DNA from: Ensifer sp. BR816
Lineage (GTDB): Bacteria; Pseudomonadota; Alphaproteobacteria; Rhizobiales; Rhizobiaceae
DNA length: 64,000 nt
Direction: 5' to 3'
Assembly: GCF_000378985.1 (NCBI RefSeq)
Contig: NZ_KB905370.1
Location: 5,082,799 to 5,146,798 of the forward strand
Shown here: positions 1-64,000 of the stretch, one piece after another
How positions within the stretch are numbered: the first letter of the stretch is position 1
Layout of the letters: the number at the start of each line of letters is the position of its first letter
The notes under the pieces: model-generated
Database searches by the model: none
What the model saw: the letters and a program-made list of their open reading frames with translations, nothing else
Told to the model about the DNA's origin: nothing
Program-made: the position numbers and the translations under genes

Positions 1-2
1 CC

Positions 3-152
3 GACCCGCGCCGCACCCGGCTCGAGGCATCCGGCAATGTCAGGATCGAGACCATACGCGCGATCGCCGAGACCGGCGTCGACTACATCTCGACGTCGAA
101 GATCACCATGGCGGCACCGACGCTCGACATCGGGCTCGATATTTCGATCTGA
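3..152 (+). CDS. nadC: Nicotinate-nucleotide pyrophosphorylase (carboxylating), 3' end only
   Basis: The window opens inside this gene; only the last 49 residues are present. They read through [15 protein letters not shown] and end in [12 protein letters not shown], the typical C-terminus of quinolinate phosphoribosyltransferase, which converts quinolinate and PRPP to nicotinate mononucleotide in de novo NAD synthesis. The IAETGVD segment belongs to the conserved barrel near the C-terminus of the family. The converging minus-strand gene at 758-1741 looks like the alphaproteobacterial NAD regulator NadQ, which fits a NAD-synthesis locus (probably nadABC upstream, outside the window). The identification rests on a short fragment but the signature is clear. 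Confidence 0.8.
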
Positions 153-232
153 TCCCACTTCCTCCATAATTGTCGTGGGAACGAGATCGGCAACCGCGCG
201 TTGCTCCTCAAACCGACAGCGAGGAAAGAACG

Positions 233-754
233 ATGATGATCAGGGTGATAATCGCGCTCGCCGTCTCCGCGGGACTGGCAGCCGCTGCCTCGGCGCAACA
301 ATCATCGCAGACGGCGACGGCGGAATTCGTCGGTACCGACGGCACGGACATCGGGCGGGCGACGTTGATGTCCGGCGGCAAGGGTGTGCTGATCGAGATG
401 GAGGTCAGCGGCCTTCCCAAGGATACATGGGTGGCCTTCCACGTTCATGAAGACGGGCGTTGCGAAGTGTCGCAAGGCTTCGAATCGGCCGGCAAGCACT
501 TTGCCGACGGAAACGAGGGCGCCGAGCATGGATTCCTTGCTATCCAAGGTCCGCATGCCGGCGACATGCCCAATCAATATGTGGGTGCCGACGGTGTGTT
601 GCGCGCGCAGGTGTTCAACAGCTTCGTCTCGCTCGACGACAAGGCAACGGCCATACGCGGACGGGCCCTGGTCATCCATGCGCGATCGGACGACAATCGC
701 AGCCAGCCGGCCGGAGATGCCGGCGATCGGCTGGCCTGCGCTGTTATTAAATAG
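233..754 (+). CDS. sodC: Periplasmic Cu/Zn superoxide dismutase family protein
   Basis: The 173-residue protein begins with a signal peptide (residues 1-21, ending ASA). Metal ligands of Cu/Zn superoxide dismutase can be placed: H70 and H72 in FHVHEDG, H89 as the bridging ligand, zinc ligands around H99, H108 and D111 in GPHAGDMPN, and H149 in ALVIHAR. C77 and C169 would form the family disulphide. It should dismutate superoxide in the periplasm. The ATG at 233 was chosen because it follows a GAGGAAAG ribosome site and starts exactly at the signal peptide; a longer upstream frame adds only unstructured residues. The zinc loop (residues 90-107) differs from the usual HxHG spacing, so activity is likely but not certain. 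It lies 80 bp after nadC. Confidence 0.85.
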   Translation: MMIRVIIALAVSAGLAAAASAQQSSQTATAEFVGTDGTDIGRATLMSGGKGVLIEMEVSGLPKDTWVAFHVHEDGRCEVSQGFESAGKHFADGNEGAEHGFLAIQGPHAGDMPNQYVGADGVLRAQVFNSFVSLDDKATAIRGRALVIHARSDDNRSQPAGDAGDRLACAVIK

Positions 755-757
755 ACA

Positions 758-1741
758 TCATCTTCCTCCGCCGACCTTGAGGCCGGGGGCAGGGCGTTCG
801 TCGAGAATTTGCCGGCGGAAGCGAAAAAGTGCAGCCGGCCGGCCGCCGGTCGATGCAAGCGTCCCCCCGGTCGGTTCGACGAGTTCGGCGCCCTCGACCA
901 GCCGGCGGAAGTTCTGCTTGTGCAGATGGCGGCCGGAGATCGCCTCGACCGTCGCCTGAAGGTCGGTAAGGGTGAATTCCGGCGGCATCAGTTCGAAGAC
1001 CACGGGTCGGTATTTGATCTTGCCACGCAGCCGGGCGACGGCGGTCGCGACGATGCGGCGATGGTCGTGCCGCATCGCCAGCCCGGCCGCCGGCTTGTCG
1101 GGTTTACCGCAGTGGCCGTCGATCACCGCTTCGCGCACCAGCCCGGCTTCGTAAAGCAGCTCGTAGCGTTCCAGCACGCGTTCCTCGTCCCAGGGAAAAT
1201 CGTCGAGGCCAAAGGCCAGCCGCACACGCGACCGGCGCTGCGCGCTCGCAGCGGATTTCTCGTCGCCATTGGGGCCGGCTTCCCAGCGGCTGAGTGCGGG
1301 CAGAATCGCCTGGTCGAGCACGTGAGGACGTCCCTGGCGCCAGTCCTCCCAAGGCAGGTAGCCGTACCAATCCCGCCAATGGGCGCCGGCTTCCGCCAAT
1401 CTCTCGTTGTTCTCGGCATCCGTGCGCGTCAGCGCCAGATAGCCGACGGAGACCATGTGCTTGCCTTCTTCACCGGGCAGGCGCTGGCGACCGCGATCGC
1501 CGAAGGTGTAGAGCTGCTCGATATAGCCGAGCTTCAGCGCCGTTCGCTTTTCGACGCGGGCGCGCAGGCTGGCCTCGAAGGTGCGGTGGCGCGCCGGGTC
1601 GAAGGGTCCGAAGGGCAGGCCGTCGCGCGTGTCACCGTCCGTTTCGCTGACCGCGAGGATGCGCGGACTGCGGTTGACCACGGCGACAATGACCGCGTTG
1701 AGGCCAATCTCGACGGTGGCCGGCATCCCTTCAGTCTGCAT
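758..1741 (-). CDS. nadQ: NadQ-like NAD-biosynthesis transcriptional regulator (degenerate Nudix + winged helix)
   Basis: This 327-residue protein has an N-terminal Nudix-fold domain (about 10-180) and a C-terminal winged helix-turn-helix (about 235-310, with LHKQNFRRLVEG and GGRPAALFRF), the NrtR/NadQ arrangement. At the Nudix-box position (about 57-70) the catalytic REXXEE pattern is replaced by ARVEKRTAL, so it is probably a ligand sensor rather than a hydrolase. NadQ-type proteins repress NAD synthesis genes in alphaproteobacteria, and nadC lies at the start of the window, converging on it. The ATG at 1741 overlaps the stop of the upstream phosphatase-like gene by 11 bp, so translation is probably coupled. 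The function is inferred from architecture and location. Confidence 0.75.
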   Translation of the reverse strand: MQTEGMPATVEIGLNAVIVAVVNRSPRILAVSETDGDTRDGLPFGPFDPARHRTFEASLRARVEKRTALKLGYIEQLYTFGDRGRQRLPGEEGKHMVSVGYLALTRTDAENNERLAEAGAHWRDWYGYLPWEDWRQGRPHVLDQAILPALSRWEAGPNGDEKSAASAQRRSRVRLAFGLDDFPWDEERVLERYELLYEAGLVREAVIDGHCGKPDKPAAGLAMRHDHRRIVATAVARLRGKIKYRPVVFELMPPEFTLTDLQATVEAISGRHLHKQNFRRLVEGAELVEPTGGTLASTGGRPAALFRFRRQILDERPAPGLKVGGGR

Positions 1742-2270
1742 CGTGCCCTTCTTCCGGAAGAAGCGGCAGGAGGAACGGGGCATTGCCGTCGGCGTCCGCG
1801 CCGCGACCGATCGCCCGCACCGCGGCGACGAGCCTCCCCTGTCGCGCCAGCGCCAGATCGCCGATCTCCACGAGCCGCGCATTCGGCGTCGCAAAGGGCG
1901 AGGCGAGCCGCAGGCGCTTTACCAGCGCGTCGTCGTCCTGGTCCGGTTCGACGGCAAGCGCCGCGATCAGCGCCGCGGCGGGCGAGCGGGAGACTCCCAT
2001 CCAGCAATGGACCAGCAGCGGGCGGGATCGGTCCCAGTTGCGGACGAAGTCGATGATCTGCACGACATGCGCCTCCTGCGGCGCGATCAAGTCGCCCGTT
2101 CCGGCAAAGCTGATATCGTTGACACCGATCTTCAGATGCCTCGCCCCGTCGATCACCGCCGGGCGGTGAAAATCCTGACCCTTTGCCACCAGGCTGAGCA
2201 TCTCGCGGCAACCGTGGCGGACAGCCATTTCCGCGATGCGGCCGAGCGGGGAGATGACGATGCCCGCCAT
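1731..2270 (-). CDS. Tyrosine/dual-specificity phosphatase-like protein
   Basis: A 179-residue cytoplasmic protein carrying the complete cysteine-phosphatase P-loop HCWMGVSRSP, with nucleophile C89 and arginine R95 (CX5R), and upstream acidic residues that could act as the general acid. This signature defines protein-tyrosine and dual-specificity phosphatases, but the substrate could equally be a nucleotide or another small phosphate ester. The start at 2270 follows the stop of the HD-domain gene (2272-2274) almost directly, and its 3' end overlaps nadQ. The tight packing between an HD phosphohydrolase and a NAD regulator suggests a role in nucleotide or cofactor metabolism; that is inference. 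Confidence 0.75.
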   Translation of the reverse strand: MAGIVISPLGRIAEMAVRHGCREMLSLVAKGQDFHRPAVIDGARHLKIGVNDISFAGTGDLIAPQEAHVVQIIDFVRNWDRSRPLLVHCWMGVSRSPAAALIAALAVEPDQDDDALVKRLRLASPFATPNARLVEIGDLALARQGRLVAAVRAIGRGADADGNAPFLLPLLPEEGHDAD

Positions 2271-2271
2271 G

Positions 2272-2880
2272 TCAGGCCTCCTGGCTCGTCTTGGCGCGTT
2301 CCGTCTCCAGCGATGTGAAACGCTCGGCGAAAAGCCGCTGTGCATCGACCGCCGGCAAAGGATCGATCAGCAGGGTCTCGCGGGTGACGCCGCGCGGCTG
2401 CCCGAAGAACTTGCGCGCTTCCTCCGGTGCAAAGCCGGCAAGTTCCGTCGCTTCGAAATAGGCGGCGATGCGGTCGGCCTTCTTGATCCGCTCCTTGAGC
2501 TCCTTAGGGGTATGGGGCGGCAGGCCGAAGCGCAGATGAACGGCGCCTTCGAGGCGCTTCTCCACCGCCTTGTAACCGCCGCCGACCACGGCCTTGAATG
2601 GCGAAATCATGTCGCCGATGACGTATTCGGGCGCGTCGTGAAGGAGCGCCATCAGGCAATCGGCGGCGTTGCAGCGATTGGTGCGGCGAAAGATGTCTTC
2701 GACTAGCAGGCTGTGCTGGGCGACAGAGAAGGCGTGGTCGCCAGTCGTCTGGCCGTTCCAGCGGGCCACCCGGGCAAGTCCGTGGGCGATGTCGGCAAGC
2801 TCGACATCAAGCGGCGAGGGATCGAGCAAATCGAGCCGTCGGCCGGAAAGCATCCGCTGCCAGGCGCGCGCATTCATCAT
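2272..2880 (-). CDS. HD-domain phosphohydrolase (YfbR/5'-deoxynucleotidase-like)
   Basis: A 202-residue protein with HD-superfamily metal-binding residues: GDHAFSVAQH (H49, H56) and LLHDAPEYVIGD (H81-D82), followed by KADRIAAYFEA about 60 residues later. The length and motif order resemble small HD hydrolases of the YfbR type, which remove phosphate from deoxynucleoside monophosphates. The start at 2880 gives an ATGA overlap with the stop of ygfZ; an in-frame ATG at 2877 is the alternative. It is the second gene of the ygfZ-HD-phosphatase-nadQ operon. Nucleotidase activity is plausible from the family but the substrate cannot be read from the sequence. Confidence 0.8.
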   Translation of the reverse strand: MMNARAWQRMLSGRRLDLLDPSPLDVELADIAHGLARVARWNGQTTGDHAFSVAQHSLLVEDIFRRTNRCNAADCLMALLHDAPEYVIGDMISPFKAVVGGGYKAVEKRLEGAVHLRFGLPPHTPKELKERIKKADRIAAYFEATELAGFAPEEARKFFGQPRGVTRETLLIDPLPAVDAQRLFAERFTSLETERAKTSQEA

Positions 2881-3728
2881 GCGCTCGCCTCGTCCGCCTC
2901 GGCCGGAAAGGCGAGGCCGGTCCAAGCGGGCAATGTCAGTGTAACCGGCACATCGCCGGCGAGAATGGGCTCGCCCTTGGCGATCGCTTCGCCCGCCTTG
3001 TCGATCCGCACGATTGCCAGACCCGCCTTGTCCTGAACGGTGCCGAGCGCGCCGATCGGGCGGCCATTGACGGAAAGGCTCGTGCCGGTCGGCGGGAGCT
3101 GTGCCTCGCCGGCGACGATCACGACACGCCGCCGCGCAGTACCGCGGTGCTGCATGCGCGAGACGACCTCCTGGCCGACATAGCATCCCTTGCGGAAGGA
3201 GAGGCCGCCGTTCAGATCCATCAGCACGTCATGCGGAAAGGCGTCCTGCAGCGCGTAGTCACGGTCCACCACGGCGATGCCGGCTGCGATCCGCAGCCGG
3301 TCGTAATCGGCGACGCCGGCCTCCGCGCCGGCGATTTGGTGATAGAGACGGAATACGGAAATGCCTGCTTTCTCGAAACGATGGTCGCGGTAGCTGGCCT
3401 CGGGCCGCCGGTCCTCCCCGAAGACGATTGCGACCGGCGCCGGCGTGAGGAGGGAGAGCTCCACCACCGATCGCAGCTTGTACATGGTCAGCCGCTTTAA
3501 CAGCGCCTCGGCCTGGTCCCGGGACGTTTCTAGCCGCAGCGCCTCCCCATCGCGGGAGACCAGGAAGTCGAAGAGGATTTTGCCCTGCGGCGTCAGCAGC
3601 GCACCCGGCCGTGCTTCATCCGGGGCCAGCGCGCCGATGTCGGTGGTGACCAGGCCCTGCAGCAGGGCGTCGGCGTCCTTGCCGGAAACGCTGATCAGCG
3701 CACGATCGTCGAGGCGAAGTTTGGGCAT
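2877..3728 (-). CDS. ygfZ: YgfZ/GcvT-like folate-binding protein (Fe-S cluster maintenance)
   Basis: A 283-residue protein related to the T-protein of glycine cleavage. The diagnostic motif KGCYVGQE is at residues 180-187, including the conserved cysteine C182. YgfZ/IBA57 proteins bind tetrahydrofolate and help assemble or repair certain [4Fe-4S] enzymes. The ATG at 3728 starts MPKLRLDDR, the usual short N-terminus; the open frame extends upstream to 3890 without family similarity. It is the first gene of a four-gene minus-strand operon ending in nadQ. The 134 bp between it and the next gene upstream probably contains the promoter. Confidence 0.9.
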   Translation of the reverse strand: MPKLRLDDRALISVSGKDADALLQGLVTTDIGALAPDEARPGALLTPQGKILFDFLVSRDGEALRLETSRDQAEALLKRLTMYKLRSVVELSLLTPAPVAIVFGEDRRPEASYRDHRFEKAGISVFRLYHQIAGAEAGVADYDRLRIAAGIAVVDRDYALQDAFPHDVLMDLNGGLSFRKGCYVGQEVVSRMQHRGTARRRVVIVAGEAQLPPTGTSLSVNGRPIGALGTVQDKAGLAIVRIDKAGEAIAKGEPILAGDVPVTLTLPAWTGLAFPAEADEASA

Positions 3729-3862
3729 GGTTTCGAATCCCGTTCTCTTTGATGAAGAGGTAGGATTTCCGCTGCTTAAGGGCAAGCGCACAGAGCGGGA
3801 TGCGCAAAGGTGCGAAGCGGTTTTCCGCCGCCGTCCCGCCCTCGTCAACTGATCGAGGATGC

Positions 3863-4615
3863 TCAGTCGCCGGCGACGAAGAATTTCCACTGGCCGTCGG
3901 GCGTGATCCCGACGCGGTAGAAATTGTAGTTGCCCAGTTCCTCCATCCCGGCGAAATCGCCGGCGGTCACCAGCCGGAAAAGGTCGACCTTCTCCGGAGG
4001 GGTCAGGGAAGACAACGGCTTTTCGGCGAAATAGGGCCAGACATAGGCTTCCTCCGGCGTGCCCTTGTCGGCAAGGACGAAGCCGGTCGAAAGGACATCG
4101 AGCAGGATCGCCAGGATCTCGACGCCATCCTGGTCGCCGGACAGACCCTTCAGCGTTGCGATCGGATCTTCCTCGCCGCCGCTGCCGCTCACCTGAGTCT
4201 GGGTCGGTCCCTTGCCGAGCAGGGGACGAAGCCGCTCGATGTCGCCGGAGGCCGCCGCCTCGACGATGAGTTCGCGCATGCGTGCGACTGGAGCCGGAAT
4301 TTTCGAGACGTCGGTCAGGACCTCGACCGGCTGGACCACTTCGGGCGCGGCATCCTTGGTCCCGGTCGCGGCCTTGTCGACGAGCGGATCGGGCATCGGA
4401 ATTTCGAGCGGCACCTGGTCGGCCGGCTCGGCCTCTTCAGGCGCCTCCGCCGGTGCCGCGTTCTCCGCACTGTCAGCAGCGGCGGGAGGAGGTGCGCCTT
4501 TGAGTTCACTCAATGCAAATGCAGCCGGAGCCGCCATCGGGACGTAAGATGCGGCGCCCGCCAACAGCATGACGAGGCGCACCGCTCCGGTACGGCCTGC
4601 AAGGTTCCGGGTCAT
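3863..4615 (-). CDS. Exported protein of unknown function, Pro/Ala-rich
   Basis: A 250-residue protein with an N-terminal hydrophobic segment (about 10-35, ending near AFALS) that looks like a signal peptide, followed by a Pro/Ala/Glu-rich linker (about 40-90). The more ordered C-terminal half (about 100-250) contains IERLRPLLG, a region ending in YVWPYFAEKPLSSLTP, and a final YNFYRVGITPDGQWKFFVAGD. The closing FYRVGI-DG-W-FF pattern suggests a compact beta-rich domain. I do not recognise a catalytic motif. It is separated from the 89-residue ORF upstream by 14 bp and is probably co-transcribed with it. It is probably periplasmic. Confidence 0.75.
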   Translation of the reverse strand: MTRNLAGRTGAVRLVMLLAGAASYVPMAAPAAFALSELKGAPPPAAADSAENAAPAEAPEEAEPADQVPLEIPMPDPLVDKAATGTKDAAPEVVQPVEVLTDVSKIPAPVARMRELIVEAAASGDIERLRPLLGKGPTQTQVSGSGGEEDPIATLKGLSGDQDGVEILAILLDVLSTGFVLADKGTPEEAYVWPYFAEKPLSSLTPPEKVDLFRLVTAGDFAGMEELGNYNFYRVGITPDGQWKFFVAGD

Positions 4616-4629
4616 GGGCAGTCCCGATG

Positions 4630-4899
4630 TTATTGAATTGACCGCTGCGGCGAGAATTCTCCGGCGAGCATGCGCTCACGAAGCGAATTCAGCATGGCCT
4701 CGGCGCCGTCTTCGCCATGCAGCCGAATGGTTTCCCGCATGGCCAGTGCTATCGCCGCGTCGGCAATGATTTCCGGCTCGATCCCATCCGCCATGCCGTC
4801 CGCCCAGGCTTCGTTCTGGTGTTCCAGCGCTGCCTGCATTTTCTCATGAACGATCATGTCGTCGATGTCGGTCAGGCTTGGTTCCATCATTCGTTCCAT
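4630..4899 (-). CDS. Small acidic protein of unknown function
   Basis: An 89-residue, highly acidic and mostly helical protein (MEPSLTDIDDMIVHEKMQAALEH at its N-terminus), with no signal peptide or membrane segment. In-frame starts are at 4899 and, four codons later, 4887. It lies 14 bp upstream of the exported protein at 3863-4615 on the same strand, so the two probably form an operon. No family was recognised. The coding call rests on codon usage typical of its neighbours and on its position in a minus-strand series. Confidence 0.65.
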   Translation of the reverse strand: MERMMEPSLTDIDDMIVHEKMQAALEHQNEAWADGMADGIEPEIIADAAIALAMRETIRLHGEDGAEAMLNSLRERMLAGEFSPQRSIQ

Positions 4900-5057
4900 G
4901 CGGCTTCCATCACGTACACTTGGCTTAACCTAGCGCCTATCCGCTGAACCGTAACTGAACGGGCAGACGGGCGGGTCACCTCTTATCACTCTCTTAACAA
5001 CTTATCAGTCTTTTCCCGAAACGACACGGCCTCCCGGAAAAAGAGGTTAATTTCCCG

Positions 5058-5498
5058 CTAATTTCCAAAGCGCGCGACGATTTCGGACGCGAGTGTTGCA
5101 CCTTCGGCACGGTATCGTTCCTCGGCGAGCGTCGCTGGCTCCGTGCAGGCCGTATAGACCGAGGCGAAGGTTCTATACCCACGGTTGAATGCGGCCGTCA
5201 TACGCTCGCGCCGTTTCGGCTCATCGGCCGTCTCCTTGTCGATCAGCTCCTGCATCGAACGCCGCCAGCCATCTTCGGGCTGGTTGAGACAGAGATTGCG
5301 CAGGTAGTGAACCGATCCGAGGATTTCGGCCAGGCGGATGAGGCGCTGTTCATAGGGCGGGGGCTTGTCTTCGACAGGAGGCGGGGTGGCGTGCGTTTCC
5401 GGAGGGGCGGGAGTGGCCTCCTGCGCGGTAGCGCCCGCTGGGATCGCGAGTGCGGTGCCGGCGAGGAGTATTCGGAAAATGAGGGGCGCAACGGTCAT
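5058..5498 (-). CDS. TIGR02301-like exported protein
   Basis: A 146-residue protein with a signal peptide (residues 1-25, ending ATAQEA), a Pro-rich spacer (28-48), and a helical domain containing LAEILGSVHYLRNLC, two conserved cysteines (C70 and C118), and FNRGYRTFASVYTAC. This matches my memory of the rhizobial family TIGR02301, which has no known function. The cysteine pair could form a periplasmic disulphide. The ATG at 5498 overlaps the stop of the upstream Nudix gene in an ATGA arrangement, so the two are probably co-translated. The much longer open frame upstream (to 6362) is antisense to other genes. Confidence 0.8.
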   Translation of the reverse strand: MTVAPLIFRILLAGTALAIPAGATAQEATPAPPETHATPPPVEDKPPPYEQRLIRLAEILGSVHYLRNLCLNQPEDGWRRSMQELIDKETADEPKRRERMTAAFNRGYRTFASVYTACTEPATLAEERYRAEGATLASEIVARFGN

Positions 5499-5983
5499 GG
5501 CTCCATCAAATCCGAATCGGCTCCGCTTGCAAGAGCGTCGCGGTCCGGGCGGGCGGACGGCCGAAGACGGGTCAGCTTTTCCACACAATGACGCACACTC
5601 TCGGGAATGGGCAGGGCGAAAATCTCCTCCGGCGTGAACCAGCCGAGGTCCGCGGCATCGTCGGAAGCAACGGCGTCGCAATCGGCATCCGCCGCTACCG
5701 TGAAGACAGAGAGCAGGAAATGTCGGCTCTCCGCGTGGCTCGGAACAAGATCGTAGGTCTCGAAAAGAACCGGGTCGCGGCCGCAGATTCCGGTTTCCTC
5801 GGCGAGTTCGCGCAACGCGGTTTCCGCGGGCGTTTCGCCGGGCTCCGCCCGGCCGCCCGGAAAAGCATACATGTCCGCCGACGGCGGATTGGCTCGGCGG
5901 ACGAGCAGATAGCGCCCATCGCGTTCGAGAATGGCGGAGGAGGCAAGCTGGGGTAGAAGCGGCATAGGGATCTGGGTTCGCAT
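5495..5983 (-). CDS. Nudix hydrolase
   Basis: A 162-residue cytoplasmic protein with a complete Nudix box: GGRAEPGETPAETALREL followed by AEETGI, matching GX5EX7REUXEEXGU. The first strand contains YLLVRRANPPSADMYAFPGG, the usual substrate-binding region. Such enzymes cleave nucleoside diphosphates linked to another moiety; the substrate is undetermined. It is the first gene of a two-gene unit with the TIGR02301-like gene (ATGA overlap) and diverges from the SRAP gene at 6024 across 40 bp. Unlike nadQ in this window, the catalytic glutamates are intact. Confidence 0.88.
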   Translation of the reverse strand: MRTQIPMPLLPQLASSAILERDGRYLLVRRANPPSADMYAFPGGRAEPGETPAETALRELAEETGICGRDPVLFETYDLVPSHAESRHFLLSVFTVAADADCDAVASDDAADLGWFTPEEIFALPIPESVRHCVEKLTRLRPSARPDRDALASGADSDLMEP

Positions 5984-6023
5984 GGTCGTTGACCCATCCT
6001 ACGTGAAATGCCACACCGATGTC

Positions 6024-6785
6024 ATGTGTGGACGTTTTGCGCTGACGGCGACCCCGGAAGAACTGCTGGAACTGTTTGGCCTCTTGAACGTGGACGATTT
6101 TCCGCCGCGGTTCAACGTGGCGCCGACGCAACCAATCCTCATCGTCGTCGCTTCGGAGCGGGCGGAGCCGGGTAGCAACCTGCCCGACCGCAAGGCCATG
6201 CTCGTCCGCTGGGGCCTCACGCCAGGTTGGGTCAAGGACCCGCGCACCTTTCCTTTGCTCATCAATGCACGCGCCGAAACCGCGACCGGCAAGGCCGCCT
6301 TTCGTGCGGCGATGCGACACCGCCGTATTCTGGTGCCGGCGTCCGGCTTCTATGAATGGCATCGCCCACCGAAGGGCAGTGGAAAGGCGTCGCAGGCCTA
6401 TTGGGTCCGGCCGAAAAAGGGTGGCATCGTTGCCTTCGCCGGCCTGATGGAAACCTGGTCATCCGCCGATGGCTCGGAAGTCGATACGGCAGCGATCCTG
6501 ACGACCGGTGCGAGCAAGGCGATCCAGCATGTTCATGATCGCATGCCGGTGGTGATCCAGCCGGAAGACTTCGCCCGCTGGCTGGACTGCAGGACGCAGG
6601 AACCCCGGGAGGTGGCCGATCTCATGGTCCCGGCGCAGGAGGATTTGTTCGAGGCGGTACCAGTGTCGGACAAAGTCAACAAGGTCGCCAATACCGGGCG
6701 CGATCTCCAGGAGGAGATCACGCCGATCCCGGCGACAAAGGTCCGCGTCGACGACGGCGACAGCCGGCAGATGTCGCTCTTCTGA
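6024..6785 (+). CDS. SOS response-associated peptidase (SRAP/HMCES/YedK), abasic-site DNA-protein crosslinking
   Basis: A 253-residue SRAP-domain protein. The ATG at 6024 puts the catalytic cysteine at position 2 (MCGRFALTAT), which must be exposed by Met removal to form a thiazolidine link with an abasic site in single-stranded DNA. Other active-site residues are recognisable: N81 in INARAET, E111 in SGFYEWHRP, and H171 in VHDRMPVVI. A longer frame starting at 5931 would bury Cys2 and was rejected. It shields abasic sites in ssDNA during replication. It diverges from the Nudix gene. No LexA box was identified in the 40-bp gap by eye. Confidence 0.92.
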   Translation: MCGRFALTATPEELLELFGLLNVDDFPPRFNVAPTQPILIVVASERAEPGSNLPDRKAMLVRWGLTPGWVKDPRTFPLLINARAETATGKAAFRAAMRHRRILVPASGFYEWHRPPKGSGKASQAYWVRPKKGGIVAFAGLMETWSSADGSEVDTAAILTTGASKAIQHVHDRMPVVIQPEDFARWLDCRTQEPREVADLMVPAQEDLFEAVPVSDKVNKVANTGRDLQEEITPIPATKVRVDDGDSRQMSLF

Positions 6786-6796
6786 CCGGTTCGCCC

Positions 6797-6952
6797 CTAT
6801 CGGGCGGGACGCTTGACGTGTTTTTTGCCGCCGGCCGGCTTCGCCTTGACCTGTAGGGCGGCGGCGACCACGGCCCGGAGGCCGAGCGGACGATACTGAG
6901 CCACCAGGTTTGCGGCCGGCGGCTTGCGATTGGTGGTTTTGGCGGGCTTCAC
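6797..6952 (-). CDS. Small very basic protein, 51 codons, GTG start
   Basis: Read on the minus strand, a GTG at 6952 lies 8 bases after an AAGGAG ribosome-binding site and opens 51 codons ending at a TAG (6797-6799). The product is Lys/Arg/Ala/Pro-rich (starting MKPAKTTNRKPPAANL, ending KKHVKRPAR), reminiscent of short nucleic-acid-binding or histone-like tails. Codon usage is GC-rich like the neighbours. It converges on the SRAP gene, with stops 12 bp apart. No family was recognised; it could be a real small protein or a chance frame. Confidence 0.45.
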   Translation of the reverse strand: MKPAKTTNRKPPAANLVAQYRPLGLRAVVAAALQVKAKPAGGKKHVKRPAR

Positions 6953-6978
6953 TTTCAGATCTCCTTGATGCTTCCCCG

Positions 6979-7078
6979 CTGCATGTTTCCTTGAATCGGA
7001 GCCGATTGTGTCAAAACATGCAGCAATTCAAAGTGCTACAGCGACCTTGTGCGCTTAATGAGACGCACGGCCCTGTAA
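6979..7078. repeat. RIME-like two-hairpin intergenic repeat, copy 1
   Basis: The element has a first perfect 10-bp stem (CTGCATGTTT at 6979-6988 with its complement at 7014-7023) enclosing a smaller AATCG/CGATT stem. A shared core CAGCAATTCAAAGTGCT (7021-7037) follows, then a second stem bounded by TACAG...CTGTA with GTGCG/CGCAC inside. The same layout and core recur at 51131-51231. Size (about 100 bp) and the two palindromes match my memory of the rhizobial RIME element. It lies in the cysS upstream region. Confidence 0.7.
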
Positions 7079-7310
7079 AATGGAAACGTCTCGCCTTCGC
7101 ATTTGTGCCCGAAAACGCGTTTCTTCTTGTTCCGCAGGAAACATGAGCCGACGCGGCAGCGGATTGCAGCGCGAATCAGGGTCCCGCGTGACAAACCCGG
7201 TCCGGCCAAATCGTGACAAATCCATGACAGGTTCTCTTGGTGGTGCCGACCTCTGCTTGCATGCTGCCGGCCTCTTGACCGGCGCCATGCGACGCGCGAT
7301 AAGGATCGCC

Positions 7311-7355
7311 ATGAAAACGGTTATCTGCATTATTTGCCGGAAGATTATTCGCTAG
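7311..7355 (+). CDS. Possible 14-residue leader peptide with Cys codons upstream of cysS
   Basis: ATG at 7311, preceded by AAGGA (7301-7305), opens a 14-codon frame MKTVICIICRKIIR ending at TAG (7353-7355), 108 bp before the cysS start. Two TGC cysteine codons lie three codons apart in the middle, as expected for an attenuator that senses charged tRNA-Cys. No classical terminator hairpin was found between it and cysS. A CTTGAC-N17-CGATAA promoter-like pair (7274-7302) immediately precedes it, which would make the transcript nearly leaderless. This is speculative. Confidence 0.3.
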   Translation: MKTVICIICRKIIR

Positions 7356-7462
7356 CGATCCGCTGGCCTGGCCGTTTTCGTCTCCCGAAATCCAAGATGA
7401 CAAACGTGCGGGCCGGCCCGGGCGTATAGTGTTACGGTTGCATGCGGTCTTGGAGAATTGGG

Positions 7463-8863
7463 ATGGGCGGAGTGCCAACTTTGAAGCTGTACAACACGCT
7501 GACGCGGGAAAAGGCCGATTTCCGGCCGATCGACCCTCGGAACGTCCGCATGTATGTCTGCGGCCCGACCGTCTACGACTATGCCCATATCGGCAATGCG
7601 CGGCCGATCATCGTCTTCGACGTGCTTTTCCGGCTGCTTCGCCATGTCTATGGCGAAAGCCAGGTCACCTATGCGCGCAATATCACGGACGTCGACGACA
7701 AGATCAACGCACGCGCCTTGCGCGACTATCCCGGCCTGCCGCTGAACGAAGCGATCCGGCGTGTGACCGAAAAGACCGAGACGCAGTTCCTGGACGATGC
7801 CGCGGTGCTCGGCTGCCTCGAGCCCACGGTGCAGCCGCGCGCCACCGAGAGCATTCCCCAGATGGTCGAGATCATCGAAAAGCTCATCGCCAAGGGCCAT
7901 GCATACGAGTCCGAGGGCGAGGTGCTTTTCGACACGAAGTCGATGGCGGATTACGGTCAGCTTTCCAAGCGCAACCTCGACGAGCAGCAGGCGGGTGCCC
8001 GTGTCGCGGTCGAGGCCCACAAGAAAAATCCAGGCGACTTCGTGCTCTGGAAGCTCTCGCAGCAGCACGAGCCCGGCTGGGAAAGCCCTTGGGGACGCGG
8101 CCGGCCCGGCTGGCATATCGAATGCTCGGCGATGAGCGTCCGCTATCTCGGCGAAGTCTTCGACATCCATGGGGGCGGGCTCGATCTGATCTTCCCGCAT
8201 CACGAGAACGAGATCGCCCAGTCGCGCTGCGCGCACGGCACGGATGTCATGGCCAATGTCTGGATGCACAACGGCTTTCTGCAGGTCGAAGGCCGCAAGA
8301 TGTCGAAGTCCGAGGGCAATTTCGTCACCATCTACGAACTGCTGCACACGGAGAAATTCGGCGGCCGCAAATGGCCGGGCGAGGTGCTGCGGCTGGCGAT
8401 GCTGATGACGCACTATCGCGAGCCGATCGATTTTTCGCTGAAGCGCCTGGAAGAGGCCGAGCACCTGCTCTCCAGATGGCCGGTGCCCGGTGAGGCGACC
8501 GGTGAGGCGGACGCAGCCGTCGTGGCGGCGCTTGCCGACGACCTCAATACGGTCGCGGCGATCCAGGCGTTGCATGGCCTGGCGCAGAAGGCGTCGGCCG
8601 ATGCGCAGCATCTCGGCGCCTTCGCCGCGAGCGCCGCGCTGATCGGCGTGCTGCCGAAGGAGATCGAGCTCGATGAGGCGGTCGTAGAGGAGATCGACGG
8701 CCGCGTGCGTGCCCGCCTCGAGTTCCTGAAGGCGAAGAACTATGCCGAGGCTGATGCAATCCGCGCCGATCTCGTGGCCCGCGGCGTCCAGCTCAAGGAC
8801 GGCAAGGATCCGGAAACCGGCGAACGGGTGACGACCTGGGAAGTGAAACGGTCACAGACCTGA
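7463..8863 (+). CDS. cysS: Cysteinyl-tRNA synthetase
   Basis: A 466-residue class I synthetase that charges tRNA-Cys. The zinc cysteine C33 in YVCGPTVYD, the HIGN signature (42-45), and the GRKMSKS loop (KMSKS at 279-283) are intact, as is the GWHIECS zinc region. Length is as expected. The ATG at 7463 follows a GGAG site and gives [14 protein letters not shown]; an ATG at 7442 would add seven residues. It is monocistronic or leads into the GFA cluster, whose first gene starts 23 bp after its stop. A TATAGT -10-like sequence at 7425-7430 has no convincing -35 partner. Confidence 0.97.
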
Positions 8864-8886
8864 TCGCGGCTGACGAGGAGGAAGAC

Positions 8887-9366
8887 ATGGCTGACGAAAT
8901 CCATACCGGCGGATGCCAATGTGGTGCGGTCCGCTTCCGCGTCGAAGGCAAGCTCGGCGATGCCTCGGTTTGCCATTGCCGCATGTGCCAGAAGGCGAGC
9001 GGCAATTTCTATCTGCCGCTTGTTTCCGTGCGCGGGGCGAAAGTCGCCTGGACACGCGGGCAGCGAAAGCGGTTCCAGTCATCCAACGCGGTGTGGCGCG
9101 GCTTCTGCGGCGATTGCGGTACGCCGCTCACCTTCGAGGCGCCTGACGGCATGGCCTTGGCGATTGCCGCTTTCGACAGGCCGGAAGGCATCGCGCCGAC
9201 CATTCAGTGGGGTACCGAGGCGAAATTGCCCTATGTCGATCGTGTGCCGACCCTTCGCGGCGAGGAGACGATGAACGACTCCGACGAGGCTTCTTACCTG
9301 GCCGATCTTGTTTCCTATCAGCATCCCGATCATGACACCAAAACCTGGCCCCCGGAGGAGAGATGA
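8887..9366 (+). CDS. GFA/CENP-V family zinc protein, paralog 1 of 3
   Basis: A 159-residue member of the glutathione-dependent formaldehyde-activating (GFA) fold. Cysteine clusters are GGCQCGAVRF, CHCRMCQK, and CGDCGTPL, the full set of zinc ligands. Family members bind structural zinc, and some act on glutathione-formaldehyde adducts, but most are uncharacterised. GAGGAGG precedes the ATG. It is the first of three tandem paralogs (8887-10342) that overlap by a few bases each and lead into pip. The C-terminal region ending YQHPDHDTKTWPPEE is shared with the next two copies (H-P-D-x-(D/E)T-x-x-W-P), so the duplication covered the whole gene. Confidence 0.88.
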   Translation: MADEIHTGGCQCGAVRFRVEGKLGDASVCHCRMCQKASGNFYLPLVSVRGAKVAWTRGQRKRFQSSNAVWRGFCGDCGTPLTFEAPDGMALAIAAFDRPEGIAPTIQWGTEAKLPYVDRVPTLRGEETMNDSDEASYLADLVSYQHPDHDTKTWPPEER

Positions 9367-9841
9367 TGAGTGACGCCGTGAGAACCGGAGGATGCCAGTG
9401 CGGTTCGGTCCGTTTCCGTATCCGCGGCGAGCTCGGGCGCCCGTCGATCTGCCATTGCCGGATGTGCCAGAAGCAGTTCGGCTCCTTCTTCTCCGCCTTG
9501 GTGACGGCGCCGAAGGATGGGGTCGAATGGACACGCGACGAACCGAGCTACTTCCAGTCTTCCATCAACATCGATCGCGGCTTTTGCCCGAAATGCGGCA
9601 CACCGCTGACGTATCGCCATCCCGGCGGGCTGGAAATCGCGATCGGGGCCTTCGACGACCGCTCCGATCTCGCGCCGCAGATCCAGGTCAACTACCAGGC
9701 GCGCCTACCCTGGGTCGAAACGATCTTCAACCAGCCGGTCCACGATGATCAGGACTATTATGCGCGGCAGGAACAGATCATTTCCTTCCAGCATCCCGAT
9801 CACGAGACGGAGCAATGGCCGGCGTCCGGGGCCTGGACGTG

Positions 9842-9842
<1 letters not shown>
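9363..9842 (+). CDS. GFA/CENP-V family zinc protein, paralog 2 of 3
   Basis: A 159-residue GFA-fold protein with GGCQCGSVRF, CHCRMCQK, and CPKCGTPL zinc clusters. It overlaps the previous gene's stop by 4 bp (ATGA), with an alternative ATG at 9366. It differs from copy 1 in the substrate-side segment (QFGSFFSALVTAPKDGVEW in place of ASGNFYLPLVSVRGAKVAW), where copies 1 and 3 share a KA(S/A)GN(F/Y) sequence, so it may have diverged in specificity. The 3' end overlaps the start of copy 3 by one base (TGATG). The specific substrate is unknown. Confidence 0.88.
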
Positions 9843-11301
<1,459 letters not shown>

Positions 11302-11353
11302 CGGGATGGTTACAACCCGCGCTGTTTTCTAGACTCGCATTTTGGACCGAGCC

Positions 11354-12970
11354 ATGACCAAGGAACGCATCTATCTCTTCGACACGACGCTTCGGGACGG
11401 GCAGCAGACGCCCGGCATCGACTTTTCCGTCGAGGACAAGATCGCCATTGCCGCCATGCTCGACGAATTCGGAATGGACTATGTCGAGGGTGGATATCCG
11501 GGGGCAAATCCGACCGACACGGAGTTCTTCACGAAGAAACGGACGCAGAAGGCCGCCTTCGTCGCCTTCGGCATGACCAAGCGCGCCGGCGTCTCCGCCT
11601 CCAACGACCCGGGCCTCAATGCGCTGCTGGCGGCCAAGAGCGATGCCATCTGTCTCGTCGCCAAGAGCTGGGATTATCATGTCGAGGTGGCGCTCGGCTG
11701 TTCGAACGAGGAAAACCTCGAGAATATCCGTGCCTCGGTCGAGGCGGTCATCGCCTCCGGGCGCGAGGCGATGGTCGATTGCGAGCATTTCTTCGACGGC
11801 TACAAGGCAAACCCCGTCTATGCGATCGCCTGTGCAAAAACGGCGCTTGAGGCGGGCGCGCGCTGGGTGGTGCTCTGCGACACCAATGGCGGCACGCAGC
11901 CGCCTGAGATCCGCGAGATCGTTTCCGCCGTAATGGCGTCCGGTGTGCCGGGCGCGAATCTCGGCATCCACGCACATAACGATACCGGCCAGGCGGTGGC
12001 GAATTCGCTCGCCGCAGTCGAAGCCGGCGTGCGGCAGATACAGGGTACACTGAGCGGCATCGGTGAGCGCTGCGGTAACGCCAATCTGGTAACGCTGATT
12101 GCGACGCTTGCGCTGAAGGAAGCCTATTCAGGGCGCTTCGAGCTCGCGATCGACGCCGACAAACTGCAGGAATTGACGACGCTTGCCCACGCCTTCGACG
12201 AACTCCTCAATCGCTCGCCGGACCCGCAGGCGCCCTATGTCGGCGCCTCGGCCTTTGCCACCAAGGCGGGCATCCACGCCTCGGCGCTCCTGAAGGATCC
12301 GCGGACTTACGAACATGTGGCGCCCGAGTCGGTCGGCAATCTGCGCAAGGTCATGGTCTCCGACCAGGGCGGCAAGGCAAATTTCATCAACGCGCTCAAG
12401 CGGCGCGGCATCACGGTCCCGAAGGACGATCCGCGGCTCGACAAGCTGATCGAGGTCGTCAAGGAGCGCGAGGCGACCGGCTATGCCTATGAGGGGGCGG
12501 ATGCGAGTTTCACCCTGCTCGCCAACCGCATCCTCGGCACCGTGCCGGAATTCTTCCATGTCGAGAGCTTCCGGGTCATGGTCGAGCGCCGCTTCGATGC
12601 GAACGGCAATCTGAAGACCGTGTCGGAGGCCGTGGTCAAGGTCATCGTCGACGGCGAGGTGATGATGTCGGTCGCCGAGGGACATGGTCCCGTCAATGCG
12701 CTCGACCTTGCTCTTCGCAAGGATCTCGGCAAATTCCAGTCCGAGATCGCCGATCTCGAACTCGCCGACTATAAGGTGCGTATCTTGAACGGCGGCACCG
12801 GGGCCGTCACCCGCGTGCTGATCGAATCGACGGACCGGACCGGCGCGCGCTGGTGGACGGTCGGCGTCTCCGACAACATCATCGACGCGTCCTTCCAGGC
12901 GCTGATGGACAGCATCGTCTACAAGCTGCTCAAGAATCGCGACCGGGTCGGGCTGATTGCCGCCGAATAG
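11354..12970 (+). CDS. cimA: (R)-citramalate synthase / alpha-isopropylmalate synthase family
   Basis: A 538-residue Claisen-condensing enzyme. The TIM-barrel starts with FDTTLRDGQQTPGIDFSVEDK, the DRE-TIM signature; HAHNDTGQAVANSL carries the metal histidines, and GNANLVTL follows. A C-terminal LeuA-dimer regulatory domain (about 400-535) is present. The length and the DGQQTPGI sequence fit the CimA group that condenses pyruvate with acetyl-CoA in an isoleucine route, rather than LeuA. The ATG at 11354 is chosen over a TTG at 11342. It begins 52 bp after pip. Confidence 0.88.
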   Translation: MTKERIYLFDTTLRDGQQTPGIDFSVEDKIAIAAMLDEFGMDYVEGGYPGANPTDTEFFTKKRTQKAAFVAFGMTKRAGVSASNDPGLNALLAAKSDAICLVAKSWDYHVEVALGCSNEENLENIRASVEAVIASGREAMVDCEHFFDGYKANPVYAIACAKTALEAGARWVVLCDTNGGTQPPEIREIVSAVMASGVPGANLGIHAHNDTGQAVANSLAAVEAGVRQIQGTLSGIGERCGNANLVTLIATLALKEAYSGRFELAIDADKLQELTTLAHAFDELLNRSPDPQAPYVGASAFATKAGIHASALLKDPRTYEHVAPESVGNLRKVMVSDQGGKANFINALKRRGITVPKDDPRLDKLIEVVKEREATGYAYEGADASFTLLANRILGTVPEFFHVESFRVMVERRFDANGNLKTVSEAVVKVIVDGEVMMSVAEGHGPVNALDLALRKDLGKFQSEIADLELADYKVRILNGGTGAVTRVLIESTDRTGARWWTVGVSDNIIDASFQALMDSIVYKLLKNRDRVGLIAAE

Positions 12971-13146
12971 ACCTGCGCCGCGTTCAGCGCCGCTCATGCA
13001 TCGGTTCACGGAAATGAATTGGTGCATCACCGTTCGTTGGAGTAGGACGCAGGGAGGAGCGACGGCAGTTCTCCGCCGACGACTGGCCGTCGATTGAGAC
13101 CGGAGCAACCCCGCTTGGCCCCGGTTTAAGTTTCAGGATCAAGCTC

Positions 13147-14085
13147 ATGGCCGAACCGAACGCGAAACAGCCCGCCGAGAATACCGATTCCGCGAGAGGG
13201 TTCGCCTTCGCGCTGACGGCCTACTTGCTCTGGGGTTTCCTGCCCTTTTTCATGAAGGCGGTGGCGCACATCCCCGCGCCCGAAGTCGTCGCACACCGCA
13301 TCGTCTGGTCGGTGCCGCTCGCCGGGCTGGTGCTTTTGTGGCTCGGTCGCACGCAGGAGATCAAGACCGCGCTACGCTCGCCGCGCATGCTGAAGATGGC
13401 GACGCTGACGGCTGCCCTCATCACCGTCAATTGGGGCATTTATGTCTGGGCGATCGGTGCCGGGCGGGCGATCGAGACGGCGCTCGGCTATTACATCAAC
13501 CCGCTGTTTTCGATTTTCCTCGGCGCCCTCCTGCTCAAGGAACGACCGAACCCGGCCCAGATGGTGGCGATCGGTCTGGCCGCACTCGCCGTCGCCGTGC
13601 TCGCCTTCGACGCTGGCGGACTGCCGTGGGTATCGATCGGGCTCTGCATCTCCTGGGGCTTCTACGCATTTTTCCGCAAGACCCTGCCGATCGGCCCGAA
13701 CCAGGGCTTCTTCCTCGAAGTGGTCCTGCTCAGTATCCCGGCGATCGGCTACATCATCTGGCTCGAAGCGACGGGGCAAGGGCATTTCGGCGACACGACC
13801 ATGACCGACGTGGTCCTGCTTCTGTCCTGTGGTCTCGTCACGGCCGTGCCGCTGATGATCTATGCCAATGGCGCCAAGCTCCTCAGGCTCTCGACCATCG
13901 GCATCATGCAATATATCGCCCCGACGATGATCTTCGTGATCGCCGTCTTCGTCTTCCACGAACCCTTCGGCGCGGCGAAACTCGTGGCCTTCGCGCTGAT
14001 CTGGGCAGCGCTCTTCATCTATTCGGGAGCGATGCTGGCCGAAAGCAGGGCTCGCCGTGCCGCACAGCCGACGCCGGCGGAGTAG
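13147..14085 (+). CDS. rarD: RarD-type EamA/DMT superfamily permease
   Basis: A 312-residue inner-membrane protein with about ten hydrophobic segments, in two EamA halves. The N-terminal GFAFALTAYLLWGFLPFFMKAVAHIPA and the HRIVWSVPLAG segment are hallmarks of RarD (chloramphenicol-sensitivity protein family). The substrate is unknown; relatives export small metabolites or drugs. Start ATG at 13147 follows 176 bp of non-coding DNA. Its stop is directly followed by the convergent LOG gene (stops about 1 bp apart). Confidence 0.9.
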   Translation: MAEPNAKQPAENTDSARGFAFALTAYLLWGFLPFFMKAVAHIPAPEVVAHRIVWSVPLAGLVLLWLGRTQEIKTALRSPRMLKMATLTAALITVNWGIYVWAIGAGRAIETALGYYINPLFSIFLGALLLKERPNPAQMVAIGLAALAVAVLAFDAGGLPWVSIGLCISWGFYAFFRKTLPIGPNQGFFLEVVLLSIPAIGYIIWLEATGQGHFGDTTMTDVVLLLSCGLVTAVPLMIYANGAKLLRLSTIGIMQYIAPTMIFVIAVFVFHEPFGAAKLVAFALIWAALFIYSGAMLAESRARRAAQPTPAE

Positions 14086-14086
14086 C

Positions 14087-14704
14087 TCAGAGTTTGGCGA
14101 TGATCTCGGTTTCGCCCTCGCGACCGTTCGCGGCGGCGGAAGCCAGAATACCGGGCACGATGTCCTCGGCCCGGTCGATCACCAGCGGCTGTACCAGATG
14201 GGCCGTGTGGACGAAGCCTTGCTCGCGCATGTGCTGGAGGAGTTCGAGCATCGGCGCCCAGAAGCCGTTGATATTGCCGAACACCATCGGCTTGCGGTGA
14301 CGGCCGAGCTGCGCCCAGGTCATGATCTCGACGATCTCTTCCAGCGTGCCGATGCCGCCGGGCAGCGCTATGAAGGCGTCCGCCCGCTCGAACATCGTGT
14401 GCTTGCGCTCATGCATGTCGCCGGTGACGATCAGTTCGTTGAGCTGGCCGAGCGAGTGGCGGGTCGCTTCCTTGTCCATCAGGAACTCGGGAATGATGCC
14501 GGTGACGTGACCGCCGGCCGAGAGCACGCCGCTTGCCACGGCGCCCATGATGCCGCGCGTGCCGCCGCCATAGACGAGCTGCAGTCCATGATCGGCGATC
14601 GATTTCCCGAGAGTGCGGCCCGCCTCGATATGCGCCGGATCACGTCCGGGCTGAGAACCGCAATAAACGCAGACGGATCGAATCGGGGCAGGGTGCTTGC
14701 TCAT
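14087..14704 (-). CDS. LOG family protein (cytokinin riboside 5'-monophosphate phosphoribohydrolase-like)
   Basis: A 205-residue Rossmann-fold protein with the family motifs YGGGTRGIMG (45-54) and PGGIGTLEE (115-123), which bind nucleotide phosphate and ribose. LOG enzymes release free base from nucleoside 5'-monophosphates, including cytokinin nucleotides, which is relevant for plant-associated bacteria; many members act as general AMP/purine nucleosidases. The ATG at 14704 begins MSKHPAPIRSVCVYCGS; the upstream frame to 14800 lacks similarity. It diverges from the LysM gene. Confidence 0.9.
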   Translation of the reverse strand: MSKHPAPIRSVCVYCGSQPGRDPAHIEAGRTLGKSIADHGLQLVYGGGTRGIMGAVASGVLSAGGHVTGIIPEFLMDKEATRHSLGQLNELIVTGDMHERKHTMFERADAFIALPGGIGTLEEIVEIMTWAQLGRHRKPMVFGNINGFWAPMLELLQHMREQGFVHTAHLVQPLVIDRAEDIVPGILASAAANGREGETEIIAKL

Positions 14705-14865
14705 GAAGGCAAAAGACATTGCAGCGCAACACGGGTCAAGGAAAATGCGCGAAAACCCGTCGCGCTGGTGCTTGTGTCCGCAGTCGAAGCTTGTGCCCAA
14801 CTATAGGAAACGTTAGCAATTTCAGTAATACATTGAAGAATTCGGACGGTCGACCGCCGTTGCGC

Positions 14866-14871
14866 TATAAT
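14866..14871 (+). promoter_or_regulatory. Putative -10 box (TATAAT) for the LysM-protein gene
   Basis: A perfect TATAAT lies 75 bp upstream of the ATG at 14946, in an AT-richer stretch between divergent genes. The -35 region at the usual distance (around 14842-14848) is only TCGGACG-like, so the match to the rhizobial CTTGAC-N17-CTATAT consensus is partial. Confidence 0.35.
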
Positions 14872-14945
14872 GCATCAATGGCTTGCCCGTTGTAAGCCGA
14901 TGAAGGGGCATGTGCGGAGATCGCTCCGCTCCCGTGGAGAGTGGC

Positions 14946-16613
14946 ATGATAAAGAACAAGGCCAGCTGGGTGGCCCTCGGTGTGCTGGCGATTGCGACCG
15001 CGTTGATGGTCTTCGTGGTTCAGCCGAACCTCAATCTGAATGACGATGACAAGGAAATGACCGCGCAACCTGCGGCAAGCGGCAGCGAGACCGCAGGCGC
15101 GGCGCCCGCCGGCAAGGTCCAAGGTGGGGCGCAGGAGCAGGGGGCTGCGACCGCAGACTTGACCGTTCCAGGATTTGACCTTCTTCGCGTCGAGCCGGAT
15201 GGGTCGACCGTCGTCGCCGGCCGTGCCCAGCCGGGTACCAAGCTGGAAATTCTGAGCGGCGATACCGTGGTCGGTACGGCCGATGTCAACGCGGCTGGAG
15301 ACTTCGCCGCCGTCTTCGACAAGCCGCTTGCGGCCGGCGACCACCAGCTGACGCTCCGAAGCCTCGGCGCCGGTGGCGCCAGCAAGGTCTCGGAAGAGAT
15401 CGCCACCGTTTCCGTGCCGAAGGAGCCGGGCGGCCAACTGCTGGCGATGGTCTCCAAACCGGGCGAGGCAAGCCGGCTGATCACGACGCCGAAGGCAGAT
15501 GCCAAGGGGACCGAGACTGCGGCCGCGCCCGCGACGCAGAACGGCGCTACGGAGGCAACACCTGCGATGCCGACACCTTCCAACATCGTGTCCGGCCTGC
15601 AGGTGACGGCTGTGGAGATCGAAGGCCAGAGGATGTTCGTGGCCGGCAATGCGAAACCGGGGGCACTGGTGCGCATCTATGCCGACGACAAGCTCGTCGG
15701 CGAGATGAAGGCGGACGACAAGGGGCATTTCATCGTCGATGGCACGGTCGAGCTCGCCGTCGGCAGCCACATCATCCGCGCGGACATGATGAGCGAGGAC
15801 GCCACCAAGGTAGCGATGCGCGCCTCCGTGCCCTTCGACAGGCCGGCCGGCACGCAGGTCGCCGCGATTGCCGGTTCCTCCTCGGAACACGCTGCCCCAG
15901 GACTCGATGGCCTGAGGACGGAGGCAGGCAAGGCGCTCACCCTGCTGAAGGGGCTTTTCACCGATGGCAAGCAGCCCTCCGCCGAACAGCTTGCCGCCGC
16001 CCGCTCGGCAACGGAATTTGCGCTGAAATCACTCTCCGAGTTCAAGCCGGCCGAGACTTCCGATGCGGCACAGACCGCCGCGGCAGCCGAGGCTTCCAAG
16101 GCAGCCGCCGAGGCTTTGAAACTCCTGAGAAATTCGCCGCAGGACCCGGCAAGCGTCGTTGCGACGCTTGGCAAAGTTGACGGGGTCATCGGACCCGCAT
16201 TGTCGCAGCAGGCGAGCGGCACTGCGCTTGTGGCCTCGGCCAAGCCCCAGGCCACGGCGAGCGACGCGGCCGAACCGCCGAAGCCCGACAGCGCGACGAA
16301 CAACGCGAACAAGCCTTCGGGCGAAGAGATCGCCGCATCCGCTCCGGCGGACGTACAGCCCGCAACGATCGAGCAGCCGCCGCTCAAGGAAAGCAAGGAA
16401 TCCGTGATCATCCGCCGTGGCGACACGCTCTGGCAGATTTCGCGCCGCGTCTACGGCAAGGGCGTGCGTTACACGACGATCTACCTCGCCAACCGCGAAC
16501 AGATTGACAATCCCGACCTGATCCGCCCCGGCCAAGTGTTCGGGGTTCCGAACGAGGCTCTTTCCGACGTGGAATCGCGGGAGATGCATCGCAAGCGTGT
16601 GAGACGCGAATAA
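14946..16613 (+). CDS. Membrane-anchored Ig-like/LysM protein
   Basis: A 555-residue protein with an N-terminal membrane anchor (residues 8-27) and an acidic Ala/Gly-rich spacer. Two related beta-sandwich repeats follow (about 75-140 and 217-285; both have the pattern VxGxAxPGxxxxIxxxDxxVGxxxxxxxGxF). Then come a long Ala-rich helical region and a C-terminal LysM domain (about 497-545; RRGDTLWQISRRVYGKG). LysM binds peptidoglycan, so the protein probably spans from inner membrane to cell wall. The ATG at 14946 follows GGAGAG and starts just before the anchor. A terminator at 16677 ends the unit. Confidence 0.88.
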   Translation: MIKNKASWVALGVLAIATALMVFVVQPNLNLNDDDKEMTAQPAASGSETAGAAPAGKVQGGAQEQGAATADLTVPGFDLLRVEPDGSTVVAGRAQPGTKLEILSGDTVVGTADVNAAGDFAAVFDKPLAAGDHQLTLRSLGAGGASKVSEEIATVSVPKEPGGQLLAMVSKPGEASRLITTPKADAKGTETAAAPATQNGATEATPAMPTPSNIVSGLQVTAVEIEGQRMFVAGNAKPGALVRIYADDKLVGEMKADDKGHFIVDGTVELAVGSHIIRADMMSEDATKVAMRASVPFDRPAGTQVAAIAGSSSEHAAPGLDGLRTEAGKALTLLKGLFTDGKQPSAEQLAAARSATEFALKSLSEFKPAETSDAAQTAAAAEASKAAAEALKLLRNSPQDPASVVATLGKVDGVIGPALSQQASGTALVASAKPQATASDAAEPPKPDSATNNANKPSGEEIAASAPADVQPATIEQPPLKESKESVIIRRGDTLWQISRRVYGKGVRYTTIYLANREQIDNPDLIRPGQVFGVPNEALSDVESREMHRKRVRRE

Positions 16614-16676
16614 TTATCAGTCTTCCACCGCAGTTCCATTGCGGTGGCGTGGGGGTAGACCTATCTGTAAGAAACG

Positions 16677-16702
16677 GCGGCGTCTTCAAGGACGCCGCTT
16701 TT
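16677..16702 (+). terminator. Rho-independent terminator after the LysM-protein gene
   Basis: Perfect 8-bp GC stem GCGGCGTC / GACGCCGC (16677-16684, 16691-16698) with a 6-base loop followed by TTTT, 64 bp after the stop codon. Confidence 0.75.
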
Positions 16703-16817
16703 CATTGACCCGCAAGGGAATCGCCGGCGATCGTAAGCGGTTCCCGATCTCTCGGTTGACGTTTTGGATCTCGAGTGTTCGGCATCGCCGTGATCCAAGA
16801 GCATTGGAAGCAGATAC

Positions 16818-18710
16818 GTGGCACCCCAGAACCAGAAGAAGACGGTTTCCGCCGATGCCGCCAATCCATTGGGTACGATCGCCAATCTCTGGCCCTATAT
16901 GTGGCCGGCCGACCGCCCAGATCTCAAGCTTCGGGTCGTTTGGGCGACGATCATCCTTGTCGCCGCCAAGGTGGTCCTCGTTCTCGTTCCCTATTTCTTC
17001 AAATGGGCGACGGATGCGCTGAACAACAAGCCGGACGCACTCGGCTTCCTGCCGCAATTCCTGACCGGCGCGGTCATGCTGGTGCTTGCCTACAATCTGG
17101 CGCGCCTGCTGCAATCCGGGCTCAACCAGTTCCGCGACGCCCTCTTTGCAAGCGTCGGCCAGCATGCCGTGCGGCAGCTTGCCTACAGGACCTTCGTCCA
17201 CATGCATCAATTGTCGCTGCGCTTCCATCTGGAGCGGCGCACCGGCGGGCTCTCGCGCATCATCGAACGGGGCACCAAGGGCATCGAGACGATCGTTCGC
17301 TTCACGATCCTGAACAGCGTCCCGACATTGATCGAGTTTCTGCTGACCGCAGTGATCTTCTGGTGGGGCTACGGCTTCAGCTATCTCCTCATTACGGCCA
17401 TCACCGTCTGGCTCTACATCTGGTTCACCGTGCGCGCCAGCGACTGGCGGATCGCCATTCGACGGTCGATGAACGACAGCGACACCGATGCGAACACCAA
17501 GGCGATCGATTCGCTGCTCAACTTCGAGACCGTCAAATATTTCGGCAACGAAGAGATGGAGGCGAAGCGCTTCGACAAGTCGATGGAGCGCTACGAACGC
17601 GCCGCCACACAGGTCTGGACCTCTCTCGGCTGGCTGAACTTCGGCCAGGCGCTGATATTCGGCGCTGGCACGGCGGTGATGATGACGATTTCGGCGCTCG
17701 CCGTGAGAAGCGGCGAGCAGACCATCGGCGACTTCGTCTTCATCAACGCGATGCTGATTCAGCTTGCCATTCCGCTGAACTTCATCGGTTTCGTCTATCG
17801 CGAAATCCGTCAGGGCCTGACGGACATCGAGCACATGTTCGATCTCCTCGACGTCGAAGCTGAGGTGGTCGACAGGCCAGATGCGAAGGAATTATCGATC
17901 GAGCGAGGCGCGATCGCCTTCAAGGACGTGCATTTCGCCTACGATCCGGCCCGACCCATCCTCAAGGGTATCTCCTTCGAGGTCCCCGCCGGCAAGACGG
18001 TGGCGGTCGTCGGCCCGTCCGGGGCGGGCAAGTCCACGCTCTCGCGGCTGCTCTATCGTTTCTACGACGTGCAGCGGGGCTCGATCACCGTCGACGATCA
18101 GGATGTGCGCGACGTCACCCAGAACAGCCTGCGGGGCGTGATCGGCATGGTTCCCCAGGACACGGTGCTCTTCAACGACACGATCGCCTACAACATCCGC
18201 TACGGCCGGATCACGGCCTCGGACGCCGAGGTCGAGGTGGCCGCCGATGCGGCGCAGATTGCCGACTTCATCCGCGGCCTGCCGGAGGGCTATCGAGCGA
18301 TGGTCGGTGAGCGTGGGCTGAAACTCTCGGGCGGCGAGAAGCAGCGCGTCGCGATTGCGCGGACCATCCTGAAGGCGCCGCCGATTCTGATCCTGGACGA
18401 GGCGACCTCCGCGCTCGACACGAAGACGGAGCAGGAAATCCAGGCCGCACTCGACGTCGTGTCGCGCAACCGCACAACGCTCGTGATCGCGCATCGCCTG
18501 TCGACCGTCATCAACGCCGACGAGATCATCGTGCTGAAGGATGGTGTTATAGCCGAACGGGGCACACACGGCGAATTGATCGATCGCGACGGTCTCTACG
18601 CATCCATGTGGAACCGCCAGCGCGAGGCAACGCAAGCCGAGGAGCAATTGAAGCGGGTGCGCGAGCGCGACGATCTCGGCATCGTCGACCGCGGCGCGCC
18701 GGCGGCTTGA
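16818..18710 (+). CDS. Atm1/ABCB7-type ABC exporter (fused permease-ATPase)
   Basis: A 630-residue half-transporter: six-helix permease (about 30-330) then an ATPase with Walker [10 protein letters not shown], the [14 protein letters not shown] signature, and Walker [12 protein letters not shown]. The permease segment [27 protein letters not shown] is characteristic of the Atm1/HMT1 subgroup, whose members export glutathione-linked sulphur species or heavy-metal conjugates. It starts with GTG at 16818, nine bases after GGAAG; no ATG gives a sensible N-terminus. It stands alone, 106 bp before psd. Confidence 0.93.
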
Positions 18711-18816
18711 CGAGGGTCGCTGCAGGCCGCGTCGTCGCAATTGCCATGGCCTTCGCCGTTGCCGGGGCCTCGAAATCGCGCTAGTTCACGTTCCGCGTCA
18801 TATCTGGAGTAAGTTC

Positions 18817-19515
18817 ATGAGCTTGGTCGAAACGGTCCGCAACACGCTCGTCCCGGTGCACAAGGAAGGCTATCGCTTCATTGCCATCTTCTTTGTGGTT
18901 TCCCTGATTCTCGGCTTCCTGTGGGAACCGCTGATGTGGATCGGCTTTCTGTTGACCGCCTGGTGCGCCTATTTCTTCCGCGATCCGGAACGCATGACGC
19001 CGATCGACGACGATCTCGTCATCAGCCCGGCCGACGGGCGTGTATCGTCGATCGCCACGGTCACGCCGCCGGAGGAACTGGGGCTCGGCTCGGAGCCGAT
19101 GCTGCGCATTTCCGTGTTCATGAACGTCTTCGATTGCCATGTGAACCGCGCGCCGATGAGCGGGACCGTCCGGCGCATAGCCTATCGGGCCGGCAGTTTC
19201 CTGAATGCCGAACTCGACAAGGCGAGCCAGGACAATGAACGCAACGGTCTTGTTGTCGAAACGAGCCACGGCGCCGTCGGCGTCGTCCAGATCGCCGGCC
19301 TGGTTGCGCGGCGCATTCTCTGCTGGACGACGGAAAACGCTTCGCTGGAAGGTGGCGAGCGCTTCGGCCTCATCCGGTTCGGTTCGCGCGTCGATGTGTT
19401 TCTCCCGGAAGGCGCGCAGCCCCGTGTCAGTCTCGGCCAGAAGGCCATTGCCGGCGAGACGGTGATTGCCGAGTTCGGCTCGTCGAAGGGGCCGGTCATC
19501 AGCCGACGCGCGTGA
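18817..19515 (+). CDS. psd: Phosphatidylserine decarboxylase proenzyme (short type)
   Basis: A 232-residue pyruvoyl enzyme that makes phosphatidylethanolamine from phosphatidylserine at the inner membrane. Hydrophobic anchors lie at about 20-53, the YFFRDPER motif at 52-59, and the self-cleavage site at G189-S190 (IRFGSRVD), where Ser becomes the pyruvoyl group of the alpha chain. The size matches the short class found in Sinorhizobium. It is directly upstream of pssA (9 bp), which makes its substrate. Confidence 0.95.
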
Positions 19516-19524
19516 GGAACGGTC

Positions 19525-20403
19525 ATGGAAAATCCCCGGCAGGAAGATTCGGCTGAGACCCAGGAAGTTGCGGTCGACACGAACGATGCTCATGACAACG
19601 AAGCGCATGAGAAGGCGCGTGGCCCGCGGCTGCGGGAAATCCCGCTGCGCCTGATGGTTCCGAACACGATCACCGTCCTGGCGATTTGTGCGGGACTCTC
19701 CGGCATCCGCCTTGCCTTCGAGAACCGCTTCGAACTCGCCGTCGCAATGGTGTTGCTTGCCGCCTTCCTGGATGGCATCGACGGGCGCGTGGCACGGCTG
19801 CTCAAGGCGACGTCGAGCTTCGGAGTGCAGATGGACTCGCTTGCCGACATCATCAATTTCGGCGTCGCACCCGCCCTTGTCCTTTACGTCTTCCTGCTCG
19901 ACCAGGCGCGCTCCGTCGGCTGGATCGCGGCGCTGATCTATGCGATCGCGGTCGGCCTGAGATTAGCCCGATTCAACGTCATGGCCGAGCGCCCCGTCAA
20001 GGCGGCCTGGCAATCGGAATATTTCGTGGGTGTTCCGGCACCGGCCGGCGCCATGCTGGTGCTGCTGCCGGTCTATATCGGCCTGCTGGGGCTGGCGCCC
20101 GGCAGGACCTTCGCCTTGATCGCGGCGTTCTATACCGTGCTGATCGCATTTCTGCTGGTCAGCCGTCTCCCGGTCTGGTCCGGCAAGTCCGAGAACCGCG
20201 TTCGCCGTGATCTGGTGCTCCCGGCCATCCTGGTCGTCGTCCTCTACGTCGCGACGCTGATGACCTACACCTGGGAGACGATGGTCGTGACGGCAGTCGG
20301 CTATTTGCTTACCCTGCCGTTCGGCGCCCGCTCCTGGCAGCGGAAATATGGCGACTGGCCCGCCGGCCAGGGAAATGATGGCCTCCCGGGGGATACCGAC
20401 TGA
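19525..20403 (+). CDS. pssA: CDP-diacylglycerol-serine O-phosphatidyltransferase
   Basis: A 292-residue membrane enzyme making phosphatidylserine from CDP-diacylglycerol and serine. The CDP-alcohol phosphotransferase motif DGx2ARx8Gx3Dx3D is complete at 86-108 (D86, G87, A90, R91, G100, D104, D108). It has a hydrophilic acidic N-terminal tail of about 40 residues, then about eight hydrophobic segments. Together with psd it forms a two-gene phosphatidylethanolamine operon, closed by the strong terminator at 20429. Confidence 0.95.
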   Translation: MENPRQEDSAETQEVAVDTNDAHDNEAHEKARGPRLREIPLRLMVPNTITVLAICAGLSGIRLAFENRFELAVAMVLLAAFLDGIDGRVARLLKATSSFGVQMDSLADIINFGVAPALVLYVFLLDQARSVGWIAALIYAIAVGLRLARFNVMAERPVKAAWQSEYFVGVPAPAGAMLVLLPVYIGLLGLAPGRTFALIAAFYTVLIAFLLVSRLPVWSGKSENRVRRDLVLPAILVVVLYVATLMTYTWETMVVTAVGYLLTLPFGARSWQRKYGDWPAGQGNDGLPGDTD

Positions 20404-20428
20404 CCGCAAATACGTTGCGAACGAAAAA

Positions 20429-20459
20429 GCCACCGCGAGACATCGCGGTGGCTTTTTTT
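20429..20459. terminator. Bidirectional terminator between pssA and the SDR gene
   Basis: Perfect 10-bp stem GCCACCGCGA / TCGCGGTGGC with a GACA loop, preceded by AAAAA and followed by seven T's. It can terminate pssA on the plus strand and the convergent short-chain dehydrogenase gene on the minus strand. Confidence 0.9.
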
Positions 20460-20479
20460 GTGGGACACGCAGAGGCCGA

Positions 20480-21220
20480 TTACTCCGGCATGCGGTAGTC
20501 CACGATCTTCTTTTCTCGAACGATGAACAGCTTGCCGGTTTCGGTCTGCTCCGGCCCGAAAAGGGGCATCAGCGCGGCCGCGACCTCGGAGGGGTGGGGC
20601 ACGGTCGCAGGATCCTCGCCCGGCACCGCCTGGGCCCGCATCGCGGTGCGCGTCGCACCCGGATCGACGCTGAGGATGCGGAGCGGCAGGCGCTGCGTTT
20701 CGTGTGCCCAGGTGCGCGCCAACGCCTCGACGGCTGCCTTGGAGGCGGAGTAGGGGCCCCAGAAGGGCTTGCACTTGTGCGCAGCACTCGAGGAGAGGAG
20801 GAGCGCGCGACCGGCATCGGACTTGATGAGCAGCGGCTCGAGCGAGCGGATCAGGCGCCAGGTTGCGGTGACGTTGATGGTCATCACCTTTTCGAAGACC
20901 TTGGCCTCGACATGGCCGATCGGCGAGATGGTGCCGAGCACGCCGGCATTGGCGACCATGATGTCGAGCTTGCCCCAGCGTTCGTTGACGGCGCCGCCGA
21001 GCTTGTCGATCGCAGCCATGTCGGCGAGGTCGAAGGGGACGAGCGTCGCAGAGCCGCCGACCGCCTTGATGGCGTCGTCGAGCTCCTCAAGACCGCCGAC
21101 GGTGCGGGCGCAGGCAATCACATGCGCGCCGGCCTTGGCGAGTTCGAGGGCAGTGAAATAGCCAATACCGCGCGATGCACCGGTGACGACGGCGATCCGG
21201 TCTTTCAGATTGAGCGTCAT
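20480..21220 (-). CDS. Short-chain dehydrogenase/reductase
   Basis: A 246-residue Rossmann-fold oxidoreductase with the NAD(P)-binding TGASRGIGYF motif, NAGVLG, the catalytic serine in LLLSSSAAHKCKP, and YSASK (Tyr and Lys). An N-terminal ARTVGGLEEL after the second strand suggests NADP preference (Arg). The substrate is unknown. It is 12 bp downstream of purF on the same strand and shares the bidirectional terminator at 20429. Confidence 0.9.
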   Translation of the reverse strand: MTLNLKDRIAVVTGASRGIGYFTALELAKAGAHVIACARTVGGLEELDDAIKAVGGSATLVPFDLADMAAIDKLGGAVNERWGKLDIMVANAGVLGTISPIGHVEAKVFEKVMTINVTATWRLIRSLEPLLIKSDAGRALLLSSSAAHKCKPFWGPYSASKAAVEALARTWAHETQRLPLRILSVDPGATRTAMRAQAVPGEDPATVPHPSEVAAALMPLFGPEQTETGKLFIVREKKIVDYRMPE

Positions 21221-21232
21221 TGTGTTGTCTGG

Positions 21233-22723
21233 TTATCCGTTGCTGGCAAGAACCGAAAGTTTGCGGACGTTGCTCGCGCCTTCCTGGTCGAGCAGGCGGG
21301 TCGGATAGTCGCCGGTGAAGTAATGGTCGGTGAATTGTGGTGTCTGGGCATCGCGCGGGGCGCCGCCGACGGCCCGGTAAAGTCCGTCGATCGACAGGAA
21401 CTGGAGCGAATCCGCGCCGATGAAGCGGCACATCGAAGTCAGATCGGCGTGCTGGTTGGCGAGCAGCTTGTCGCGGTCCGGCGTATCGATGCCGTAGAAA
21501 TCCGGATGGAAGATCATCGGGCTGGCGACGCGGATATGCACTTCGCGCGCACCGGCGTCGCGGATCATCTGGACGATCTTGACCGATGTCGTCCCACGCA
21601 CGATCGAGTCGTCCACCAGAACCACCCGCTTGCCGGCGATCATCGCCCGGTTGGCGGAATGCTTCAGCTTGACGCCGAAGGCGCGGATCTGCTGCGTCGG
21701 CTCGATGAAGGTCCGGCCAACATAGTGGTTGCGGATGATGCCGTATTCAAAGGGAATTCCGCTCTGCTGCGCGTAGCCGAGCGCGGCCGGGGTGCCGCCG
21801 TCGGGCACAGGAACGACGACATCCGCGTCGACGGGCGATTCCTTGGCGAGATTGCTGCCCATGTTCTTGCGCGCCACATAGACGCTGCGACCGCCGACGA
21901 CCGAATCGGGACGGGCGAAGTAGACATATTCGAAAAGGCAGAGCCGTTCCGGCCGCGGTGTCTCCGGCTTGCGCGCGTCGATCGAGATCGAACCGTCCGG
22001 CTGGATCTCGCAAATGACCACTTCGCCGTTCTCGACATCACGGATGTACTTGGCGCCGATGATGTCGAGCGCGCAGGTTTCCGAACAGAAGATCGGCTTG
22101 CCGTCGAGCTCGCCCATGACGAGGGGGCGGATACCGATCGGGTCGCGCGCGGCGATCAGCTTGGTCCGCGTCATCGCCAGCATCGAGTAACCACCTTCCA
22201 TCTGGCGGATGGCGTCGATGAAGCGATCGGACGAGGAGGTCTGCTTGGAGCGGGCGATCAAGTGAAGGACGACTTCGGTGTCCGAGGTCGACTGACAGAT
22301 CGCGCCGTCGGCAATCAGCTGGCGCCGGAGCGTCAGGCCGTTGGTGAAGTTGCCGTTATGGGCGATGGCGATGCCGCCGACTTCGAGCTCGGCGAAGAGC
22401 GGCTGGACGTTGCGCAGCGCCACCTCGCCGGTCGTCGAGTAGCGCGTATGCCCGATGGATACATGGCCCGGCAGCTTGGCGAGCGTCGCGGGGTCGGTAT
22501 AGTGGTCGCCGACGAGGCCCATGCGCTTTTCGGTATAGAACTGGCTGCCGTCGAAGGTGACGATACCGGCCGCTTCCTGACCGCGATGCTGGAGCGCGTG
22601 CAACCCAAGCGCCGTCAGCGTGGCTGCATCCGGATGTCCCAGGATGCCGAACACGCCGCACTCCTCGTGCAGGGTGTCGCCATCGAGTTCGTCGTGGATT
22701 TCACTGGATCTGGGATCGGTCAT
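21233..22723 (-). CDS. purF: Amidophosphoribosyltransferase
   Basis: A 496-residue enzyme catalysing the first committed step of purine synthesis (PRPP + glutamine to phosphoribosylamine). An N-terminal propeptide of 21 residues precedes the catalytic Cys22 (EECGVFGILG). The glutaminase residues RYSTTG and HNGNFTN and the PRPP-binding VVLVDDSIVRGTT are present. It is in a minus-strand series cvpA-purF-SDR, an order common in many bacteria (cvpA-purF). Confidence 0.97.
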   Translation of the reverse strand: MTDPRSSEIHDELDGDTLHEECGVFGILGHPDAATLTALGLHALQHRGQEAAGIVTFDGSQFYTEKRMGLVGDHYTDPATLAKLPGHVSIGHTRYSTTGEVALRNVQPLFAELEVGGIAIAHNGNFTNGLTLRRQLIADGAICQSTSDTEVVLHLIARSKQTSSSDRFIDAIRQMEGGYSMLAMTRTKLIAARDPIGIRPLVMGELDGKPIFCSETCALDIIGAKYIRDVENGEVVICEIQPDGSISIDARKPETPRPERLCLFEYVYFARPDSVVGGRSVYVARKNMGSNLAKESPVDADVVVPVPDGGTPAALGYAQQSGIPFEYGIIRNHYVGRTFIEPTQQIRAFGVKLKHSANRAMIAGKRVVLVDDSIVRGTTSVKIVQMIRDAGAREVHIRVASPMIFHPDFYGIDTPDRDKLLANQHADLTSMCRFIGADSLQFLSIDGLYRAVGGAPRDAQTPQFTDHYFTGDYPTRLLDQEGASNVRKLSVLASNG

Positions 22724-22824
22724 CGCAGTTGCCTTTGCTCCATGCCGGTGCGCATATCGTGATCAGGCTGCCAGTCGTCAAGCAATCTTAGCCGAAAAGA
22801 CTGGCAGGCGTCATTCCAAATGGA

Positions 22825-22847
22825 CAAAGCCCGCACAGCGGGCTTTG
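22825..22847. terminator. Stem-loop downstream of cvpA
   Basis: Perfect 10-bp stem CAAAGCCCGC / GCGGGCTTTG with a 3-base loop, 20 bp after the cvpA stop on the minus strand. The T-rich part lies inside the stem and only TCCATTT follows, so termination before purF may be partial. Confidence 0.5.
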
Positions 22848-22866
22848 TTGCAAATTTCCTCTATGT

Positions 22867-23466
22867 TCAACCGTTCGTCGCGGGCGCTTCCTCGGCGGGC
22901 GACGGATCCGTAGCGGCCGGCGGCGCATCGCTTTCGCCTTCGCCGGTCGTATCCTTGCCGCGCAGGCGATCGAGAATGGTGGCGTCCGCCTCTTCCGGCA
23001 GCAATGCGACCAGCTTGTTGCCGAGATTGTCGAGTAGCGGCTTCGATTTCGCCTGGGTGACCCAGCCCGGCTGCTGCGGCGGCGCCACCAGCCAGTTGAA
23101 GAACAGCATGGCGACGACGACGAGCAGGATGCCGCGCGCAGCACCGAAGAGGAAGCCGAGCGTCCGGTCGAGTGCGCCGATGCGGCTGTCGATGATGAAG
23201 TCGGCGATGCGCATTGTGATGAAGGAAATGATGATCAGCGCGATCAGGAAGATCACCGCCGCCGATCCGATCATCGCGACCGTGTCGTTGGTCGTGTACT
23301 GCTTGGCGTAGGGCAGCAGGTACGGATAGAGGAAGTAGGCCGCGGCTGCCGCACCGACCCAGCTCGCGACCGAAAGGACCTCGCGGGAGAAGCCGCGCAC
23401 CATCGCGAGAATTGCCGAAAACAGTGCGACGCCGAGAACGATACCGTCGAGAATTGTAATGGGCAT
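22867..23466 (-). CDS. cvpA: CvpA family membrane protein
   Basis: A 199-residue inner-membrane protein with four hydrophobic segments in the first 135 residues and the family hallmark MVRGFSREVLSVASWVGAAA. The C-terminal tail (145-199) is hydrophilic and Pro/Ala/Glu-rich. CvpA proteins are linked to colicin V production, envelope stress and biofilm; the mechanism is not known. It lies upstream of purF, the usual partner, with a stem-loop between. Confidence 0.9.
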   Translation of the reverse strand: MPITILDGIVLGVALFSAILAMVRGFSREVLSVASWVGAAAAAYFLYPYLLPYAKQYTTNDTVAMIGSAAVIFLIALIIISFITMRIADFIIDSRIGALDRTLGFLFGAARGILLVVVAMLFFNWLVAPPQQPGWVTQAKSKPLLDNLGNKLVALLPEEADATILDRLRGKDTTGEGESDAPPAATDPSPAEEAPATNG

Positions 23467-23608
23467 GTTGTCCTTACTCCGACCCCCGTCTTGACTCGGG
23501 TCTTACCAAGCTTATCCGCCGCGGTCTCTGTGCGCACGCGCCCAGACCATCTTTCCACCGCTTGTCGTCGTGCCGCACCCGAAGTGCGCTTCGGTGGCGC
23601 TCGATGCC

Positions 23609-25012
23609 TCAATCCTCCTCGTCCGTCTGTTGCAGGGCACGCCGCGATCCGGCGATGCGCGCTACCAGGTCCGGCAGGCTTTCCATCTCGCTCCACCGGC
23701 CATTGCCGTTCTTCGGCAGATCGCTTGTTGCAGACGGTAGTACGGCCTGGGAGAATCCGAGCTTCTCGGCTTCCTTAAGACGTTGAGCAGTATGCGCAAC
23801 CGGCCGGACCGCGCCCGACAAGCTGACTTCGCCGAAATAGACGCAATCGGCCGGAAGAGCAAGACCGGCAAGCGACGAAACCAGCGCGGAAGCGACGGCA
23901 AGATCGGCTGCAGGCTCGGAAATACGGTATCCGCCGGCGACGTTCAGATAGACGTCGTGCTGGCCGAGCCGGACGCCGCAATGGGCCTCCAGGACCGCCA
24001 GGATCATCGACAGCCGCGCCGAGTCCCAGCCGACCACCGCCCGCCGCGGCGTGCCGAGCGCAGTCTGTGCGACCAGCGCCTGCACTTCGACGAGCAGCGG
24101 CCGGGTTCCTTCCATGCCGGCAAAGACGGCCGCACCCGGCGATTTTTCGTTGCGTTCGCCGAGAAAGAGTTCGGACGGGTTGGCGACTTCGCGCAGGCCC
24201 CGGTCGGACATTTCGAAGACGCCGATTTCGTCGGTCGGGCCGAAGCGGTTCTTCACCGTGCGAAGGATCCGGTAATGATGACCGCGATCGCCCTCGAAAT
24301 AGAGGACCGCGTCGACCATGTGCTCGACGACGCGCGGCCCGGCGATCTGTCCTTCCTTGGTGACGTGGCCGACGAGAACGACCGCCGCCCCGGTCTGCTT
24401 GGCGAAGCGGATCATCGCCTGCACGCCGGTGCGCACCTGCGTTACCGTTCCGGGGGCGGAATCGACCGTGTCGCTCCAGAGCGTCTGAATCGAGTCGATG
24501 ATGACGAGATCCGGGCGCTTGCCCTCGGCAAGCGTCGCCAGGATGTCTTCCACATTGGTTTCGGCGGCAAGCAGCACGTCGCTGTCGGCGGCGCCGAGCC
24601 GCTGGGCACGCAGGCGCACCTGGGCGACCGCCTCCTCGCCCGAGACGTAGATCACCCGATGCTTGCGGCGCGAAAGCGCTGCCGCCGCCTGCATCAGCAC
24701 CGTCGACTTACCGATGCCGGGATCGCCCCCGACGAGCAGTGCCGAGCCGCGCACGAAGCCGCCGCCGGTCACGCGGTCGAGTTCGGATATGCCCGTTTCG
24801 ATGCGCGGCGCGTCCTCGATGTCGCCGGATAGCGTCGTCAGCGCCACCGGCCGGCCCTTCTTGGGCGCGCGCGTCGGACCGCCGCCGATGCCTCCCATCG
24901 GGTCTTCCTCGATGATCGTGTTCCATTCGCCGCATCCGTCGCACTTGCCGGCCCAGCGGGAGTGCACGGTGCCGCAATTCTGGCAGACGAACTGCGTTCG
25001 GGTTTTCGCCAT
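23609..25012 (-). CDS. radA: DNA repair protein RadA (Sms)
   Basis: A 467-residue RecA-like branch-migration helicase. An N-terminal zinc finger (CQNCG and CDGCGEW, residues 10-32), Walker A GGDPGIGKST, the RadA-specific KNRFG motif, and a C-terminal Lon-like S16 domain (with LNVAGGYRISEPAADLA) are in order. The ATG at 25012 begins MAKTRTQFVCQNCG; the longer frame is not conserved. It is downstream of alr (126 bp) and upstream of cvpA. Confidence 0.96.
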   Translation of the reverse strand: MAKTRTQFVCQNCGTVHSRWAGKCDGCGEWNTIIEEDPMGGIGGGPTRAPKKGRPVALTTLSGDIEDAPRIETGISELDRVTGGGFVRGSALLVGGDPGIGKSTVLMQAAAALSRRKHRVIYVSGEEAVAQVRLRAQRLGAADSDVLLAAETNVEDILATLAEGKRPDLVIIDSIQTLWSDTVDSAPGTVTQVRTGVQAMIRFAKQTGAAVVLVGHVTKEGQIAGPRVVEHMVDAVLYFEGDRGHHYRILRTVKNRFGPTDEIGVFEMSDRGLREVANPSELFLGERNEKSPGAAVFAGMEGTRPLLVEVQALVAQTALGTPRRAVVGWDSARLSMILAVLEAHCGVRLGQHDVYLNVAGGYRISEPAADLAVASALVSSLAGLALPADCVYFGEVSLSGAVRPVAHTAQRLKEAEKLGFSQAVLPSATSDLPKNGNGRWSEMESLPDLVARIAGSRRALQQTDEED

Positions 25013-25138
25013 CGGGATCAGCTTTCGGCAGTTGCAAGAGACAGGGTAGGCTGCCTCGGGAGAATCACATCGAGCGGTCACATAATGACGTGAAATACCG
25101 ATTGGAAGGGTGATTTTCGACGCTGCTCGCGACGGCGC

Positions 25139-26278
25139 TCAGGCGCCGCCCACATAGGTGCGGCAATAGCGGTGTCCAAGACTCGTCAGCAACTCGTAGC
25201 CGATCGTGCCGCCAGCCCGCGCAACGTCGTCTATGGCGACGTTCCGGCCGAAAAGCTCGATATAGTCTCCGGCGCGCACGGCGCGTTCCGGCAGGTCGGT
25301 GACATCGAACAGGCAAAGGTCCATGGTGACGCGACCCACATGCGGGACCTTCCGGCCTTGCAGGAACCCATAGGCACCGGACGGCATCGCCTGGCGCAAC
25401 GTGACGCCGCCGCCCGACACCGAGCGGTGATAGCCGTCGGCATAGCCGATTGCCACGGTCGCGATGCGGCTGTCGCGGCTGAAACGTGCCGAAGCCCCGT
25501 AGCTCGCCGTTCCGCCCGACGGGACGGTGCGCAGCTGCAGGATGCGGGCCTCTGCGGTCACCACCGGCTTCATCGGGTTGACGGCATCGTTGACCGCTTC
25601 GCCGCCATAGACTGCGATGCCCGGCCGGGTGAGATCGAAATGGTAGTCTTCGCCGAGGAAAACACCGCCGGAATTTGCAAGGCTGGCGGGCACGCCCTCG
25701 AAGGCGGCCGTCACCTCTCGAAAACGCTGCAGCTGATAGAGATTCATCGGATGTTTCGGATCGTCGCCGCAGGCGAGATGGCTCATGACGAGCACCGGCG
25801 AGAAACTCGCCGGACGCGCCGGATCGCGAGCAAGCGCTAGGGCCTCTTCGACCGATAGGCCCAGACGGTTCATGCCGGTATCGACATGGAGAACGCAAGG
25901 ATGGTCGCCCCGTTCGGAAAGCGCCGCCATGAAGACGGCAAGCTGCTCCTCCGAGTTGATGATCGGCACGAGGTCGTTGGCAAAGAAGAGTTCCTCGTTG
26001 CCGGGCCACATGCCCGCGAGAATATAGATGCGGGCGTCGGGAATGAGCGGGCGGAGCTCGGCGCCTTCCGCCGCATCGGCGACAAAGAAATCGCGGGCAC
26101 CGGCCGCGTAAAGCGTGGGCGCTGCATGCGAAACGCCGATTCCATAGGCGTTGGCCTTGAGCACCGCCGCCGCGCGGGCCTTGCCGGAGCGCTCGTTCAT
26201 CGCGCGCCAATTATCGGCGAGGGCCGTGAGGTCGATGGTAAGGCGGTTGGAGGCTGCGAGGAATTCGGGGCTGTGCAT
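25139..26278 (-). CDS. alr: Alanine racemase
   Basis: A 379-residue PLP enzyme that supplies D-alanine for peptidoglycan. The PLP lysine is K41 (AVLKANAYGIG), and the second catalytic Tyr lies in TASYGASARF. HVDTGMNRLGL and IGYADGYHRS are also family motifs. The ATG at 26278 starts MHSPEFLAASN; upstream in-frame starts (26329) lack similarity. It precedes radA. The AraC-azlCD cassette separates it from dnaB. Confidence 0.95.
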   Translation of the reverse strand: MHSPEFLAASNRLTIDLTALADNWRAMNERSGKARAAAVLKANAYGIGVSHAAPTLYAAGARDFFVADAAEGAELRPLIPDARIYILAGMWPGNEELFFANDLVPIINSEEQLAVFMAALSERGDHPCVLHVDTGMNRLGLSVEEALALARDPARPASFSPVLVMSHLACGDDPKHPMNLYQLQRFREVTAAFEGVPASLANSGGVFLGEDYHFDLTRPGIAVYGGEAVNDAVNPMKPVVTAEARILQLRTVPSGGTASYGASARFSRDSRIATVAIGYADGYHRSVSGGGVTLRQAMPSGAYGFLQGRKVPHVGRVTMDLCLFDVTDLPERAVRAGDYIELFGRNVAIDDVARAGGTIGYELLTSLGHRYCRTYVGGA

Positions 26279-26409
26279 GGGCGAACTCTTGCATGGACGA
26301 TAGGTGAGCAATACATCCAAGCGCGCCATGCCGCAAACAGCTTCGGCTGGCCGATATTCCGAGCACTTTTGTTCAAGACGAAAAATCTCGGCACCGCTAG
26401 GATTGGCCG

Positions 26410-27267
26410 ATGCATACGATCTCTCAGGAAGAGGCCATCGAGGCCATGCCTCTCAAGGGGGCCGAGCAGACCCGTTTCTGGCGGGATGCGCGGTTCAAGG
26501 GCATGGAGTGCCTGAGTGCGACCTTCATCACCCATGAGTTCGCGCCGCACGCCCACGATACCTTCAGTATCGGTGCCATCGAGGCGGGCTCGCAGATCAG
26601 CACCATCAAGGGCGAGAGGTCGCAGACGGGGCCGGGCGACCTCTACCTGATCAACCCCGACGAAACCCATGACGGGCATCCGGGCAATGACGGCTATCGC
26701 TACCGGATGATCTATCCGTCTGCGGAGCTGTTCGTCGACGTTCTCGAGGATGTCACCGGTCGTCCCTTCCGCGGCACGCCCTGCTTTTCGCGGCAGTGGC
26801 TGACGGACATCGAGCTCGCGGTCGCCTTTCGCCGCGCGCATCAGGTGCTGGAGGGGAAAACAGGGACGCTCGAGGCGGATGAAGGCATGTTCGGATTTCT
26901 GGCGACGCTGTTCGAGCGGCATGGCAGCGCCATCATCGTTCCGGTCCGCACCCGCGAGAGTTCGGCCGTGCACCGCGCCCGCGACTATCTCCTCGAAAAC
27001 TACGCGAGCGACATCGGTCTCGACGAGCTTGCAAAAGTCGCCGGCCTCAGCCGCGCCCATCTGATCCGGGCCTTCCGCAAGGAGTTCCACATTACCCCGC
27101 ATGCCTTCCTGACCGACAAGCGCGTGCGCGAGGCAAGGACGCTCCTGCGTCAAGGGTGGTCGCCGGCTGACACGGCCTATCATTGCGGCTTTGCCGACCA
27201 GGCGCACTTCACCCGCCATTTCAAGGCGCGTGCCGGCGTCACGCCGGGGGCCTTCCGCGCCGGCTGA
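26410..27267 (+). CDS. AraC family transcriptional regulator
   Basis: A 285-residue regulator with an N-terminal cupin (about 35-110: HEFAPHAHDTFSIG...GDLYLINPDETHDG) and a C-terminal double helix-turn-helix (about 190-285: LDELAKVAGLSRAHLIRAFRKEF and PADTAYHCGFADQAHFTRHFK). The cupin probably senses a small molecule. It is directly upstream of azlC and azlD (65 bp) on the same strand and is probably their activator; it may also bind the 131-bp gap to the divergent alr. Confidence 0.92.
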   Translation: MHTISQEEAIEAMPLKGAEQTRFWRDARFKGMECLSATFITHEFAPHAHDTFSIGAIEAGSQISTIKGERSQTGPGDLYLINPDETHDGHPGNDGYRYRMIYPSAELFVDVLEDVTGRPFRGTPCFSRQWLTDIELAVAFRRAHQVLEGKTGTLEADEGMFGFLATLFERHGSAIIVPVRTRESSAVHRARDYLLENYASDIGLDELAKVAGLSRAHLIRAFRKEFHITPHAFLTDKRVREARTLLRQGWSPADTAYHCGFADQAHFTRHFKARAGVTPGAFRAG

Positions 27268-27332
27268 TCACTTTCGTTCAAGACCGGCCGCAGCTGTCCT
27301 TCTAGAACTCTCCGGAAATAACGACGGAGATC

Positions 27333-28040
27333 GTGGACGTGAAAAGGATAGGGAAATCTCAGGAGTTCTTCGACGGCATGAGGGCGATGGCGCCGCTGAC
27401 CGTAGCGGTGATGCCGATCGGCCTGGTGTTCGGTGCCGTCGCGGCAAGCAAGGGGCTGAGCAGCCTTGAAGCGACGCTGATGAGCGCCCTCGTCTTTGCC
27501 GGCGGGTCGCAATTCGTCGCCATGGACATCTGGACACATCCGGCATCCTGGGGCGCGCTCGCCTTTTCGGCGCTGCTCGTCAATATCCGCCACGTGCTGA
27601 TGAGCGCTTCGATCGGCACCAAGATGCCGGCTTTCTCGGGTCCGGCGAAATATGCCGCGATGCTGCTGCTTGCCGACGAAATCTGGGCGATGGCCGAGGT
27701 CCGCGCCGGAGAGCAGCGGCTGACGCCCGTTTGGTATGCGGGCCTTGCCGTGCCGTTCTACTGCGTCTGGGTTCTTTCGAGCCTCACGGGCGCCGCCGCC
27801 GGTGCCTTCCTCGGCGACCCGAAGGCGATCGGCCTCGATTTCGCGTTCCCGGCCGTCTTCACGGTCCTGGTGATGGGTTTCTGGAAGGGGCGGGACACCG
27901 GCGCTGTGCTGGCGGCCAGCGCTGTGGCGGCGGTGCTCGCCCACCAGTTTCTGCCCGGCGTCTGGTACATCGCCGCCGGTGCCGCTGCCGGCGTTGCTGC
28001 AACGCTCGTCACGAACCGGCGTCAGGAGGCCTGCGCATGA
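27333..28040 (+). CDS. azlC: AzlC family branched-chain amino-acid exporter, large subunit
   Basis: A 235-residue inner-membrane protein with the AzlC signature: GMRAMAPLTVAVMPIGLVFGAVAA, then ALVFAGGSQFVAMDIW and INIRHVLMSASIG-like NIRHVLMSAS. AzlC with AzlD exports branched-chain amino acids or analogues in Bacillus and relatives. Start GTG at 27333, with GTG at 27339 as alternative. Its 3' end overlaps azlD (ATGA). Confidence 0.9.
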   Translation: MDVKRIGKSQEFFDGMRAMAPLTVAVMPIGLVFGAVAASKGLSSLEATLMSALVFAGGSQFVAMDIWTHPASWGALAFSALLVNIRHVLMSASIGTKMPAFSGPAKYAAMLLLADEIWAMAEVRAGEQRLTPVWYAGLAVPFYCVWVLSSLTGAAAGAFLGDPKAIGLDFAFPAVFTVLVMGFWKGRDTGAVLAASAVAAVLAHQFLPGVWYIAAGAAAGVAATLVTNRRQEACA

Positions 28041-28342
28041 CGCTTGATCCCAATATACTTCTCGCCATCGTCGCGATGGCCGCGGCCACGGTGCTGACGC
28101 GCATTGCCGGGCTTCTCGTCATTCGCTTCGTCACGATCGGCCCGCAGCAGAAGCGCGCCCTGGAGGCGATTCCCCCTGCCGTGCTGATGGCGGTCATCGC
28201 CCCGACGGCGCTCGTGACCGGGCCGGCAGAGACGCTCGCGACCGTTGCGACGGCGCTCGCCGCAACGCGACTGCCGCTGCTTGCGGCGGTAGCGATCGGG
28301 GTCTTCGTCGTTGCCGTCGCGAGGGCGCTGATCGGGGCGTGA
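28037..28342 (+). CDS. azlD: AzlD family exporter, small subunit
   Basis: A 101-residue membrane protein with about four hydrophobic segments and the family sequence LTRIAGLLVIRF and IPPAVLMAVIAP. The ATG at 28037 overlaps the azlC stop by 4 bp. AzlD is the obligate small partner of AzlC. The gene converges on dnaB with 26 bp between stops. Confidence 0.88.
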   Translation: MTLDPNILLAIVAMAAATVLTRIAGLLVIRFVTIGPQQKRALEAIPPAVLMAVIAPTALVTGPAETLATVATALAATRLPLLAAVAIGVFVVAVARALIGA

Positions 28343-28368
28343 GAGGCAATCCGCGACAAAGCGCGCGC

Positions 28369-29868
28369 TCAATGCTCGTACTGGGTGAACGACGGATCGG
28401 CGAGGTCCGAGAAGCGGGTGAATTCCGACTGGAAGGCGAGCTTCACGGTGCCGGTCGGTCCGTGGCGCTGCTTGGCGATGATCACATCGGCCGTGCCCTT
28501 CACCCGCTCCATTTGCATCTTCCACTCTTCGTATTTCGGATCGAGCTCGTCGCGCGGCTCCATGTTCTTCACATAGTATTCCTCGCGGAACACGAAGAGC
28601 ACCACGTCGGCGTCCTGCTCGATCGAGCCCGATTCACGCAGGTCCGAAAGCTGCGGGCGCTTGTCTTCGCGGCTTTCCACCGCGCGTGACAGCTGTGACA
28701 GCGCGACGATCGGCACGTTGAGTTCCTTGCCGAGAGCCTTGAGGCCGGTGGTGATCTCGGTGATCTCCTGCACGCGGTTTTCGCCCGATTTCTTCGAGCC
28801 GGTCATGAGCTGGACGTAGTCGACCACGAGGACGTCGAGGCCGCGCTGGCGCTTCAGGCGGCGGGCGCGGGCCGCAAGCTGGGCGATCGAGATGCCGCCG
28901 GTCTGGTCGATATAGAGCGGCACCTTCTGCATCATCTGCGAGCAGGCGACGAGCTTCTCGAAATCGGCTTCGGAGATATCGCCGCGGCGGATCTTCGAGG
29001 ACGACACTTCGGTCTGCTCGGAGATGATACGCGTCGCGAGCTGTTCGGAGGACATTTCGAGCGAATAGAAGCCGACGACGCCGCCGTTCTTCGCCTTGAA
29101 GGAGCCGTCGGGCTGCACTTCCGGTTCGTAAGATGCGGCGATGTTGTAGGCGATGTTGGTCGCAAGCGAGGTCTTGCCCATGCCCGGGCGTCCGGCCAGG
29201 ATGATCAGGTCCGAGCGCTGCAGGCCGCCCATCTTGCCGTCGAGCGAATGGATGCCGGTGGAGATGCCGGAGAGGTGACCGTCGCGTTCGAAGGCCTGCC
29301 CAGCCATGTCGATCGCGAGCGCCACGGCGTCGTTGAAGGATTGAAAGCCGCCGTCGTAGCGGCCGGTCTCCGCGAGCTCGAAAAGGCGCCGTTCGGCGTC
29401 CTCGATCTGGCTCTGCGGCGGCATGTCGAGCGGCGCATCATAGGCGATGTTGACCATGTCCTCGCCGATGGTGATCAGCGAGCGGCGGAGTGCCAGGTCG
29501 TAGATCGCCCGGCCGTAATCCTCCGCGTTGATGATCGAGACGGCTTCCGCGGCGAGACGTGCGAGATATTGCGCGACCGTCAGATCGCCGACCTTGTCGT
29601 CGGCCTTGAGAAAGGTCTTTACCGTGACCGGGTTGGCGGTCTTGCCCATGCGGATGATTTCGCCGGCGACTTCGAAGATCTTGCGATGCAGCGGCTCGTG
29701 AAGATGCACCGGCTTGAGGAAATCGGAGACGCGGTAGAAGGCGTCGTTGTTGACGAGGATGGCGCCGAGCAGCGCCTGTTCGGCTTCCAGGTTGTTCGGC
29801 GCCTCGCGGTAATGCTGGTCCGCCTGATCCTTGGGCAAGGGAGCGAGCTTTCGCACTGCGTCGTTCAT
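28369..29868 (-). CDS. dnaB: Replicative DNA helicase
   Basis: A 499-residue DnaB: N-terminal domain (NNLEAEQALLGAILVNNDAF) and RecA-like C-terminal domain with Walker A GRPGMGKTSLA, DVLVVDYVQLM (Walker B) and LSQLSRAVE. It unwinds DNA at the replication fork. The ATG at 29868 begins MNDAVRKLAP; the longer frame to 30039 has no similarity. It is downstream of the rpsF-rpsR-rplI ribosomal operon, behind a terminator. Its upstream region is the 277 bp at 29869-30145. Confidence 0.97.
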   Translation of the reverse strand: MNDAVRKLAPLPKDQADQHYREAPNNLEAEQALLGAILVNNDAFYRVSDFLKPVHLHEPLHRKIFEVAGEIIRMGKTANPVTVKTFLKADDKVGDLTVAQYLARLAAEAVSIINAEDYGRAIYDLALRRSLITIGEDMVNIAYDAPLDMPPQSQIEDAERRLFELAETGRYDGGFQSFNDAVALAIDMAGQAFERDGHLSGISTGIHSLDGKMGGLQRSDLIILAGRPGMGKTSLATNIAYNIAASYEPEVQPDGSFKAKNGGVVGFYSLEMSSEQLATRIISEQTEVSSSKIRRGDISEADFEKLVACSQMMQKVPLYIDQTGGISIAQLAARARRLKRQRGLDVLVVDYVQLMTGSKKSGENRVQEITEITTGLKALGKELNVPIVALSQLSRAVESREDKRPQLSDLRESGSIEQDADVVLFVFREEYYVKNMEPRDELDPKYEEWKMQMERVKGTADVIIAKQRHGPTGTVKLAFQSEFTRFSDLADPSFTQYEH

Positions 29869-30136
29869 GGTAGGTCCGTATCCGCCTCTGAAATCCGTGA
29901 GCCAATCGGTTTGCTGCCTGCCCTCCGCCAAGTCTAGTGTAGCTGTGCAACAGTGCCGGAGCTTGCGACTCCGCCTTGGAATTTTGGCGGTTGTGCACAC
30001 TGATTCACAGGGCGCGCGGGTGGACCCGAAACATGCCACACCGGGCGTTGCGCCAAGGCGAGAGCAGCCGCAAATCTATCTGATTCGCTTTCGCGCGTCG
30101 TCCATCGATAACCGCCTCGATGCTGTCGCATGGCGG
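29869..30136. other. Non-coding region upstream of dnaB
   Basis: About 270 bp between dnaB and the rplI terminator. No supported coding frame. No promoter close to the CTTGAC-N17-CTATAT consensus was found by eye on the minus strand, although dnaB probably has its own promoter here. Confidence 0.5.
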
Positions 30137-30173
30137 CAAAAGAAAAGCCCGGATCGCGGGGGATCCGGGCTTC
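30137..30173 (-). terminator. Rho-independent terminator after rplI
   Basis: On the minus strand, an 11-bp stem AAGCCCGGATC / GATCCGGGCTT (30146-30156, 30163-30173) with a 6-base loop runs into TTTTCTTTT, about 24 bp after the rplI stop. Confidence 0.9.
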
Positions 30174-30196
30174 TCGCACAGCGCTGTCGCTGAGCC

Positions 30197-30772
30197 TTAT
30201 TCTTCTTCGCCCGCGAACTCGGCTTCCGGGTTGAAGAAGTCTTCCGGCTTCAGGGCGTCTTCGTCGACGCCGTAGATCGCCTCGGCGGAGGTCAGGCTTT
30301 CGCCCTTGGCCTGACGCGCGGCTTCTTCGGCCGAACGGGCGACGTTGATCTCGATGACGACGTCGACTTCCGCGTGCAGGTGCAGCGTCACCTTGTGAAC
30401 GCCGATCGACTTGATCGGCTGGTTGAGGTTGACCTGGTTGCGGTTGATGTTGAAGCCTTCGGCAGCGAGCACGTCGACGATGTCGCGCGCTGCAACCGAG
30501 CCGTAGAGCTGGCCGGTTTCGCCGGCCGAGCGGACGATCACGAAGGACTTGCCGTCGAGCTTCTCGGCCACCTTCTGGGCTTCCGACTTGCGCTCGAGGT
30601 TGCGGGCTTCGAGCGTCGCGCGCTCGGATTCGAAGCGGGCCTTGTTGGCGGCGTTGGCGCGCAGAGCCTTGCCGAGCGGCAGCAGGTAGTTGCGTGCGAA
30701 GCCGTCGCGAACCTTCACGGTTTCGCCCATCTGGCCGAGCTTGGCGATGCGTTCGAGAAGAATGACTTCCAT
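30197..30772 (-). CDS. rplI: 50S ribosomal protein L9
   Basis: A 191-residue L9: N-terminal [32 protein letters not shown], central helix, and C-terminal rRNA-binding domain ending [22 protein letters not shown] roughly 40-residue acidic C-terminal extension (APEA/EEE-rich; ends AEFAGEEE) is longer than in E. coli, as in other rhizobia. The ATG at 30772 is the only one at the conserved N-terminus. It is last in the rpsF-rpsR-DUF2232-rplI operon and ends at a strong terminator. Confidence 0.97.
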
Positions 30773-30807
30773 GTTGAGTTTCCTTTCAGTTTGGCATTGT
30801 TCGTTGG

Positions 30808-31758
30808 TTAGCTTTTTCCCGTCGGCGTGACCGCAATGGTGCGTCGCGTGTCGGTCAAGCCGGACAGGAGGAAGAAGACCGCCGGGATCGTGAACACGAG
30901 CACCGACAGGTATGCGATCCACAGCACCGGCAGTCGCCAGGATTTGCCGCGCGTGCGGAAATGGAAGGAGGCGAAGCCCGAGAGCAGGAAGCCCGCCCCG
31001 AACGTGCCGCAGACGAGGGCGCCGATCGCCGCCGGGGCGCCGCCCAGGAAGGTGAGGATCAGGCCGCCGAGGAAGATGAAGATGGCGTTGCGATGCATCC
31101 TGAGGGAAGAGGGGATGTCTTCGCGCGGCCGGACGGATCTTCCCGACATCTGCACGACCCGAGTCGCGATGTAATAGGCGGCAAACAGCATCGCGACCCA
31201 GATCGCGCCCTGCACGAGCGGCAGCGCCAGCGTGAACATCGACTTGAGCTGGGCGAGGGAGGCTGCGTCGGGGTTGTAGAGCGGTTCCTGCGCCTTCACT
31301 GCCTCGACAAGCATGTCGACCATCAGGTCGGAGACGCTCGAATCATAACCGATGATCGTGGCGACGAGGATCATGCCGAGGGTAACGAGCCCGGCGAGGT
31401 GGCTGAGGATGTCGGACAGCGGATACCAGGCAAGCGCGCCCTCGGGGCCGCCGAGTTCCGAGGCCGGCCGCGCCAGATTGGCGAGATGGCTGAGCCAGCC
31501 GGCCGGAACGAGCGTAGCGACGAGAATAATCAATGCGAAATAGGGCGAAACGAATGCAGCAAGCATGCCCAAGGCGCCGCCAATCGCCATCGCTGCGGCT
31601 AAGTTCCCCCAGCCGAGGCCGGCAATCAGGATCGGCAGTGCGGAAGCGGCATAAAGGACGATCGCCAGGGACGACTGCGTGTTCGCGCCCATCGATAGAA
31701 GGGCGGCGGTACTGCCGGCAATAACGCCAACCAGCGATGTCCTGTTCAAGTTCTGCAC
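30808..31758 (-). CDS. DUF2232 multi-pass membrane protein
   Basis: A 316-residue inner-membrane protein with about eight hydrophobic segments, including [16 protein letters not shown], and a conserved central [10 protein letters not shown] loop. DUF2232 proteins commonly sit in the rpsR-rplI operon; the function is unknown. The GTG at 31758 is nine bases after AGGAC and starts just before the first helix; ATG at 31815 is an alternative that adds 19 residues. Its location between rpsR and rplI is typical of Rhizobiales. Confidence 0.82.
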
Positions 31759-31951
31759 GTTTCGCTGTCCTGCTTGGAACGCAGTTAGGGGCGCGCTCTT
31801 TGCCTGCCCCAACATGGGATTTGGCGCATGCCGCGCCGGTTCCGATCCGCGCCCACCGCGGAAGGGAGGCGGGAAGGCGCTTACCCATAGAAAGCGCCTT
31901 CCCGCAGAGTCAGTTACCGTTGAGTTCAGGCGACCAACGGAGAGGTGAGCC

Positions 31952-32200
31952 TTACGATACGACGTAGGGCAGCAGGCCGAGGAAGCGTGCACGCTTGATC
32001 GCCTGGGCGAGTTCGCGCTGCTTCTTCTGGGAAACGGCCGTGATGCGGGAAGGAACGATCTTGCCGCGCTCGGAAATGTAGCGCTGCAGGAGGCGAACGT
32101 CCTTGTAGTCGATCCGCGGAGCGTTTGCGCCCGAGAAGGGGCAGGTCTTGCGGCGACGGTGGAACGGGCGGCGTACCGGAGCGGAAGAAACTTCAGCCAT
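31952..32200 (-). CDS. rpsR: 30S ribosomal protein S18
   Basis: An 82-residue protein with the S18 core: [37 protein letters not shown] and [22 protein letters not shown]. It binds S6 on the 30S platform. It lies 23 bp downstream of rpsF. Confidence 0.98.
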
Positions 32201-32223
32201 TGTCTTTATCTCCTAGGCTCGGG

Positions 32224-32673
32224 TTACGCGCGGTCTTCGCGCGGGCGGCGCGGACGGTCTTCACGATCGCCACGGTCCGGACGCGGACCACGGTCGCCGA
32301 AACCACCGCGGTCCGGACGGTCGCCATCGCGGCGCGGACGGTCGTCGCGGTCGCGCTTCTGCATCATTGCAGACGGGCCTTCCTCGTGCTTCTCGACGGC
32401 GATCGTCATGTAGCGCAGGACGTCTTCGTTGATGCGCATCTGGCGCTCGACTTCGTGGACGGCCGGTGCCGGAGCATCGATGTCCATGAGGACGTAGTGA
32501 GCCTTGCGGTTCTTCTTGATGCGGTAGGTGAGGGACTTCAGGCCCCAGTTCTCGACGCGACCGACCTTGCCGCCGTTCGCTTCGATGACGCCCTTGTACT
32601 GTTCGACGAGGCCGTCGACCTGCTGCGGCGTGATGTCCTGCCGGGCGAGGAATACGTGTTCATAAAGAGCCAT
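32224..32673 (-). CDS. rpsF: 30S ribosomal protein S6 with charged C-terminal tail
   Basis: A 149-residue S6: [14 protein letters not shown] at the N-terminus and [20 protein letters not shown] in the core. The last 43 residues are almost only Asp, Arg, Gly and Pro (repeats like [14 protein letters not shown]), a low-complexity tail replacing the acidic tail of E. coli S6. It is first in the ribosomal operon. Because S6 partners S18 (next gene), the tail may contact RNA or another factor; unproven. Confidence 0.97.
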
Positions 32674-33044
32674 TGTGGCTTGCCTTTCTTGCGTTAATCA
32701 GCCCGGACCTCGGCGGCTAAGCCTCAACGACTGTTCTTATTAGCTCAGGCGAGCCGGCAAGAAAGTGTTGTATCGAGACGGTCGAGAGCGGAGACACGGG
32801 AGGCCGGAACATCTTGTCGTTCCTAACGGCCCCCGAGGTGGAAGCCGGCCCTCCGTTCAGCCACCAGCCAGAAGACCGGGCGTTTCGAACAGCGCGCTTA
32901 TACGGATTTTCAGCCGAAATGCAAGGCGCGATCGGAAGATCCTGCGTCGGGTCGAAATCTTAAGGGATCTCCGGAGCGCCAAGTTGCGGAACATTCGGCA
33001 CACTTCCCTGTTGGCCCGGCAGTCGTGAACTGCAGGAGACGACA
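32674..33044. other. Divergent non-coding region, rpsF / copper-protein gene
   Basis: A 371-bp gap between divergent genes. Around 32740-32760 it is AT-rich (TTATTAGCTCAGGCG on the plus strand) and probably contains the rpsF promoter, but no pair matching the consensus spacing was found. An AGGAG site at 33033-33037 serves the gene at 33045. No supported ORF. Confidence 0.5.
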
Positions 33045-33377
33045 ATGCATCATATTGATCCGAAGATGCAGGAGTGCATCGAAAATTGCCTGGCCTGCTA
33101 CCGCGCCTGCCTTTCGACGGCAATGGGCCATTGTCTGGAGACCGGCGGCAAGCACACCGAGCCAGATCATTTCCGGCTGATGATGGCCTGCGCCGAGATT
33201 TGCCGGACCTCGGCGCACTTCATGCTGATCAGAACACCCCATCACCGGCATGTCTGCGGCGAATGTGCGGAGATCTGCAGCGAATGCGCGGCCGACTGCG
33301 AGCGCGTCGGCGACATGGCCGAATGCGTCGATGCCTGCCAGCGCTGCGCCGAAAGCTGCCGTCAAATGGCCGCCTGA
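33045..33377 (+). CDS. Cys-rich four-helix-bundle copper-binding protein (Csp-like)
   Basis: A 110-residue protein with 16 cysteines spaced in i/i+3-4 pairs along predicted helices (MQECIENCLACYRAC, CAEICSECAADC, CVDACQRCAESC) plus MxxxM/H residues, the DUF326 / copper storage protein (Csp) pattern, in which Cys thiols inside a four-helix bundle hold many Cu(I) ions. There is no signal peptide, so it resembles cytosolic Csp3-type proteins. AGGAG precedes the ATG. It stands alone, with no visible copper exporter or CueR nearby. Confidence 0.85.
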   Translation: MHHIDPKMQECIENCLACYRACLSTAMGHCLETGGKHTEPDHFRLMMACAEICRTSAHFMLIRTPHHRHVCGECAEICSECAADCERVGDMAECVDACQRCAESCRQMAA

Positions 33378-33403
33378 CGTCCGTTCGCCTGAGATGATCT
33401 CGC

Positions 33404-34447
33404 TCAGATCGGCGCCGGATAGAGCCGGTGCAGGCGGCGAATTCCATTCAACACATCGTGCGACAGCGTCACGTCGGCGGCGCCGATGTCGGTCTTGAGC
33501 TGCGGGATCGATGTTGCGCCGATGATGACGGAGGCCATGAAGGGGCGCGTCAGGCAGAAGGCGAGCGCCATCTGCGCCGGGTCGAGGCCATGCTCGCGCG
33601 CCAGCGCCACATAGGCGGCGACCGCCGGCTCCTGGTGCGGCGTGAAGCGCCCGCCAAGGTCGCCATTGATCGACAGGCGCGAGCCGGCGGGTCTTGCTCC
33701 GTCCAGATATTTGCCCGTCAGCAAACCGGCTGCGAGCGGCGAATAGGCAAGCAGCCCGACGTCCTCATGATGCGATAGTTCAGCGAGGTCGAGGTCGAAG
33801 GGCCGGTAGAGCAGGTTGTATTCGTTCTGGATGCTGGCGACGCGCGGCAGACCGTGTCTTTCGGACAGGTCGAGCATCTTCATCGTGCCCCAGGCGGTGT
33901 CGTTCGAAAGCCCGATGGCGCGGATCTTGCCGGCCTTCATCAGATCGCCGAGCTTGTCGAGAATGGCTGTCAGATCGGCGGCGACATGCTCCTTGTCCTG
34001 CCGCGACGGATCGTAGGACCAGGCATTGCGGAAGTGGTAGTGGCCGCGGTTCGGCCAATGAAGCTGATAGAGATCGACATAGTCGGTCTTCAGCCGCTCG
34101 AGGCTGGCATCGAGCGCCTCACCGATGCCCTCCGGTGTCATCGGCCCGCCGTTACGAATATAGGGGCGTCCGGAACCGGCGACCTTGGTGGCAAGCACCA
34201 CGTCGTCGCGCCGCCGGCGGCCTGCCAGCCAGTCGCCGATGATGCGTTCGGTATTGCCGTAGGTTTCGGCCGAAAGCGGCGTCGTCGGATAGAGTTCGGC
34301 GGTGTCGATGAAGTTGACGCCCCGTTCGACGGCATAGTCGAGCTGTCCGTGGGCTTCGATCGGCGTATTCTGCGAGCCCCAGGTCATGGTGCCGAGGCAG
34401 ATTTCGGAAACCTTGATGCCAGTGCGGCCGAGCGTCTTGTAGCGCAT
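33404..34447 (-). CDS. Aldo/keto reductase (Tas-like)
   Basis: A 347-residue NADPH-dependent oxidoreductase. The aldo/keto reductase barrel shows FIDTAELYPTTP (catalytic Asp/Tyr), K in LATKVAG, and H in LYQLHWPNRGHYHF, in the Tas subgroup (long, about 346 residues). Near the C-terminus, SVIIGATSIPQL is the cofactor-binding region. The ATG at 34447 starts MRYKTLGRTGIKVSEICLG; the longer frame was rejected. It converges on the copper protein and diverges from fabD. The substrate is unknown. Confidence 0.92.
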   Translation of the reverse strand: MRYKTLGRTGIKVSEICLGTMTWGSQNTPIEAHGQLDYAVERGVNFIDTAELYPTTPLSAETYGNTERIIGDWLAGRRRRDDVVLATKVAGSGRPYIRNGGPMTPEGIGEALDASLERLKTDYVDLYQLHWPNRGHYHFRNAWSYDPSRQDKEHVAADLTAILDKLGDLMKAGKIRAIGLSNDTAWGTMKMLDLSERHGLPRVASIQNEYNLLYRPFDLDLAELSHHEDVGLLAYSPLAAGLLTGKYLDGARPAGSRLSINGDLGGRFTPHQEPAVAAYVALAREHGLDPAQMALAFCLTRPFMASVIIGATSIPQLKTDIGAADVTLSHDVLNGIRRLHRLYPAPI

Positions 34448-34773
34448 GAGGTGACGTTCCTTGTGCTGGCAAAGGCGCGCCGCGGGAGGAAAGGCGCGCT
34501 GCCACAGAATCGGCTGATGCCGCAACCTGGAGGATATCGAGCGGGGTGCGGCGATGCGGGGCAAACTTAAGCCTTGGTTGACGAAGATCAAGGGCAAAAG
34601 CCCGCAAGCGGCGGCGCTGCGCGCTTGACTTGCCGTTCAGGAATGTGAATGGAGAGGAAAGACCGGTGGGGTAAAGGATATGGAACGGCTGGCGCCTTCA
34701 TTCCGCGCCGACACCGAGAGAGCAGATAGCGGCAGGCGGATCGTCTGCCGAGATCCAGGGAAGGGCACTCCTG
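34448..34773. other. Divergent promoter region, aldo/keto reductase / fabD
   Basis: A 326-bp gap. It contains a near-palindromic CAAGCG...CGCTTG segment (about 34606-34628) immediately followed by a TTGACT -35-like hexamer, with a poor -10 match 17 bp on. This could be the fabD promoter. No supported ORF. Confidence 0.4.
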
Positions 34774-35718
34774 ATGAACATTGCATTCACGTTCCCCGGT
34801 CAGGGCAGCCAGGCTGTCGGGATGGGCAAGGACCTGGCCGAGGCGTTTCCGGAGGCCGCGGCGGTCTTCGCCGAGGTCGACGACGCGCTCGGCGAGAAGC
34901 TTTCCGACGTCATGTGGAATGGTCCGGAAGAAACCCTGACGCTGACGGCGAATGCACAACCGGCGCTGATGGCGGTCTCCATGGCCGCGATCCGGGTGCT
35001 CGAGGCTAAGGGGCTCGATCTCAGCAGCAAGGTTTCCTTCGTCGCCGGCCACTCGCTCGGCGAATACTCGGCGCTGTGCGCCGCCGGCACCTTTTCGCTG
35101 GCCGATACGGCGCGGCTGCTCCGCATTCGCGGCAATGCAATGCAGGCGGCCGTCCCGGTCGGCAAGGGCGCGATGGCTGCGATCATCGGCCTCGAGCACG
35201 ATGATGTCGAAGCGGTCTGTCGCGAGGCGTCGTCGCTCGGCGCCTGCCAGATCGCCAACGACAATGGCGGCGGACAACTGGTGATCTCGGGCGAGAAGCA
35301 GGCGGTGGAAAAGGCGGCCGCGCTCGCCTCGGAAAAAGGTGCAAAGCGCGCCCTGATGCTGCCGGTCTCCGCACCCTTCCATTCCGCCCTGATGGCGCCT
35401 GCCGCCGACGCGATGCGCGAAGCTCTTTCGAATGTAGAGAAGCGCGATCCTGTCGTGCCGGTCGTCGCCAACGTCCTCGCCGCCCCGGTCAGCGATGCGG
35501 GCGAGATCGCCCGGCTGCTGGTCGAGCAGGTGACCGGCCAGGTGCGCTGGCGCGAGACGGTTCAGTGGTTCGCCGCCAATGATGTGACGACCCTCTATGA
35601 GATCGGCTCGGGCAAGGTGCTGACCGGCCTTGCCCGGCGGATCGACAAATCTGTCACCGGCATTGCCGTCAATACGCCCGCCGATATCGACGCGGCGCTT
35701 GCCGGCCTTCTGGCCTGA
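34774..35718 (+). CDS. fabD: Malonyl-CoA:ACP transacylase
   Basis: A 314-residue enzyme that loads malonyl onto ACP for fatty-acid synthesis. FPGQGSQ (7-13), the nucleophile S94 in GHSLGEYSALCAAG, and the catalytic His in SAPFHSALM are present. It is first in a cluster fabD-fabG-acpP-fabF-mltG, as in many bacteria. Confidence 0.97.
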   Translation: MNIAFTFPGQGSQAVGMGKDLAEAFPEAAAVFAEVDDALGEKLSDVMWNGPEETLTLTANAQPALMAVSMAAIRVLEAKGLDLSSKVSFVAGHSLGEYSALCAAGTFSLADTARLLRIRGNAMQAAVPVGKGAMAAIIGLEHDDVEAVCREASSLGACQIANDNGGGQLVISGEKQAVEKAAALASEKGAKRALMLPVSAPFHSALMAPAADAMREALSNVEKRDPVVPVVANVLAAPVSDAGEIARLLVEQVTGQVRWRETVQWFAANDVTTLYEIGSGKVLTGLARRIDKSVTGIAVNTPADIDAALAGLLA

Positions 35719-35757
35719 ACGCCCCAATCAAGCGCCAATTGTAAAAGGGAGAAATCC

Positions 35758-36495
35758 ATGTTCGATCTTTCCGGCCGCAAGGCTCTCGTTACCGGTGCTT
35801 CCGGCGGCATCGGCGAGGAAATCGCCCGCATGCTGCACGCCCAAGGCGCCCTCGTCGGCCTGCACGGCACCCGCGTCGAGAAGCTCGAGGCGCTTGCCAA
35901 TACGCTTGGCGAGCGTGTCCAGATCTTCCCGGCAAATCTTTCCGATCGCGCCGAGGTCAAAGCGCTCGGCGAGAAGGCGGAGGCCGAGCTCGGCGGTGTC
36001 GACATCCTCGTCAACAATGCCGGTATCACCAAGGATGGCCTTTTCGTCCGCATGAGCGACGAGGACTGGGACAATGTCCTGGAGGTCAACCTGACGGCGG
36101 TGTTCCGGCTGACGCGCGAGCTGACGCATCCGATGATGCGCCGGCGCTTCGGCCGCATCGTCAACATCACCTCCGTCGTCGGCGTGACCGGCAATCCGGG
36201 CCAGGCCAACTACTGTGCGTCGAAGGCCGGCATGATCGGCTTCTCCAAATCGCTCGCCCAGGAGATCGCCACCCGCAACGTCACCGTCAATTGCGTGGCC
36301 CCGGGCTTCATCGAGAGCGCGATGACCGGCAAGCTGAACGATAAGCAGAAGGAAGGCATCATGGCGGCGATCCCGATGCGCCGGATGGGAAGCGGCGCCG
36401 AAGTCGCCTCCGCCGTCGCCTACCTCGCCTCCACCGAAGCGGGCTATGTCACCGGTCAGACCATCCACGTCAACGGCGGCATGGCGATGATCTGA
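35758..36495 (+). CDS. fabG: 3-oxoacyl-ACP reductase
   Basis: A 245-residue NADPH-dependent SDR reducing 3-oxoacyl-ACP. The TGASGGIG cofactor site (12-19), NNAGITKDG, catalytic Ser in NITSVVGVTG, and YCASK are all present, as is the C-terminal VTGQTIHVNGGMAMI. A GGGAG-like ribosome site precedes the ATG. It is 39 bp after fabD. Confidence 0.97.
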   Translation: MFDLSGRKALVTGASGGIGEEIARMLHAQGALVGLHGTRVEKLEALANTLGERVQIFPANLSDRAEVKALGEKAEAELGGVDILVNNAGITKDGLFVRMSDEDWDNVLEVNLTAVFRLTRELTHPMMRRRFGRIVNITSVVGVTGNPGQANYCASKAGMIGFSKSLAQEIATRNVTVNCVAPGFIESAMTGKLNDKQKEGIMAAIPMRRMGSGAEVASAVAYLASTEAGYVTGQTIHVNGGMAMI

Positions 36496-36834
36496 CCGGC
36501 GCTTCCCGGCGGCCGGGCGATACAACCTGCTGCCTGCCGCCGGACGCTCGGTCAGCGCCTTTGGTGTTGGTGCCAAATGCCTGAAATTCAATGTTGAGCA
36601 AGCGAATGTCGGGCATTTTCGGACTTTGCGGCAGCCTTAAACCGTGTTAATCGGGCCATGACTGTGCGCAGTCGACCGGTCCGGCCTGGTTGTCCGGCAG
36701 CCCCTGCTGCCACGGGTTTCCGCGGTTGCGGTTGAATGGATTGCCCGGTGGGCCATCTTGGTCTATCAGGCGGGAATGAGTACCGGCGCCAAAGAATGGC
36801 GCCGCAGAGAAAACGAAGGTCGAGGAACTCCGAC
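36496..36834. other. Non-coding region between fabG and acpP
   Basis: 339 bp without a supported gene. A perfect 6-bp stem GGCGCC (36785-36790, 36798-36803) lies 32 bp before acpP, in its likely 5' untranslated region. A TTGCCC/TCTATC pair (about 36743-36770) is promoter-like but spaced 15 bp. Strong independent transcription of acpP is expected from its abundance. Confidence 0.45.
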
Positions 36835-37071
36835 ATGAGCGATATCGCAGAACGCGTAAAGAAAATTGTTATTGATCATCTTGGCGTCGATGCCGAAAAA
36901 GTAAGCGAAGGCGCAAGCTTCATCGATGACCTCGGCGCGGACTCGCTCGACACGGTCGAACTGGTCATGGCCTTCGAAGAGGAATTCGGCGTCGAAATCC
37001 CGGACGACGCAGCGGATTCGATCCTGACCGTCGGCGACGCCGTCAAGTTCATCGAAAAGGCTCAGGCCTAA
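36835..37071 (+). CDS. acpP: Acyl carrier protein
   Basis: A 78-residue acidic helical protein with the 4'-phosphopantetheine serine S37 in [27 protein letters not shown]. It shuttles acyl chains in fatty-acid synthesis. It sits between fabG and fabF. A 10-bp stem-loop follows at 37098. Confidence 0.98.
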
Positions 37072-37097
37072 TCGTTACTGCGGCTCCAAAGCCGCCG

Positions 37098-37120
37098 ACG
37101 GGCCGCAACTTGCGGCCCGT
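37098..37120 (+). terminator. Stem-loop between acpP and fabF (no T tract)
   Basis: Perfect 10-bp stem ACGGGCCGCA / TGCGGCCCGT with a 3-base loop, 26 bp after the acpP stop. There is no U-run, so it may stabilise the abundant acpP mRNA 3' end or give partial termination before fabF. Confidence 0.55.
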
Positions 37121-37280
37121 ACAGCCCTGGGGATGTGGGCTGGCCCGCCTCACTTGCGGGTTGCGATCAGCAAAGCGCTCCCGCCTTTCCCTCTGATCGT
37201 CAAAGCTGCAAGGGGCGCAGGGATCGGGTTCGGCGCACGTGTTCCGGTTCAGCTCCGGAATGGAACAATCAGGGTGGATC

Positions 37281-38552
37281 ATGGGCATGAGACGTGTCGT
37301 TATCACCGGTACCGGCATGGTATCGCCTTTGGGTTGCGGAACCGAGGTTAGCTGGTCGCGTCTTCTTGCCGGCGGCAACGCGGCGCGCAAGGTTACCGAG
37401 TTCGAGGTCGAAGACCTCCCGGCCAAGATCGCTTGCCGTATCCCCTTCGGTGACGGTTCCGACGGTACCTTCAACGCTGACGACTGGATGGAGCCCAAGG
37501 AACAGCGCAAGGTCGACGCCTTCATCGTCTACGCGATGGCCGCAGCCGATATGGCACTGGCGGACGCCGGCTGGAAGCCGGAAAGCGACGAGGATCAGAT
37601 TGCGACGGGCGTGCTGATCGGCTCCGGCATCGGTGGCCTGGAAGGGATCGTCGAGGGCGGCTACACGCTGCGCGACAAGGGCCCGCGCCGGTTGTCGCCG
37701 TTCTTCATCCCCGGTCGCCTGATCAATCTTGCCTCCGGCCAGGTTTCCATCCGGCACAAACTGCGCGGTCCGAACCACTCGGTCGTGACGGCCTGTTCGA
37801 CCGGCGCGCACGCGATCGGCGACGCAAGCCGTCTGATCGCGCTCGGCGATGCCGACGTGATGGTGGCGGGCGGGACCGAATCGCCGATCTGCCGCATTTC
37901 GCTGGCGGGCTTTGCCGCGTGCAAGGCGCTCTCGACGCAGCACAACGACGATCCGCAAAAGGCATCGCGCCCCTATGATGCCGATCGTGATGGCTTCGTC
38001 ATGGGCGAGGGCGCGGGCATTGTCATCCTTGAGGAACTCGAGCACGCCAAGGCGCGCGGCGCCAAGATCTATGCCGAGGTGGTCGGCTACGGCCTCTCGG
38101 GCGACGCCTTCCACATCACCGCTCCCTCGGAGGACGGCGACGGCGCCTACCGTTGCATGCAGATGGCGTTGAAGCGTGCCGGCCTGACAGCCGCCGATGT
38201 CGACTACATCAACGCGCACGGCACCTCCACCATGGCCGATACGATCGAGCTCGGCGCGGTGGAGCGGCTGGTCGGCGACAGCGCCTCGAAGATCTCGATG
38301 TCCTCGACGAAATCGGCGATCGGCCATCTGCTGGGTGCCGCAGGCGCTGTGGAGGCGATTTTCTCGGCACTGGCGATTCGCGACAACATCGCTCCGCCGA
38401 CCCTCAACCTCGACAACCCGTCGGTCGAGACGAAGATCGACCTGGTGCCACACGTTGCCCGCAAACGGGAGATCAACGTCGCCCTTTCGAATTCCTTCGG
38501 TTTCGGCGGCACCAATGCATCGCTGGTCCTGCGCCGCTACACGGGTGACTGA
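37281..38552 (+). CDS. fabF: 3-oxoacyl-ACP synthase II
   Basis: A 423-residue condensing enzyme elongating acyl-ACP with malonyl-ACP. The catalytic triad is Cys in VTACSTGAHAIG, His in NAHGTSTMADTIE, and His in KSAIGHLLGAAG. The ATG at 37281 follows AGGGTGG; an ATG at 37287 is an alternative, while the open frame to 37239 adds a non-conserved N-terminus. It is 209 bp after acpP. Confidence 0.96.
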   Translation: MGMRRVVITGTGMVSPLGCGTEVSWSRLLAGGNAARKVTEFEVEDLPAKIACRIPFGDGSDGTFNADDWMEPKEQRKVDAFIVYAMAAADMALADAGWKPESDEDQIATGVLIGSGIGGLEGIVEGGYTLRDKGPRRLSPFFIPGRLINLASGQVSIRHKLRGPNHSVVTACSTGAHAIGDASRLIALGDADVMVAGGTESPICRISLAGFAACKALSTQHNDDPQKASRPYDADRDGFVMGEGAGIVILEELEHAKARGAKIYAEVVGYGLSGDAFHITAPSEDGDGAYRCMQMALKRAGLTAADVDYINAHGTSTMADTIELGAVERLVGDSASKISMSSTKSAIGHLLGAAGAVEAIFSALAIRDNIAPPTLNLDNPSVETKIDLVPHVARKREINVALSNSFGFGGTNASLVLRRYTGD

Positions 38553-38834
38553 CATCGGTCCGGTAGCGTGAGCGGATCAAACGCCCGCGCTTTCCTTTAT
38601 CGCGCCGGTGCTTGATACTGCTTTTTGCCGCAATGCTCGCTACAAGCTGTCGACGGGAGATGCCGTGTCGGCGTCGCCTCGATTGGCTATGCTCGCGCAA
38701 GGCATATCTGACAATTGTAGAAGACCTATTGCTCTGACACATTCGTGCCCGTTCAAGCCTGTCCGCCGGTCTAAGCCGAAATTCGCATCGGCGGCAGCTC
38801 GATTGAAATTGCGAGTTTCGGATTCGGGATAATC

Positions 38835-40022
38835 GTGAGCGACTCAAACGATAACGGCGCGGCGCAATTCGGCCGCAATGAAACCGGGAGCAACGGACCG
38901 ATCATTCCGAAATCGGCAAGCGAGGCGTTGAGACCGGAGCGGTTGCCGGAGCCGCCCAGACGTTCCCGAAAGGCACGAAGCCAGGTCGTTATCTTCCTCA
39001 ACTTCCTGATGACCGTGGTCGTCTTCGTGGCGCTGGCGGCGGCAGGCGCCGTCTACTATGCGATGCATGAATACGAAAAGCCCGGGCCCCTGCAGGCGAA
39101 CCAGAACTTCATCGTGCGCAGCGGAGCGGGCATGATCGAAATTGCCGACAGCCTCGAGCGCAACAACATCATCACCGACGGCCGTGTTTTCCGCTTCGTC
39201 TCCGAAGCCTATCTCGATAACGAGACGATGAAGGCCGGCGAGTACGAGATCAAGGCGCATGCTTCGATGCAGGAGATCATGGAACTCCTGAAATCCGGCA
39301 AGTCGATCCTTTATGCGGTGTCTCTTCCGGAAGGACTGACGGTGAAACAGATGTTCCGCAAGCTTGCGGATGATCCGGTGCTCGTCGGCGACCTGCCGGC
39401 GGAATTCCCCTCCGAAGGCTCGCTGAAGCCGGACACCTACAAATTCACACGCGGCACCAAGCGGGCCGAAATCGTCCAGCAGATGGTTGCGGCGCAGAAG
39501 GCGCTGGTCGAGCAGATCTGGGAAAAGCGTGATCCGGAACTGCCGGTCGCGTCGGTCGATGAATTCGTTACGCTCGCCTCCATCGTCGAGAAGGAGACGG
39601 GGCGCGCAGACGAGCGGCCCCGCGTCGCCTCCGTCTTCATCAATCGCCTGGAAAAGGGCATGCGCCTGCAGTCCGATCCGACGATCATCTACGGCATTTT
39701 CGGCGGGGAGGGCAAACCGGCCGACCGGGCGATCCTGAAGTCGGACCTCGAAAAGGATACGCCTTACAATACCTATCTCATCAAGGGGCTGCCGCCGACG
39801 CCGATCGCAAATCCGGGCAGGGCGGCGCTGGAAGCCGTGGCCAATCCCTCGCGCACGCCCGAGCTCTATTTCGTCGCAGACGGGACCGGCGGGCACGTCT
39901 TTGCCGCGACGCTTGATGAGCACAATGCGAATGTGCGGCGGTGGCGGAAGCTCGAAGCCGAAAAGGCCGCGGAGGCCGCAAAGGCGGCTCAAGACGCTGC
40001 CGCAGCGCCAGAGGCGCAGTAG
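38835..40022 (+). CDS. mltG: Endolytic murein transglycosylase MltG (YceG)
   Basis: A 395-residue protein with a cytosolic tail (1-48), one membrane helix (about 52-76), a LysM-like subdomain and the YceG catalytic region with the glutamate in LASIVEKETGRADERP and YNTYLIKGLPPTPIANPG. It cuts nascent peptidoglycan at the inner membrane. It starts with GTG at 38835 without a clear ribosome site; GATAAT directly precedes it, so a near-leaderless transcript is possible. An Ala-rich tail (375-395) follows. Confidence 0.93.
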   Translation: MSDSNDNGAAQFGRNETGSNGPIIPKSASEALRPERLPEPPRRSRKARSQVVIFLNFLMTVVVFVALAAAGAVYYAMHEYEKPGPLQANQNFIVRSGAGMIEIADSLERNNIITDGRVFRFVSEAYLDNETMKAGEYEIKAHASMQEIMELLKSGKSILYAVSLPEGLTVKQMFRKLADDPVLVGDLPAEFPSEGSLKPDTYKFTRGTKRAEIVQQMVAAQKALVEQIWEKRDPELPVASVDEFVTLASIVEKETGRADERPRVASVFINRLEKGMRLQSDPTIIYGIFGGEGKPADRAILKSDLEKDTPYNTYLIKGLPPTPIANPGRAALEAVANPSRTPELYFVADGTGGHVFAATLDEHNANVRRWRKLEAEKAAEAAKAAQDAAAAPEAQ

Positions 40023-40131
40023 AGACAGGCTGCATTGTGGACGATTGGCGGACGGCGCGGATATCCCTTGCGGGATGCCGCGCCGTCGCCCTATTGCTTC
40101 TGCAACGACAGCGCCGTGAATGGAGGAAACC

Positions 40132-41019
40132 ATGCCGCTCCAATCGATGACCGGCTTTGCCAGGAGAGAGGGGAGCAGCGGCCGCTATCGCTGGGTCTGG
40201 GAATTGCGGTCGGTCAACGGAAAGGGGCTCGATGTGCGGCTGCGGCTGCCGCAGGGGCTGGAACGCTTCGAACCCGACTGTCGGCGTCTTGCTACACAGT
40301 ATTTCTCGCGCGGCAACCTTCAGGTCGCCCTGTCGATCAGCGGCGGCGAGACGGCCGTTGAAGCCGTCGTCAACCGGGGGGCACTGGATGCCGTTTTGAG
40401 GCTGCGCGAGCAACTCGGCGATCTCGTCGACACGGCGCCGCTGAGGTTCGATACGCTTCTGTCGCTGCGCGGCATCATCGATTTTCGCGAGCCGGAGGAA
40501 AGCGAGAGCGAGCGGGCCGCGCGCGATGCGGATATCGTCCAGGGGCTGGAGTTTTCGCTCGCCGACCTCCGGGCCATGCGCGAGGATGAAGGAGCGGCCC
40601 TGGCCCAGGTCCTGCTGGCACAGGTGGAGCGCATAGAAGAACTCACGGCGACGGTGGAGAACGACCCGTCAAGAAGCCCGTCGGCGATTGCCGCAAGGCT
40701 GGCACAGCAGGTCGCGCTGATCATGGACAACGTGTCTTCGATCGACCGCGAAAGATTGCATGCCGAAGTCGCGCTGCTTGCCACGAAGGCTGACCTCAGG
40801 GAAGAGATCGACCGGCTCCGTTCGCACATTGCCGCCGCGCGCGAGCTTTTGACGAAAGGTGGCCCGGTCGGACGCAAGCTCGATTTCCTTGCACAGGAAT
40901 TTAACCGGGAATCGAATACGATCTGCTCCAAATCGAACGCCGCTGCCGTTTCGGCCGCGGGCATCGAATTGAAGGTCGTGATCGATCAGTTCCGCGAACA
41001 GGTTCAGAATCTGGAGTAA
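40132..41019 (+). CDS. yicC: YicC family endoribonuclease
   Basis: A 295-residue protein with the family N-terminus MTGFARREG, the RSVNGKGLDVRLRLP region, and the C-terminal GRKLDFLAQEFNRESNTICSKSN block. YicC is a recently recognised endoribonuclease in E. coli. The ATG at 40132 follows GGAGGAAA; the longer frame was rejected. It is 3 bp from gmk. Confidence 0.93.
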   Translation: MPLQSMTGFARREGSSGRYRWVWELRSVNGKGLDVRLRLPQGLERFEPDCRRLATQYFSRGNLQVALSISGGETAVEAVVNRGALDAVLRLREQLGDLVDTAPLRFDTLLSLRGIIDFREPEESESERAARDADIVQGLEFSLADLRAMREDEGAALAQVLLAQVERIEELTATVENDPSRSPSAIAARLAQQVALIMDNVSSIDRERLHAEVALLATKADLREEIDRLRSHIAAARELLTKGGPVGRKLDFLAQEFNRESNTICSKSNAAAVSAAGIELKVVIDQFREQVQNLE

Positions 41020-41022
41020 CAT

Positions 41023-41682
41023 ATGAGTTCGGCGACTGCTTCGCCCATCACGATTGCCCGCCGCGGATTGATGATCGTAATCTCGTCGCCTTCGGGCGCC
41101 GGAAAATCGACGATCGCGCGCAATCTGCTCGCAAAAGATCCGGAATTGAGCATTTCGGTGAGCGTGACGACGCGCCAGCGGCGGCACAGCGAAATCGAAG
41201 GACAGCACTACTATTTCAAGACGGTGCGCGAATTCGAAGCCCTGAGAGCGACTGAATCGCTTCTCGAGTGGGCCGAGGTGCACGGCAATTATTATGGCAC
41301 CCCGCGAGATGCCGTCGAGGCCGCCATGGCCGAAGGGCGCGACATGCTCTTCGACATCGACTGGCAAGGTGCGCAGCAATTACAGGAAAAGATGGCGGGT
41401 GATGTTGTCTCGATCTTCATCCTGCCGCCATCGATGGCCGAGTTGCAGTCGCGGCTCCACCGGCGCGCCGAAGACAGCGAGGAGGTCATCGCGACCCGAC
41501 TTGCCAATTCACGGGCCGAGATCGAGCACTGGCGGGAGTACGACTATATCGTCGTCAATGACGATCTCGACCGGGCCTTCAAGTCGGTGCGTGCGATCGT
41601 GAAAGCAGAGCGGCTGCGCCGCGACCGGCGACCTGGCCTGTTCGAATTCGTCAATGATCTTCTGACGGAAGACCCTTTCTAA
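41023..41682 (+). CDS. gmk: Guanylate kinase
   Basis: A 219-residue kinase forming GDP from GMP and ATP. P-loop [15 protein letters not shown], the GMP-binding [17 protein letters not shown], and [10 protein letters not shown] are present. It starts 3 bp after yicC with ATG at 41023; the family core begins about residue 15. It converges on rsmA. Confidence 0.97.
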
Positions 41683-41721
41683 GCCCTTGGGGCATCAGGC
41701 CGTTGACGCCCTGCAATTCGT

Positions 41722-42546
41722 TCAAAGGCAGTTCGCCAGACGGCAGAATTCTTCGACCGTCAACGTCTCGGCGCGGCGTTGCGGGTCGATGCCGGCCTTG
41801 CTGAGCAGCGCCTCGCCGCCGAGCGGCTTGAGGCTCTGCCGCAGCATCTTGCGACGCTGCCCGAAGGCCGCGTGCGTCACCTTCTCGAGTGCCGAGACCG
41901 GGCATGGGAGCGGATTGTCGATCGGCTCGAGATGCACGACCGTGGAGGTGACTTTCGGGGGCGGTGTGAATGCCTGCGGGGGCACGTCGAAGGCGAGGCG
42001 CGCCTTGGTCCGCCAACCGCAGAGGACGCCGAGGCGGCCATAATGATCGTCGTCCGCGTCCGCGACGATCCGCAATCCGACTTCTCGCTGGAACATCAGC
42101 GTCATCGATTGCCAGAAGGGCGGCCAGCGCCCGGGCAGCAGCCAGTTGACGAGAAGCTGCGTGCCGACATTGTAGGGCAGGTTGGCGATGATCCGCACCG
42201 GACCTTCGGCGAGGGTCTCGAAATCGACCTTCAGGGCGTCACCTTCGACGACATCGAGCCGGCCAGGATAATGGGCGCTGATTTCCGCAAGGGCCGGCAG
42301 GCAGCGCGCATCGCGTTCGATCGCCACGACCCTCTTGGCGCCGAGCGCCAGGATGGCACGCGTCAGGCCTCCGGGGCCCGGACCGACCTCGATGACGGTG
42401 ACGTCTTCGAGCGGACCGGCAGTGCGGGCGATCTTCTGCGTGAGATTGAGGTCGAGCAGGAAGTTCTGCCCGAGCGCCTTCTTCGCGTCCAGCCCGTGGC
42501 GCTGGATGACGTCGCGAAGCGGCGGCAGACCGTCGAGTGCCGCCAT
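41722..42546 (-). CDS. rsmA: 16S rRNA (adenine1518-N6/adenine1519-N6)-dimethyltransferase
   Basis: A 274-residue SAM-dependent methyltransferase (KsgA) that dimethylates two adenines at the 3' end of 16S r[16 protein letters not shown], the SAM loop [15 protein letters not shown], and the catalytic [14 protein letters not shown] are present. Its ATG shares a base with the pdxA stop (TGATG), the last step in the lptF-...-pdxA-rsmA order. Confidence 0.97.
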
Positions 42547-43574
42547 CAGTTCCGCGCCTTCCCGGCATTGCCCGCAAGTTCGGCGGCAAGCCGCAGTGCT
42601 GCCGCCAGGCTGTCTTCGCGGGCAATTTTCTTGCCGGCAATCGCGAAGGCGGTGCCATGGTCCGGCGAGGTTCGGATGAAAGGCAAGCCGAGCGTCACAT
42701 TGACACTGTCATCGAAGCCGAGCGCCTTCGCTGGAATCAGTGCCTGATCGTGATACATGCAGATCGCGACGTCGTAGGTCTCTCTCGCCCGATCGTGAAA
42801 CATGGTGTCCGCCGGAAGCGGCCCGACGGCGTCGAGGCCTTCCGCGCGCAGCCGGTCGACGACCGGGCGGATGACCGCATCGTCCTCCAGGCCAAGTGCT
42901 CCGCCTTCGCCGGCATGCGGGTTGAGGCCGGCGAGGGCAAGGCGCGGCTTCTCGAGCCCGAAGCGGCTCTTCAGGTCGGCTGCGGTTATCGTACAGGTCC
43001 GATAGATCAGGTCCGGCGTCAGCACTGCAGGAACGTCCTTGAGCGGAATATGGATCGTCACGGGAACGGCGCGCAGCTTCGGTCCTGCCAGCATCATCAC
43101 CGGCAGGACGGAGGTCCCGGTTGCCTTCTCCGCCAGGTCGGCGAGGTATTCGGTGTGGCCGGGGAAACGAAAGCCCGCCTCGTAGAGCACGGCCTTGGCA
43201 ATGGGATTGGTTGTTACCGCCGAGGCTTCACCGGCCATCACAAGCCGGACGGCAGTGTCGATCGCGCCGGTGACCGCGGCAGCATTCTCCGGGTTCGGCC
43301 GACCGGCGACGACGGGAGCGGGACAACGGATCGGCAATACCGGCAGGGCGTTTGCGAATGTGGCGGCTGCGTCGAGGCAATCGGTTTCCTCGATCCGCAC
43401 CGGCTGCCCGAGCGCCTCGGCGCGTGCCGCCAGCACGGACGGGTCGCCAACGAAAAGGAAAGGCGCAGTCGCCTGCGCCTCCCGTCTTGCCCAGACGGCA
43501 AGAGTGATGTCCGGGCCGATACCGGCCGGGTCCCCCATCGTCAGGGCGATCGGCCTGCCGCGCATGTCGCTCAT
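42546..43574 (-). CDS. pdxA: 4-hydroxythreonine-4-phosphate dehydrogenase
   Basis: A 342-residue NAD-dependent enzyme of pyridoxal phosphate synthesis. [12 protein letters not shown] at the N-terminus, the metal-binding GHTEYLADL and [12 protein letters not shown], and SPDHGTAF are intact. It lies between surA (11 bp) and rsmA (1-bp overlap). Confidence 0.97.
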
Positions 43575-43585
43575 GGTGACCCGTA

Positions 43586-44524
43586 TTACTTATTGACGAT
43601 CTGCGCCTTGGAGCGCAGTTCCTCGAGATATTTCTCACTGTTCGGGTCTTCGCCGCCGGCCTTCTTCTTGCCGATATCCTCGGCACGGAAGACTATTTCG
43701 GCGGCGGTGTCGTCATTGACCTGGCGCTTCTTGCAGATTGCCAGGTATTCGACGCCCCTTTCTGTGACACGCGTGCCCGTCGTCATGCCGTCCCCGGCCT
43801 TTTCGACGAGCGGCTTCCAATCCTCCGGCAGCTGCTGGGCAAGTACGCGGCCGAGACTGCGGATCGACACGTCGCGATAGTTCGCCGCAAAGACCTTCGA
43901 CGTTTCGCAACCCGGGAACTTCGAGCGTGAGGCATTGGCTTCGGCCTGCCGTTTGGCGGTTATCGCGCCGCGCTTCGATTCCGGGATGACGAAAATGACC
44001 TGCTGCAGGAAATATTCCGTCGTCACCGGCTTGTCGCCGCCGCCTTCCATCATGCGCTTGACCAGGTCGCCGCCGGACAGGCGGCTGGCGTTGCCGTAGC
44101 GAAAGTTGACGACCCGCGGCCAGCTCATCTGAACTGCGATGTACTGCTTGAAATGGTCGACGCCGACACCGGCCTGTTCGAGGATCTTGCCGAGCTGATC
44201 GGCCGACAGCTTATTGCCGGCGGCAAAACGTGCAAAGGCGGCGTCGACCTCCTGGGTGCTCACCGATTGCTGGACCCGTGCGATCTCGGCGCGCTTCAGC
44301 ACCTCGTCGACCAACTGCTTCTTGGCTTCGCCCGCACCGCCGCCCTGGCGCTGCAGGCGAAGGAAGGCCACGCGCTTGGCGATATCACCCGAGGTGATAA
44401 CGGTATTGTTGACGATCACACTCACTCCACTGGCAGCCTGAACGGCCGCATCCGAAGCAATGCTCAGCACCCCGGCGACCGCCACGGCGGAGAGCGCCTT
44501 TACGATCGAGAATTTCCCGCCCAT
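43586..44524 (-). CDS. SurA-like periplasmic chaperone / peptidyl-prolyl isomerase
   Basis: A 312-residue exported protein: signal peptide (about 1-31, ending AVQAAS), an SurA N-terminal domain with [23 protein letters not shown], and a parvulin-like C-terminal region that is not well conserved for PPIase catalysis. It should fold outer-membrane proteins, including LptD encoded next upstream. The ATG at 44524 is favoured over 44530 because AGGGA is 6-7 bases before it. A promoter candidate lies at 44616-44643. Confidence 0.88.
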
Positions 44525-44615
44525 GATCATTCCCTGCTCATCCCGCGTCGGTTGCTCGCAGCCGTTGCCACAGCTTCAACCGTCCGCCTTCCCACTGTCA
44601 ATTTGTGGGAAATGC

Positions 44616-44643
44616 ATAATACATGCGGCTAAACAATGACAAG
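44616..44643 (-). promoter_or_regulatory. Putative promoter for the surA-like gene
   Basis: On the minus strand, CTTGTC (44643-44638) and TATTAT (44621-44616) are separated by 16 bp, close to the rhizobial CTTGAC-N17-CTATAT consensus, in the 196-bp gap after lptD. A 7-bp stem-loop (CGCCGCA/TGCGGCG, 44664-44681) lies between it and the lptD stop and may weaken readthrough. Confidence 0.45.
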
Positions 44644-44720
44644 AGCGCGTGATCAATCGATCCCGCCGCATTTATGCGGCGCGAAGACGGCGCTCAAGAT
44701 TAATGCGGAACGGGGACGTC

Positions 44721-47069
44721 TCAGAAATAGTCCAGCTCTTCGAATGTGGTCTCGCCCACATTGATGTCGCCAAGCGTACGGAAGCTGATGCGGGCACCGA
44801 TCGACCAGTCGTTGGCGACGGTGCTGTCCGTATCCCGCTCCGACTTGTAGACGATCGAGAACAGCGTGTCCTGATCGTCATAGGTCAGCCCCAAGCCATG
44901 GCGGGTTACGACGCCCTCATTGATATCATAGGTCACCCCGCCGAACACCGACCAGTAGTCGTGGAACCGGTAGGCGGCAGCCGACTGGATCTCGTCTTGG
45001 TCGAAGGCTGAGCCATAGAGCGGCTGTGCCTCGATCCGCGTATAGGTGAAGGCGGCCTGCCATGTCAGACCGAGATAGCCGACCGTCGCATCGGCACGCC
45101 GCAGGCTGAAGTCCTCTTCGTCCAGACGGCCTGAGAGACTTGCCATCAGGCCGGATGGTGCGTCGACGCCGAACATCGCCACGTAGTCGGAGCGGTCGGT
45201 TTCCAGGCCCGAATCTGCGCCTGCCTTGACGAGATCGTCCGTTGCGAAGGAGTTGAGGCCGCCGAGGTGGAACGATTGCCCGGCAATGGCGCGCAGGCCG
45301 TAGCCGTTGTCGAAGCTTCCGGTGTAACGCAAGCCGACATTGGCGCGCGTTCCGCCCTCGATGCGGTCGAAACCGGAAAACTTGTCGCGATCGAAGAGGT
45401 TGGTGGCATCGAAGACGAAGCTCTGGGCATCTTCGTTCGGCAGTGCGCCGGCATATTGTTCGTTCGGGCGCGCATAGAGCTGAGCTATCGGCTCCAGCAC
45501 GTGGCTGCTCGATTCACCCGCAAAAAGGATTGGATAGCGCGCCTCGAGGCCTGCGGTGAGCATGCCGCGCGTCACTGCATCGCTGCTGGTGAAATCGCCG
45601 GTGTAGCCGATCGGGTCGTCCACATTGACGCCCACCGCGTCGCCGCGCGCCGCAAGCAGCGGCGTCAGCGCGAGCCCGCCGGGGGCGATGTAGGTCCGTT
45701 TCCATTCGAGTTCGCCGGTCAGGCGATGCGACGTTCCCTCAAGCCCGCGGAAGCGATCCACGCCGAAAACCGTGGTATTGCGGTCCAGGCGGTTGCGCTT
45801 GACGTTGGTGAAGTTGAAGTCGGCGTTGAGTTCGCCGCCCAGCACCGGCTCCGGCGCGGTGTAGGAATAATCCAGGACCTGCGCGACCGGCTGCTGGTTT
45901 TCCGCGATGCTGTCCGGATCAGCGTCCTGGATATCGAAATAGAAGGCGCGCAGGTCGAAATAATTGCGCTTGCCGAGCCCTGACAGGTAGGCCTGGTTGA
46001 CATAGGTCGTGCCGTCGAACGACGAAAGGTCGTAGGTCTTGGCGAAGTTGTTGTCCGACTGGACGAGAACGTTCCAGCCAAAGGTCCAACGCGGGTTGAT
46101 TTCGAACCGGCCCTTGGACGCCACCATGCCGCGGGCGGTCTCCTGCGCATCGACCGTGCCGGGCGTGAACTGGTCCCGGTCCAACTGGCTGATGCCCGCC
46201 ACGTTCAGCGTGTGCATGCCGTTGTGGAACCGCTGGCGGAACTCGCCCTCGAGCAGGAAGCCCTGCCGCGTCAAGCCGGTCGCCGTCACGGTCGCGTCCA
46301 TATAGGGCGAAATCGCCCAGTAATAGGGGATACCGACGCCCGCGCCGAGCTTCTGCGTGTAGCGAAAAGTCGGGAACAGGAAGCCGCTCTTGCGCTTGAC
46401 CGTGTGGTCGGGGATTTCCATCACCGGTATGTAGGCGATCGGCTTTCCGAAAAGCTCGAAATAGGCGTGCTCAAGCCGGATCGTGCGTGTGCGGCCGTTC
46501 TGGATCACCCGTTGCGCCTTGATGTGCCACAGCGATCGGTGTTCCGGCTTCGTCGAGCAAGGCGTACAGGCGGTATAGACGGCCTTGTTTAGGATGAATT
46601 CTTCGCCGCCGCGCCGTTCTCCGCTTTCGGCCGCGAGGCGGGTCAGGTCGGTCGTCTCGATCCGCAACGCCGTGACGAAACCATCGCCGAAATCGTCTGT
46701 GACGTCCATCTTGTCGGCGTAGACGATATTGCCGCCGGGTTCGATCAGCTGGACTTCGCCGGTCGCAAGAATCCGGCCGCTCTTTTGATTGTAGTCGACC
46801 TGGCGGGCCACCATTTTGTAGCCGCCATATTCGATCTGCACATTGCCGCGCACCGTGACGATTTCCGTGTCGCGGTTGTAGACCAGCTCGTTGGCGGTCA
46901 GCAGCAGTTTTGCGTCAGCCGGAATGTTCGGCTGCAGCTCATCGATTCGGGTAGAGGTGTCCTGCGCCATGGCCGGCGCATGCATTCCGATGGCAAGCGC
47001 ATGCAACGCCACGCCTGCGAGGAGGGCGGCGTTGATAAGCTTCATCGGTCCGCGGTTGCCTGCCGCCAC
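44721..47069 (-). CDS. lptD: LPS-assembly outer-membrane protein LptD
   Basis: A 782-residue protein that inserts lipopolysaccharide in the outer leaflet of the outer membrane. A signal peptide (MKLINAALLAGVALHALAI... ending AMAQDTS) is followed by an OstA domain (about 55-150: VTVRGNVQIEYGGYK, GEVQLIEPGG) and a C-terminal beta-barrel. The start could be GTG at 47069, overlapping the lptG stop (TAGTG), or ATG at 47045, which begins the signal peptide directly. Confidence 0.93.
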   Translation of the reverse strand: MAAGNRGPMKLINAALLAGVALHALAIGMHAPAMAQDTSTRIDELQPNIPADAKLLLTANELVYNRDTEIVTVRGNVQIEYGGYKMVARQVDYNQKSGRILATGEVQLIEPGGNIVYADKMDVTDDFGDGFVTALRIETTDLTRLAAESGERRGGEEFILNKAVYTACTPCSTKPEHRSLWHIKAQRVIQNGRTRTIRLEHAYFELFGKPIAYIPVMEIPDHTVKRKSGFLFPTFRYTQKLGAGVGIPYYWAISPYMDATVTATGLTRQGFLLEGEFRQRFHNGMHTLNVAGISQLDRDQFTPGTVDAQETARGMVASKGRFEINPRWTFGWNVLVQSDNNFAKTYDLSSFDGTTYVNQAYLSGLGKRNYFDLRAFYFDIQDADPDSIAENQQPVAQVLDYSYTAPEPVLGGELNADFNFTNVKRNRLDRNTTVFGVDRFRGLEGTSHRLTGELEWKRTYIAPGGLALTPLLAARGDAVGVNVDDPIGYTGDFTSSDAVTRGMLTAGLEARYPILFAGESSSHVLEPIAQLYARPNEQYAGALPNEDAQSFVFDATNLFDRDKFSGFDRIEGGTRANVGLRYTGSFDNGYGLRAIAGQSFHLGGLNSFATDDLVKAGADSGLETDRSDYVAMFGVDAPSGLMASLSGRLDEEDFSLRRADATVGYLGLTWQAAFTYTRIEAQPLYGSAFDQDEIQSAAAYRFHDYWSVFGGVTYDINEGVVTRHGLGLTYDDQDTLFSIVYKSERDTDSTVANDWSIGARISFRTLGDINVGETTFEELDYF

Positions 47070-48151
47070 TAGCCATCCTCCTGGTGCAATAGAATCGTCG
47101 AGCCCAGCGCCATCGCTACAACAACTGGCAGCCAGGCTGCAACGAACGGAGGCACAATACCGCTGCTCCCGAATGCTTTGACAAGCACGGTGACGACATA
47201 AAGCACGAAGCCTGACAGGATTCCACCGAGAATTACCGAGCGCGATTGGTTGAACCGGCTAAATTTCAGGGAGACGCAAGCGGCGATCAGAGTCATTGCA
47301 ACGAGAAGCAGCGGCAACGACAGGAGAGAGTGCAGCTGAGTTTCCATGGCATCGGTGGAGAAGCCGAAGGACCGGGCGACGTCGATTTTGCGCGGCAGGT
47401 CAAAAAACTGAATGGAATCAGCCTTCGCCAGGCGTTCCTGGACAAAATCGGCCTTCAGATTCGTGCGAAGTTGTACCGTTTCCAGACGTCGGGGCAGGCG
47501 ACCATTACCGGTTTCGGTGACCCCGTTAAGGAGCCAGTAACCATCTTCGAGTTTCGCCGACTTCGCATCCTGCCGCAGGATGATCGTCCCCTGTGGATCA
47601 AAGTGGATGACCGTGACGTTGATGAGCTCCGTGCCGCCGTTCTGGACCGACCGCGCGCCGATGATCGTGTCCGTGCCGTCATAGATCTGTCTTAGCCACG
47701 GGATCGAATTGGATTGCGCCGAGCGGGACGAACCCCATTCGGCCTCCAGCGCTTCGGCTTTCTTTGTACCCCAGGCCGCAAGCGGGTTGAGCGCGATGAC
47801 GGCAAGAATGCCGAAGAGAAAGGCGCCCAGCACGAAGGGCCTCAGGAACTGCCAGACGGAAATGCCGGCGGCGCGCGTGACCACCAGCTCATAACGTCGG
47901 TTGAGCGAGATCAGGGCCGCCATGGCGGAAAAGAGCGCCACGAAGGGCACCGTCTGCTGCAGGATCGTCGGGATGCGAAACGTCGTCATGAGCAGCGCGC
48001 CGGACACCGAGTAGTGCGGCAAGGCCGACATGCGGCTGGCGAGTTCGCTGAAATCGATGATGAAGACCAGTGCAAAGATGCCGACCAGGAACCAGAAGGT
48101 CGTGACGATGTACCGCTTGAAAAAGTAGCGGCCGAGGGTGCTGGTAATCAT
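47069..48151 (-). CDS. lptG: LPS export ABC transporter permease LptG
   Basis: A 360-residue YjgP/YjgQ permease: N-terminal TLGRYFFKRYIVTTFWFLVGIFALVFIIDF, periplasmic beta-jellyroll domain (about 140-260), and C-terminal helices. With LptF and LptB2 it extracts LPS from the inner membrane. The ATG at 48151 overlaps the lptF stop (ATGA). Confidence 0.95.
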   Translation of the reverse strand: MITSTLGRYFFKRYIVTTFWFLVGIFALVFIIDFSELASRMSALPHYSVSGALLMTTFRIPTILQQTVPFVALFSAMAALISLNRRYELVVTRAAGISVWQFLRPFVLGAFLFGILAVIALNPLAAWGTKKAEALEAEWGSSRSAQSNSIPWLRQIYDGTDTIIGARSVQNGGTELINVTVIHFDPQGTIILRQDAKSAKLEDGYWLLNGVTETGNGRLPRRLETVQLRTNLKADFVQERLAKADSIQFFDLPRKIDVARSFGFSTDAMETQLHSLLSLPLLLVAMTLIAACVSLKFSRFNQSRSVILGGILSGFVLYVVTVLVKAFGSSGIVPPFVAAWLPVVVAMALGSTILLHQEDG

Positions 48152-49320
48152 GATGCCTGCTCCCCGTCGGCGCCGGCCGGCCGCACGAGCCGAAGCCGCA
48201 GCATGAGGTCGGTGAGCTTTTCCTTCCAGGTCATCGGTATGTCGAGACGCCGGTTGCTGGCGAGCTGGCGAATGGCGAGCGCGCCGGTCACCAGCGGTAC
48301 CAGATACATGAACGGCACGAACCATACCGAATCTTCGGCGCTGTTGCCGGCGTAGAAGGTCATCCAGCGGATCACGAGAGCCGCGCCCACCGCGCTGATC
48401 GTCGGATGTACGCGCGCCTCCCGGTGCGAGCGGGCATCCGAGCTGACGACGAGTGCGATCAATCCGAAGAGCAGTGGGTAGGTCCACTCACTGAAGCGCC
48501 GGTGCAGTTCGGCTGTGAAGGTCAGCGGCGCCCGCTTGTAGGCCGGGTCGTTCGGATCCGGATTGATGAGATAGAAGAGGTCTCGATCCTTGGCCCGGAT
48601 GTTGGCCTCGCCCGCCGCACGGGTCATGTCGGTCAGGTCGAAAGCATAGGAATCGAACTTGATGACGGAGACGCCGCCATCCGGCAGTTTGCGATGGACT
48701 TCGCCGTCCTTCATCACCAGTGCCGAGCGTTCCTCGTCGACCGCGCCCTCGCGGGCATAATAGACGAGCTCGAAATTCGGATTGCGCGAATCGGCGACGA
48801 AGATGCCGTGCAGGACACCGCCGCCGCGCCGCGCGGCGACCTGCACGTAAAGCCCGTCGGTGATTTTTCGGAAGGCGTTTTCCTGTACGACGGAGGAAAG
48901 CAGGTCAGCATGCGCCGTGGCGATCATCTTGCGCACGGCAACGCGCGAATAGGGCTCGACGAAATTGTCGATGACGAAGGAAAGGACACTGAGCCCGACA
49001 GCCAGATAGATCACCGGCCTGATGACCGACATGCGCGAGCTGCCGGCGGCGTTAAGCACCGTCAGTTCCGAATCGGTGTTCATCACGCTCAGCGTCTGGG
49101 TGACGCCGATCAAAAGCGCGAAGGGCAGAATGATCGGAACGACCGAAGGCAGGATCAAGGTCGCAAGCTTGACGAAGGCGAAGATCGACTGGCCGCTGTC
49201 GGTGACGAGGTTGACGTTGGTCAGCGCCTGCGTTGTCCAAACGATACCGAGCAGCGGCAGAAGCGTTGCCAGGAACATGATCGTGGCGCGCCGGAAGATG
49301 TAGCGTTCGATCAGCTTCAT
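48148..49320 (-). CDS. lptF: LPS export ABC transporter permease LptF
   Basis: A 390-residue YjgP/YjgQ permease starting MKLIERYIFRRATIMFLATLLPLLGIVW, with the cytoplasmic coupling sequence SELTVLNAAGSS, a periplasmic domain, and C-terminal helices. It is first in the lptF-lptG-lptD operon. A minus-strand promoter candidate lies at about 49447-49474. Confidence 0.95.
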   Translation of the reverse strand: MKLIERYIFRRATIMFLATLLPLLGIVWTTQALTNVNLVTDSGQSIFAFVKLATLILPSVVPIILPFALLIGVTQTLSVMNTDSELTVLNAAGSSRMSVIRPVIYLAVGLSVLSFVIDNFVEPYSRVAVRKMIATAHADLLSSVVQENAFRKITDGLYVQVAARRGGGVLHGIFVADSRNPNFELVYYAREGAVDEERSALVMKDGEVHRKLPDGGVSVIKFDSYAFDLTDMTRAAGEANIRAKDRDLFYLINPDPNDPAYKRAPLTFTAELHRRFSEWTYPLLFGLIALVVSSDARSHREARVHPTISAVGAALVIRWMTFYAGNSAEDSVWFVPFMYLVPLVTGALAIRQLASNRRLDIPMTWKEKLTDLMLRLRLVRPAGADGEQAS

Positions 49321-49629
49321 ACCCGTTTCCGACCTAAATCCTGCTCTTCATTCATGCCGTTCAAGCGTGCACGAGGCTCGTGTTCGCTGTCCGACCGTAC
49401 CGGTCCCGCTCCCCGCATCGCAATTCAGAGTCTCGAACAACGCGGATAATATAAGACGAAGAACTGCGGTTAACCGCATGTAAACATGTGTGGGCATCTT
49501 GCCAAGCGCCTCAAAAGCGAGAAGGGTGCGCGCCACAGTTTTGAACATGGCCGACAGCGCGAATGTCCGCCACTGTAGCCGTCCGGTAACAGCCAGACGG
49601 AAGCCCATCAGAAAATTCCGGAGTCCTGC
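49321..49629. other. Divergent region lptF / pepA with a 14-bp perfect palindrome
   Basis: A 309-bp gap without a supported ORF. TGCGGTTAACCGCA (49465-49478) is a perfect palindrome. On the minus strand it overlaps a promoter-like pair TTAACC-N16-TATTAT ahead of lptF, so it could be an operator for lptF, pepA or both. Confidence 0.45.
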
Positions 49630-51123
49630 ATGCCGATGAAGTTCGAGTTCACTTTCAGCAAGTCCCATCGCCCGACGGGAGGCGCCGCTGTCCTCCTGCA
49701 GGTCGCGGGCGCGAAGGAACCGGCCGGTGCGGCTGTCGTCGATCCGGAGGCCGTGCTGCCGAAGGCGGCGAAGATCGGAAAATTCACCGGCAAGGCGCTG
49801 TCGACCCTCGACGTCGTGGCGCCGCACGGTTCGCCGGCGGATCGGATTATCCTTCTCGGCCTTGGAGACGCGGCAGCGCTCACGAGCCACGATTGGCTGA
49901 AAGCCGGCGGTGCAGCGGCGGCGAAGCTGCGTTCCGCCGACAAAGCGACGATTTTCCTCGATGCGCCGGGCGTCGACGTCACCGGCAAGGCGGCCGCCGA
50001 CTTCGCGCTTGGCATGGAAATGAACGCCTATGCCTTCGACAGCTACAAGACGCGCAAATCCGACGACGAAGCGAAGACGGCTCAAAAAGTGGTGAAGGTC
50101 ACCATCGTCACGGGCATGGTCATCGCCGCCAAGAAGGCATTCGCCACGGTCCAGGCGATCGGCGAAGGTGTGTTTCTGGCGCGCGACCTCGTCAACGAGC
50201 CCGCCAATGTGCTCGGCCCGGTGGAGTTTGCGGCGCGCGCCAAGGAACTGGAGAAGCTCGGCGTCGAGGTCGAGACCCTGACCGAGCGCGAAATGAAGAA
50301 GCTCGGAATGGGTGCGCTCCTCGGCGTCGCGCAAGGATCGTCCCGACCGCCGCGGCTGGTGGTGATGCAATGGAAGGGCGGCAAGGCGAAAGACAAGCCG
50401 ATTGCCTTCGTCGGCAAGGGCGTCGTGTTCGACACGGGCGGCATCTCGATCAAGCCCGCATCCGGCATGGAGGAAATGAAGGGGGACATGGGCGGCGCCG
50501 CCGCCGTCACCGGTCTCATGCACGTGCTGGCGGCCCGCAAGGCGAGCGTCAATGCCGTCGGCATCATCGGGCTCGTCGAGAACATGCCGGACGGCAGCGC
50601 GCAACGTCCTGGCGATATCGTGACGTCGATGTCCGGGCAGACGATCGAGGTGATCAACACGGACGCTGAAGGCAGGCTCGTTCTCTCGGACGCGCTCTGG
50701 TACTGCAACGATCGCTTCAAGCCGAAGGCGATGATCGACCTGGCGACCTTGACCGGCGCGATCATGGTGGCGCTCAGCAACCACTATGCCGGCCTGTTCT
50801 CGAACGACGATCGGCTCGCCGATCAGTTGCTGAAAGCCGGCATGACGACGCAGGAGCGCCTGTGGCGGATGCCGCTGGGCAAGGAATACGACAAGATGAT
50901 CGACAGCAAGTTCGCCGACATGAAGAACACCGGGGGCCGCCACGGCGGTTCGGTGACGGCGGCCCAGTTCCTGAAGCGTTTCGTCAAGGACACGCCGTGG
51001 GCGCATCTCGACATCGCCGGTACGGCCATGGGTTCGCCGACCGATGAGATCAACCAGTCCTGGGGCTCGGGCTTCGGCGTGCGGCTCCTCGACGAACTGG
51101 TCCGGGCAAACTATGAATCCTGA
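49630..51123 (+). CDS. pepA: Leucyl aminopeptidase (M17)
   Basis: A 497-residue metallo-aminopeptidase. Metal-binding motif [15 protein letters not shown] and the signature [14 protein letters not shown] are intact. It cleaves N-terminal residues, and in some bacteria PepA also acts as a DNA-binding regulator. An ATG at 49636 is an alternative start. A RIME-like element lies just after the stop. Confidence 0.96.
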
Positions 51124-51130
51124 TTGCCGA

Positions 51131-51231
51131 CTGCATGTTCCCTTAAATCCTAGCCGATTTAAGGATAAGGGCATGCAGCAATTCAAAGTGCTGCAGCGGC
51201 CTTTGCACGTCTGATAACGCGCCGCCCTGTA
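51131..51231. repeat. RIME-like two-hairpin intergenic repeat, copy 2
   Basis: Same architecture as 6979-7078: outer stem CTGCATG / CATGCAG (51131-51137, 51172-51178) with inner TTAAATC/GATTTAA, then the identical core CAGCAATTCAAAGTGCT (51176-51192) and a second GC-rich stem bounded by CTGCAG and CTGTAG. It fills the gap between pepA and holC. The two copies are in the same orientation. Confidence 0.7.
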
Positions 51232-51234
51232 GGG

Positions 51235-51702
51235 GTGTCCGGGAGAAATCGGCTGACCGAAATTCTTTTCTACCACCTGACCGAATCGAAACTCGAGGAC
51301 GCCCTGCCGCCGCTCCTGGACAGAAGCCTCGAGCGCGGCTGGCGGGTGGTCGTGCAAACGGTCGATGCGGAAAGGCGCGAAGCGCTCGACACGCATCTTT
51401 GGGTCTATCGCGACGACAGCTTCCTGCCGCACGGCACGGATGCGGGCGAATTCGCGGCCGAGCAACCGATCCTGATCGTCGCCAATGACGGCAACCAGAA
51501 CGGGGCAACCGTCCGCTTTCTCGTCGATGGCGCCGAGCCGCCGTCGGTCTCGGAATACGAACGCGTCGTCTTCATGTTCGACGGCTACGACCAAGAGCAG
51601 CTCGAGGCGGCGCGTGGCCAATGGAAGCGGCTGAAGGGCGAGGGGCACGATCTCACCTATTGGCAGCAGAACCGCGACGGCCGTTGGGAGAAGAAGGCCT
51701 GA
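51235..51702 (+). CDS. holC: DNA polymerase III chi subunit
   Basis: A 155-residue protein (from the GTG at 51235) with the chi-family sequences EILFYHLTESKLEDALPPLL, RGWRVVVQT, DTHLWVYRDDSFLPHG, and QPILIVAND. Chi links the clamp loader to single-stranded-DNA-binding protein at the fork. The start is ambiguous: conservation begins about LTEILFYH, preceded by a GGGAG site eight bases before a CTG (51253), so CTG initiation is possible; the GTG lies just after the RIME-like repeat. Confidence 0.88.
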   Translation: MSGRNRLTEILFYHLTESKLEDALPPLLDRSLERGWRVVVQTVDAERREALDTHLWVYRDDSFLPHGTDAGEFAAEQPILIVANDGNQNGATVRFLVDGAEPPSVSEYERVVFMFDGYDQEQLEAARGQWKRLKGEGHDLTYWQQNRDGRWEKKA

Positions 51703-51723
51703 GCGCCTCTTCCAAAATGCAAA

Positions 51724-51746
51724 AGGCCCGCGAAAACCGCGGGCCT
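51724..51746. terminator. Bidirectional terminator holC / galactose dehydrogenase gene
   Basis: Perfect 9-bp stem AGGCCCGCG / CGCGGGCCT with a 5-base loop; the minus strand continues into TTTTGC. It lies 22 bp after the holC stop and 23 bp beyond the convergent dehydrogenase stop. Confidence 0.8.
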
Positions 51747-51768
51747 ACGTTGTTCAGGTGAATGAAGC

Positions 51769-52695
51769 TCAGTCGTGGAAGGCCTCGACGAACTTGCGCC
51801 GGCCGAGCATGAAGGCGTCGGCGACGTGCCGGAGCGGTGACAGGTCCACGTCGGACCGGGCCGCCTTGATGATCTCGGCGAAGCGGCGGTAGAGCATCGG
51901 ATATTCCTGTTCCGGCTCGTCATGAACGATCTTGCCGTCGACGGCGAGCTTGGCACCCCCTTCGGAAAGAACCATCTCGCCGGCCTCGGTCTCGGCAACG
52001 ATGTCCCAGCTCTGCTTGCCCGTCTGGCGCCAATCGAACTCGGCCGACACGTCGAGCTTCTGGGCATCGCTGAAGGCGATCGAGGCGGCGATCGGCGCGT
52101 CGCGGTTCTCGGGAAATTCGAGCGTCGCCGAGGTAATGAAGATCGGACGCGGCAGGATATGGGTGACGATCGACAAGGCGTTGATCCCGGGATCGAACAC
52201 GCCGAGGCCGCCGGCCGCCCATATCCATTCCTGGTTCGGATGCCAGTGGCGGACATCCTCCTTCCAGATGATCTTGACCTTACCGATCTTGGTCGACGCG
52301 AGGAAGGCCTTGGCGGCCTCGACCGCCGGCGCATAGCGCGAATGCCAGCTGGCGAAGAGCGAACGGCCCTTGGCCGACGCCAGCGCCTCAAGGTCCGCGA
52401 CCTCGCTCAAGGTCGCGCCCGGCGGCTTTTCGAGGAACACGTGCTTGCCGGCCTCGAGCGCGGTGCGAGCGGCCTGATAGCGGTACTGCGGCGGCATGCA
52501 GAGCGAAACCGCCTCGATCGCCGGCACCGCTTCGAGCATCGCTTCGATCGACTTGAAATTGTCGATGCCATCGACCGTTCCATGGCGGCTCGCCGCTGCG
52601 ATCAACTGGTAGTCGGCATTCCTGGCAAGCGCCGGCAGATGCTGATCGCGCACGATCTTTCCGACGCCGACAACGGCAATTCGAATGGGAGACAT
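51769..52695 (-). CDS. Gfo/Idh/MocA oxidoreductase, probable D-galactose 1-dehydrogenase
   Basis: A 308-residue NAD(P)-dependent sugar dehydrogenase: N-terminal Rossmann motif IAVVGVGKIVRDQHLPAL, the family HVFLEKPPGATLSE, and a C-terminal domain with GGLGVFDPGINALSIV. I recall that the S. meliloti galactose dehydrogenase of the De Ley-Doudoroff route is a Gfo/Idh protein from this chromosomal neighbourhood, but substrate specificity is not readable from sequence. An imperfect palindrome lies 16 bp upstream of the start (52711-52727). Confidence 0.75.
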   Translation of the reverse strand: MSPIRIAVVGVGKIVRDQHLPALARNADYQLIAAASRHGTVDGIDNFKSIEAMLEAVPAIEAVSLCMPPQYRYQAARTALEAGKHVFLEKPPGATLSEVADLEALASAKGRSLFASWHSRYAPAVEAAKAFLASTKIGKVKIIWKEDVRHWHPNQEWIWAAGGLGVFDPGINALSIVTHILPRPIFITSATLEFPENRDAPIAASIAFSDAQKLDVSAEFDWRQTGKQSWDIVAETEAGEMVLSEGGAKLAVDGKIVHDEPEQEYPMLYRRFAEIIKAARSDVDLSPLRHVADAFMLGRRKFVEAFHD

Positions 52696-52710
52696 GGGTG
52701 CTTCGCTCTT

Positions 52711-52727
52711 AATTAGTATGACTTATT
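52711..52727 (-). promoter_or_regulatory. Putative operator (AATAAGTcatACTAATT) before the galactose dehydrogenase gene
   Basis: On the minus strand AATAAGT-CAT-ACTAATT is an imperfect inverted repeat (6 of 7 arm positions), 16 bp upstream of the start codon at 52695. The core GTNNNAC (GTCATAC, or GTATGAC on the plus strand) resembles sites of FadR-type GntR regulators that often control sugar catabolism. Confidence 0.4.
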
Positions 52728-52889
52728 GGCGCCCCTTGTAGCAGATTGGGGGCGATGGGCAAGCCGGGGTCGGACTTGAAATAAGCTGGCACCTCGGGGC
52801 ACAAGATGCAAACAAATCTATTATTGCCCCTGGTGAAGACGGGCGAGGTTCCGCTTACCTGACGATCGCAAGGACATTGAGGATTTGCC

Positions 52890-53729
52890 ATGCCGAACAT
52901 CCGCCGGGCGACGCGCGCCGAACTCGACACGATCATCGACTGGGCGGCGCGGGAGGGATGGAACCCCGGCCTGGATGACGCGAATGCGTTCTGGGCCGCC
53001 GATCCGGAAGGCTATTGGGTTGCGACCGAAGAGGAAACTCTCGCGGCGGCCATCTCGCTGGTGCGCTATGGCAGCCGATATGCCTTTCTCGGCCTTTACA
53101 TTGCCGATCTGGCCTTTCGGGGCCGGGGCATCGGCTACGCTCTTTGGCAGCGAGCGATCGCTAGCGCCGAAGGCCGCGTCATCGGCCTCGATGGAGTGGT
53201 CGCCCAGCAGGACAACTATCGGAAGTCTGGCTTTGCCTGGGCGCATGCGAATGTCCGCTATGGCGGTGCCGTCGACGTCACCGAGCCGCCGGGCACGCAA
53301 CTCGTCGACGCGGCCCCGGTGCATGTCGCGGCGCTCACCGACTACGACCGCCGTTTCAATCCGGCGCGCCGCGACGCCTTTCTCTACGAATGGACAAAAC
53401 AACTGCCGACCCGGCGAAGCGTCGTTCTCCTGCGCGACGACACGATCGTCGGCTACGGCACGATCCGCGCCTGCCGTGAAGGCTTCAAGATCGGTCCGCT
53501 CTTTGCCGACAACGAGACCGGCGCCGACCTTATCTTCCGCAAGCTCGCCGCGGGGAAAAAGGGAGCGCGGATCTATCTCGATATTCCCGAGCCGAACGCC
53601 TCGGCAAGGGCGCTGTGCGAACGCTACAACATGAAGCCGGTGTTCGAGACGGCGCGCATGTACCGCGGGCCGGCTCCGGACCTGCCGCTTCAACGGATAT
53701 ACGGGATTACGACCTTCGAACTCGGCTGA
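52890..53729 (+). CDS. GNAT N-acetyltransferase with second C-terminal domain
   Basis: A 279-residue protein. The N-terminal half (about 3-130) is a GNAT fold: MPNIRRATRAELDTIIDWAAREGWNPG and the acetyl-CoA-binding VIADLAFRGRGIGYALW-like segment (YIADLAFRGRGIGYALW). The C-terminal half (about 150-275) resembles the second GNAT-like domain (DUF1248/Acetyltransf_18) common in such tandem proteins. The substrate is unknown. It is 194 bp from the divergent dehydrogenase gene. Confidence 0.88.
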   Translation: MPNIRRATRAELDTIIDWAAREGWNPGLDDANAFWAADPEGYWVATEEETLAAAISLVRYGSRYAFLGLYIADLAFRGRGIGYALWQRAIASAEGRVIGLDGVVAQQDNYRKSGFAWAHANVRYGGAVDVTEPPGTQLVDAAPVHVAALTDYDRRFNPARRDAFLYEWTKQLPTRRSVVLLRDDTIVGYGTIRACREGFKIGPLFADNETGADLIFRKLAAGKKGARIYLDIPEPNASARALCERYNMKPVFETARMYRGPAPDLPLQRIYGITTFELG

Positions 53730-53786
53730 TCAGCAGGCTGTTTGCTCTTCCGACCGTAGCAGGGGTGACATATCGTTGCGCCGCAA

Positions 53787-54134
53787 CTATAAAACGTGAA
53801 TGTTTTCGATTTCCAATTGGAGCGTACCACGGTCAATAACAGCAGTGCATTCTAGCGATAGATCGGATCGCCCCTCTTCCTGCGTCCATAGATCGAACCG
53901 AATGGACCAAATTCGCGGGTCGGAATTTGCCACAGCGACGGCATCAATGTCCGAGAATGCTTCATCAGGAGGCATGACCAGTGTTCGGCCATACTCCTCT
54001 ACCGCTTGTCGCATGAGGTCGGCAGACAGACGAACTCCCCTTGAGCGGGCTTCAACAGCAACAAAATCCCGATCGACAAGCCAAGTAACTACTTGCTTGA
54101 CGAGTGCAACGATCCGACGGTCCGATGTGCTCAT
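53787..54134 (-). CDS. Small protein of unknown function, lower GC (possible DUF7668-like)
   Basis: A 115-residue protein: basic N-terminal helix (ALVKQVVTWLVDRDFVAVEARS), EEYGRTLVMPPDEAFSDIDAV, and a C-terminal beta-strand segment (IWSIRFDLWTQEEGRSDLSLECTAVI). I think it resembles DUF7668, an uncharacterised family, but am unsure. The DNA is visibly less GC-rich than its neighbours and uses codons such as TTA/ATA-type and AAT more often, suggesting later acquisition. GGGGA precedes ATG 54134; ATG 54158 is an alternative. It is isolated between a GNAT gene and the ABC-F gene. Confidence 0.6.
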   Translation of the reverse strand: MSTSDRRIVALVKQVVTWLVDRDFVAVEARSRGVRLSADLMRQAVEEYGRTLVMPPDEAFSDIDAVAVANSDPRIWSIRFDLWTQEEGRSDLSLECTAVIDRGTLQLEIENIHVL

Positions 54135-54204
54135 GGTCTGTTCCCCGGTATGCGCCAAATCGTGTCTTGTGTAACACCAGAGCCGCCGCAGCGCGTCTGC
54201 CGAT

Positions 54205-56094
54205 CTAACTGGCCATCGCCTCCTCGTATTCGGCCGAAAGCTCGAGCCATTGCTCTTCGGCCTGGGCGAGCTTTGCTACCGCCTCCCCCCGTTCCCTTGC
54301 CCGTTTAGCCGCCTTTGCGGGCGCTTTCTCATAGAGTGTCGGGTCGGCCAGTTCGGCATCGAGCGCCTGAATCAGTTTCTCCAGTTTTGCCGTCAAGGAC
54401 TCGATCTCGTTGATCTTTTTCTTGAGCGGCGCGAGCGAAGCACGCTTGTCGGCATTGGCCTTGCGCTGGTCGGCCTTCGACAGGCTTTCGTCCGAGCCGT
54501 TGGTCCTCGGCTTTTCGTCCTTCGCCTTGGGGCCGCCGACGATGACGCTTCGATAGTCCTCGAGGTCGCCGTCGTAGCTCGTCACCGTGCCGTCTCGCAC
54601 CAGCCACAGCCGGTCGGCGGTTGCTTCGATCAGATGCCGATCGTGCGAGATCAGGATGACGGCGCCGGAATAGTCGTTAAGCGCGGTGATCAGCGCGTTG
54701 CGGCTGTCTATGTCCAGGTGGTTGGTCGGCTCGTCGAGGATCAGCAGGCTGGGTTGATCGAAGGCGGCGAGCCCCATCAGCAGCCGCGCCTTCTCGCCGC
54801 CGGAGAGGTCTTTCGCCGGCGTGTCCATCTTCTCGGTCGAGAGCCCCATCTGGGCGACGCGCGAACGCACCTTCGCTTCCGGCGCATCCGGCATGCGGCG
54901 GCGCACATGCTCGACGGCGCTCTGCGTCGGCACGAGGTCGTCGAGTTGATGCTGGGCGAAAAATCCGGTCTTCAAGCCCGGTGCGATCCGCACCTCGCCG
55001 GTCTCCGCCTGCAGCCGGCCCGAAATGAATTTCGCGAAGGTGGACTTGCCGTTGCCGTTCGAGCCGAGCAGGGCAATGCGGTCGTCTGCGTCGATGCGCA
55101 GGTTGAGCCGCTTCAAAATAGGCTTGCCCGGCTCGTATCCGACCGCGCCGCCCTGGATCGCGACGATCGGCGAGGCGACCTGTTTCTCCGGATCGGGGAA
55201 GGAGAAGCCTTGGACGTGGTCTTCGATGACCGCCGCGACGGTGCCCATGCGTTCGAGCGCCTTGATACGGCTCTGGGCCTGGCGGGCCTTCGTCGCCTTC
55301 GCCCTGAAACGGTCGATGAAGCTCTGCAGATGCTTGCGCGCCGCGTCGTTCTTGGCTTTCGCCTTCATCTGCAACTCGTCGGCTTCCGCCTTCTGCCGCT
55401 CGAACTGGTCATAGGAGCCGCGATAGAAGGTGAGCTTCTTCTGGTCAAGGTGAACGATGGCGTTCACGGCTGTGTTCAACAGGTCGCGATCATGGCTGAT
55501 GATGATGACCGTATGCGGATAGCGGCGGATGTACTCCTCAAGCCACAAGGTACCTTCGAGGTCGAGATAGTTGGTCGGCTCGTCGAGCAGCAACAGGTCC
55601 GGCTCGGAAAAGAGCACGGCTGCAAGCGCCACGCGCATGCGCCAGCCGCCGGAGAAGGAGGAGGCCGGGCGCTGCTGCGCTTCGTGGTCGAAGCCGAGAC
55701 CGGCAAGAATGCTCGCCGCACGCGCCTCCGCCGAGTGGGCGCTGATATCGGCAAGCCGTGTCTGGATGTCGGCGATCCTATGCGGGTCGGTCGCGGTTTC
55801 GGCTTCGGCGAGAAGCGCGGCGCGTTCCTTGTCGGCCTTCAGCACGATCTCGATCAGCGGCTCTTCCGTGCCGGGTGCCTCCTGGGCCACCTGGCCGATC
55901 CGCGCGCTCTTCGGCAAGGAGACGCTGCCGGATTCGGCGGCAAGCTCGCCGGTGATGATTCGGAACAGTGTCGATTTGCCGGCGCCGTTGCGGCCGACGA
56001 GGCCGGCCTTCGTGCCTGCCGGAAGCGTCACAGAAGCGTTTTCGATGAGAAGACGGCCCGCGACGCGGGCGGAAAGGCCGGTGATCTGGATCAT
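54205..56094 (-). CDS. ABC-F family ATPase (YheS/Uup type)
   Basis: A 629-residue soluble protein with two ATPase cassettes and no membrane domain: Walker A GRNGAGKST and GSNGNGKST, signatures FSGGWRMR and LSGGEKARL, Walker B LLLLDEPTNYLDL and LLILDEPTNHLDI, with the ABC-F interdomain linker (about 235-300) and a coiled-coil C-terminus (about 540-629). ABC-F proteins bind the ribosomal E site and regulate translation or rescue stalled ribosomes. The subgroup is probably YheS. Confidence 0.95.
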   Translation of the reverse strand: MIQITGLSARVAGRLLIENASVTLPAGTKAGLVGRNGAGKSTLFRIITGELAAESGSVSLPKSARIGQVAQEAPGTEEPLIEIVLKADKERAALLAEAETATDPHRIADIQTRLADISAHSAEARAASILAGLGFDHEAQQRPASSFSGGWRMRVALAAVLFSEPDLLLLDEPTNYLDLEGTLWLEEYIRRYPHTVIIISHDRDLLNTAVNAIVHLDQKKLTFYRGSYDQFERQKAEADELQMKAKAKNDAARKHLQSFIDRFRAKATKARQAQSRIKALERMGTVAAVIEDHVQGFSFPDPEKQVASPIVAIQGGAVGYEPGKPILKRLNLRIDADDRIALLGSNGNGKSTFAKFISGRLQAETGEVRIAPGLKTGFFAQHQLDDLVPTQSAVEHVRRRMPDAPEAKVRSRVAQMGLSTEKMDTPAKDLSGGEKARLLMGLAAFDQPSLLILDEPTNHLDIDSRNALITALNDYSGAVILISHDRHLIEATADRLWLVRDGTVTSYDGDLEDYRSVIVGGPKAKDEKPRTNGSDESLSKADQRKANADKRASLAPLKKKINEIESLTAKLEKLIQALDAELADPTLYEKAPAKAAKRARERGEAVAKLAQAEEQWLELSAEYEEAMAS

Positions 56095-56412
56095 TCGGGC
56101 CTTTTGCCCGGAGTTTTACCCGAAGGCAAGGGTCAACGGAGGAGCTTCGCAGCGGCGCCATAAGGTCGGAGCGAGCGGACTCAAGAGCTTATTGTTATCA
56201 AATCCTGGACGACGTGTTCCGATAATCAATACTTCCAAACCTCATCATGAGGCCCCACATCTATCGGCGAAGAGCGCAGGAACTGCTCTTCCGATCACCC
56301 GGTTCGGATCGAATGCCATCGGCAAGGCCGCCGCGTTCGAAAGAGACTGACCCGATCACAGGTGGTCGCGACCAACCCATCATTCAGCGAATCTTCTGAC
56401 CAGGAGTTGACC
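56095..56412. other. Divergent non-coding region, ABC-F / small exported protein
   Basis: 318 bp with no supported ORF. A CCTCATCATGAGG inverted repeat lies near 56240-56252. AAGAGCTTATTGTTATCAAATCC (about 56183-56206) is the most AT-rich stretch and may contain a plus-strand promoter, but no consensus pair is evident. Confidence 0.4.
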
Positions 56413-56691
56413 ATGAGAAATGCAGTCCACACCGCTCTCGCCGCTGCCCTTGTCGCCACTGCCGTTCTTGGTGGCGCCTCTGCTGCCTTTGCCGGCGGCA
56501 GCTATTACGAAGGCATCAGCGACAAGCCGCTCTTTACGGAACGCGCTCCGAAGGCCGGAGGCGAGGCCGCCGTTCGCCGCACGAATGGTTCCATTGACCG
56601 TACCCTGACGGGTTCCGTCGCCGACTACGCCGTCCAACCGAAGCTGGTCCGCGGCGGAGAAGGTGAATATTACCAGGGCATTAGCCGCTAA
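56413..56691 (+). CDS. Small exported protein with terminal YY(E/Q)GIS repeats
   Basis: A 92-residue protein: signal peptide (about 1-28, ending AAFAGG), then a mature part of about 64 residues that begins GSYYEGISDKPL and ends GEYYQGISR, so the same six-residue motif occupies both ends. AGGAG precedes the ATG at 56413. No enzymatic motif. It is followed by a terminator and by the adenylation-carrier-acyltransferase gene. Function unknown; periplasmic or outer-surface location is likely. Confidence 0.78.
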   Translation: MRNAVHTALAAALVATAVLGGASAAFAGGSYYEGISDKPLFTERAPKAGGEAAVRRTNGSIDRTLTGSVADYAVQPKLVRGGEGEYYQGISR

Positions 56692-56737
56692 CGCGGAATC
56701 TATGGATTAGCGCTCGTCCTCCCAGACCGCTTTCCGT

Positions 56738-56769
56738 GGCCCGGTCCCGCTATGCGGGGCCGGGCCTTT
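56738..56769 (+). terminator. Terminator after the small exported protein
   Basis: Long GC stem GGCCCGG-TCCCGC / GCGGGG-CCGGGCC with a TAT loop followed by TTT, about 45 bp after the stop codon at 56691. It separates this gene from the fusion gene at 56888. Confidence 0.7.
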
Positions 56770-56887
56770 CCGCTTGCGAGAGTGATGAGTACCGTGTGCG
56801 TGCCGCTATTTGTCGCGGCCCTTTCGTATTTAGTTCGGTGCTAATACTTGACGACAGGAGTCAGCAATAATATGCCGCCTCGCTAAA

Positions 56888-59551
56888 ATGGAGGTGGCTT
56901 TGGGCGCAGGTGAATTGTCGATATTCCCGTTTTCTGTTGCGCATCTGGCCGCCCAGGGCGAGAAGCCGGCCCTGGTGTTCCCGGGCGGGAGGGTCGTCAG
57001 CTACCGGGAACTGGCCACCCGCGTCGATCGGCAGGCAACGGAATGGCGCGGCGAGCGCGGACTGGTGATGCTCGAGGCCGACCTCTCGGAGCACGCGATC
57101 GTCGCCTATCTTGCCGCACTCGATGCCGGTCACGCCGTCGCCTTGCAGGGGCCGTCCGCCACGGGCGCCGATCGCGGGAGCTTCAAGCCGGATTTCTGCC
57201 GTCGCCGCATCGACGGACGCTGGCGCACGGAGCGCTTGGAGGGGGACCGAACCGCCCTCCATCCCGATCTGGCCGTCCTGCTCTCGACCTCGGGCAGCAC
57301 CGGCCAGGGGAAATATGTCCGTCTGTCCAGATCGAACATTGCGGCCAACGCACGGGCAATTGCCGAATATCTCGGCCTCACCGCGGCGGACCGGAGCTGC
57401 CTCATTCTGCCGCTGCATTATTCCTACGGCCTGTCCGTCCTGAACGCTCACATCACAGTCGGCGCGAGCATCTACATCCCCGGCGGATCCATTCTCGATG
57501 AAGGTTTCCTCGACGGACTTGCCGGAAGCGGCTGCACCAATTTTTCCGGCGTTCCCTATTCCTACGACCTTCTGGAAAAGGCGGGCTTCCGCGAGCGGGC
57601 ATTTCCGCGACTGCGATTCATGACCGTCGCTGGCGGACGCCTGCCACCCGAGACGGTCCGTCTCTACAACGAGCACCTGCTTCAGCGCGGCGCAGCCTTT
57701 TTCGTGATGTACGGCCAGACGGAGGCGACCGCCCGCATCGCCTACATGCCCCCGGATCGGCTGCGGGGCAGGGAGGACTGCATCGGCGTCGCGATACCCG
57801 GCGGCAGCCTGACGATCGAGGACGAAAGCGGCCGACTGGTCACCGGTGTGGAGGAACCTGGCGAACTCATCTATCGTGGCGCGAACGTGATGATGGGCTA
57901 TGCCAGCTCGCGGGCCGACCTCGCCGATGATGCCGCGCTTTCCGAATTGCGAACCGGCGACCTGGCGGTCAGGGATGTGGACGGGTTCTTCCGCATTGTC
58001 GGACGGACCAAGCGGATATCGAAGATCGCCGGGCTGCGCATCGGGCATGACGCTCTCGAAGCGGCTTTGGAACGGCATGATATCGCCGCCGCGGTCATTG
58101 GCAGCGATGTCGAAATTCATGCCTATTTCGTGGGAGAACGCGATCCAGATGACATCCGCCGGTTGCTCGTCTCCGCGAGCGGACTGACCCTGCTGCAGGT
58201 CCGGGCGACGCGCATCGACGCGCTGCCGCGCCTGGCATCCGGCAAGGTCGATTACGAGGCTCTCCGCGATAAGGGCCGGGGCGCCGGCGGCTCCTCGCGC
58301 GCAGAAGGCGTCGAAGCGCTGTTCGAGCAGCTTTTCTACCCGCGGAAGGTTCGATCGGAAGACAGCTTCCTGTCGCTCGGCGGGGATTCGCTCCGTTTCG
58401 TCCAGCTGTCGATCGGTCTCGAAAAAATCCTCGGCGAGGTGCCCGAGGCCTGGGAGCGAATGTCGGTCAAATCATTGGCCGCGATGGTCCGCCAGGAACG
58501 CAAGGGATCACAGATCGGCACGGATTTCCTAATCCGGGCGCTGGCCATCCTGCTCGTCGTACTTCACCACGAGACGCTTTGGCCGATCCCGGGCGGCTCG
58601 GCGACGATGGTCATTCTCGCCGGATTCGGGCTGGCGCGATTCCAGAGCGGCGCTCTGTTGTCGGGCTCGCTTTGGCCACTGCTACGGCCGTTGGCGCAGA
58701 TCCTGGTTCCCTATTATCTGATTGTTGCCGCCTACGCTCTTGCCTGGGGAGACGTGCCCTGGGCCTCGGTCTTCCTGGTCGGCAATTTCGGCTTCGCCGA
58801 TCCCGAGCGGCACAGCATGGTACCGTATCTCTACTGGTTCATCGAGGCCTATTGCCAGATGGTGCTGGTGTTTGCCGCTCTGTTCGCCGTGCCGCCCATC
58901 AGGCGCTTCGCCGCCGTTCGGCCCTTTGCCGCCGGCATGGCGCTGCTTGCCGCCGCCTTTGCCGCCCGTATGGCGCTGCCGCAGCTTTGGGACATTGGCA
59001 ACCGCCAGATCTTCACGCTGCCGTGGATCTTTCACCTGGCCGTAGTCGGCTGGTGCGCGGCGCTGGCCCGGAGCTGGGCCCAGCGGCTCGCAGTCATGGC
59101 GGCAGGCACGGGAATCTACCTGTTTCTCGGTCTATACGAGGGGGTCTGGATCGGCACGAAGATCAAATATCTGCTGCAGATCGCGGTTCTCGCGGCGCTC
59201 CTGTTCCTGCCGCGCATTCGTCTGCCGCAATGGGCGGTCCATCTTGTCCTGCCGCTTTCGGCGGCGGGCTTTCATATCTATATCCTGCACCGCTTCGTGC
59301 CCGAACTCCTGCTGGCGCCGGTGCAGCCGTTCCTTCCACCACTCGCCTATTCGCTCGCTTCGATCGCCGGTGGCGTCATGTTGGGGCTCGCGGTCTGGTC
59401 GGGTCAGCGCGAGCTTTTCAAATGGCTCGTGCGCGCCAGGGCCGGCGCTCTCCCGGCGGATTGGCCGGCCGGGATCAAGTCCTGGCTCACTTCAGGCCGC
59501 CCATTTTTCGCCCTCGGTCCTCAGGAAGAAAACCAGGTCCAGCGTCAGTGA
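56888..59551 (+). CDS. Adenylation domain - carrier domain - AT3 membrane acyltransferase fusion
   Basis: An 887-residue three-part protein. (1) Adenylation domain (about 10-460): A3 TSGSTGQGK (134-142), A5 MYGQTEA (274-280), A7 RTGD (355-358), A10 lysine K453, all intact. (2) Carrier domain (about 470-535) with the pantetheine serine S501 in LGGDS. (3) About ten membrane helices (546-845) starting RALAILLVVLHH; R550 and H560-H561 match the Acyltransferase-3 signature. It could activate a small acid or amino acid, hold it as a thioester and pass it to a surface lipid or glycan, like a fused Dlt pathway. The substrate is unknown. The start is uncertain: GGAGGTGG (56890-56897) overlaps the ATG and precedes a TTG at 56900. 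The 3' end overlaps the DinB gene by 60 bp. Confidence 0.9.
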   Translation: MEVALGAGELSIFPFSVAHLAAQGEKPALVFPGGRVVSYRELATRVDRQATEWRGERGLVMLEADLSEHAIVAYLAALDAGHAVALQGPSATGADRGSFKPDFCRRRIDGRWRTERLEGDRTALHPDLAVLLSTSGSTGQGKYVRLSRSNIAANARAIAEYLGLTAADRSCLILPLHYSYGLSVLNAHITVGASIYIPGGSILDEGFLDGLAGSGCTNFSGVPYSYDLLEKAGFRERAFPRLRFMTVAGGRLPPETVRLYNEHLLQRGAAFFVMYGQTEATARIAYMPPDRLRGREDCIGVAIPGGSLTIEDESGRLVTGVEEPGELIYRGANVMMGYASSRADLADDAALSELRTGDLAVRDVDGFFRIVGRTKRISKIAGLRIGHDALEAALERHDIAAAVIGSDVEIHAYFVGERDPDDIRRLLVSASGLTLLQVRATRIDALPRLASGKVDYEALRDKGRGAGGSSRAEGVEALFEQLFYPRKVRSEDSFLSLGGDSLRFVQLSIGLEKILGEVPEAWERMSVKSLAAMVRQERKGSQIGTDFLIRALAILLVVLHHETLWPIPGGSATMVILAGFGLARFQSGALLSGSLWPLLRPLAQILVPYYLIVAAYALAWGDVPWASVFLVGNFGFADPERHSMVPYLYWFIEAYCQMVLVFAALFAVPPIRRFAAVRPFAAGMALLAAAFAARMALPQLWDIGNRQIFTLPWIFHLAVVGWCAALARSWAQRLAVMAAGTGIYLFLGLYEGVWIGTKIKYLLQIAVLAALLFLPRIRLPQWAVHLVLPLSAAGFHIYILHRFVPELLLAPVQPFLPPLAYSLASIAGGVMLGLAVWSGQRELFKWLVRARAGALPADWPAGIKSWLTSGRPFFALGPQEENQVQRQ

Positions 59552-60004
59552 CGGCCGTCCGAGCGCAGTCAAGATCGCATGCGCCTGTCCCCGGTGATGG
59601 GTTTGGTGATTGAAGAAATGGGCGAGCGTGGCACCGACTTTCTGCGTGATTTTGTCGGGCATGGTGAGCGGTGAGTAGGTGAAGTGCGCGTCGATCCGTG
59701 CCTCGTCGAGGCTGTCTAGCCAGGCGATGATGCGCTCATCTTCTTCGACCCGCGCTGCCGTCAGGGCGCTGAGGGTTTCGCCGAGGATCGCGTCGAGTTT
59801 CGTCGGTGCCTCGCCGTCCCCGGTGAACCGCTTCATCCAGATCCGGTCGGCGACGAGGATATGGTTGAGTGTTGCATGCAGCGAGCCGAAGAAGGCGCCC
59901 TTGTCCTGCCGGTATTCCGCCTCGGAGAGTTCTGCCGCGGCCGCATAGACCCGCCCGTTGGCCCAGCGATTGTAGTCGGCAAACATGCGGTAATGGTCGA
60001 GCAT
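59492..60004 (-). CDS. DinB family metalloenzyme-like protein
   Basis: A 170-residue four-helix-bundle protein with the DinB metal triad: H48 in SLHATLNHILVADRIW and H133/H137 in HFFNHQTHHRGQ. DinB-like proteins include mycothiol- and bacillithiol-dependent transferases; in alphaproteobacteria the thiol partner and substrate are unknown. It overlaps the 3' end of the fusion gene (56888) tail-to-tail by 60 bp and diverges from the GST gene. Confidence 0.88.
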   Translation of the reverse strand: MLDHYRMFADYNRWANGRVYAAAAELSEAEYRQDKGAFFGSLHATLNHILVADRIWMKRFTGDGEAPTKLDAILGETLSALTAARVEEDERIIAWLDSLDEARIDAHFTYSPLTMPDKITQKVGATLAHFFNHQTHHRGQAHAILTALGRPSLTLDLVFFLRTEGEKWAA

Positions 60005-60144
60005 ATGCTTTCTCCCCTGCTGTCCCGCCAGCCTAGCGCGGATTGATATTCGCGTGTGGAATGCAACTCATGAAATTTACTGATTTGATCGGCTGAGCTC
60101 CCTGTCGTCCTATGCAGCGCACGAATTCTTCACCAGGAGACGAC

Positions 60145-60834
60145 ATGACCCGCAAACTCTACGCGCTCTGCGGCACAGACCGGGCGCGGCCCTTTTCGCC
60201 GCATGTATGGAAGACGAAGCTTTCGCTCGCGCACAAGGGGCTTGGCTTCGATGTAGCGACGGTCGGCTTCACCGAAATCCCGAAGCTCGAACAGGGGGCG
60301 ACGAAGATCGTACCGCTGCTTCGTGACGGCGAAAGACTGGTAAGCGACAGCTTCGACATCGCCCTTTATCTGGAAGAGGCTTATCCTGACCGCCCGACCC
60401 TGTTCGGCGGCGCGGGCGGCAAGGCGATGGCCCGCCTCGTCGAAGGCTGGTCGCAGATGACGTTGCACCCGGCAATCGGGCGTATCGCCATCATGGATAT
60501 CCATGACAGCCTTGATCCGGTGGACCAGGTCTACTTTCGGCAAAGCCGCGAGCAGCGCTTCGGCAAGTCGCTCGAGGCGACCGCGGCGGCGGGGCAGACG
60601 GACCTCGAAACCTTCTCGGCTAAGCTCGAGCCGCTGCGCCACATGCTGAAGTTTCAGTCCTTCATTGGCGGCGATGGCCCGCTTTTTGCCGACTACATCG
60701 TCTTCGGCGCACTGCAGTGGGCGCGCATCGTTTCGCCGCATCGCCTGCTTGCCGCCGGCGACGTCGTTTCGGACTGGTTCGAACGTTGCCTCGATCTTCA
60801 TGATGGCCTCGGTCGTTCCGTGACAGCGGCGTGA
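60145..60834 (+). CDS. Glutathione S-transferase family protein
   Basis: A 229-residue protein with an N-terminal thioredoxin-like domain (KLYALCGTDRARPFSPHVWKTKLSLAHKGL; KIVPLLRDGERLVSDSFDIALYLEEAYP with the glutathione-contacting VSDS) and an all-helical C-terminal domain. It resembles the LigE/beta-etherase-like GST branch. AGGAG precedes ATG 60145. Its substrate is unknown. A stem-loop at 60848 follows the stop. Confidence 0.88.
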   Translation: MTRKLYALCGTDRARPFSPHVWKTKLSLAHKGLGFDVATVGFTEIPKLEQGATKIVPLLRDGERLVSDSFDIALYLEEAYPDRPTLFGGAGGKAMARLVEGWSQMTLHPAIGRIAIMDIHDSLDPVDQVYFRQSREQRFGKSLEATAAAGQTDLETFSAKLEPLRHMLKFQSFIGGDGPLFADYIVFGALQWARIVSPHRLLAAGDVVSDWFERCLDLHDGLGRSVTAA

Positions 60835-60847
60835 AACTCTCGTCAGC

Positions 60848-60878
60848 AGCGGCGAATCATCGCCGCTCCCCCTTGTTT
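60848..60878 (+). terminator. Probable terminator after the GST gene
   Basis: Perfect 8-bp stem AGCGGCGA / TCGCCGCT with a 4-base loop (60848-60867), followed by CCCCCTTGTTTT, starting 14 bp after the stop. Confidence 0.5.
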
Positions 60879-60936
60879 TGCGCGGCATTGGCGGCTAATG
60901 AACCGCCACTTTCTCAAGAGCAAGGGAATTGAGCCA

Positions 60937-61359
60937 ATGGCGATTGAACGTACCTTTTCGATGATCAAGCCGGATGCGACGAAGCGCAACCTGACCGGCG
61001 CCATCACCAAGATGCTCGAAGACGCCGGCCTGCGCGTCGTCGCATCGAAGCGCGTCTGGATGAGCCGCCGCGAAGCCGAAGGCTTCTACGCCGTCCACAA
61101 GGAGCGCCCGTTCTTCGGTGAACTGGTCGAGTTCATGTCCTCCGGCCCGACCATCGTTCAGGTTCTCGAAGGCGAGAACGCCATTGCCAAGAACCGCGAA
61201 GTGATGGGCGCCACCAACCCGGCCAACGCTGACGCAGGCACGATCCGCAAGGTTCATGCGCTGTCGATCGGCGAAAACTCGGTTCACGGTTCCGACGGAC
61301 CGGAAACGGCTGCCGAAGAAATCGCCTACTGGTTCGCCGGCACCGAGATCGTTGGCTGA
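60937..61359 (+). CDS. ndk: Nucleoside-diphosphate kinase
   Basis: A 140-residue enzyme equilibrating NDPs and NTPs. The phosphohistidine is H117 in ENSVHGSDG, and [15 protein letters not shown] starts the fold. The ATG at 60937 is preceded by AAGGGA; the ORF opens earlier at 60898. A TGGCGG/CCGCCA hairpin (60889-60908) lies in its 5' untranslated region. A terminator follows at 61407. Confidence 0.97.
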
Positions 61360-61406
61360 TTCACATTCCTCGCTTCAGCCTATAAAGGCTTGAAACGATT
61401 CTTCGA

Positions 61407-61435
61407 AACCGGGGCGGAGACGCCCCGGTTTTCTT
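61407..61435 (+). terminator. Rho-independent terminator after ndk
   Basis: Perfect 10-bp stem AACCGGGGCG / CGCCCCGGTT with a GAGA loop followed by TTCTT. It also abuts the stop of the convergent lipoprotein gene (61434). Confidence 0.85.
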
Positions 61436-61934
61436 ATGTCGCGCAGGCGGCTGTGTCGAAATGCGTCGGCGCCAGCCCGTTCCGGAAGACTTCCGGATTC
61501 TTGTCGTAGGCCGGCCCCACGACCAGGGGCCGCGCTGGCATCACGCTCTGATCGACGTCGGAAGTTACCGCCGTTTCCAGCTTCTGCAGTGTCGCTCCGT
61601 CCGGCCCCTTGACCTCGATCGTCACCGCATAGGGCTTTTCCTTCTTGACGCAGGTGATATCGGGGCTCTCCAGCACCACTTTGTCGAGCTTCGGAAAGAG
61701 CTTGCGCGTCAGCGTCAGCGGCTCGCCGCCGGCCGGGTTCTCGAAGGTCGCCACGACGACGCTGCCGTCCGGGACCGGCTGCGTCTTGTTGAGAGTGATA
61801 ACGTAAGTGGCATAGGCCAGGCGGTAGTTGAAGACGAACATCTTTCCGGTCAGCTTCAGCGGGTCCGGGCCGGTCTCGCGCTGGCAACCGGCGAGCGCCG
61901 CCGCAACCAGGGCAATGGCGATGACTTTTCTCAT
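61434..61934 (-). CDS. Lipoprotein of unknown function
   Basis: A 166-residue protein with a lipobox LAGC (residues 14-17; MRKVIAIALVAAALAGCQRE), so it is probably a lipid-anchored periplasmic protein. The mature part is beta-strand-rich (FNYRLAYATYVITLNKTQPV, DGSVVVATFENPAGG) with a later cysteine pair (ITCVKKEK and the C-terminal DTAACAT). The ATG at 61934 overlaps the upstream CGNR gene stop (ATGA). No family recognised. Confidence 0.8.
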   Translation of the reverse strand: MRKVIAIALVAAALAGCQRETGPDPLKLTGKMFVFNYRLAYATYVITLNKTQPVPDGSVVVATFENPAGGEPLTLTRKLFPKLDKVVLESPDITCVKKEKPYAVTIEVKGPDGATLQKLETAVTSDVDQSVMPARPLVVGPAYDKNPEVFRNGLAPTHFDTAACAT

Positions 61935-62491
61935 GGCTGCGTTTCCTCTTTGTTGCGGCGGTAGTGGCGTTTGGCCTTCGTGCGGTTGCCGCAAACTGCC
62001 ATGTCGCACCAGGTCCTGCTCCTGTTGCGGCTGCGGTCGAGGAACAGCCATTCGCAGTTCGGGCATATCTTCAGCCGATCGGGCTCCGGATTGGCAGCGA
62101 GGCTGAGCGCCGAATGCGCAGTGGCGACGTCGAGCGCGATATAATCGCAGCGCTCGGATGGCCGGCGCAGGATGGCCGCAATCGCCTCAAGCAGGTCGGC
62201 GAGGAGGCCCGGCCGGTCTTCGGACCGTATCTGCGCCCGGAAATGCCGATCCGTCGCCTCGCGCAGATCGATCAGCGACGCCTGCCTCTCAGGCCCGATC
62301 GGCGCTAGCGTGCCGAAACGCGTCTTCTCGGCGCCATGGAGATTGGCAGCTTCGGCAAAGCCCTCGATTGCCGCTCCATCGGCGAAACGATCGATCCGGC
62401 GCCTCGGGTCGAAGCGCAGAACCACGGAATTGGCCACATCGAGCGCCAATGCGCCGCCGGAGAATCGATGTGCGGTCCAAGTGAAGCTCAT
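61931..62491 (-). CDS. CGNR zinc-finger / ABATE-domain protein
   Basis: A 186-residue putative regulator: an ABATE-type N-terminal domain (about 1-130; GGALALDVANSVVLR) and a C-terminal CGNR finger (CPNCEWLFLDRSRNRSRTWCDMAVCGNRTKAKRHYRR), with zinc cysteines and basic DNA-binding tail. Such proteins are thought to be stress-related regulators. Start ATG 62491. It is translationally coupled to the downstream lipoprotein (ATGA). Confidence 0.88.
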   Translation of the reverse strand: MSFTWTAHRFSGGALALDVANSVVLRFDPRRRIDRFADGAAIEGFAEAANLHGAEKTRFGTLAPIGPERQASLIDLREATDRHFRAQIRSEDRPGLLADLLEAIAAILRRPSERCDYIALDVATAHSALSLAANPEPDRLKICPNCEWLFLDRSRNRSRTWCDMAVCGNRTKAKRHYRRNKEETQP

Positions 62492-62651
62492 GCGAAAAAT
62501 CCTAACTAGTAAAACCTATTTTACCAGTTATATTGCCTCTGTCACTAGGAGCCGCCAAGGAAAGTTGGCCTCCGCGTTTCGCGATTGAAATTGACGCGGT
62601 TTCGGTCTTGGATCGTCTTGATCCCGATCGCCGCGACCGGCCGGATTAGTC

Positions 62652-63548
62652 ATGACCTATTTCCTTCAGCAGATCGCCAACGCCGTTCCCGTGGCAGCGC
62701 TCTATGCGGCGCTCGCCTTCGGCTACGCGATTGCCTTTGCCGTGACGCGGCGCGCCGATCTGACCTACGGCGCGCTTTTTGCCTTTGCCGGGCAGATGTT
62801 CGTGCTCTTCGCGGATTTCGGCTGGAACCGACTGTGGCTGGTCTTGCCGGCAGCCCTCGGTGTCGGTGCCGTGGCGGCGCTGACCTTCGGGCTCGGCGCC
62901 GGGTTGGTCGCAGGCCGCTACGTCATGCGGCCGCTAGCCTTTTCCTCGGCAAATGCGGTGGTCGTCGCCTCGCTCGGTAGCCTCATGGTGCTCATGGAAA
63001 CGGCACGCCTCGCCTCAGACACACGAAGCCTGTGGCTGCCGCCCTTTCTGAACGAGGTCATCGTCTTCTGGCCGGATCCGCAATTTCCCGTGACGCTGAC
63101 GGTCGTGCAGCTGCTGAACACCGCGCTGATGGCGGCGCTGGTCGCCGCCGGTCATTTCCTGCTCAGCCATTCCTATGCCGGGCGCTATTGGCGCGCCGTC
63201 TCGGAGGATCGCGAAGCAGCAGCCCTCTGCGGGGTCGATCCCTCCACCGTCTACATTCTCGCCTATGGCATCGCGTCGCTGATTGCCGCCTTCTGTGGCA
63301 TCCTTGCCGCTTCCTACTATGGCAATATGGACTTCGGCATGGGTCTGACCTTCGGCGTCAAGGTCCTGTTCATCGCGGCGATCGGCGGCCAGACGGCGCC
63401 ATTCTACGCTGCCCTCGGCGCCGCCGGCGTAGGGCTTCTGGAAACGCTGTGGAGCGCCTACGGCCCGATCCTCTGGCGGGATTTCGCGATTTTCGGGTTT
63501 CTGGTCATTGTGCTTGTCGTCACGCGGCGGGAGAAGGTCATTCCCTGA
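62652..63548 (+). CDS. LivH-like branched-chain amino-acid ABC permease, orphan
   Basis: A 298-residue inner-membrane protein with about eight helices and LivH-like sequences (ALYAALAFGYAIAFAVTRRADLTYGAL; the EAA-type loop SEDREAAALCGVDPSTVYILAYGIAS; KVLFIAAIGG). LivH works with LivM, LivF, LivG and a binding protein, but none is adjacent: upstream is the divergent CGNR gene and downstream is convergent moaE. The partners may be elsewhere. Confidence 0.85.
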   Translation: MTYFLQQIANAVPVAALYAALAFGYAIAFAVTRRADLTYGALFAFAGQMFVLFADFGWNRLWLVLPAALGVGAVAALTFGLGAGLVAGRYVMRPLAFSSANAVVVASLGSLMVLMETARLASDTRSLWLPPFLNEVIVFWPDPQFPVTLTVVQLLNTALMAALVAAGHFLLSHSYAGRYWRAVSEDREAAALCGVDPSTVYILAYGIASLIAAFCGILAASYYGNMDFGMGLTFGVKVLFIAAIGGQTAPFYAALGAAGVGLLETLWSAYGPILWRDFAIFGFLVIVLVVTRREKVIP

Positions 63549-63998
63549 TCAGCTCTCGAGAGTCCAACGGTCGCGTGCCGCATCGTCGGCATCCTTGGCG
63601 CTCACCCATTCGCCGGCGCTGCCGTCGGCCCGGTGTTCCTTCTTCCAGAAGGGAGCCGCGGTTTTCAGGAAATCCATGATGAAATTCGCGCCGTCGAAGG
63701 CTGCCTGCCGATGCGGCGAGGCGGTGACCACCAACACGATGTTTTTACCGGGTTCGATGCGCCCGAAACGGTGGATGGCTGTCGCGGCCTGCAGGCCGAA
63801 GCGCTCAACCGCTTCGTGACAGATGCGGCTGATCTCCGCGTCCGCCATGCCTGGATAGTGTTCGAGCTCGAGTGCGTTGAGGGCTCCCGCCTCGTCGCGG
63901 CAGAGGCCCGAAAAGCTGACTATCGCACCGATGTCGGCGCGGCCGCAGGTAAGCGCAGCGACTTCGGCGGCAAGGTCGAAGTCGTCGCGTTGGACGCG
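63549..63998 (-). CDS. moaE: Molybdopterin synthase catalytic subunit, 5' end missing
   Basis: The last 149 residues; the gene runs off the window edge. Readable parts are VQRDDFDLAAEVAAL, ADIGAIVSFSGLCRDEAG, LEHYPGMADAEI, IHRFGRIEPGKNIVLVV, and ASPHRQAAFDGANFIMDFLKTAAPFWKKEH, which are MoaE signatures including the active-site Lys region. MoaE with MoaD adds two sulphurs to cyclic pyranopterin phosphate to make molybdopterin. Its stop directly abuts the livH-like stop. Only a few N-terminal residues are likely missing. Confidence 0.93.
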   Translation of the reverse strand, partial: RVQRDDFDLAAEVAALTCGRADIGAIVSFSGLCRDEAGALNALELEHYPGMADAEISRICHEAVERFGLQAATAIHRFGRIEPGKNIVLVVTASPHRQAAFDGANFIMDFLKTAAPFWKKEHRADGSAGEWVSAKDADDAARDRWTLES

Positions 63999-64000
63999 CA

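Follow-up and report, generated by a model that had tools for sequence, protein, structure and literature searches.

The closest described systems each recall a part of the protein that we analyzed. In the DltA-DltC-DltB system, activation, loading of a carrier and transfer at the membrane follow one another in the same logic, with DltB being an MBOAT and not an AT3 protein, and epsilon-poly-lysine synthetase (Pls) has the same adenylation-carrier-membrane order. NRPS modules such as LgrA and the EntE-EntB fusion likewise place an adenylation (A) domain with its A10 lysine ahead of a carrier with a GGDSL serine, while the AT3/TmAT enzymes, among them OafB, OatA and HGSNAT, share with the protein their fold, a TMH6 glycine, a TMH9 tyrosine and the R-X10-H motif in TM1 described in a passage of PMC12423673. 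The A-PCP-AT3 protein departs from the AT3/TmAT, NRPS and Dlt systems in several respects. Unlike the AT3/TmAT enzymes, it brings its own adenylation and carrier domains and lacks the TMH1 Asp and the TMH2 Phe, with RxxR in only 1 of 65 members. Unlike the NRPS modules, it has no acidic residue at positions 178-181 and no condensation or thioesterase domain, and ends in a membrane transferase. DltA (3e7w) is among the PDB matches, but here there is one chain, a TmAT-type membrane part, no amino-acid Asp, and iron boxes at the promoters.

The gene lies in a 64,000-nt stretch of the genome of Ensifer sp. BR816 (the window; Table 1). A preliminary description had reported an 887-residue protein with adenylation, carrier and AT3-like membrane domains in one chain; we found the open reading frame on the plus strand with every motif where it had been placed, and the family matches PF00501, PF00550 and PF01757, the last two at sub-threshold level in the window protein. 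The contrast that it drew with Dlt is borne out by the presence of all three domains in a single chain, and its remark that no other biosynthetic gene is adjacent agrees with the syntenic S. meliloti stretch, where none is annotated. The expected dependence on a phosphopantetheinyl transferase is matched by two candidates elsewhere in the genome, both PF01648 matches. A link to iron was not addressed there.

Table 1. Features of the A-PCP-AT3 locus, with positions counted from the first nucleotide of the window
Feature	Position	Strand	Remarks
Predicted RirA operator (IRO box), TGA-N9-TCA	56849..56863	+	39 nt before annotated ATG; sequence match
A-PCP-AT3 gene	56888..59551	+	887 codons from ATG; about 883 from TTG 56900
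Shine-Dalgarno-like GGAGGTG	56890..56896	+	Serves probable TTG start at 56900; letters checked
Adenylation domain	56888..58276	+	About residues 1-463; PF00501 E 5.7e-41
Carrier domain	58295..58501	+	About residues 470-538; phosphopantetheine serine S501
AT3-like (TmAT fold) membrane domain	58508..59452	+	About residues 541-855
R550-X10-H561 motif of AT3 proteins in TM1	58535..58570	+	R550 and H561 in 65/65 members
3´ end overlapping antisense DinB-family gene (59492-60004, minus strand)	59492..59551	+	From ORF list; DinB from annotation of S. meliloti relative

Translation probably begins at the TTG at 56900 rather than at the annotated ATG, giving a protein of about 883 amino acids, since the TTG has a good ribosome site and sister loci (L018, L020, L035, L036 and L038) lack the ATG and carry an in-frame TAG just upstream of the TTG. 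A sigma-70 scan of the gene's promoter found no site. At the other end, the C-terminal tail GPQEENQVQRQ is common to eight rows of the genus in one alignment and absent from the remaining rows; overlap with the antisense DinB-family gene may be the reason that this tail has been conserved within the genus.

The gene is neither a chance ORF nor a lone pseudogene, as judged from full or nearly full-length matches in 33 of 33 genomes of the genus (own genome counted) and from catalytic columns that are invariant in all 65 members. The nearest named relatives belong to Sinorhizobium/Ensifer, the first by identity being S. glycinis (85%), and in a sample of the order 10 of 297 genomes, own genome included, match the carrier-membrane half strongly, at E 1e-70 or below. 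Collection of 80 loci yielded members in alphaproteobacteria, gammaproteobacteria and Actinobacteria. The 65-member alignment consists of the window protein and 64 of these loci; eleven, mostly near copies, were omitted (L035, L038, L041, L043, L044, L052, L053, L060, L061, L088 and L105), as were five in which the gene is split or partial in the frames used (L063, L068, L069, L070 and L098), and a second, smaller alignment further omits L047 and L110. L020 and L035 look like one strain. Residues K453, S501, R550, H561, W650, F651, G721 and Y798 are the same in 65/65 members. The records examined label the gene only as AMP-binding protein, AMP-dependent ligase or hypothetical transmembrane protein, and the open-licence literature that we searched contained nothing on this architecture or its iron link save one table row for the S. 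meliloti gene SMc00592.

The adenylation domain has the complete set of core motifs, TSGSTGQGK at 134-142, MYGQTEA at 274-280, RTGD at 355-358 and the A10 lysine K453, of which T134-G136, Y275-E279, T356-D358 and K453 are kept in all 65 members. The PDB matches of a full-length structure model (pLDDT 79.6) are adenylate-forming enzymes, the best at E 1.5e-24. By sequence, the nearest solved A-domain relatives are LgrA, VinN and oxalyl- or malonyl-CoA synthetases: LgrA comes first with the full protein, and VinN and the oxalyl- or malonyl-CoA synthetases come first with residues 125-397 alone, although these are distant. Residues 178-181 read Y or F, S or C, Y, G, with no acidic residue in any of the 65 members. 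The Asp of LgrA aligns with Gly181 and that of VinN with Ser/Cys179, and we take these aligned residues to be the amino-group-binding Asp of known A domains. Because the 178-181 stretch is free of acidic residues throughout the family, an amino acid is an unlikely substrate and a small organic acid a more likely one. Of the chemistries raised in the preliminary description, aminoacylation is thus not the favored one, and acylation at the surface is kept as a rival reading, to which we return below.

The carrier is recognized less readily by profile, with the PP-binding family PF00550 reaching E 0.01 on the window protein, below its cut-off, and matching 16 of 17 family members at E up to 10 (best 6.9e-5); its serine, S501, is present in 65/65 members.

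In the same way, the AT3 profile PF01757 gave E 1.8 on the full-length window protein and 0.084 on the isolated domain, both below cut-off, and matched 8 of 17 full-length members at E up to 10 (best 2.8e-7). With isolated membrane domains it matched 56 of 63 at E up to 1 (best 4.8e-14), and hhalign aligned the family's membrane domain with six AT3 domains of the same genome, taken from nine match rows, at a probability of 96% and a pairwise E of 3.7e-9, so the AT3 relation proposed earlier withstands the profile check. A Foldseek search of the PDB with the membrane-domain model returned no significant match; a second comparison of the model, with VIA-align, did give one, and the ten-helix TmAT fold was found. 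The TM1 motif reads RALAILLVVLHH at residues 550-561 of the window protein, and the TMH1 Arg and His, the TMH6 Gly and the TMH9 Tyr are all retained. In contrast, the Asp of the TMH1 DxxR is missing (all 65 members have V, L, I, M, F or A at position 547), the TMH2 FxxxxG is broken (Gly579 in 65/65, but L or M at position 574 in 65/65), and the TMH3 RxxR has all but disappeared, with R600 in 37/65, R604 in 32/65 and R600 together with R603 in 1/65. OacB is reported to manage without its TMH1 Asp, and GWT1 counts as a superfamily member despite having none. We therefore file the protein in the TmAT superfamily by fold and not as a classical AT3 protein, and it is best called a carrier-fused, divergent AT3-like branch; the architecture and fold are well supported. 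Since the protein has adenylation and carrier domains of its own, the acyl donor is probably carrier-bound rather than CoA. The missing TMH1 Asp, TMH2 Phe and TMH3 RxxR all belong to the CoA site of TmAT enzymes, and their absence would agree with delivery of the donor by a carrier, an argument that is only partial because the TMH1 Arg, retained here, is also on the cytosolic side.

The promoters connect the family with iron. The predicted RirA operator of the window reads TGACGACAGGAGTCA, and TGA-N9-TCA recurs at nearly the same place in 19 of 19 loci of the genus (L002-L020), with constant TGAC/GTCA arms and a varying middle. We scanned the promoters of 35 loci, leaving out L064 and L109. 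TGA-N9-TCA occurred within 150 nt in 11 of 12 Sinorhizobium-type loci, several of which are from the same genomes as L002-L020 or are near copies, and the stricter TGAC-N7-GTCA occurred in 9/12; of 552 control promoters taken from the scanned loci, 33 had the looser and 2 the stricter form. The 23 other alphaproteobacterial loci, which include Rhodobacterales-type ones where RirA is presumably not to be expected, had the looser form in 12 and no IRO in 11, and the stricter form in 2. The operator is defined as in passages of PMC6386902 and PMC8822346. For S. fredii CCBAU45436, published RirA ChIP-seq data comprise ten peaks, five of which have the motif, spread over seven regions, and the section text names fec, asb, exb, tonB, hmu and fox genes, among others, at these peaks; the A-PCP-AT3 gene is not among the genes that this section names for the ten peaks (PMC8822346). 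Iron control in Sinorhizobium is well predicted from the operators, though not seen by ChIP. Fur boxes were sought in nine non-actinobacterial loci, with nothing convincing found.

Published arrays point in the same direction. We assigned SMc00592 as the S. meliloti ortholog from gene order, between ndk (SMc00595) and uvrC (SMc00602), and not from sequence. Table 2 of PMC2848241 calls it a hypothetical transmembrane protein and gives its M values as -0.44, 1.47, 1.30 and -0.23. Within the 36 pre-selected swarming genes of this table, each with four values, its profile correlates with those of SMb21431 (r 0.999) and of exbB and hmuT (0.994), and the median r is 0.94 for 18 iron-related genes and -0.35 for 17 others, as we sorted them; two genes labelled non-iron, SMc00402 (0.979) and SMa0520 (0.951), also correlate highly. 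The tracking of iron genes by SMc00592 is suggestive, and we regard the expression link as supportive, not decisive, because there are four points per gene in a selected table. In S. fredii HH103, a passage of PMC6386902 reports that a siderophore is not CAS-detectable, even in a rirA mutant, and that this mutant has a slight growth advantage in low iron, which its authors ascribe to unknown uptake systems.

A different iron repressor would act in the Actinobacteria. We scanned for the 19-bp IdeR/DmdR consensus TWAGGTWAGSCTWACCTWA, which is given in a passage of PMC9505556, with Streptomyces iron-box sites printed in PMC7174319, and scored a box where at most 5 of the 19 positions mismatched. 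The 250-nt promoter scanned was the gene's own or, if fbpA heads the operon, that of fbpA. A box was present in 34 of 37 actinobacterial loci and 1 of 506 control promoters, the misses being L076 and L089 (7 mismatches each) and L087 (6). A second sample, an even draw of 296 genomes within that phylum, returned 17 matches, of which 14 were strong; the 13 strong loci outside genome G332 were taken, and 12 were testable, with L136 cut by a contig end. Eight of these 12 carry a box at ≤5 mismatches, or 7 of 11 without L134, which is not independent because it is 94% identical to L106; the other twelve members of the second sample are at most 60% identical to their best match in the 65-member set. 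The loci without a box are L139, L140 and L146 (7 or more mismatches), with a weak match in L145 (6). Among 372 tiled 500-nt windows of the 13 second-sample loci, the 8 with a box were the same 8 promoters. Iron control in the Actinobacteria is strongly predicted by these boxes.

The neighbors supply a further line of evidence. FbpA is encoded within 4 kb in 25 of the 80 loci, some of which are cut by contig ends and whose neighbor ORFs were called by a codon-based method: 22 of the 37 actinobacterial loci and L046, L047 and L057. In the second sample, FbpA and FbpB lie within about 5.5 kb in 4 of 12 loci. The arrangement varies, with fbpABC preceding the gene, ends overlapping, in L074 and L112, the gene preceding fbpABC in L080 and on a Rhodococcus fascians plasmid, and the two divergent on a Pararhizobium plasmid; in L115, L117 and L118 the annotation itself gives the neighbors as iron ABC genes. 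Fbp linkage requires 9 changes on a quick tree of 65 rows, at least 7 of them forced by starred branches, and 40 of the 65 members, some on short contigs, have no Fbp within 4 kb. Solved structures in the PDB place the L046 FbpA close to ferric-binding proteins (best E 7.9e-142). The best NCBIfam name for the L046 and L074 solute-binding proteins was the 2-aminoethylphosphonate type, at E 4.4e-16 and 1.6e-18, both far below the cut-off, and we did not adopt it for the L046 protein, whose PDB matches are far stronger. Among the 80 loci, no Fbp genes adjoin the gene in the window or in its Sinorhizobium relatives; FbpC-like matches upstream of the gene in Sinorhizobium were not counted, because by annotation they are really an ABC-F ATPase. 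The Ensifer genome itself has one strong FbpA match, unlinked to the gene. Co-occurrence with FbpA was discarded as uninformative, since 235 of 297 genomes of the order, and 8 of 10 strong carriers, have FbpA. No other recurrent biosynthetic neighbor was found among the neighbors listed.

What the sequences themselves show is a chain of three domains whose catalytic residues do not vary, promoters with predicted sites for iron repressors in two phyla, and a linkage to FbpABC that recurs. On balance we favor, if only just, a synthetase that consists of one protein, is induced by iron starvation and makes an acyl product for the uptake of Fe(III); in the simplest case this product would be a small Fe(III) ligand that is secreted. 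The RirA-type and IdeR/DmdR boxes, the FbpABC neighbors and the expression of SMc00592 argue for iron acquisition over general decoration of glycans or lipids, and the protein may be a compact and unrecognized iron-acquisition enzyme, not a general surface decorator. A role of the product in Fe(III) acquisition is likely; the small secreted ligand is the simplest form it could take and is unproven. Counting against this reading are the S. fredii ChIP-seq text, the HH103 result with CAS, the lack of Fbp genes next to the gene in Sinorhizobium, the tree members without nearby Fbp, and the actinobacterial and alphaproteobacterial loci in which no iron box or IRO was found; nor was a TonB receptor noticed beside the gene in Gram-negative loci.

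In this model, low iron would cause RirA (in Rhizobiales) or IdeR/DmdR (in Actinobacteria) to release the promoter, and the A domain would adenylate a small non-amino carboxylic acid and load the acyl group onto the phosphopantetheine arm at S501. Taking the role of acyl-CoA, the loaded arm would reach into the membrane domain through its cytoplasmic mouth, and chemistry at H561/R550 would pass the acyl group on to an acceptor located at the outer face. Delivery of Fe(III) to FbpA would then be aided by the product, in the simplest case a small ligand that a single protein builds from ordinary metabolites and that binds Fe(III) after secretion. The full version of this idea, a one-protein metallophore machine in Rhizobiales, some other Proteobacteria and Actinobacteria that supplies FbpABC and whose TmAT domain is fed in cis by the carrier arm instead of CoA, is one that we hold tentatively and would sooner expect to need revision than to stand as it is.

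The strongest competitor, which we consider unlikely but worth weighing, is an iron-regulated surface modification, with the acyl group placed on an outer-face lipid, LPS or polysaccharide to give an iron-binding surface or an envelope adapted to iron starvation; it amounts to the chemistry of the preliminary description under iron control. AT3 proteins are known to acylate carbohydrates, according to a passage of PMC9833829, and no recurrent TonB receptor or exporter was noticed among the neighbors listed. The recurring FbpABC partner, however, points to ligand uptake. Surface glycans also differ among alphaproteobacteria, gammaproteobacteria and Actinobacteria, and members of the family span all three.

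We give distinctly less credence to a tailoring enzyme whose acyl acceptor, a siderophore or a citrate-like ligand, is supplied by other pathways of synthesis or uptake. The FecCD-type permeases and siderophore-binding protein that follow the gene in L087 would suit such a role, as would the rhizobactin 1021 that S. meliloti makes, as stated in a passage of PMC2848241; yet the gene is present in 33/33 genomes examined of the genus, and no siderophore biosynthetic gene recurs beside it among the neighbors listed. Slightly more doubtful still is the idea that the enzyme does not itself contribute to capturing iron and instead belongs to a stress response or acts as a backup that spares iron. Genes for iron sparing are likewise under the control of iron repressors, and most alphaproteobacterial members are without Fbp linkage, but the tree shows FbpABC next to the gene in several separate places. 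Finally, that the enzyme is a general AT3 acylase, with iron motifs and Fbp neighbors that came about by accident in particular lineages, is very improbable, for although neighbors other than Fbp look unrelated (29 loci, among the neighbors listed) and the section text on the S. fredii RirA peaks does not name the gene (PMC8822346), boxes in 34/37 against 1/506 promoters and 8/12 loci of the second sample, with RirA-type sites in another phylum, speak against coincidence.

Should the iron-starvation-induced synthetase prove correct, a gene carried by 33/33 Sinorhizobium-type genomes examined would be part of iron acquisition, a proposal that is directly testable in a standard model strain. Some FbpABC transporters would gain a cognate molecule, and the trans-membrane acyltransferases would gain a carrier-fed branch.

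In the Arthrobacter and Pseudarthrobacter loci L086, L088, L092, L100, L103, L106 and L107, no gene for the ferric iron transporter component fbpA was found near the A-PCP-AT3 gene, which encodes adenylation, carrier and AT3-like membrane domains in one chain, and the promoters of these loci retain iron boxes (IdeR/DmdR-type motifs) with 3 or 4 mismatches. The fbp + A-PCP-AT3 cluster is carried by plasmids of Rhodococcus fascians (L117) and Mycolicibacterium chubuense (L118). The genes around it there are for metal transport and resistance, with a cation P-type ATPase and cadmium genes on both plasmids and arsenic genes as well in L118. In Kibdelosporangium (L087, 12368-15313), the A-PCP-AT3 gene is followed by genes for two siderophore permeases of the FecCD type and for a binding protein of the ferric-dicitrate type. 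Five alphaproteobacterial loci (L063, L068, L069, L070 and L098) have copies that appear split or partial, as if through decay or misassembly.

Features flanking the A-PCP-AT3 gene in the window
Feature	Position	Strand	Location
Small protein, signal-like N-terminus	56362-56691	+	directly upstream of the A-PCP-AT3 gene
Short GC-rich hairpin, T-rich tail	56802-56819		between the small-protein gene and the RirA-type site (predicted iron-repressor operator)
DinB-family gene	59492-60004	-	antisense to the A-PCP-AT3 gene

The S. meliloti relative is annotated with a hypothetical gene at the position matching that of the small-protein gene. The hairpin, for which shuffling gave an expectation of 0.3, is possibly a terminator. 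At the other end, the final 60 nt of the A-PCP-AT3 gene overlap the DinB-family gene, and the conserved genus-specific C-terminal tail of the A-PCP-AT3 protein may therefore be a by-product of DinB coding.
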